Source: a virus. Taken from it: a DNA stretch of 22,278 bases. The number at the start of each line of letters is the position of its first letter. Position 1 is the first letter of the stretch. Below, one piece after another: positions 1 through 22,278 of this stretch. The notes under the pieces were generated by a model. The model was not told the origin of the DNA. It searched no databases and worked only from the letters and a program-made list of their open reading frames with translations. Made by a program: the position numbers and the translations under genes. The stretch is from the IMG/VR virus record IMGVR_UViG_3300006844_000047, positions 1 to 22,278 of that record, one strand, 5' to 3'.

Positions 1-379
1 CGCCAGCCACGTCGAAGTGCATGAGATCGAGGGCTCCGTACTTGCCCCCGCCTCCCGAGAAGTAGCCGCCCCAGCGGAGTTTCTGGGCAAGTGCAGGATC
101 GGTCTTGAGAGCCTGCTGGTAGAGGGCGTTGGCGAGTTGCTGGTAGGCAGCGAAGTTCTCCGGGTTCTGGTAGTTGGCGAGCGCCGTGCCGGAGGCCGGG
201 TCGAACAGCTCCACGTCGAGAGCCCTGCCGATGCCGCCCTTGCCGTGGTAGCGGGTGTCGCCGGCACGATACCCCGAAGTCGCGCGCACGCCATACTTCC
301 CGAACTGCGGCATACTCTGGATGAGCCTGACCAGTGCGGGATCGACATTGTCGAAGATGGAGGAGCGCGACCGTGCCAC
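1..379 (-). CDS. Virion-associated M15-like peptidoglycan peptidase (3' end outside window)
   Basis: The frame opens with GTG at 379, directly after the TAG of the upstream gene, and stays open to the left edge (126 visible residues), so the C-terminus is missing. Seen: SGYRAG at residues 35-40, then H45 and D55 in YHGKGGIGRALDVEL, and GALDLMHFD with H121. This is the His...Asp...His zinc-ligand layout of M15-type D-Ala-D-Ala carboxypeptidases and L-Ala-D-Glu endopeptidases, and the SxYR and MHFD contexts are typical. Known of the family: it cleaves peptide stems of peptidoglycan. Position at the end of the tail operon, far from the GH19 endolysin, suggests a virion enzyme that opens the wall during entry rather than the lysis enzyme; that is inference. 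A GAGGG about 9 nt upstream could serve as ribosome-binding site. The protein may be larger than the visible domain. Confidence 0.75.
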   Translation of the reverse strand, partial: MARSRSSIFDNVDPALVRLIQSMPQFGKYGVRATSGYRAGDTRYHGKGGIGRALDVELFDPASGTALANYQNPENFAAYQQLANALYQQALKTDPALAQKLRWGGYFSGGGGKYGALDLMHFDVAG

Positions 380-655
380 CTAGTATTGCCCTCTGTTGAG
401 CCGCTGCGTCGGACGCTGCTGCGGGACCGGCACCGGCTGGACGCTCGGTTCCGGGCGAGGCGTCGGTGTCGGCGTGGGAGGAATGCCGGCACCCCATGGC
501 CCTGCCATGGACATATCGGTTGGTGGAGCCCCGCCCGGAGCCGGAGGCTGCCCCGCGCTGGGACCACCGGGCCCGCCGCGCAGGAGCATCATCAGTTTTG
601 CGAGCAGACCCCGTGGGTCCTGCCCCTGCATCATGCCTTGATCGAATAGGGGCAT
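380..655 (-). CDS. Small Pro/Gly-rich virion protein, unknown function
   Basis: A 91-residue protein with ATG at 655, immediately after the stop of the gene before it, and a GGAG about 7 nt upstream inside that gene. The N-terminus (residues 1-26) contains Met/Leu-rich helical sequence such as LLAKLMMLL. The rest is low-complexity Pro, Gly and Thr (PTPTPTPRPEP near residues 60-70). I recognise no domain. It sits between two probable tail or ejection proteins and the M15 peptidase gene begins right after its stop, so a minor virion or assembly role is the best inference. Coding status is supported by the tight spacing and good ribosome-binding site rather than by homology. Confidence 0.65.
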   Translation of the reverse strand: MPLFDQGMMQGQDPRGLLAKLMMLLRGGPGGPSAGQPPAPGGAPPTDMSMAGPWGAGIPPTPTPTPRPEPSVQPVPVPQQRPTQRLNRGQY

Positions 656-1285
656 CTACCGGCTCCCTCCCTGACGGGCACCGCCACGGGTGCGGTTGAA
701 CTGATCGACCATGCGCTGGTTGAGCGCGGAGATCATGGCTTTGGTCTCAGGGTTGGCGTTCTGGCCCAAGGCCAGCATCTGCCGCTGCGCGTCGCCGAAA
801 GCCTTCGACGTGGCTGCGTTGTAGCCGTAGGAACCGCCGCCCATGCTCCCGCCGCGCATGAACATATCCCAAGCCTGTTGCTGTATCTTGGGATCGATGC
901 CGGTGCTTTTCGCCGGGTCGGGCGTCGTCGGTTTCTTCGGCGTCGGAGCCTTGGGCGCTGCCGGAGCCGGCGGTGGCGCGGAGTTGACTGGAGCCCCCGC
1001 CATGCTCGGCTGCGCCGGCATGTACGAGGGCCCCATCGCCGCATCATTCGTCGTCGGGGGAAGCGGAGCCCCGGCCGGCACCGTGGGAGGAGGCGTGCCG
1101 GCGTTGACCTGTACGCCCGAGCCCGGCACCAGCTTCTGCCACGCCGCGAGCGTGGCCGGGTCGGGTGGCGTCGTCGGCCTCGTCCAGTTGCCGAACCCCG
1201 AGTTGGCGAGGTTCGACTGGAACTGCTTGTAGCGGTCGGTGCCCTGCGCTCCGGCGAGCATGTCCTTGTTGGGTGGTGTTCCCAT
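656..1285 (-). CDS. Low-complexity virion protein, unknown function
   Basis: A 209-residue protein starting at ATG 1285 with AGGAGG 6 nt upstream, so the start is well defined. Residues 1-60 look folded (YKQFQSNLANSGFGNWTRP). Residues about 62-128 are a Pro/Ala/Thr-rich linker, and residues 129-209 form a predicted helical, Gln/Met/Asn-rich end (QQQAWDMFMRGGSMGGG). This helix-linker-helix composition without hydrophobic membrane segments is common among minor virion and ejected proteins of podoviruses. The neighbours (308-residue Gln-rich protein upstream, peptidase downstream) support a virion role. No catalytic motif was seen and no function can be assigned. Confidence 0.7.
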   Translation of the reverse strand: MGTPPNKDMLAGAQGTDRYKQFQSNLANSGFGNWTRPTTPPDPATLAAWQKLVPGSGVQVNAGTPPPTVPAGAPLPPTTNDAAMGPSYMPAQPSMAGAPVNSAPPPAPAAPKAPTPKKPTTPDPAKSTGIDPKIQQQAWDMFMRGGSMGGGSYGYNAATSKAFGDAQRQMLALGQNANPETKAMISALNQRMVDQFNRTRGGARQGGSR

Positions 1286-1294
1286 CGTGGCCTC

Positions 1295-2218
1295 CTACGC
1301 CAGCCCAAACTTGAGGGCGCTGGTGCCGAGCCCGAAGATGCCCGACAGCATGTCGCTGTAATTCTGTTTCTTCTGCTCGTATTGCTTCTGCTGGAGCGCG
1401 GCCACGTCGGTGCCCTGCACGGGCGTGGTGTTGAAGCCGGGCATGTTGATGAACTCCGGCTGCACCAGTCCGAACATCGCCGCCAGCTCGTTGATGGTGC
1501 CGGAGCGCAACTCCTCCATGAGCTTGTTCTCGGCGATCTTCGTCGCATTGCTCTGGTCGGCGATCAGGTTCTGGTTCTCCCAGTCCTTTTGCAGCGCCTG
1601 ATTGCGCAGCTGCATCGCCTCATTGGACATACCAAAGGATTGCAGGTTGGCCTGCCGCGTCGCCTCGGCGAGCTGGTCGGCCTGCAACTGGTCCTGCCGG
1701 AACTGGTACTTGCCGCCGGGCATGTTGCCGGCAGCCGCCGCCTGCGCGAGCTGTTGCTGGCGGGCCGGCTCGGCACCGCGCCGCCAGCTCTCCATGATGT
1801 TGGCCTCGATGGCCGGGCGGTCGATCTCCTCGCCATAGGCGTTCTGGAAGCCGGGGTCGGTGTAGTAGCGCCAGTCGGGGCCCTGCTCGGTACGGGGCGT
1901 GCCGAGCTGGCCCCCGGCGTTCGCCATCATGTTGTTGAGGATGTCGCCGGCACCGGACCGGGCAGCGGTGTTCTTGTTGTAGATCGCCTTTTCCTGCGGC
2001 GACATCGTGTAGGTCTGCGAATACTTCGGGACAGAGTAGGTCTGCCCGGTCTTGGGATCGGTGACCGTCTCCCATCCGGTTTGCTTGTTGGTGATCGTGG
2101 CGCGCGGATCGTAGATGTTCGGGTTCGAGGCTCCGGCGTTGTACATCGACGCCCATTGCTGCTCGCCGCGATTGGCCTGTGCCTGCTGCTGCGGGTCTGG
2201 AGGTGTGGGGCCGCCCAT
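1295..2218 (-). CDS. Gln-rich helical virion protein, possible ejection or tail protein
   Basis: A 307-residue protein from ATG 2218, which overlaps the upstream TGA as TGATG; GTG at 2221 would add one residue. GGAG lies 7 nt upstream of the ATG. Residues 1-60 are polar and contain TGWETVTDPKTGQTYSVPKY, a short beta-like repeat. Residues about 80-230 are Gln/Ala/Asn-rich helix (ARQQQLAQAAAAGNM, LQADQLAEATRQANLQ). The end carries glycine-rich FGLGTSALKFG. Long Gln/Ala helices of this kind are seen in internal virion and ejection proteins, but I cannot name a family. Translational coupling to the GNAT-like gene and the following 209-residue gene places it in the tail block. Confidence 0.7.
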   Translation of the reverse strand: MGGPTPPDPQQQAQANRGEQQWASMYNAGASNPNIYDPRATITNKQTGWETVTDPKTGQTYSVPKYSQTYTMSPQEKAIYNKNTAARSGAGDILNNMMANAGGQLGTPRTEQGPDWRYYTDPGFQNAYGEEIDRPAIEANIMESWRRGAEPARQQQLAQAAAAGNMPGGKYQFRQDQLQADQLAEATRQANLQSFGMSNEAMQLRNQALQKDWENQNLIADQSNATKIAENKLMEELRSGTINELAAMFGLVQPEFINMPGFNTTPVQGTDVAALQQKQYEQKKQNYSDMLSGIFGLGTSALKFGLA

Positions 2219-2742
2219 CACTGCACTCCTAATGGCTGTTCATGCGTCACCTTCACACGACGCATCTTGAAGGGTTGATCGAGGAGGTAAGGACACTCCT
2301 CTGGCAGCAGCCCGAAGATCACGGCATCGCGGACGCCGTCGTAGCCGCGACGCTTGTAGCCCTCGTAGCGGAAGCCCATCCGCCAAATCTGGCCGAGCGC
2401 AGCCTTGTTGTCGGGCGTGATGTGGACGGTGACGCGCTTCACGTAGTCGAAGATCGTTCTGAAGGTCGCCGTGAGAAGTTTTCGCGAGAGCCCCTTGGGG
2501 TCGTCCACCACCACCGTGGCGAAAGCCTCGAAGTCGCTTTTCATCTCGAACACGATGATCACCGCGACGCCCTTGGGGCCGTAGACGGTGCAGCTCAGCC
2601 AGCTGTCGTTGGCGAAGTCGATGCCGGAAAAGTCGAGCCCCAGCCGGTCGAGAAGCATCATTTTCTCGGGCTTGCCCAGAGGCTCGAAAGTCACGCGGTA
2701 TTCCGAGATGATCGAGTTAGCCAAAGACGGAGCCTCGCTCAT
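2218..2742 (-). CDS. GNAT-like acetyltransferase domain protein
   Basis: A 174-residue protein from ATG 2742, overlapping the upstream 622-residue gene by 26 nt; no strong ribosome-binding site is visible, so initiation probably depends on coupling. The second half has the look of the GNAT fold: KGLSRKLL near residue 83 in the acetyl-CoA loop position, the strand-helix VTVHITPDNKAALGQIWRMG with F following (the aHPdN...a.klGF pattern), then YEGYKRRG and DAVIFGLLPEECPYL at the C-terminus. The canonical Q/RxxGxG/A motif is imperfect. GNAT-like genes of this length do occur in phage structural operons, usually without a known substrate. A protein-modifying role on virion or host targets is possible, as is a fold kept only for structure. 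Confidence 0.65.
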   Translation of the reverse strand: MSEAPSLANSIISEYRVTFEPLGKPEKMMLLDRLGLDFSGIDFANDSWLSCTVYGPKGVAVIIVFEMKSDFEAFATVVVDDPKGLSRKLLTATFRTIFDYVKRVTVHITPDNKAALGQIWRMGFRYEGYKRRGYDGVRDAVIFGLLPEECPYLLDQPFKMRRVKVTHEQPLGVQ

Positions 2743-4585
2743 AGAGGATGTCCCAGCCGGCGACGGAGAACGAACAGTTCAGGATGCGCGCCTGCATCCT
2801 GATCGAGCCGACGCGGCCTATCGCGCCGACGCCCGTCCAGTTGATCCAGTTCTTCGCGCCGCCCACCCAGAAATCGCCGAAGATCGGCGGCACCGCATTC
2901 GGCAGGTCCCAGTCCGCCGCGTTCCATGTCGCGTCCGCCGGGTCGGCCCCGGTGATGTCGGGCGTGTTGAAGGGCTCCGCGCTGTCATAGTCCACGTTCA
3001 CGTCGATGATCGGCTGCGGGCTCCCGTCGGTGAGGATGTACGGCAGGATCATCTTGAAGTGCTTGATCGCCGGGGTCTTGTACTGGCTCCACGCGGTCTG
3101 CACATCGACGCGGATCGGCTGCCCGTCGTCGCTCTGGTGGCTCGGGTGGAACTCGTAGACGTTGCCCTTGTCGTCGGCGAAGTAGACGTAGGGATGTATC
3201 CAGCCGAAGCACCGGGCGGGGAGGTATTTGAACTCCTGCCATGCCGGCTTGGCCATGTTGCGGACCATCTGGTCGTAGGTGCCGCCGCCCTTCGGGATGT
3301 TGCAGAACATCCTGCCGGTATTCGGATTGAGGAACAGCTCCCAGCCACCCCGGTCGATGTTGACGATGGAGCTGGCGAGAAAGCGGCTCACCACCGTCTT
3401 GTCGGCGGCCTCGACGCCTTCGCGGCCCGACTTCAGCACCGTGGACATCGCCGTCAGCCCGGTCGGGATCAGCGCGTACAGCTCGCCACCGTAGTTCATC
3501 ACGCAGTAGCGGCTCTGCGGCGGATCGAACTTGTAGACGCCGACGAGCTGGAAATCGTTGTCGGGATCGACGCCCTGATAAAGCGCGACTTCGCCGTGCG
3601 ACGTGAAGATCGCGAGGATGTCGTCCATGCCCATGCCGCCATCGCGCGTCCACGACGCCATGGCGCGGATGGTGCCGCCTTTCTTGAAGATCGCGCTGAG
3701 CGGAAAGACATCCAGCTCGCCGTCCTTGGACATCAGCGGGAGATAGTAGAAGCATAGGTTCGTCAGGTCCGCGAAGAACAGCCGGTTCATGTGCGCGACG
3801 ACGATCTGCATCGCGTTCGGGTTGATCCACGAGGCTCCTGCCGGGGCTCGCACGTCCTCCTTGAAGACGGAGCCCTGCTGGACGTAGCCCATCGTTCCCG
3901 TGGTCTGGTCGCCGGCCCACGAGGTCGTGACGACATTGACCAGCTCGAAGGTCTTCGCGCCCGTGTTGATGTTGCGGATGCGGTGGTTGCCGTTGGCCGT
4001 CACCTGATCGCCGGCACCGCCGGAGATGATCACGCTGTCGCCGTCGTTGAGGCCCGCCACGCTCGCGGCGGTCACGATGGCGAAGTTGGGAGCCGTCGCG
4101 TTCTTGGCGATCTTGCTGACCGCGACGGAGGCTCCGTTCGGCACCGCGCCGCCGTCCCAAGACCAGATGCCGTCGGAGCCGTTCACCATGACCGTGTACT
4201 GGGTGTCGCCAAGGTTGGCGAAGCCCGTCCAGTGCCATGCGTTGCTGGTGAAACCCGACTTGATCGAGGCTCCGGTGAGCGCGTTGTAGAGCGAGCCTCC
4301 GGCAGCCGCCGCGATGGTGTCGATGACGCCATAGTAGGGCACCAGATGCTCGATGGGCGGAGCCCCCGCGATGGTGACGAGCTTGCGGTAGCCGGCGCGG
4401 CACTTGATGCGGTCGTCCTCGACCGTGAAGTTGGTCAGCACGCCCGCGAACTTCTGGTCGCTCTCGCCCGTCTTGGCGTCGTCGGCGATGCCGGCAACGG
4501 GCGGCGACAGGTGCGCGAGATAGGCGCGCTGTTTCTTGATCGTGACCGGCTTGAGCCCGGAGAAGCGGGACGGCAGAGCCCTCAA
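2717..4585 (-). CDS. Large beta-rich tail protein, probable tail hub / head-closure protein
   Basis: A 622-residue protein with TTG start at 4585, overlapping the upstream stop as TTGA; GGAGG lies about 6 nt upstream, and no ATG competes at this site. The N-terminus has a segment typical of phage stabilisation or hub proteins, with FAGVLTNFTVEDDRIKCRAG near residues 46-65. The middle is rich in short beta stretches with Gly/Asp turns and aromatic residues (DGIWSWDGG, RLFFADLTNLCFYY, HPYVYFADDKGNVYEFHP), which suggests a beta-propeller-like body. In podoviruses a protein of about 600 residues two genes after the capsid gene commonly closes the head-tail junction (P22 gp10 position). Assignment rests on size, order and composition, not on a recognised domain. 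A receptor-binding or fibre protein is the alternative. Confidence 0.65.
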   Translation of the reverse strand: MRALPSRFSGLKPVTIKKQRAYLAHLSPPVAGIADDAKTGESDQKFAGVLTNFTVEDDRIKCRAGYRKLVTIAGAPPIEHLVPYYGVIDTIAAAAGGSLYNALTGASIKSGFTSNAWHWTGFANLGDTQYTVMVNGSDGIWSWDGGAVPNGASVAVSKIAKNATAPNFAIVTAASVAGLNDGDSVIISGGAGDQVTANGNHRIRNINTGAKTFELVNVVTTSWAGDQTTGTMGYVQQGSVFKEDVRAPAGASWINPNAMQIVVAHMNRLFFADLTNLCFYYLPLMSKDGELDVFPLSAIFKKGGTIRAMASWTRDGGMGMDDILAIFTSHGEVALYQGVDPDNDFQLVGVYKFDPPQSRYCVMNYGGELYALIPTGLTAMSTVLKSGREGVEAADKTVVSRFLASSIVNIDRGGWELFLNPNTGRMFCNIPKGGGTYDQMVRNMAKPAWQEFKYLPARCFGWIHPYVYFADDKGNVYEFHPSHQSDDGQPIRVDVQTAWSQYKTPAIKHFKMILPYILTDGSPQPIIDVNVDYDSAEPFNTPDITGADPADATWNAADWDLPNAVPPIFGDFWVGGAKNWINWTGVGAIGRVGSIRMQARILNCSFSVAGWDILYERGSVFG

Positions 4586-5004
4586 ATGACCCTCCCTCCG
4601 TCGAGATCGAGATCGAGGACGCGGTCATTGGCCCGCACCGCGAGCTTGTTCAGCCGGGTGGTGAAATCGCGCAGCTGCTCGCCGAATTCGAGCCCCTTGG
4701 CCTGAAGGAATTTGTACTTCAGCCCGCAGACGCAGACCCTGCTGTCGAACAGGATCGTGTCGGTGTCCTCCTTCGGCCGAGTGAGGGGTATTCCGTCCTT
4801 CGAGCGCAGCCAGTGGCCGTCGCCGAGATAGCTCTGGTAGGGCTCCTCCAGCAGCACGTCGTCGGCCACTGAGGTCAGCAGCGCCGTCATCTGCGCCACG
4901 TCCTCGTCGCGCGAGCCGAGCGCCTGCGTGAGTTGGGTCTGGCGGATGCCGATCTCCATCGAAGCGTCGTTAACGGCCTGAAGGACGGAGATCAGCGCAG
5001 CCAT
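4582..5004 (-). CDS. Probable head-tail adaptor protein
   Basis: A 140-residue protein whose ATG at 5004 overlaps the upstream TGA (TGATG). Mostly helical: residues 1-55 (LISVLQAVNDASMEIGI, DVAQMTALLTSVADD) and a helix near residues 90-125 with KYKFLQAKGLEFGEQL. A short protein with this helical plan two genes after the major capsid gene matches the position of connector adaptors that bind the portal and form the first tail ring. The stretch LKYKFLQAKGLEF resembles a motif I associate with phage adaptor-like proteins. Family not named with certainty. Confidence 0.6.
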   Translation of the reverse strand: MAALISVLQAVNDASMEIGIRQTQLTQALGSRDEDVAQMTALLTSVADDVLLEEPYQSYLGDGHWLRSKDGIPLTRPKEDTDTILFDSRVCVCGLKYKFLQAKGLEFGEQLRDFTTRLNKLAVRANDRVLDLDLDGGRVI

Positions 5005-5537
5005 CAGCCAACCGCCTTCACCTTGAGGGTGTCGATCAGCGTCTTCTGCTGGGCGATGGTCTTCATGGCGTCGGCGACGGTCTCCTCAAGCGCCGTGATG
5101 CGACCGTCGCGCTCTTTCAGCAGCTCCTCGTACTTGGCGGCTCCGCCTTGCAGCTTGACCAGCTGCTGGGCGCGGTCGGCCAGCTCCTGAAGCTCGGCGG
5201 GCATGTCCTTGGTCTTGGCCTTGGCGAGGGCATCGACGGTGTAGATGTCGCGGTCGGCGCACATCTTGAACAGCGCCTCGCCGCACGCCGGCCAGAGCGC
5301 AAGGGGGTATCCCTCGGTGTAGTCGAAGGCCCGGCCTCGGGCTTCCTTCTGGTACAGCTCGAAAGCCATCGCGTGGTCTCGGAAATCGACCTCCTCGGCG
5401 ACGCGGCGCACGGAGAGATAGGGCGGACGGTCGAGCTGGATCATGATGTTGTTGCGGTAGATCGGCATCCCGTCCTTGCCGGTCCCGGCATGTTCCCAGC
5501 CGGTGTAGAAGCGCGCGAGCGTCGGTGTGTCGGCCAT
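5004..5537 (-). CDS. Coiled-coil virion protein, unknown function
   Basis: A 177-residue protein, ATG at 5537 with AGGAG 5 nt upstream, so a strong independent start. Residues 1-110 look globular (FYTGWEHAGTGKDGMPIYRN, RVAEEVDFRDHAMAFELYQK, LALWPACGEALFKMCADRD). Residues 112-172 form a heptad-like coiled coil (LQELADRAQQLVKLQGG, ALEETVADAMKTIAQQKTL). It is the first gene after the capsid gene, separated from it by a strong hairpin, and is coupled to the adaptor gene. Head completion or capsid-associated roles fit the position; nothing in the sequence proves one. Confidence 0.65.
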   Translation of the reverse strand: MADTPTLARFYTGWEHAGTGKDGMPIYRNNIMIQLDRPPYLSVRRVAEEVDFRDHAMAFELYQKEARGRAFDYTEGYPLALWPACGEALFKMCADRDIYTVDALAKAKTKDMPAELQELADRAQQLVKLQGGAAKYEELLKERDGRITALEETVADAMKTIAQQKTLIDTLKVKAVG

Positions 5538-5559
5538 GGTGTCTCCTGTGGGGGTTGGG

Positions 5560-5589
5560 GCCCCGGCGGTCAGGCAAAACCGCCGGGGC
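5560..5589 (-). terminator. Strong hairpin after the major capsid gene
   Basis: A perfect 11-bp inverted repeat (GCCCCGGCGGT and its complement) with an 8-nt loop, starting 8 nt after the capsid stop codon. No T-run follows on the minus strand, so this is not a classical intrinsic terminator. It more likely stabilises or partially attenuates the transcript, raising capsid message relative to the downstream tail genes. Confidence 0.6.
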
Positions 5590-5597
5590 TTCTCCGA

Positions 5598-6551
5598 TCA
5601 GGTGCCGCTCGCGAACAAGCGGCCCTGCATCGAGCGGTTGGACATGGTCAGCGCGCCCATGAACCCGATGTGGTTCGTGACGGCGTCCATGTCGGGCGAC
5701 GTGTCGGGAAGATCGAGCTTCTCGAAATTGCGACCCTGATAGACCTCGAACTTGAAATACTTCGAGTTCAGGAAATACGCGCCCGAGAGCCCTGTCGCGG
5801 CACCGTCGAAGACGATGGCGGCGCTCTTGTATTTGAGCGTCTCGAAGCCGAGAGCCCCAAGGCTCGCGTCAGCGTAGCGCTGGTTCTCCTGAAGGCCGCT
5901 CTCGTAGGTGCCGTAGATTTCGGCATCTGCGACGATCAGATCGGGATGCTCGGTGCCACGGACCAGTTTCATCCAAGTGGCGTTCATCGCCGCCTTGAGC
6001 GCCGGGTACTGGAGCCCCGTGGCGCGGGCGACCTGAGTGAACTGGTTCTTCCAGAACGTCCATGTCGCTGCGTCGATGCCGCCAACGGTTCCGAGCCCGT
6101 CGTCGGTGACCATCGCCTTCAGCCCCGCGAACGACTTCGCCACCGTGCCGTCGCCGTAGGCGGCCTTGGTGATGTTGTTGCTCATGGTGACTTCGGCGTT
6201 ATCGAGCTTGCCCTCCAGCAGGTTGAGGATGCGCTCGCGGCCCTTGTTCTTGGCAAGGTCCGGCCCGCTGAGCGTGACGGACGCGACCGCGTTCGCCGGC
6301 TCGTAGTCGGCCTCCGAGATCGTCTCCTTCACGGCGCGGGAAAGCAGCTCGGTGCCCATGTACCACGCGAAGGTTTCCTCGGCGTACACGAGCGGGCAGT
6401 TGATCGAGCGACCGCCATCGACGGAGCGGAAGCGGTTGCCCTTTTTCAGCAGGGCGAGGATGGCGTTGCTGTTGGCAACGTTGTCCGCGAACTGCTTGTG
6501 GTAGTTGGCCAGCGTCGTCGCGACGAGCTGGTTGACAGTGGGTTCAGCCAC
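5598..6551 (-). CDS. Major capsid protein
   Basis: A 317-residue protein from GTG 6551 with AGGAGG 6 nt upstream. It is preceded by the scaffold gene and followed by connector genes, the expected place for the capsid gene. The sequence has features of an HK97-fold capsid protein without a long N-terminal delta domain: helical N-terminus (VNQLVATTLANYHKQFADN), an N-arm/E-loop-like stretch around residues 45-85, and central helices (TWTFWKNQFTQVARATG). The C-terminal beta-rich P/A-domain stretch includes HPDLIVADAEIYGTYESGLQ and FKFEVYQGRNFEKL. The HPDLIV...Y phrase is typical of P22-like and related podovirus major capsid proteins. The isolated ribosome-binding site and the downstream hairpin both fit high expression. 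Confidence 0.88.
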   Translation of the reverse strand: MAEPTVNQLVATTLANYHKQFADNVANSNAILALLKKGNRFRSVDGGRSINCPLVYAEETFAWYMGTELLSRAVKETISEADYEPANAVASVTLSGPDLAKNKGRERILNLLEGKLDNAEVTMSNNITKAAYGDGTVAKSFAGLKAMVTDDGLGTVGGIDAATWTFWKNQFTQVARATGLQYPALKAAMNATWMKLVRGTEHPDLIVADAEIYGTYESGLQENQRYADASLGALGFETLKYKSAAIVFDGAATGLSGAYFLNSKYFKFEVYQGRNFEKLDLPDTSPDMDAVTNHIGFMGALTMSNRSMQGRLFASGT

Positions 6552-6561
6552 GATGGCCTCC

Positions 6562-7350
6562 TTAGAGGCCGACCTCGTCCGCTGACGCCTCCAGCGTGTC
6601 TCTCAGGCTTCCGTTCGACTTCCGCTCCGGCGCAGGCTTCGACACGGGGCTCGTAAGACCCCTGACGTTGCTTCGCGCCGCCTGCACCGCCCGCTGGTTG
6701 GACTGCTGACGGTTCTGCTGGCTCCATTGCGCCTGCATCATTTCCTTGCGCACCTCGGGGTCCATCCAGCACGCCTGCTGGTAGGCTTGGTCGAGGTCCG
6801 TGTCGGGGTTCAGCTTGTAGGCGTTGCTGATGTGCTGGATGACGCGGTCGAAGTAGGGCCGAAGTTTTCTGCCGTCCGGTCCCACTTCGTCCGCGTACCC
6901 GTCGATGCTTTGACGGGTCTGCTGGAGCATCTCGCCTTCCCGCTGTTCCTGCTGGGCTCTCTGGAATTGCTGAAGTTCGTTGCGGAGCGCCTGAAAGTCG
7001 CTGTCGCGCCGTTGAAGTTGCTCGGCCAGATATCTGAGATTTGGGTCCTTGACGACCGTTTCCGGCACGCCCTGCGGGCCCGGTTGCTGGCGATTGGTGG
7101 CGAAGATGCGCGCTGGGTCGAAGCCCATCCGCTGCGCGAGATCGTACAGGAGCCCCGCCCGTTCGCGCGGATCGGAGCTGATGCCGCGCTTGTGGAAGCC
7201 GGCCCACTCGGTGATCGCCTGCACGGGGTGCATTCGGTTCGCCTGAAGCGAGGCGGCTATGTCGGGGTCACTGAAGATCGGGGAGATCGCAGCGAGGGCT
7301 TGGACTGCTCCCGCATTCGCCTGAGACTTGCGCGTGAATTCCGCCTCCAT
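6562..7350 (-). CDS. Scaffold protein (coding extends upstream of this ATG)
   Basis: The conservative frame from ATG 7350 gives 262 residues: helical, highly charged, Gln/Arg-rich (LAEQLQRRDSDFQALRNELQ, QQNRQQSNQRAVQAARSN), as expected of a capsid scaffold, and it lies 10 nt before the capsid gene. The ATG has GGAG abutting it and so no usable ribosome-binding site. The same frame is open without interruption up to the TAA at 7692-7690. It reads scaffold-like sequence there, including QPRDERGRFAAQK, an acidic Pro/Ala linker, and EHWSAEDRKLYERLPPDAKA running straight into MEAEF. No ATG, GTG or TTG exists in frame in that extension. The true N-terminus therefore probably comes from the TTG-initiated frame at 7733 by a -1 shift, or the gene carries an indel. 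Known role: scaffolds guide procapsid assembly and are then lost. Confidence 0.75.
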   Translation of the reverse strand: MEAEFTRKSQANAGAVQALAAISPIFSDPDIAASLQANRMHPVQAITEWAGFHKRGISSDPRERAGLLYDLAQRMGFDPARIFATNRQQPGPQGVPETVVKDPNLRYLAEQLQRRDSDFQALRNELQQFQRAQQEQREGEMLQQTRQSIDGYADEVGPDGRKLRPYFDRVIQHISNAYKLNPDTDLDQAYQQACWMDPEVRKEMMQAQWSQQNRQQSNQRAVQAARSNVRGLTSPVSKPAPERKSNGSLRDTLEASADEVGL

Positions 7351-7526
7351 CTCCGAGTGACGGCGCGTCAGGAACGCCTTGGCGTCCGGCGGCAGTCGCT
7401 CGTAGAGCTTGCGGTCTTCCGCGCTCCAGTGTTCCGGGCTCTGATTGCTAGACGCTTGCGCCGCTGGATCAGCCGGGGTTGCTGGGGCCTCGGGTTGGGT
7501 TTCGGGGCTGGGAGCCTGAGGCTCTG

Positions 7527-7733
7527 CTACACCCGGTTCTTGCGGCTTCTGGGCCGCAAAACGTCCGCGTTCATCCCTCGGCTGGCCAGCATCGCTTTCC
7601 TGCGACGCGCCTTCGTCTTGGGAGACGCCAGAAACTTCATCGTAGCCGCTTCCGCAACATCGCGGATCGACTGGCGGGGCTCGGCACCGTTACCGCCAGA
7701 AGTCGAGTTGCTGTTGGGGCCTTGATCGCTCAA
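7527..7733 (-). CDS. TTG-initiated 68-residue frame, probable scaffold N-terminus
   Basis: The frame starts at TTG 7733 with AAGGA about 8 nt upstream, a real-looking initiation site that overlaps the end of the preceding gene by 44 nt. The first about 20 residues (SDQGPNSNSTSGGNGAEP) are polar and look like a scaffold N-terminus. After that the frame becomes basic and unlike a phage protein (SPKTKARRRKAML, RPRSRKNRV), while the -1 frame reads scaffold-like sequence. I infer that only the beginning of this frame is used and that translation then moves to the frame ending at 6562. A separate 68-residue protein is the alternative. Confidence 0.45.
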   Translation of the reverse strand: MSDQGPNSNSTSGGNGAEPRQSIRDVAEAATMKFLASPKTKARRRKAMLASRGMNADVLRPRSRKNRV

Positions 7734-7959
7734 GTGTTGCTTCCTTTGCCTGAACTTCCCTACCGCGACGCCACTGGTGATCTTTGCCTAGATCGCGAGG
7801 GTCGAAGGCATCGGAGCGGTTGAGGTCGCGCTCTCGTTGTCTGCTCGATGTGATCAGAGCCCCATTAACGGGGCTCTCGTATTCTGTGAAGCGGTAAGCT
7901 CTCGCCGGTTCTCTCGTTTTTTCCACCAGCTCTCCGTTCCGGTAGACGTAGACCGTCAT
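7690..7959 (-). CDS. Small phage protein, unknown function
   Basis: An 89-residue protein from ATG 7959, which overlaps the upstream stop as ATGA; GGAG is about 10 nt upstream. A longer in-frame start at 8097 is rejected because it would read Arg/Pro-rich shadow sequence across the neighbouring gene. Seen: N-terminal beta stretch MTVYVYRNGELVEK, then YESPVNGALITSSRQRERDL and DAFDPRD, a pattern I have met in small proteins near phage scaffold genes. The C-terminus is charged (QAKEATLERSRPQQQ). Function unknown; position directly before the scaffold suggests head assembly. Confidence 0.65.
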   Translation of the reverse strand: MTVYVYRNGELVEKTREPARAYRFTEYESPVNGALITSSRQRERDLNRSDAFDPRDLGKDHQWRRGREVQAKEATLERSRPQQQLDFWR

Positions 7960-8189
7960 GTGCCTGCCGCTCCTCCTGAGATCATGCCCCCAGCGCGCAA
8001 GTTCTGCACCCGCTGCCGCTCGTAGGGCGAATTGTACGTGCCCGATGGACCATCGGTGAGGTTCTGCGGGAAATGCACCCGCGTGAGGTCGGTCCATGCG
8101 TTGGAGGGGGTCCCAGTCGGGTAGGGCTCGTCCTTGCCGACGGTGACGATGGTCGCTGCTTGGGGCTCTACCTCGGGTTCGTCAGCCAT
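7956..8189 (-). CDS. Small protein with PYPTGTP motif, unknown function
   Basis: A 77-residue protein. ATG 8189 is chosen over the in-frame TTG at 8201; neither has a strong ribosome-binding site, and coupling to the upstream gene, which stops at 8192, is likely. Residues 1-15 are acidic (MADEPEVEPQ). TIVTVGKDEPYPTGTPSNAW follows near residues 14-33, and the rest is polar. The PYPTGTP motif is shared with the protein at 8855-9112, so the two may be distant paralogues flanking the IPT-domain gene. A small decoration or head protein is possible but unproven. Confidence 0.6.
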   Translation of the reverse strand: MADEPEVEPQAATIVTVGKDEPYPTGTPSNAWTDLTRVHFPQNLTDGPSGTYNSPYERQRVQNLRAGGMISGGAAGT

Positions 8190-8191
8190 GG

Positions 8192-8842
8192 TCAGGTCCA
8201 AGTGAAAGTTCGGTCAACGGTCTTCACGCCGTGATCGACGACGGCGATGGTGGTGGTGCCGGCAACCGACGACGCCGGGCTCATCTGGAGCCTGATCTCG
8301 GTCGGCGACACGAAGACGTAGTTCGACGGCGCGGGGAGCCCGCCGACGAGGACGGTCGAATAGATCGTGAAGTTGGTGCCGATCAGCTTGATCACGAACT
8401 GCGGCGTCGCCGCGCCCGCTACGGCGGTGTTGGGCGACAGCGAGGCAAGCGTCGGATCGGCAGCTCCCGGCGTCACCGGAGCGGCAGCGTAGGGCTGCCT
8501 CGGAGCGATCCAGCCACGGTTGCGCGTCACGTCCTGCGCCAGAACCGTCCCGAGCGCGGCGGCCTTCTCGGACTGCGTGCGCGGCGTCGATGGAATGACT
8601 TCGGCAGCGCCGCCGTCAGCCCGCGCAACTGCGATGTTGGCCTTGGCCTGCGTAACATCGTCGCCGTAGGCGTTGCCGGAGTAGTCGGCAGCGAGGTAGC
8701 GCGGTTTCGCTGCGTTGGCGTTGGCCAGTGCGTGGGGAACGACGGCACCGGGAAACCGATGCCAGTTGACGGGGGCGATTTCGTTGATCTTCGCAGTCGC
8801 GTTTGCGGTGTCCTGCTCCCGCAGCACGGAGAATGCAGCCAT
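8192..8842 (-). CDS. IPT/TIG (Ig-like) domain protein, candidate head decoration protein
   Basis: A 216-residue protein from ATG 8842 with AAGGAG 8 nt upstream. Residues 1-125 contain a helical, Ala-rich region (KAKPRYLAADYSGN-like, QAKANIAVARADGG). Residues about 130-216 form a clear IPT/TIG-type immunoglobulin domain: TLASLSPNTAVAG, FVIKLIGTNFT, STVLVGGLPAPSNYVFVSP, TEIRLQM, GTTTIAVVDHG. Known of the family: Ig-like folds on phage particles often decorate capsids or tails and bind carbohydrates weakly. It lies between portal and scaffold genes, which favours a head-associated decoration protein over a tail fibre. The exact role is inference. Confidence 0.7.
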   Translation of the reverse strand: MAAFSVLREQDTANATAKINEIAPVNWHRFPGAVVPHALANANAAKPRYLAADYSGNAYGDDVTQAKANIAVARADGGAAEVIPSTPRTQSEKAAALGTVLAQDVTRNRGWIAPRQPYAAAPVTPGAADPTLASLSPNTAVAGAATPQFVIKLIGTNFTIYSTVLVGGLPAPSNYVFVSPTEIRLQMSPASSVAGTTTIAVVDHGVKTVDRTFTWT

Positions 8843-8854
8843 CGACAGGGCTCC

Positions 8855-9112
8855 TTAGGTCGGCGTGGCCGACTTGTAATAGCCGTTCTGCAACCAGAAT
8901 TTCTTGCCCGCGCCGAGTGGCGTGCCTGTCGGGTATGGGGTCTTTTCGTCGCCTACCGGGATCAGCCCGACGAGAGCGACGCCGTGGACGGCAGCGCGAT
9001 AGCCGTCGATGGGGTTCGGCCAAGTGCCGGCGGTGATGGTGGTCTGCTCGGGCTCCTCGACCTCGCGGGTGGAGGCTCTGGACGCGGCTGCTTTTTCGGA
9101 GGTTTTCGACAT
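8855..9112 (-). CDS. Small protein with PYPTGTP motif, unknown function
   Basis: An 85-residue protein. ATG 9112 is preferred (GAGGGA about 9 nt upstream) over the in-frame start at 9184, which would read basic shadow sequence. Residues 1-25 are charged and probably disordered. Then comes TTITAGTWPNPIDGY, a beta-like GVALVGLIPVGDEKTPYPTG, and an aromatic C-terminus KKFWLQNGYYKSATPT. The PYPTGTP motif recurs in the gene at 7956-8189. The gene starts the block of IPT-domain, small and scaffold genes after a 75-nt gap from the endolysin gene. Confidence 0.6.
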   Translation of the reverse strand: MSKTSEKAAASRASTREVEEPEQTTITAGTWPNPIDGYRAAVHGVALVGLIPVGDEKTPYPTGTPLGAGKKFWLQNGYYKSATPT

Positions 9113-9154
9113 CGTCAGGGCTCCCTCGGGGTGTCGCCGTAGCGATGGCCGACA

Positions 9155-9184
9155 CTTGTAGTCCCGAAATGGCACAGTTGGCAA
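9155..9184 (-). promoter_or_regulatory. Weak candidate promoter after the endolysin gene
   Basis: TTGCCA at 9184-9179 and TACAAG at 9160-9155 are separated by 18 bp in the 75-nt gap between the endolysin stop and the 85-residue gene. A 6-bp inverted repeat (GTGTCG...CGACAC, 9131-9155) lies just downstream. The match to a sigma70 promoter is only fair, and the structural operon may simply be read through. Confidence 0.25.
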
Positions 9185-9187
9185 ACG

Positions 9188-9973
9188 CTAAGACGGTTGC
9201 CAGTCGCTGTCGTTGACCTTGATCGCGATGGCGACGCCGGGTGCAAGCTGGATGTCGAACGCGACAGCATTGGCGGACATTCGCACGGTATAACCAAGAA
9301 CATCCTCGGAAGGCTCGGGCTCTGGGGCGGGGGGTTCCTTGATGAAGGAAGTCTCCAGAGCCTCCAAGAACTTGTCGTGGTAACCTTGGATCAAATTGCC
9401 GATGGAGACGCCGTTCGACCAGCTCGGGATTTTGTGCTTGTCACCGTTGATGATCTCGCGCGCCATGTAGGGATCGTCGGCGCTGGGGCCGAAATAACGC
9501 GGCAGCGTCTGCGGGCCCTTGTCGTCTTTGCGGAACCAGCCGTAGTACATGCCCCGGAACATGACGCGCGCCGCGATGACGCCGTCGAGCGCCATGTGGG
9601 CGTGCCATTCGATGTCCTCCTCGCCGGAAAGCCCCAGCTCGATCACGGCGCGGTGATAATTCTCACGCCAAGTGAGCTGGACATAACCACGTCCGTAGTA
9701 GGTCTGGCCAGTCTCCTTGTCCTTGACGCCGTAGGGCTGCCCGGAGCCCTTCCCGTACTCCTCGATGGGCCACATCTCTTTCGAGGTCTCGTGATAGGTC
9801 GTGGCCAGCATGTAGGCGAGCCAGCGGAGGTCGAGGACGATGCTCGGGGCCACGGTCGGCACCCGCTCCCACACGTCGAGGATGTCGTTCTGGCCATCGA
9901 CCTGCCGCTGGCTCATGGAGCCCGAGAACAGCGAGGCCCTGACAGCGTCGAAATAGAGGTCACGGTCGAACAT
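9188..9973 (-). CDS. Endolysin, GH19 chitinase-like muramidase
   Basis: A 261-residue protein from ATG 9973, preceded by GGGAAG and overlapping the upstream gene by 14 nt; a longer in-frame start at 10099 would add Arg/Ser-rich shadow sequence. Residues 1-210 match the GH19 lysozyme-like plan: ATTYHETS with catalytic Glu62 after His61, a second acidic site in IEEYGKGSG (Glu71/72), the conserved TYYGRGYVQLTWRENY (91-106), and helical ALDGVIAARVMFRGMYYGW. Residues 211-222 are a Pro/Glu linker. A 40-residue beta-like tail (VLGYTVRMSANAVAFDIQLA) may be a binding module. No signal peptide or SAR segment is visible, so export would need a holin. Known role: hydrolysis of peptidoglycan glycan chains at lysis. 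Confidence 0.85.
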   Translation of the reverse strand: MFDRDLYFDAVRASLFSGSMSQRQVDGQNDILDVWERVPTVAPSIVLDLRWLAYMLATTYHETSKEMWPIEEYGKGSGQPYGVKDKETGQTYYGRGYVQLTWRENYHRAVIELGLSGEEDIEWHAHMALDGVIAARVMFRGMYYGWFRKDDKGPQTLPRYFGPSADDPYMAREIINGDKHKIPSWSNGVSIGNLIQGYHDKFLEALETSFIKEPPAPEPEPSEDVLGYTVRMSANAVAFDIQLAPGVAIAIKVNDSDWQPS

Positions 9974-10184
9974 TGGGCTTCCCGCTCTGGATGTTCTCGT
10001 GGACGGTGACGATGTTCTGCCCGGCGTCGCTGCGCGGATAGGGGTTGTACGGCGGGCGCGGCGGCGGGCCGAAGGCTCCGAACGGGAACGGCCACACATC
10101 TTCCGGCTTGCGATCCTTCCAGCCTAGGAACCGCAGCACCCGGTTCGCTGCCGGCACCGCGTTCGCGATCACGCTCCACTGCAT
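9960..10184 (-). CDS. Small protein upstream of the endolysin, unknown function
   Basis: A 74-residue protein. ATG 10184 overlaps the previous stop as TGATG and has GGAGGG 6 nt upstream; GTG at 10187 would add one residue. Residues 1-24 form a helix (WSVIANAVPAANRVLRFLGW). The rest is Pro/aromatic-rich (WPFPFGAFGPPPRPPYNPYP). The Pro-rich periplasmic style and the position next to the endolysin recall spanin or lysis-accessory genes, but there is neither a lipobox nor a convincing membrane segment. Function left open. Confidence 0.6.
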   Translation of the reverse strand: MQWSVIANAVPAANRVLRFLGWKDRKPEDVWPFPFGAFGPPPRPPYNPYPRSDAGQNIVTVHENIQSGKPNVRP

Positions 10185-10381
10185 CACACGCCCTCCAGCA
10201 CCGACAGGACCTTGGCGGCCATCAGGAACCGCTGCTCGGCGCGGCGCGCGGCTTCCCAGTAATTGGGTCCGGGCGTGGTCTTGCTCGCGATGGTCGCGCG
10301 CAGCTTGTCACGCTCGGCCAGCCATTCCTCGCGGAGCCTCTCGACGTAGCTGCGCTCGGCTTCGAGGTCTACCACAACCAC
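10184..10381 (-). CDS. Small helical protein in the lysis region, unknown function
   Basis: A 65-residue protein. GTG 10381 or GTG 10375 could start it; a GGGGGAG lies about 10 nt before the first. It overlaps the end of the 51-residue membrane gene by 13 nt and the next gene by 1 nt. The sequence is a charged alpha helix (DLEAERSYVERLREEWLAER) followed by a second helix (ARRAEQRFLMAAKVLSVLEG). No domain was recognised. Its place between a membrane peptide and the endolysin makes a lysis-regulatory role conceivable. Confidence 0.6.
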   Translation of the reverse strand: MVVVDLEAERSYVERLREEWLAERDKLRATIASKTTPGPNYWEAARRAEQRFLMAAKVLSVLEGV

Positions 10382-10524
10382 CAGTACACGGCTCCCCCGA
10401 TCAGCACGGCCAGCAGCGCCGTGAAGATCAGCGCGTTGAAGATGCCCCGGCAGCCGGACAGCTTGTCTACCGGCGGTGGCGGCGCATTCGGCGATGGATA
10501 ATCCACATCATAACGCCCAAGCAC
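10369..10524 (-). CDS. 51-residue single-pass membrane protein, holin candidate
   Basis: A short frame starting at GTG 10524 (GTG 10506 is the alternative) and ending at TAG 10371-10369. It directly continues the frame of the gene at 10552-10758 after its stop. The N-terminal half is polar and Pro-rich (RYDVDYPSPNAPPPPVDKL). The C-terminal half is one strong hydrophobic segment, residues 28-51 (FNALIFTALLAVLIGGAVYW then WLW). The tight overlap with the next gene and the nearby endolysin make a holin or lysis-associated role plausible. Single-segment holins exist but are diverse, so this is inference. The start codon is uncertain because the ribosome-binding site is weak (GGGG 5-6 nt upstream). 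Confidence 0.5.
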   Translation of the reverse strand: MLGRYDVDYPSPNAPPPPVDKLSGCRGIFNALIFTALLAVLIGGAVYWWLW

Positions 10525-10562
10525 AGGAGCCCCGACCAGCCGCTGAACAGCTCACGCGGCAT
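10467..10562 (-). CDS. 31-residue membrane peptide frame overlapping the next gene
   Basis: ATG 10562 lies in the last codons of the 10552-10758 gene and opens a 31-residue frame: MPRELFSGWSG, a hydrophobic stretch (LLCLGVMMWII), and a very basic end (RRMRRHRR). That is the design of a minimal single-pass membrane peptide with a cytoplasmic tail. It overlaps the 51-residue membrane protein frame out of phase by 58 nt. No clear ribosome-binding site is visible. It may be real, as part of a nested lysis pair, or chance. Confidence 0.35.
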   Translation of the reverse strand: MPRELFSGWSGLLCLGVMMWIIHRRMRRHRR

Positions 10563-10758
10563 CCGGCTCGCCGGGATCGACCGGAGCCCCTTTGCCGGCA
10601 TCGGGATCGGTCACGGTCGCCTTGGCTTCCTCGATGGAAGCGAAAGGCCCTTGGTCGGTCGAGGTGTCGTCGCGCACGTAGTAGCGCCCGTCGCGGCCCA
10701 TGATGTGGTATTCGCGATCCTCGTGGGTGAAGGTCTCAACGATCTCCTTCTGCGGCAT
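10552..10758 (-). CDS. Small acidic protein, unknown function
   Basis: A 68-residue protein, ATG 10758 with GGAGG about 9 nt upstream, overlapping the previous gene by 23 nt. Residues 1-45 look like a small folded beta-beta-alpha unit (YHIMGRDGRYYVRDD, FASIEEAKATV), the pattern of short phage proteins in which a strand pair is followed by a helix. The end is acidic, Pro/Asp-rich and probably disordered. No function is assigned. Confidence 0.6.
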   Translation of the reverse strand: MPQKEIVETFTHEDREYHIMGRDGRYYVRDDTSTDQGPFASIEEAKATVTDPDAGKGAPVDPGEPDAA

Positions 10759-11143
10759 TTTCCAGTACCTCCAGCTTGGTTTCGACGAGTTGGAACTGCG
10801 CCATTCTGGCGTTGAAGGCTTCGGTCAGCCGGGCCGCTTCGTTCGCCGCGTGGACGATGATGCGCTGGCGCGCGGCGATGTAGATTTCACGCTCCTCGGC
10901 CATGATGCGGCGGACGTGGTCGAGAAGGCGTCCGCTACTGGCAACGATGCGGTCGAGGTCTACTTTTTCGATCTCGGTTTCGGCTTGCCCTTGAAACTCT
11001 TGCCCTTGTCGGCCTTCAGGAACTCCGCCCCGACCGACTTCGGTATTCCCAAAGACGACTTTCCCTTGGCGGCTGCCGCCATTGCCCGGTGCTGGCGTGC
11101 TGTTCGGCTCGGCATCGGAACCTCCCTGAATGTTGTCGGTCAT
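10736..11143 (-). CDS. Helical small protein, unknown function
   Basis: A 135-residue protein whose ATG 11143 overlaps the preceding stop as ATGA. Residues 1-55 are polar, Gly/Asn/Gln-rich and probably disordered (NSTPAPGNGGSRQG). Residues 57-130 form one long helix with coiled-coil character (DLDRIVASSGRLLDHVRRIM, ARLTEAFNARMAQFQLVETK). It lies between the portal and the lysis cassette. The layout (disordered N-terminus plus long helix) is unlike the scaffold, which is further on, and no family is recognised. Confidence 0.6.
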   Translation of the reverse strand: MTDNIQGGSDAEPNSTPAPGNGGSRQGKVVFGNTEVGRGGVPEGRQGQEFQGQAETEIEKVDLDRIVASSGRLLDHVRRIMAEEREIYIAARQRIIVHAANEAARLTEAFNARMAQFQLVETKLEVLENAAEGDR

Positions 11144-11355
11144 TTCTTGTTCTTGCGCGGCTGCGGCTTGTGCGGCTTCGTCTTGTGCGGCTGCGGCGAC
11201 GGCGCGGGCGTGTCGGGAACGTCATGCTGGAGCGCCGTCGAGGAGCCGTAGCCGAAATGCTCGTTGGTCATCCGCACCGCCTCGTCGCGGCTGGTGTTCA
11301 TGCGCGCCAAGTTCTTCTGCAATTCGATGTGGTACTCGTCTCTGGTCGCGGCCAT
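11140..11355 (-). CDS. Small basic protein with Pro/His/Lys tail
   Basis: A 71-residue protein with ATG 11355 and AGGAGG 6 nt upstream, starting 12 nt after the portal stop. Residues 1-40 are helical (YHIELQKNLARMNTSRDEAV) with a conserved-looking NEHFGYG. Residues 48-71 are a positively charged low-complexity tail with repeated HK(T/P)KP units, encoded by imperfect GC-rich repeats. It could bind DNA or the portal, but there is no direct evidence. Confidence 0.65.
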   Translation of the reverse strand: MAATRDEYHIELQKNLARMNTSRDEAVRMTNEHFGYGSSTALQHDVPDTPAPSPQPHKTKPHKPQPRKNKK

Positions 11356-11367
11356 TTCGGCCTCCTT

Positions 11368-13722
11368 TCACTGCATCGGGATGCCGCCGTTCGGTGGCGG
11401 CATGGGGCCGCCCGGAGGGGCAGCGAGGGACATGGGTTGACCCCCTCCGGGCGGACCACCCGGAGGTGGAGCGCCGGGCGGCATCGGAGGCGGCTTGTTG
11501 GCTTGTGCTATGGCCGCCTGTTCGAGCTGCTGCTGGAAGGTGTTGATCAATTCGACGAGCCCGCGTGAGTTGCGCAGCGGCTGGACCATCATCTTGGCAA
11601 GTTCCAGCGTGAACTGCATCACCATCGGAGGAGGTAGGACGCCCGTCATCAGCAGGCCCTGCGCGCCTTGCAGGATGCCCTGCAACGCCATCAGCATCTT
11701 GGCGTTGCTCTCCTGCTCGATGGCCTCGTCGATGGCCACGGTGCTGTCGGTCTCGATGTCGATGGCGCAGGCGCGCTGGAAATCGTCGCGCAGGATCGCC
11801 TCGATGGCTGGAGTGACTTCCTCGCCGGTCATGCGGGTGAGGGTACTGGCGTCGAAGTTCTTGCAGATGATCTCGGCCTTCATGCGCAGGAGATCACGGG
11901 AGAAATTGGCGCAGGTCTGTTTCTGTTCTTCGAGGCGGTTGGTGCCCATCGTGCCCTTGATGCGCTGGGCCGTGGCGGTCTCGTAGGGCGAGGTCGATCC
12001 GCGCATGATGTCGGAGATGCCCATCACCTCGTAGATCGCCTGCTTGATCTGCTCGCGGGCCAGATAGAGTTCCTTCAGCGCGTTGACCCAGTCCACAATC
12101 GGCACCAGCCAGATGTGGTTCTCCAGTCCGCCGTTCATCAGGTCGATGCCATCGACGGGGATCATCTTGCCGTCGTCGGCGAGGAGAATATTGGCGATAT
12201 CACGATTAGCCGAGTTGAAACCGCCCCTGACCTTGATCTTCTCCGTGAGATTGCTGATGCGCCGGCTGGTCTCGTCGAGGTCGGCAGCCAGATGCTTGTA
12301 TAGGTCGTAGTAGGGCCGGGGGAGCTGGCTGTCGGTGGTGGTGACCGCCAAGAGGGGCCGGGGGATCGGGAAGAAATTGGAGAGCCCGAGCGCGTCGGGA
12401 TCGACGCGGAGCGTGATGCCCTCGACCTCGCGGATGAACCAGATGATCTCAAGGGTTGTCTTGTTCCAGATTTCCCAGACCATGGCTTTCTTGATGACAT
12501 CGCCGAGCTTGTCCGCCGTCTTCATCGGGCTGCCGGCGACGGCGTCCTTGGCGGCGCTCTCCTCGGTCCACTTGAGGACCTCGTGCAGCTTGCCGGCCTT
12601 CTGGAGCCTCTGGAGCTGTTCGCTGTCGTTGAACTCCGCCATCAGGGCCTTTTCGTCGAACAGATGCCTGAAGGCGACCCACTGGGTGTCGCCGAACTGT
12701 CGTACTGGATCGATCAGCATGTCCTCCCAGTAGACATACTCGTCGGTGACGGTCTCCCAGACCTTGACCTTCTCGGTCGGGGGAGTGCCGTCGGGGAGCG
12801 GGCCGCCGGGCAGCGGCTGGGAGGAAATCTGAGGGCTCCAGCGCACCCGGCAGACGCCGCGTCCGGGCAGCATCAGGTCTTTCACGGCTGCCTTCACGGC
12901 TTCATGTGAAACATCGTCGTCGAGGACGATCTCAAGGGCCTTCTCGACGACGGCAGCCGCTGTCTCGATGTCGGTCTGGCTGGGCATTCCGGGCGGCGGA
13001 GGTGCCGGGACCATGTTCGCGACAATCGGCTCCGGCTGTGGCGGTCCGGGCTCTGTCGGCGGCGGAGCCTCGGGAGGCGGAGGCGGCGTGGTGTCCTCGG
13101 ACGTTACGCGGATGTGAACATCGGCTGGTGGCTCCAAACCCGCCCCGATGTTGTCACCCATCACTGGTCTCGGCACTGGGGGTGCGCCGTTCATCCCCGG
13201 AGCTGGTTGAGGGCCCGGCGACGGCAGTGGAGCTGGACCGCCGCCGGGGGGTATGCCCATTCCCCCGCCATCCGGCGGCAGCCCCGCTGTGGGCTGGGGC
13301 GTGGGTGGACCCGGCGGAGCCGCCATCGGCGGCATCATTGGGGGCATGGGCGGCGGGGGAGGCGCGGGCTCGCTTTTCTTGACGAAGCGGCTGCGCACGA
13401 CGGGCTGCGGCGGCTTCGCGTAGACGTTGGGGAGCATCACCTCTGTATTCGAGTAGAGGACGTTGAAGACGATGTCGCGGTTGAGCTGTTTCCTGCCGGC
13501 GGCGGTGTAATAGCCGTCATTGCGGTAGATGCGGATGATCTCGCGGCCCCGGTTGCGCCAGTCCTTCTCGGCGCGCTCGGCGTCGCTGAGGCAGCGCTCC
13601 CAGTATTGGGTATCGACCTCGTTCTTCGGGGTGACCTGTGGAGGCAGGGGTGGCTGGTCTGGCTTGCCCAGCTCGGCGCTGAGAGTGGGAGCTACTCTGG
13701 GGTCTTCATGGGTGATCGCCAT
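11368..13722 (-). CDS. Portal protein with large proline-rich insertion
   Basis: A 784-residue protein from ATG 13722, two genes after terL. Portal features: helical N-terminus with tyrosine/arginine-rich RNRGREIIRIYRNDGYY (57-72), NRDIVFNVLYSNTEVMLPNV (81-100), a central stem region (PYYDLYKHLAADLDETSRRI, NLTEKIKVRGG), and the clip/crown-like REQIKQAIYEVMGISDIMRG and SPYETATAQRIKG motif typical of podovirus portals. Known role: dodecameric ring through which DNA is packaged and ejected. Odd: residues about 117-249 are almost entirely Pro, Gly, Met and Ala, inserted between VKKSEPA and TAAAVVEKALEIVLDDD. A second Pro/Gly tail occupies residues about 742-784. Typical P22-type portals lack such an insert. 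The ribosome-binding site is weak (AGGGA about 10 nt upstream), and the start overlaps the preceding small gene by 17 nt. Confidence 0.87.
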   Translation of the reverse strand: MAITHEDPRVAPTLSAELGKPDQPPLPPQVTPKNEVDTQYWERCLSDAERAEKDWRNRGREIIRIYRNDGYYTAAGRKQLNRDIVFNVLYSNTEVMLPNVYAKPPQPVVRSRFVKKSEPAPPPPPMPPMMPPMAAPPGPPTPQPTAGLPPDGGGMGIPPGGGPAPLPSPGPQPAPGMNGAPPVPRPVMGDNIGAGLEPPADVHIRVTSEDTTPPPPPEAPPPTEPGPPQPEPIVANMVPAPPPPGMPSQTDIETAAAVVEKALEIVLDDDVSHEAVKAAVKDLMLPGRGVCRVRWSPQISSQPLPGGPLPDGTPPTEKVKVWETVTDEYVYWEDMLIDPVRQFGDTQWVAFRHLFDEKALMAEFNDSEQLQRLQKAGKLHEVLKWTEESAAKDAVAGSPMKTADKLGDVIKKAMVWEIWNKTTLEIIWFIREVEGITLRVDPDALGLSNFFPIPRPLLAVTTTDSQLPRPYYDLYKHLAADLDETSRRISNLTEKIKVRGGFNSANRDIANILLADDGKMIPVDGIDLMNGGLENHIWLVPIVDWVNALKELYLAREQIKQAIYEVMGISDIMRGSTSPYETATAQRIKGTMGTNRLEEQKQTCANFSRDLLRMKAEIICKNFDASTLTRMTGEEVTPAIEAILRDDFQRACAIDIETDSTVAIDEAIEQESNAKMLMALQGILQGAQGLLMTGVLPPPMVMQFTLELAKMMVQPLRNSRGLVELINTFQQQLEQAAIAQANKPPPMPPGAPPPGGPPGGGQPMSLAAPPGGPMPPPNGGIPMQ

Positions 13723-13915
13723 CGTCAGCAGTCCCTACGGGTACGAGCGATATACGCGAGTTTGCCTTGCGGTAATAGGGCAGGCCGGAGCTGGTGACGC
13801 CATGGGTGGGCGGGGAGGTCAGTTGGCCCACGATCTGGTTGTGCGGGTGCATGGTTGGGCCAGATTGCTCTAGAGCCCTGTTTTTCATGAACTCTTGACG
13901 TTCTTTCGATCCCAT
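13706..13915 (-). CDS. Small protein between terL and portal, unknown function
   Basis: A 69-residue frame starting at ATG 13915, 2 nt after the terL stop; ATG 13888 (residue 10) has a slightly better AAGAG site and may be the real start. The sequence is polar (SKERQEFMKNRALEQSG, HNQIVGQLTSPPTHGV, LPYYRKANSRISLVPVG), with no membrane segment and no recognised domain. It overlaps the portal start by 17 nt, consistent with translational coupling. Small genes at this site are common in phages and are often unnamed. Confidence 0.55.
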   Translation of the reverse strand: MGSKERQEFMKNRALEQSGPTMHPHNQIVGQLTSPPTHGVTSSGLPYYRKANSRISLVPVGTADDGDHP

Positions 13916-13917
13916 GA

Positions 13918-15330
13918 TCAGAGTTCCGCGAACTTGAAGGCGTTGGAAACCCGGTAGGGGTTTGCGTCGTTTTCGGGGGTGTTTTCGTACTGGCGGAACG
14001 GGCGGGACATGCAGGCATATCTCACTTCATCCACGGCGTGGTCCTCGCCGTCCGTGTCCAAATCTTCGGGATTGGTCTCGGAGTGCTGCATCATAGGCAA
14101 GGTGCGGAGGATAGCATGGCAGTTGTCGAAGAAGAAAATCATCGGGTGCCCGTCGCCGTTACCGCGAAGCCGCGCCCGCATCTGGTCCCACCCGCCCATC
14201 CTCTTGGGAATGCTTGTGCGGGTATTGTCCGCGCGGCGAAAGATCACGCGCTGCCGCGCCATCGTCTCCGCGATGGAGGGGCCGGAGATCACTGCGAATG
14301 CGGCAGGGTCCATCACACCGTAGGCTATGTCCTCGTGCCGCTCGCGAGCGCGGATTTCCTTTGCGACGACCTCGGCGGGGAGCTTCAGGCCCTCGTTGGG
14401 AGCCTTGGCCCCGTAATATTCCCGATAGCGTATGAGCGCGTTGCGGGGCAGGAGCTGGCCAAGGTGCGGCTGGTCGTCCTGAACGACGGCCCACCAGCCC
14501 ACGGAAAAAGGCTTCGCGGAGCCCCAGTCGGCAGAGCGAAACCGCGTCCAGCCTGATGGTATCTGGAAAGGTCGGATGACATGGCGTGCCTTGTCGTATT
14601 CGGGGAAAAAGGCTCCTTCGATCACGTCCCAGTCCCCGTCAAGCCACGCCCGCACCAGCTCCGGGGAGCCGCTCGCGCGGAGGCGGTTGACATAGCCGGG
14701 ATCGTTCCTCAGCAGCGCCGGATTATCGGACAGCTTCGCGGGTATGAAGACGCGGACGAGGCCGGTCTCGGGATCGTGGAAGGGACGCATGGGGCCCTTG
14801 TCGATGATCCAGTTCTTGACCCAGCCGTGGCCGGGACCGCCGGGATTGCAGGTGGCACGGAACTGGCACTTGATGCCGGCGACGTTCGAGCGAAGGGTCG
14901 CCAGAAGCTTGAATATCGGCCGGCTCTCCGCGTACTGCGTCAGCTCCTCCACGTAGACCCGCGTGAGGCTCCAGCCTTGGTAGTTCTGGGCGTCCGCGTC
15001 GCTTTCGAGATAGGCCATGTGCAGCAGCGCGCCGTTGGCAAAGCGAAACCATTTCTGCTGCCCGTCGTACTTCGCGGCGGAGCCGTACATGGCGTTGGCG
15101 ATCTCTATGGTGTCCTTCAGGTCTTCCCGTGTCTTGCGGATCATCAGGCCCTTGGCGGAGAGGCCCCAGCGGTCGGCGTGCAGCCAGAATTCGCCAAGGC
15201 TGGCGTAGCTCTTGCCGCCGCCGCGCGCACCGCCATACACCACGATGTCGAATGGGGCCCTCAGGAAGGCTACCTGAGGGCCGGGCTGTGGCTTGAAGCC
15301 AATGACTACTTTCCGGGGTTGCAGGACCAT
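13918..15330 (-). CDS. terL: Terminase large subunit
   Basis: A 470-residue protein. ATG 15330 overlaps the upstream stop as TAATG and has GGAGG 5 nt upstream; the longer in-frame start at 15384 would add an Arg-rich shadow peptide. N-terminal ATPase: Walker A GGARGGGKS (33-41), adenine-side RKTRED (65-70), Walker B VYVEE (125-129) and the coupling region ATCNPGG (159-165). C-terminal RNase H-like nuclease: acidic residues D268 in SADWGS, D341 in VMDPAAF, and D430/D434 in EDHAVDEVRYACM, the usual three-site set. Role: ATP-driven packaging motor that also cuts concatemeric DNA, working with terS and the portal. Length is normal and all catalytic elements are present. Confidence 0.93.
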   Translation of the reverse strand: MVLQPRKVVIGFKPQPGPQVAFLRAPFDIVVYGGARGGGKSYASLGEFWLHADRWGLSAKGLMIRKTREDLKDTIEIANAMYGSAAKYDGQQKWFRFANGALLHMAYLESDADAQNYQGWSLTRVYVEELTQYAESRPIFKLLATLRSNVAGIKCQFRATCNPGGPGHGWVKNWIIDKGPMRPFHDPETGLVRVFIPAKLSDNPALLRNDPGYVNRLRASGSPELVRAWLDGDWDVIEGAFFPEYDKARHVIRPFQIPSGWTRFRSADWGSAKPFSVGWWAVVQDDQPHLGQLLPRNALIRYREYYGAKAPNEGLKLPAEVVAKEIRARERHEDIAYGVMDPAAFAVISGPSIAETMARQRVIFRRADNTRTSIPKRMGGWDQMRARLRGNGDGHPMIFFFDNCHAILRTLPMMQHSETNPEDLDTDGEDHAVDEVRYACMSRPFRQYENTPENDANPYRVSNAFKFAEL

Positions 15331-15548
15331 TAGTCCTCCAGCGGAGCCCCGTCCGCGCCGCGCGTGACGGCGACGTTGGCCCACATGGCGACAGTGCGGA
15401 GACTGCGCAGGACGTAGGTCTTGTCGGGACCGGCGGGCAGGACTTCATCCAAGGCGTCGGCGTAGGTCTTGGCCGCCGCGCGAAGCTTTTCCATGCTGGC
15501 TTTCTGGGCGTCAGTCGGATTGTGGTACTCGAATGTCGATTTATGCAC
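15330..15548 (-). CDS. Acb2/Tad1-like hairpin-domain protein, candidate anti-CBASS/anti-Thoeris sponge
   Basis: A 72-residue protein from GTG 15548 with GGAGGAGA just upstream; its stop overlaps the terL ATG as TAATG. Two helices are visible: QKASMEKLRAAAKTYADALD (residues 15-34) and KTYVLRSLRTVAMWANVAVT (43-62), joined by a short EVLPAGPD turn. The signature ending in xMWANxxxxR after a helix, preceded by LP.(S/G).(E/D)K, matches what I recall of the Acb2/Tad1 hairpin family of small phage proteins. Known of the family: Acb2 hexamers sequester cyclic oligonucleotides made by CBASS, and some relatives bind gcADPR signals of Thoeris. Whether this member binds ligands cannot be told from sequence; the first helix here lacks the fully typical SREKS motif. 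Location in the packaging operon is unusual for a dedicated early anti-defence gene. Confidence 0.6.
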   Translation of the reverse strand: MHKSTFEYHNPTDAQKASMEKLRAAAKTYADALDEVLPAGPDKTYVLRSLRTVAMWANVAVTRGADGAPLED

Positions 15549-15698
15549 GGGGCTCTCCTCCTTTTAGTACAAAACGAGAACATGTCGTCAGGGGCGCGGT
15601 GTAAATTTTTGGGGCCCCCCTACCCCCCAGTATAGGGTACACTTTTTGGTTGTACCCTCCGGGTCTATACTTGGTCTATACTAGACACAACTTAGGGT
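15549..15698 (-). promoter_or_regulatory. Non-coding gap with repeats between terS and the Acb2-like gene
   Basis: 150 bp without a gene, the only sizeable gap in the packaging block. It holds an 8-bp perfect inverted repeat (AGGGTACA/TGTACCCT, 15634-15658, 9-nt loop) and a tandem 11-bp direct repeat beginning GGTCTATACT (15662-15683). A third CTATACT lies inverted at 15629-15635, and two C6 runs (G6 on the coding strand) lie near 15615-15628. No convincing sigma70 promoter is present, but TATAGA/TATACT-like hexamers occur. Possible roles: promoter/operator for the Acb2-like gene and terL, or a terminase recognition site. Confidence 0.45.
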
Positions 15699-16244
15699 TT
15701 ACTTCGACTGTACTTGGGGCTCGGGCCCGAACAGATCTTCCATAGTATCCAATACTTGGGGCTCGGGGCTCGCAGTATCGTTCAAGGTCAGGTCAAGTAT
15801 CGGCCCGTAATCCTCCAACCATTTACTTTCGCTCATCTCGTCAGGGCTCTCGGGGCTCGACGCGGGACGGCGCACAACCGCGTCAATCTGATGGCGTTCT
15901 ATTAAAAAGCCATGTAGTTTCGCCAGCCCCATTGCGGCTTGGGTCGCGGCTGACGATTGGTTGGTTTGGAGCCCCAAGCGATAGGACGCGGTCAGCAGCC
16001 CGGTCAGATATGGCAAATCTATCTTGGCCGCCGCAGCCTCGGCCTGCCTGATCTGCTCTAATCGCGCTTGCACCTTATTCATTCTTAACAAGCGCGAGGC
16101 AGCCGCGTCAGCCGCCGCAGGGCTCGCATTAGGATACACTGCCTGATAGGCCGCGCGTTGGCTAAGCCCTTGAATTATCCCGCGAATGAAGCGTTCGCGC
16201 TTGTCGCTTAGGATGACGGGCGCAATGGGAATATGAGCGTTCAT
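15699..16244 (-). CDS. terS: Terminase small subunit
   Basis: A 181-residue protein from ATG 16244; an in-frame upstream extension to 16514 is Arg-rich shadow sequence and is rejected. Residues 8-70 match the DNA-binding N-terminus of phage small terminases: LSDKRERFIRGIIQGLSQRA, then AAYQAVYPNASPAAADAAAS and RLLRMNKVQARLEQI, the tekqrrFv...g.s...AaiaAGy....A...asrLL.n..V plan. The middle is an Ala/Gln-rich oligomerisation helix (QSSAATQAAMGLAKLHGFLI), and the end is acidic (DTASPEPQVLDTMEDLFG). Role: recognises the packaging site and delivers DNA to TerL. No good ribosome-binding site is visible. Two genes upstream of terL rather than adjacent, because the Acb2-like gene lies between them. 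Confidence 0.82.
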   Translation of the reverse strand: MNAHIPIAPVILSDKRERFIRGIIQGLSQRAAYQAVYPNASPAAADAAASRLLRMNKVQARLEQIRQAEAAAAKIDLPYLTGLLTASYRLGLQTNQSSAATQAAMGLAKLHGFLIERHQIDAVVRRPASSPESPDEMSESKWLEDYGPILDLTLNDTASPEPQVLDTMEDLFGPEPQVQSK

Positions 16245-16267
16245 CGGCGCGCACCATAAACGCAAAC

Positions 16268-16291
16268 GGGCCCGGCTGAAAAGCCGAGCCC
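16268..16291 (-). terminator. Hairpin upstream of terS
   Basis: A 9-bp stem (GGGCTCGGC against GCCGGGCCC, one G-T pair) with a TTTTCA loop in the 74-nt gap before terS. The sequence after it on the minus strand is only mildly T-rich (GTTTGCGTTT), so termination would be weak or factor-dependent. It may separate the early-type genes from the packaging genes. Confidence 0.45.
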
Positions 16292-16318
16292 TAAGGCGCG
16301 CGACGGGTGAAGGATCAG

Positions 16319-16606
16319 CTATGCGCCATGATAGCGCGCGTCGGCGCGGTCGAGGTCGTCGAGGTATTCCGCATACATCGTATCGAGCATGACGCTCGAC
16401 CAATCGCCGTCGAACGTGTCGATCAGCTGACCGTCGCGCATGAGCCCGACCGTGCGCACGTCGAACCAGCCGAGCGCGGCCGACCATTTGAGGCCGAGCA
16501 ATTGTTCGGCGCACGAGCGCGCGACGCGCTCGTCAGTGCCAAGGTGATAACCATGGGTAAACGTGCCCTTGGTGGTCGTCTCGATTGAGGCAAGGAAAAC
16601 GGACAT
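16319..16606 (-). CDS. Small acidic protein, unknown function
   Basis: A 95-residue protein, ATG 16606 with GGAG about 9 nt upstream, 30 nt after the previous gene. Residues 1-20 look like a beta hairpin (SVFLASIETTTKGTFTHGYH). DERVARSCAEQLLG is a helix, DVRTVGLMRDGQLIDTFDGD a beta pair, and MLDTMYAEYLDDLDRADARY a terminal helix. No catalytic motif or family recognised. It is probably co-transcribed with the 102-residue gene from the repeated promoter upstream. Confidence 0.65.
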   Translation of the reverse strand: MSVFLASIETTTKGTFTHGYHLGTDERVARSCAEQLLGLKWSAALGWFDVRTVGLMRDGQLIDTFDGDWSSVMLDTMYAEYLDDLDRADARYHGA

Positions 16607-16636
16607 AGGAAAAAACTCCAGATTGAGGATTGAGGA

Positions 16637-16945
16637 TTACGCGGCAAGGCCGAACGGCAAGCCGGTCGCGCGGTCGATCACCATGTGACCATCGAAGCGG
16701 AATTCGCCGGCCTTGGTGGTCACGTACCACTGGTGCCGATGCTGGTGCACCGTGTAGCCGAGCCCGAACTGGTGCGACGCTTGGTTCATCTTGCGCTTGG
16801 TGGTGACGCTTTCCCATCCGCCGGCATCGAGGACGAGTGTCGCGGCATCGGCGCGCACGATCATGGTCGAATGATAAACGACGCTGACCTTGTCGGCGTC
16901 GCGGGCAATCTTGGTGCGGTAGGTCGAAAGGCGATTGTAGGCCAT
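16637..16945 (-). CDS. Small phage protein under the repeated promoter, unknown function
   Basis: A 102-residue protein, ATG 16945, with GGAG 8 nt upstream in the same leader (CCCGGAGAAACT) used by the two large genes of this region. The sequence is beta-rich: KVSVVYHSTMIVRADAATLV, LDAGGWESVTTKRKMNQASH, FGLGYTVHQHRHQWYVTTKA, FRFDGHMVIDRATGLPF. The combination YHSTxIV, a Gly-Gly-Trp turn, TTKxxMNQ and a GY.V strand is one I have seen in small phage proteins carrying only a DUF label. Function unknown. The three genes sharing this promoter are presumably expressed together, which ties it to the MoxR/VWA pair. Confidence 0.7.
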   Translation of the reverse strand: MAYNRLSTYRTKIARDADKVSVVYHSTMIVRADAATLVLDAGGWESVTTKRKMNQASHQFGLGYTVHQHRHQWYVTTKAGEFRFDGHMVIDRATGLPFGLAA

Positions 16946-16995
16946 TGCAGTTTCTCCGGGTTTTTGGTGGAGCCCTGTGCTTCACCAGAGCCCTA

Positions 16996-17024
16996 CATAT
17001 AGCAGAGCCCCTCGCATAATGCAA
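16996..17024 (-). promoter_or_regulatory. Sigma70-type promoter, repeat copy 1
   Basis: TTGCAT at 17024-17019, a 17-bp spacer, and TATATG at 17001-16996. It stands 51 nt before the ATG at 16945, with the shared GGAG ribosome-binding site at 16957-16954. The -35 box and the spacer are identical over most of their length to the copy at 19194-19222, which argues for a common regulator and recent duplication. Confidence 0.75.
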
Positions 17025-17031
17025 GGGGCTC
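17005..17031. repeat. 27-nt palindrome over the -35 region, copy 1
   Basis: A dyad with 13-nt arms (one mismatched position) running from GAGCCCC to GGGGCTC, with an inner GCAT-T-ATGC. It covers the -35 box and most of the spacer, the placement expected of a repressor operator. It could also fold as an RNA hairpin. The same 27 nt recur exactly at 19203-19229. Confidence 0.75.
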
Positions 17032-17052
17032 CAAAAACTTTTTTTCAGGGCT

Positions 17053-17361
17053 CTATTTCCGGGCTCGTCGTTTTTGCTTGCGTTTGGGCTTGATCACCAG
17101 CTTTTCCGGCACAGGCTTAAGCAACCATCTAAGCCCGATGATCGAGCCCACGCCCGACACTATGGGAACAACCATCCATCCGAACGCATCAGCTTTATGC
17201 GTCGCAATCAATGCAGCCGCTCCAAAGAAAAGCACGCCAAAGATCGAGAGCAACAACAAGCACACAAGCACAAAAGACAATCCGGCCTTGGCTGCCGGTG
17301 CCGGCGCGCGTGACAGCGCGACGGCAAAGGCACCAAGCCCGGCGACAGCGAGCGCGATCAT
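17053..17361 (-). CDS. Small three-segment membrane protein coupled to the VWA gene
   Basis: A 102-residue protein. ATG 17361 overlaps the VWA gene stop as ATGA, which decides the start over the upstream in-frame one at 17433. Hydrophobic segments: residues about 1-17 (MIALAVAGLGAFAVALS), 26-50 (AGLSFVLVCLLLLSIFGVLF and on), and 58-78 (FGWMVVPIVSGVGSIIGLRW). A 20-residue tail follows, ending in KPKRKQKRRARK, strongly basic and so probably cytoplasmic. No domain recognised. Size, three segments and charged tail resemble class I holins, but it is far from the endolysin and coupled to the MoxR/VWA pair. A membrane anchor or partner for that complex is the other reading. Confidence 0.7.
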   Translation of the reverse strand: MIALAVAGLGAFAVALSRAPAPAAKAGLSFVLVCLLLLSIFGVLFFGAAALIATHKADAFGWMVVPIVSGVGSIIGLRWLLKPVPEKLVIKPKRKQKRRARK

Positions 17362-19163
17362 CGGCCTTGCTCCAGAACCTTGGTCAGCCGCTCCAGCCCA
17401 ACCTTGCCGACCTCGTTCACGTTGACGGCACATTCGTTGCGGAAAACGCCCATCGGCGCATGGCCGATATGCAGGTTTGCGATCTCGATGCCGAGCGAGT
17501 TTTCGAGATAAAGCCCGATCTCTTTCATGATCGCCTGACCCATGTTGCAGCCACCATCAGTGACGAGGAACATCACCTTGCGCTTGCCCGTCGCGCGCTT
17601 CACTTGCGCGAGCCCTGCCCTGACCATGTTCTCGCACAATGGCGTTCCACCCATGATCTGATTGATCATGTAGGCGAACTTGCGCGCGTCGGGCTTGGCC
17701 TTGCCCTTGGTCGCCTCGTGCAGCCCACGGTCGTTGAAGACATGGGTGAAGCAATCGACGCCGACCTGCCTTGCGGCTTGCGCGACGACGAGCGACAGCA
17801 CGCTCGATGCCACGATGCTGCTGCCCGACATCGAGCCCGAACCATCGACGAGAATTTCCACGTCGGTGTCGTATCCCTCCGACAGCATCCGCTTGCCGAA
17901 AACATGCGGATCACCTTGCAGGGCCTTCGATATGCGCCGGCTGTCGAAACGCCCGTTGGTGCGACCACCCTCGAACGTGTCCTCCTCCTCGCGCTTGAGC
18001 GCACGGGCGAGCAGCGCACGCTGGCGGCCCATGCGCGCGGCCATCTGCGGCACGTACTCGACGCTGCTCGTGCCACGCCCATCGACATTGCCGACCGAAC
18101 GGCCCTGTATCTCGCGCGGCTTGGAACGGCTGATCATACCCTGACGCATGACGGCGATCACTTGCTCCTGCACCCGCGCGCGGCTGCCGGCCTGCATGTT
18201 GTCGATCTCGTTCGGCTGCAATCCTGCATCGTCGAAATCGGCATCGCTCAGTGGATCATGCTCGGCGTTCTCGTCACCCTTCGCGCCCTGCGATCCACCC
18301 TTGCCGCCAGCCTTGGCCTCGTCCTCGGGCTCGCGCGGCGCGCTCTGGCCGCCCTGCGGGGCCTCTGGAGCGTCGTCGTCGCTGTCGGCACCCTCGGATG
18401 CCTCCTCGTCCTCGTCGCGCTCAGCGGGCTCGCTGGGGCCCTCTGTGGGCTCGCGCCAACGCTCGGGCAGATCGGGCAGCTTGACCTTGGGCTTTTTGAA
18501 CTTAGCGAGAAACGCAGAGATTTCATTCGCGAGGTCGAGGCAATCCTGCGTCGTCACGCACGCGGCCAGACGCGGCAACGCCCAATCGAGGCACAACTTG
18601 ACGCCGCCCTTTGGATCGAGCCTTGCCCATATCGATTGCGCATCGACGGCATAGCCGTTCTGCGCACGCCCAAGAACAGCGATGGTCCACCCGAACGAGC
18701 GAATGTTGTTCGGATCGTATCCCTCGGCCCACGCCTTGGCCAAGAGGCTGTCCACGAGCGCGCTGAAAGCGGCCTTGGCATTGAACGCCAACTTCATATC
18801 GATGGTCAGCTTTTCCTGCCGCACGTCGTCCACGGCATTGAGCATCCGATGCTGGTTCCGGCGCACGGCCGTATCCCAGACAGCCTTGTCGGTGTGCAGC
18901 GGATGGCCGATCTCGTGCAGGAGGTAGGCGGCCCAATGATCGAACTCGCCTGCGCTCATGCGGTACTGCGCCGGGCGCACGGGCATGTTGATCGCCACAT
19001 TCAGGGGAGTGGCACCGTGAGGACGATGCCAATCGACACTGGCCGTGCCGGTCCGGCTGTCGGCGATGACGTTCACGTAGACATTATCGTTCGACAGAGC
19101 GCGCTTGAAGTAGTCGGCTGCCAGTTTCTGGAGCCCGTTCAGGGCCTCGGGGTAGGTGTACAT
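17358..19163 (-). CDS. CobT-like VWA protein with HEXXH metallopeptidase motif
   Basis: A 601-residue protein from ATG 19163, with the shared GGAG leader 8 nt upstream. Residues 70-125 contain a zinc-peptidase signature, LLHEIGHPLHTD (His83, Glu84, His87), followed by NAVDDVRQEK (109-118), whose acidic residues are in the right place for the third ligand. Residues 237-310 are a very acidic, disordered linker (DEDEEASEGADSDDD). Residues about 433-600 form a VWA domain with a complete MIDAS: D440/S442/S444 in DGSGSMS, T507 in GGTPL, and D536 in LVTDGG. Known: CobT-type VWA proteins pair with a MoxR/CobS ATPase, and that ATPase lies directly upstream here. Cobalt chelation needs CobN, which is absent from the window. 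A chaperone or protein-remodelling role is therefore more likely than cobalamin synthesis. Confidence 0.85.
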   Translation of the reverse strand: MYTYPEALNGLQKLAADYFKRALSNDNVYVNVIADSRTGTASVDWHRPHGATPLNVAINMPVRPAQYRMSAGEFDHWAAYLLHEIGHPLHTDKAVWDTAVRRNQHRMLNAVDDVRQEKLTIDMKLAFNAKAAFSALVDSLLAKAWAEGYDPNNIRSFGWTIAVLGRAQNGYAVDAQSIWARLDPKGGVKLCLDWALPRLAACVTTQDCLDLANEISAFLAKFKKPKVKLPDLPERWREPTEGPSEPAERDEDEEASEGADSDDDAPEAPQGGQSAPREPEDEAKAGGKGGSQGAKGDENAEHDPLSDADFDDAGLQPNEIDNMQAGSRARVQEQVIAVMRQGMISRSKPREIQGRSVGNVDGRGTSSVEYVPQMAARMGRQRALLARALKREEEDTFEGGRTNGRFDSRRISKALQGDPHVFGKRMLSEGYDTDVEILVDGSGSMSGSSIVASSVLSLVVAQAARQVGVDCFTHVFNDRGLHEATKGKAKPDARKFAYMINQIMGGTPLCENMVRAGLAQVKRATGKRKVMFLVTDGGCNMGQAIMKEIGLYLENSLGIEIANLHIGHAPMGVFRNECAVNVNEVGKVGLERLTKVLEQGR

Positions 19164-19193
19164 TTCAGTTTCTCCGGGTTTGGTAGTTCAAGG

Positions 19194-19222
19194 ATTATAC
19201 CAGAGCCCCTCGCATAATGCAA
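19194..19222 (-). promoter_or_regulatory. Sigma70-type promoter, repeat copy 2
   Basis: TTGCAT at 19222-19217, exactly 17 bp, then a consensus TATAAT at 19199-19194, the best promoter in the window. It begins 17 bp after the stop of the ATPase gene and precedes the VWA gene, so the two genes of the pair are not simply co-transcribed. The leader ends in CCCGGAGAAACTG before the ATG. Confidence 0.85.
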
Positions 19223-19229
19223 GGGGCTC
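19203..19229. repeat. 27-nt palindrome over the -35 region, copy 2
   Basis: Identical over 27 nt to 17005-17031: GAGCCCC arm, central GCATTATGC, GGGGCTC arm. It starts 10 nt after the ATPase stop codon, so it could act both as a hairpin at the end of that message and as an operator for the promoter it overlaps. Confidence 0.78.
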
Positions 19230-19238
19230 TATTTTGGC

Positions 19239-20780
19239 TTAGCGATTGAGCGCGGCGCTGACCTCGTCGTCGAAGGCGCGCGAGCCAGCGGAATTGTCCG
19301 GCACGCCCATCGGCTCGACCGACGTGGACGAGCTGCCCGTAAGGTGCCGCTCGAACTCGCGGTTCCACTCCAGCGTGGCCAGAGCCTCAAGCGCGGCGCG
19401 CTCGGTGTTGGGCATGGCGTTCAGCACGGCGACCTCGAACGCGACCTTGGACGAGAAGCCGTCCTTGACCGTGTTGACGAAACCCGTCATCTGGCGCAGC
19501 GACAGGATCGCACCGTCCATCTCGGGCAACTTGCGAGCCCTCTGGAAAAACTCCACGACGTGCGTCGCAGCAGCCTCGACGATGCCGGTCCAGCCCATGA
19601 GAGCCTGCACTTCCTGCGCCTTGGTGAGGTAGTCCACCCTGATCATGCGCTTGAAGCGATTGACCAGCGCGCCATTGCTCTGGTTCGTGCCGGCATAGCG
19701 GCCCGTCTCGTCACCACTGCCGTTCGTATTGTCGGCAACGCAGAGCATGACGCCCGGCGCGACCTTGATGACCTCGCCGGTCTGATGGATCGTGTACGAG
19801 CGATGGTCGTCGGCAATGCCCTGCAACAGCGCCTGCACGCCGGCCGGCGCGAGCGTCACCTCATCGAACAGGATGACCGAACCGGGCCGGCGCAGCGCGG
19901 CGACGAGCGCGCCGTCGTTCCACTGCGTCTCGCCGGCCTTGAAGCCGTCGCCACCAATGAGCGTGCCCACCTCGGTCTGCTTGGTGAAGCCGAACTTGAA
20001 AAACGGCCTGCCGGTGTAGGCTGCGAACTGCTCGGGCAGAGAGGTCTTGCCGGAGCCTCCGGGCCCGACCATCCACACGTTCGTGCCATGTTCGGCAGCC
20101 GTCGCGAACAAGCCCATGTTGGTGGCATCGACGACATAGAACGGATCGATGGCCGGCGCAGCGCCATGGCTGTTCCAGAGGCTGATCGGAGCCTTGCCGA
20201 AACCCTGCTGCGTGCGCACGCCGAACAGCTTCGAGAACTCGACCGTCTTGCCGGTCTTGACGGCGTAGGCGAGCTGCCCTTTCGGAGCCTCGCGCGCGGC
20301 CTCGACGACGCGCTCGACGACGCGCTCGACCTCGACCTCCTTCACGATCTCGATCGGCGGCTGATTGGCGGCACGCACGACGGGCTCAAGCGCACGCTCG
20401 ATCTCGGAGCGAACCAAGGGCGAGAGCAGCTGATCGACACCCGCGATGATCGACGCGACGCTGAAACCCTCTTTGGCCTTCTCGATGCGCATCGCCTCAG
20501 CGAAATCCTGACCGGCCTCGACATCGTGATGGATCACGGGAGCGGGCTTGGCAACGGGCAGGGCGATGTCGGCACCGACAGCGGTCTGCGTCGCGCCGAT
20601 CATGGCGATCACATCGTTGAGCCAGCCGTACTCCTCGGCGAACTCGATCAGCTGCGCGTTCTTGACCTCGCGGCTGTCGAGGCCCTTGCGCTCGCACCAG
20701 CCTGCAAAAGCGGACTTCGACTTGAGGAACGCACGCACCTTGCCACGGGCAACGGTAGGAATGGAAATCTGGGTCGTCAT
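19239..20780 (-). CDS. MoxR/CobS-like AAA+ ATPase
   Basis: A 513-residue protein from ATG 20780 with the shared leader. Residues 14-60 are a small helical N-terminal unit (RAFLKSKSAFAGWCERKG, LIEFAEEYGWLND) that may bind DNA or a partner. Residues 141-165 are Glu/Val/Arg-rich coiled coil. The AAA+ core spans about 200-470: Walker A GPGGSGKT (239-246), KFGFTKQTEVGTLIGGDGF around the pore-loop position, Walker B VILFDEV (302-308), sensor 1 in ADNTNGSGDETGRYAGTNQ (349-367), and an arginine-finger region NRFKR (374-378). The DxTNG and Asn-rich sensor stretch is the CobS/MoxR subtype. Role: ATP-driven remodelling with a VWA partner, encoded next. Length is longer than minimal MoxR proteins because of the N-terminal extension. 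Confidence 0.88.
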   Translation of the reverse strand: MTTQISIPTVARGKVRAFLKSKSAFAGWCERKGLDSREVKNAQLIEFAEEYGWLNDVIAMIGATQTAVGADIALPVAKPAPVIHHDVEAGQDFAEAMRIEKAKEGFSVASIIAGVDQLLSPLVRSEIERALEPVVRAANQPPIEIVKEVEVERVVERVVEAAREAPKGQLAYAVKTGKTVEFSKLFGVRTQQGFGKAPISLWNSHGAAPAIDPFYVVDATNMGLFATAAEHGTNVWMVGPGGSGKTSLPEQFAAYTGRPFFKFGFTKQTEVGTLIGGDGFKAGETQWNDGALVAALRRPGSVILFDEVTLAPAGVQALLQGIADDHRSYTIHQTGEVIKVAPGVMLCVADNTNGSGDETGRYAGTNQSNGALVNRFKRMIRVDYLTKAQEVQALMGWTGIVEAAATHVVEFFQRARKLPEMDGAILSLRQMTGFVNTVKDGFSSKVAFEVAVLNAMPNTERAALEALATLEWNREFERHLTGSSSTSVEPMGVPDNSAGSRAFDDEVSAALNR

Positions 20781-20832
20781 GGTAGTTTCTCCGGGTTGAA
20801 GTCTGGGGCTCCATGCCCCATCGACTTTTTAT

Positions 20833-20861
20833 ACCCTACCACACTTCCTCTCATAATGCAA
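20833..20861 (-). promoter_or_regulatory. Sigma70-type promoter, degenerate repeat copy 3
   Basis: TTGCAT at 20861-20856 with the flanking GGAGCCCC retained; at 17-bp spacing the -10 position reads TAGGGT (20838-20833). A TATAAA lies 5 nt further at a 22-bp spacing. The downstream half of the palindrome present in the other copies is lost here. The leader again ends with CCCGGAGAAACT before ATG 20780. Expression may differ from the other two copies. Confidence 0.6.
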
Positions 20862-20944
20862 GGGGCTCCAGAAATTATTTTTTCGAGCCCTATCGAGGCT
20901 CCAAGGTCGGCAGCCTAATCTGAGGCACTTTCCATGACGCGAGG

Positions 20945-21038
20945 CATGGCGCACATGGCGCACCTTCCGAATGATGGCACTGTGCGTGCGTATGTGCGCG
21001 TGTAGGGATCAATGGGAAGGTGCGCCATGTGCGCCATG
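20945..21038. repeat. Perfect 24-bp inverted repeat with tandem units, candidate origin or operator
   Basis: Arms at 20945-20968 and 21015-21038 are exact reverse complements over 24 nt, with a 46-nt loop. Each arm contains the 9-nt unit ATGGCGCAC in tandem. A further 16-nt copy (TGCGCCATGTGCGCCA) lies at 21083-21098 inside the end of the primase gene. The loop carries 23 nt of strict pyrimidine-purine alternation (20981-21003). The repeat fills most of the 269-nt gap between the primase and the ATPase genes. The rest of that gap (20781-20944) holds promoter copy 3 and its leader, plus no gene that I can support. Confidence 0.8.
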
Positions 21039-21049
21039 TTTGAGCAAAA

Positions 21050-22278
21050 TCAAGGCTTTAGCTCGTCGTCAAAGGCATCGGCTGCGCCATGTGCGCCAGA
21101 GCCCTTGAGGGCTATTCCGCGAAAACCTCTCGTCGTCATCGTTTTATAGGGCACGAGCCCCTTTGCATCCTTGAGGGCCGCCGAGAACACATTGACCGCC
21201 TCGTACCCATGCTCATTGTTGGCGATGCGCCACTTGTTCCAGTCCTCGAACAGCTCGCCCGTGGGCGTGCGCTTGCTCGCGTCGAGCGTCACCCGCTCCG
21301 CCATCCACCGCTCAAGAGGGTCAGCCTCGGCGAAGTAGGCGTCGGCGGCATCCTGCATCGACTGCGGCACCATCAGCCCCACCGCGCGCACGCCGCGCGT
21401 TGGGCTCACGAGCCCGTTGAGCGCCCACCGCAGGATGCCCGGCATCTCGCGCCGGAACACGTCGGCCAGCGACTTGTCAGCCACCTTGGGCTTGAACATG
21501 AACTCGGCGAAGACGAACCGCCGCCGGATCGCCGGATTGACGCCGCCGGGAAAGGTCGGCTTGTGGTTGCCGTATCCCGTGAGCTTGAACGTCACCGGGA
21601 ACGTGAATTCGTCGGCGCGCATGAACCGCGCCGTCATCGTGCCGCCGCCCGACGCATCCTTCAGCAGCGCCTCGTCCCATTGCGCGGCTGCCGACACCTC
21701 CGACATCGTCACTAGCCGCGAGCCCACCATCTTGGCGATCTCCGTGCCATGCCCCGCGTGCGCCTTTTTCACGAACACGTCGCGCGACGCCTGCACGCCG
21801 TAGTCGCCCAGCATCTCGCGCAGCGTGTCGGCGTACTTGCTTTTGCCGTTGCCGCCGGGCCCGTACATGAACAGCAGCTTCTCCTCCGACGCATCGCCGG
21901 TCAGGCAATAGCCAGCCCACTGTTGCAGGAACCACGCCATGCCAACGTCGCCGCGCGTGATCTCCCCGACGAACTTCAGCCACCTCGGGCAGTCCTCGCG
22001 CACCGCCGGATCGCACGCGAGGCTCTTGCTGATCATGTCGCTCGGCTTCCCCGCGCGCACCTTCCCAGTCCGCAGCTCCAAGGTCCCGCCCGGCACGCCC
22101 GCCAGCCACGGGTCCTGATCGAAGTCGATCTCGGCCGCCAGCAGCCCGCTGTCGTTGCGCAGCATGTTCTCGACGCCGTCGTGGAAAGACGCCGAGCCCG
22201 CCGACTTGCGATCAGTGATCATGCCCGCCCACGCGCGCGACAGCTCGAACACCCGCTTGTGCTTCGCCGGCCATAGCT
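21050..22278 (-). CDS. D5/P4-family primase-helicase, C-terminal part (5' end outside window)
   Basis: The frame is open through the right edge (LWPAKHKR precedes the apparent GTG at 22252, which is therefore probably internal), so only the last about 409 residues are visible. Seen: a D5-N-like segment (residues about 10-115: DFDQDPWLAGVPGGTLELRT, CPRWLKFVGEITRGDVGM, WFLQQWAGYCLTGDASEEKL). The SF3-type helicase core follows, with Walker A GPGGNGKS, Walker B-like LVTMSEVSAA, and the conserved LTGYGNHKPTFPGG and AIRRRFVFAEF, which carry sensor and arginine-finger residues. The C-terminal domain is about 110 residues. Known: these proteins combine an N-terminal primase with a hexameric helicase and start phage or plasmid replication. 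The primase half must lie to the right. The neighbouring inverted repeat could be its loading site. Confidence 0.88.
   Translation of the reverse strand, partial: LWPAKHKRVFELSRAWAGMITDRKSAGSASFHDGVENMLRNDSGLLAAEIDFDQDPWLAGVPGGTLELRTGKVRAGKPSDMISKSLACDPAVREDCPRWLKFVGEITRGDVGMAWFLQQWAGYCLTGDASEEKLLFMYGPGGNGKSKYADTLREMLGDYGVQASRDVFVKKAHAGHGTEIAKMVGSRLVTMSEVSAAAQWDEALLKDASGGGTMTARFMRADEFTFPVTFKLTGYGNHKPTFPGGVNPAIRRRFVFAEFMFKPKVADKSLADVFRREMPGILRWALNGLVSPTRGVRAVGLMVPQSMQDAADAYFAEADPLERWMAERVTLDASKRTPTGELFEDWNKWRIANNEHGYEAVNVFSAALKDAKGLVPYKTMTTRGFRGIALKGSGAHGAADAFDDELKP

Follow-up and report, generated by a model that had tools for sequence, protein, structure and literature searches.

A hairpin-only Acb2/Tad1-family gene between terS and terL of a viral genome encodes a candidate sponge for cyclic-oligonucleotide alarm signals

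Anti-defense genes are usually looked for among early genes. The window analyzed here (the whole 22,278-base stretch of DNA of an IMG/VR viral record) harbors, between the genes for the two terminase subunits, a small gene whose product was likened in an initial annotation, on the basis of sequence pattern, to the Acb2/Tad1 proteins. The question thus raised by this locus is whether its product belongs to that family and, if so, what such a protein might do among packaging genes.

The open reading frame list and translation of the window yield a product of 72 amino acids with a GTG start, MHKSTFEYHNPTDAQKASMEKLRAAAKTYADALDEVLPAGPDKTYVLRSLRTVAMWANVAVTRGADGAPLED, the gene for which is flanked by the features listed in Table 1. 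The open reading frame represents a real gene, as had been presumed, and is located on the minus strand, a detail which had been left unstated. Its position, wedged between terS and terL, is borne out by PHROG profiles that name both terminase subunits, while the TAATG overlap with terL can be read directly in the sequence, the final A of the hairpin gene TAA (15332-15330) being the first base of the terL ATG. Because of this overlap and of a GGAGG motif just ahead (15339-15335, within the hairpin gene and shortly 5′ of the terL ATG), translation of terL is probably coupled to that of the hairpin gene. The encoded TerL shares 47% identity with TerL of ctMlz233 and 42% with that of Pam5, and an identical gene arrangement is present on a 43.5-kb contig with 99 to 100% identity to the window. 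Upstream of terS, the minus strand encodes a 102-amino-acid protein (16637-16945) that matches phrog_554, a family whose function is not known (E = 1e-12). A MoxR-VWA type pair (17358-20780, minus strand) lies just ahead of terS in the phage genome, with an AAA_5/MoxR-like ATPase gene (19239-20780) upstream of a gene for a VWA/CobT-like protein with weak profile matches (17358-19163).

Table 1. Features of the window at and around the hairpin gene
Feature	Position	Strand	Basis or remarks
IMG/VR viral record IMGVR_UViG_3300006844_000047	22,278 bases	one strand presented	
terL, 470 aa	13918..15330	-	phrog_2, E 3.6e-37
TAATG overlap, hairpin gene stop with terL start	15328..15332	-	from sequence
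Hairpin-only Acb2/Tad1-family gene	15330..15548	-	PF24729, phrog_1454, AlphaFold2 model, Foldseek
Gap between terS and hairpin gene, 150 nt	15549..15698	-	foldable, contains GGGTAC...GTACCC
Shine-Dalgarno AGGAGG, 8 nt 5′ of hairpin gene GTG	15557..15562	-	from sequence
terS, 181 aa	15699..16244	-	phrog_51, E 3.1e-9; phrog_1595, E 6.7e-9

The 150-nt gap that follows terS yielded no sigma-70-like promoter or terminator on scanning, and its predicted folding is only slightly better than that of shuffled sequences (z = -1.7), with no clear excess. The only terminator-like sites seen around the hairpin gene lie before terS, and the scan, which covers promoters of the sigma-70 type and may miss phage-specific ones, detected none in the vicinity of the gene. 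An early or separate promoter, and with it the suggestion that the operon is also read early, is, therefore, not supported.

Membership of the Acb2/Tad1 hairpin family, previously proposed from sequence pattern, is supported by profile comparison. The Pfam profile PF24729 (Acb2_Tad1_hairpin) matches the protein with 44.8 bits (E = 1.4e-11; curated cut-off of 27 bits) across profile positions 2 to 58 of 58 and residues 8 to 63 of the protein, which retains the MWAN signature, and phrog_1454 is matched with an E-value of 4e-16. For comparison, the known Acb2 proteins T4 Vs.4 and PaP2 p26 score 71.5 and 66.1 bits, respectively, against PF24729, while, of three relatives of the window protein, two exceed the cut-off (34.5 and 34.0 bits) and the third falls just below it (25.9 bits). 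Shuffled (n = 3) and reversed (n = 1) copies of the window protein gave no match to the profile. Relatives were detected in IMG/VR at 19 loci by a single-sequence scan and at 292 by a profile scan, and the hairpin genes display a median pairwise dN/dS of approximately 0.25, indicative of purifying selection. Taken together, the profile E-value, the blank controls, the IMG/VR loci and the dN/dS ratio place the gene beyond chance. A scan of GTDB genomes returned one match, which lies in a Verrucomicrobia metagenome-assembled genome (MAG) on a contig of 42.6 kb, and NCBIfam and PADLOC searches with the window protein returned nothing. No relative was found in the PDB using the window protein as a single sequence, nor using a profile of the protein and 12 close relatives, and neither search brought up a solved structure of the Arg type (see below); a profile to which canonical hairpins had been added reached 9PTQ (E = 4e-5).

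The predicted fold is in keeping with this assignment. An AlphaFold2 model based on 13 sequences comprises an antiparallel two-helix hairpin (residues 13 to 36 and 41 to 61; mean pLDDT of 86.5), thus agreeing with the two-helix plan proposed at the outset, and a fold of another kind was not seen. A Foldseek search of 350,542 PDB chains placed the two chains of T4 Acb2 (7UQ2, Vs.4 with cGAMP) at ranks 1 and 2 with an E-value of 0.8, which is not significant taken alone, and VIA-align also placed 7UQ2 first (Z-score of 7.0, compared to 6.3 for 8H2J Acb2 and 5.0 for 7UAV Tad1). Given how frequent short helical hairpins are, these scores are modest, but the ranking of the matches agrees with the sequence profile. 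The original designation as Acb2/Tad1-like may be narrowed on the same evidence. Only seven residues precede the hairpin match, no beta strand of three or more residues is present in the model, and the N-terminal beta domain typical of Tad1 is absent, which argues for the hairpin-only architecture of Acb2 rather than that of Tad1; binding of gcADPR is, therefore, not implied. The Pfam hairpin is common to Tad1, and Tad1 chains are among the structure matches, which would fit a Tad1-type anti-Thoeris sponge for gcADPR, but such a function is rendered quite unlikely by the missing beta domain and by the presence of Arg in the window protein where the Tad1 segment ALTHVEEALMW carries Thr. According to a review, the gcADPR site lies between conserved loops and the C-terminal tail of one protomer and the helices of the other (PMC12043709).

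The residues corresponding to the known Acb2 pocket were compared across 66 distinct viral proteins related to the window protein, hereafter referred to as the Arg-type subfamily. Arg23 is invariant among these (66/66) and aligns with the basic helix 1 residues Lys23 of T4 Acb2 and Lys26 of PaP2 Acb2, the latter having a role in ligand binding. Tyr8, which is Tyr or Phe in all 66 proteins, aligns with Tyr8 of T4 Acb2, the Y8A mutant of which has lost cyclic-dinucleotide binding (PMC12657218, PMC12657230). At the position of T4 Thr68, the window protein and all 66 members possess Arg48 in place of the Thr of Acb2, a residue that influences affinity, which is lower in the T4 T68M mutant (PMC12657230), and that is not known as family-defining. 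The position of T4 Phe82 is occupied by Thr62 in the window protein, and PaP2 Acb2 likewise lacks Phe there (Ala88). The known pocket is thus not exactly copied, given the substitutions of Thr68 by Arg48 and of Phe82 by Thr62. Arg48 and Arg51 on helix 2 are both present in 66/66 subfamily members, whereas Thr and Glu occupy these positions in 70/70 canonical hairpins, a comparison set ordered by similarity to a single Paenibacillus protein. Independently of this set, proteins of T4, PaP2, mycobacterial and Streptomyces origin as well as Tad1 proteins carry Thr where the subfamily has Arg48. The subfamily also possesses an invariant Asp66-Gly67-x-Pro69 in its C-terminal tail. While conservation of GPDKT and AMWAN was partly imposed by the scan patterns, Arg23, Arg48, Arg51, Thr62, Arg63 and Asp66-Gly67 are positions outside these patterns. 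Since an invariant Arg replaces Thr68, where mutation weakens binding, the ligand preference of the subfamily may differ, and it is conceivable from the alignment that Arg48 and Arg51 change this preference relative to T4 and PaP2 Acb2. The differing Thr68 and Phe82 equivalents would also be consistent with a decayed or repurposed hairpin, which has lost nucleotide binding and is carried as neutral cargo, but both purifying selection (median dN/dS of approximately 0.25) and the many residues that are invariant in the 66 proteins, several of them outside the search patterns, make such an explanation highly improbable.

The genomic surroundings of the relatives show that the hairpin gene is accessory and mobile, because relatives with 57 to 68% identity reside in phages whose terminases cannot be aligned to that of the window and because the slot is empty or shifted in phages with related terL genes. 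In Pam5 and ctMlz233, which encode the nearest annotated relatives of the window TerL, no hairpin gene is present between terL and the gene preceding it, while in L071, the TerL of which is 54% identical to that of the window, the hairpin gene follows the portal gene and is displaced by 3.2 kb. Such a spread over unrelated terminases fits an accessory anti-defense gene. In L113 (MW202489), the phage whose annotated TerL is nearest to that of the window, terL is immediately preceded by a gene (557-1111) which is annotated as "cyclic nucleotide-binding domain" and may simply encode the small terminase.

Placement with packaging genes had been regarded as late for an anti-defense protein, but such a location is usual for this family rather than anomalous, as the terL-adjacent lineages and 80 canonical loci illustrate. 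The hairpin gene directly precedes terL, in the same orientation, in the window, L053, L102/103 and L106, and similarly in a lineage with phrog_38-type TerL (L005, L008/9, L013/14 and L016/17), while in L093 and L073 it lies 133 to 150 bp upstream of the TerL gene. More than half of the 80 canonical loci have, on the same strand and no more than 5 kb away, a gene for a terminase, portal, minor-head, scaffold or capsid protein; 33 have one no more than 1.5 kb away, and 13 are located upstream of a terminase gene at a distance of up to 1 kb. These counts are minimum values, since many contigs are fragmentary and unrelated TerLs may escape detection, and, the loci being related contigs and not independent samples, they show recurrence rather than tested enrichment. 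Two slots are favored at these loci (L115-L194, IMG/VR contigs), one a short distance upstream of terS and the other between the genes for MuF minor-head and scaffold proteins. In mycobacterial phages, 0.3 to 1.3 kb separate the hairpin gene from the terminase genes downstream of it.

Such repeated linkage to terL, together with the strong conservation of the protein, could also fit a packaging accessory, i.e., a small helical protein acting with TerS and TerL whose likeness to Acb2 reflects fold ancestry only. The gene immediately precedes terL both in the window and in several lineages whose TerLs are unrelated, its stop codon overlaps the terL start, and canonical hairpin genes likewise cluster in head and packaging modules. 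However, other subfamily members are located in replication/recombination clusters, alongside genes for a Sak4-like annealing protein, an exonuclease and a polymerase, or behind the portal gene (L071), so that the linkage does not hold throughout; Pam5 and ctMlz233 lack a hairpin gene in the slot directly before terL, the window already encodes its own TerS, and the family includes experimentally proven sponges. A purely packaging role is thus considered improbable, and was ranked second, behind the sponge reading.

It is, therefore, the sponge reading that we favor: with a probability of roughly 0.75, the gene is proposed to encode a hairpin sponge of Acb2 architecture for a cyclic-oligonucleotide alarm signal. 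By analogy with Acb2, a hexamer that binds cyclic di- and trinucleotides, the protein would assemble into a compact oligomer that binds, without cutting, a cyclic-oligonucleotide alarm produced by CBASS or a related bacterial anti-phage system, and the suicide effector, with its alarm sequestered, would stay inactive. Co-expression of the sponge with packaging proteins may, furthermore, be timed to an alarm set off by newly made structural proteins. Phages without acb2 are known to escape CBASS through mutation of the major capsid protein (PMC10419184), and the Thoeris protein ThsB1 recognizes the major head protein (PMC12043709); as alarms are in this manner linked to structural proteins, a sponge made together with packaging proteins would match the moment of alarm. 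Acb2 itself triggers the Panoptes defense (PMC12657218), which provides a reason for phages both gaining and losing the gene. A more far-reaching proposal, which we advance tentatively and regard as rather doubtful, is that the Arg-type subfamily represents a distinct class of sponge, directed at a signal other than those of the known Acb2 proteins and repeatedly recruited beside terL for co-production with the structural proteins that trigger immunity.

The family itself being already known, the parts worth following are the Arg-type subfamily, which presents a testable change in ligand specificity at a position affecting the affinity of T4 Acb2, and its linkage to the packaging module. If hairpin sponges are carried and expressed with packaging and head genes, counter-defense timed to structural-protein alarms would constitute a strategy of general use, and anti-defense functions could then be sought in small unannotated genes next to terL.

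Among known systems, Tad1 (7UAV, 7UAW and 8KBE) shares with the window protein the hairpin family, as its C-terminal part, and the MW motif, but possesses an N-terminal beta domain of its own which the window protein lacks. The hairpin-only proteins of Paenibacillus and mycobacterial phages (Vegas gp80, Fionnbharth gp5 and Nergal gp2) follow the same motif plan, differing in their 33 to 36% identity, in the presence of Thr and Glu at the Arg48 and Arg51 positions and in the absence of the DGxP tail. Acb2 homolog 43 (9PTQ), a compact-loop member of 76 amino acids, is the nearest short solved member to the window protein, although its helix 2 is of the Thr/Glu type (VFKTKLEEA), without Arg48 and Arg51. 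T4 Acb2 (Vs.4, 7UQ2) represents the best structural match to the window model and resembles it in its hairpin-only PF24729 architecture, Tyr8, a basic residue at position 23 and the helix 2 MWA motif; it differs in its length of 88 amino acids, with a segment inserted between the helices, in possessing Thr68 and Phe82 where the window protein has Arg48 and Thr62, and in the location of its gene, which adjoins vs.3 and regB rather than a terminase gene. PaP2 Acb2 (p26, 8H2J and 8IXZ), also a hairpin-only PF24729 protein of a tailed phage with the Tyr and Lys/Arg pair, is longer (93 amino acids, with a longer insert) and carries Thr at the Arg48 position. Its gene (L026, NC_005884, 24096-24377) is located where the structural and replication blocks converge, closing the leftward block and adjoining the terminus of the rightward structural one, and a solved Acb2 is thus also encoded at a structural-gene border.
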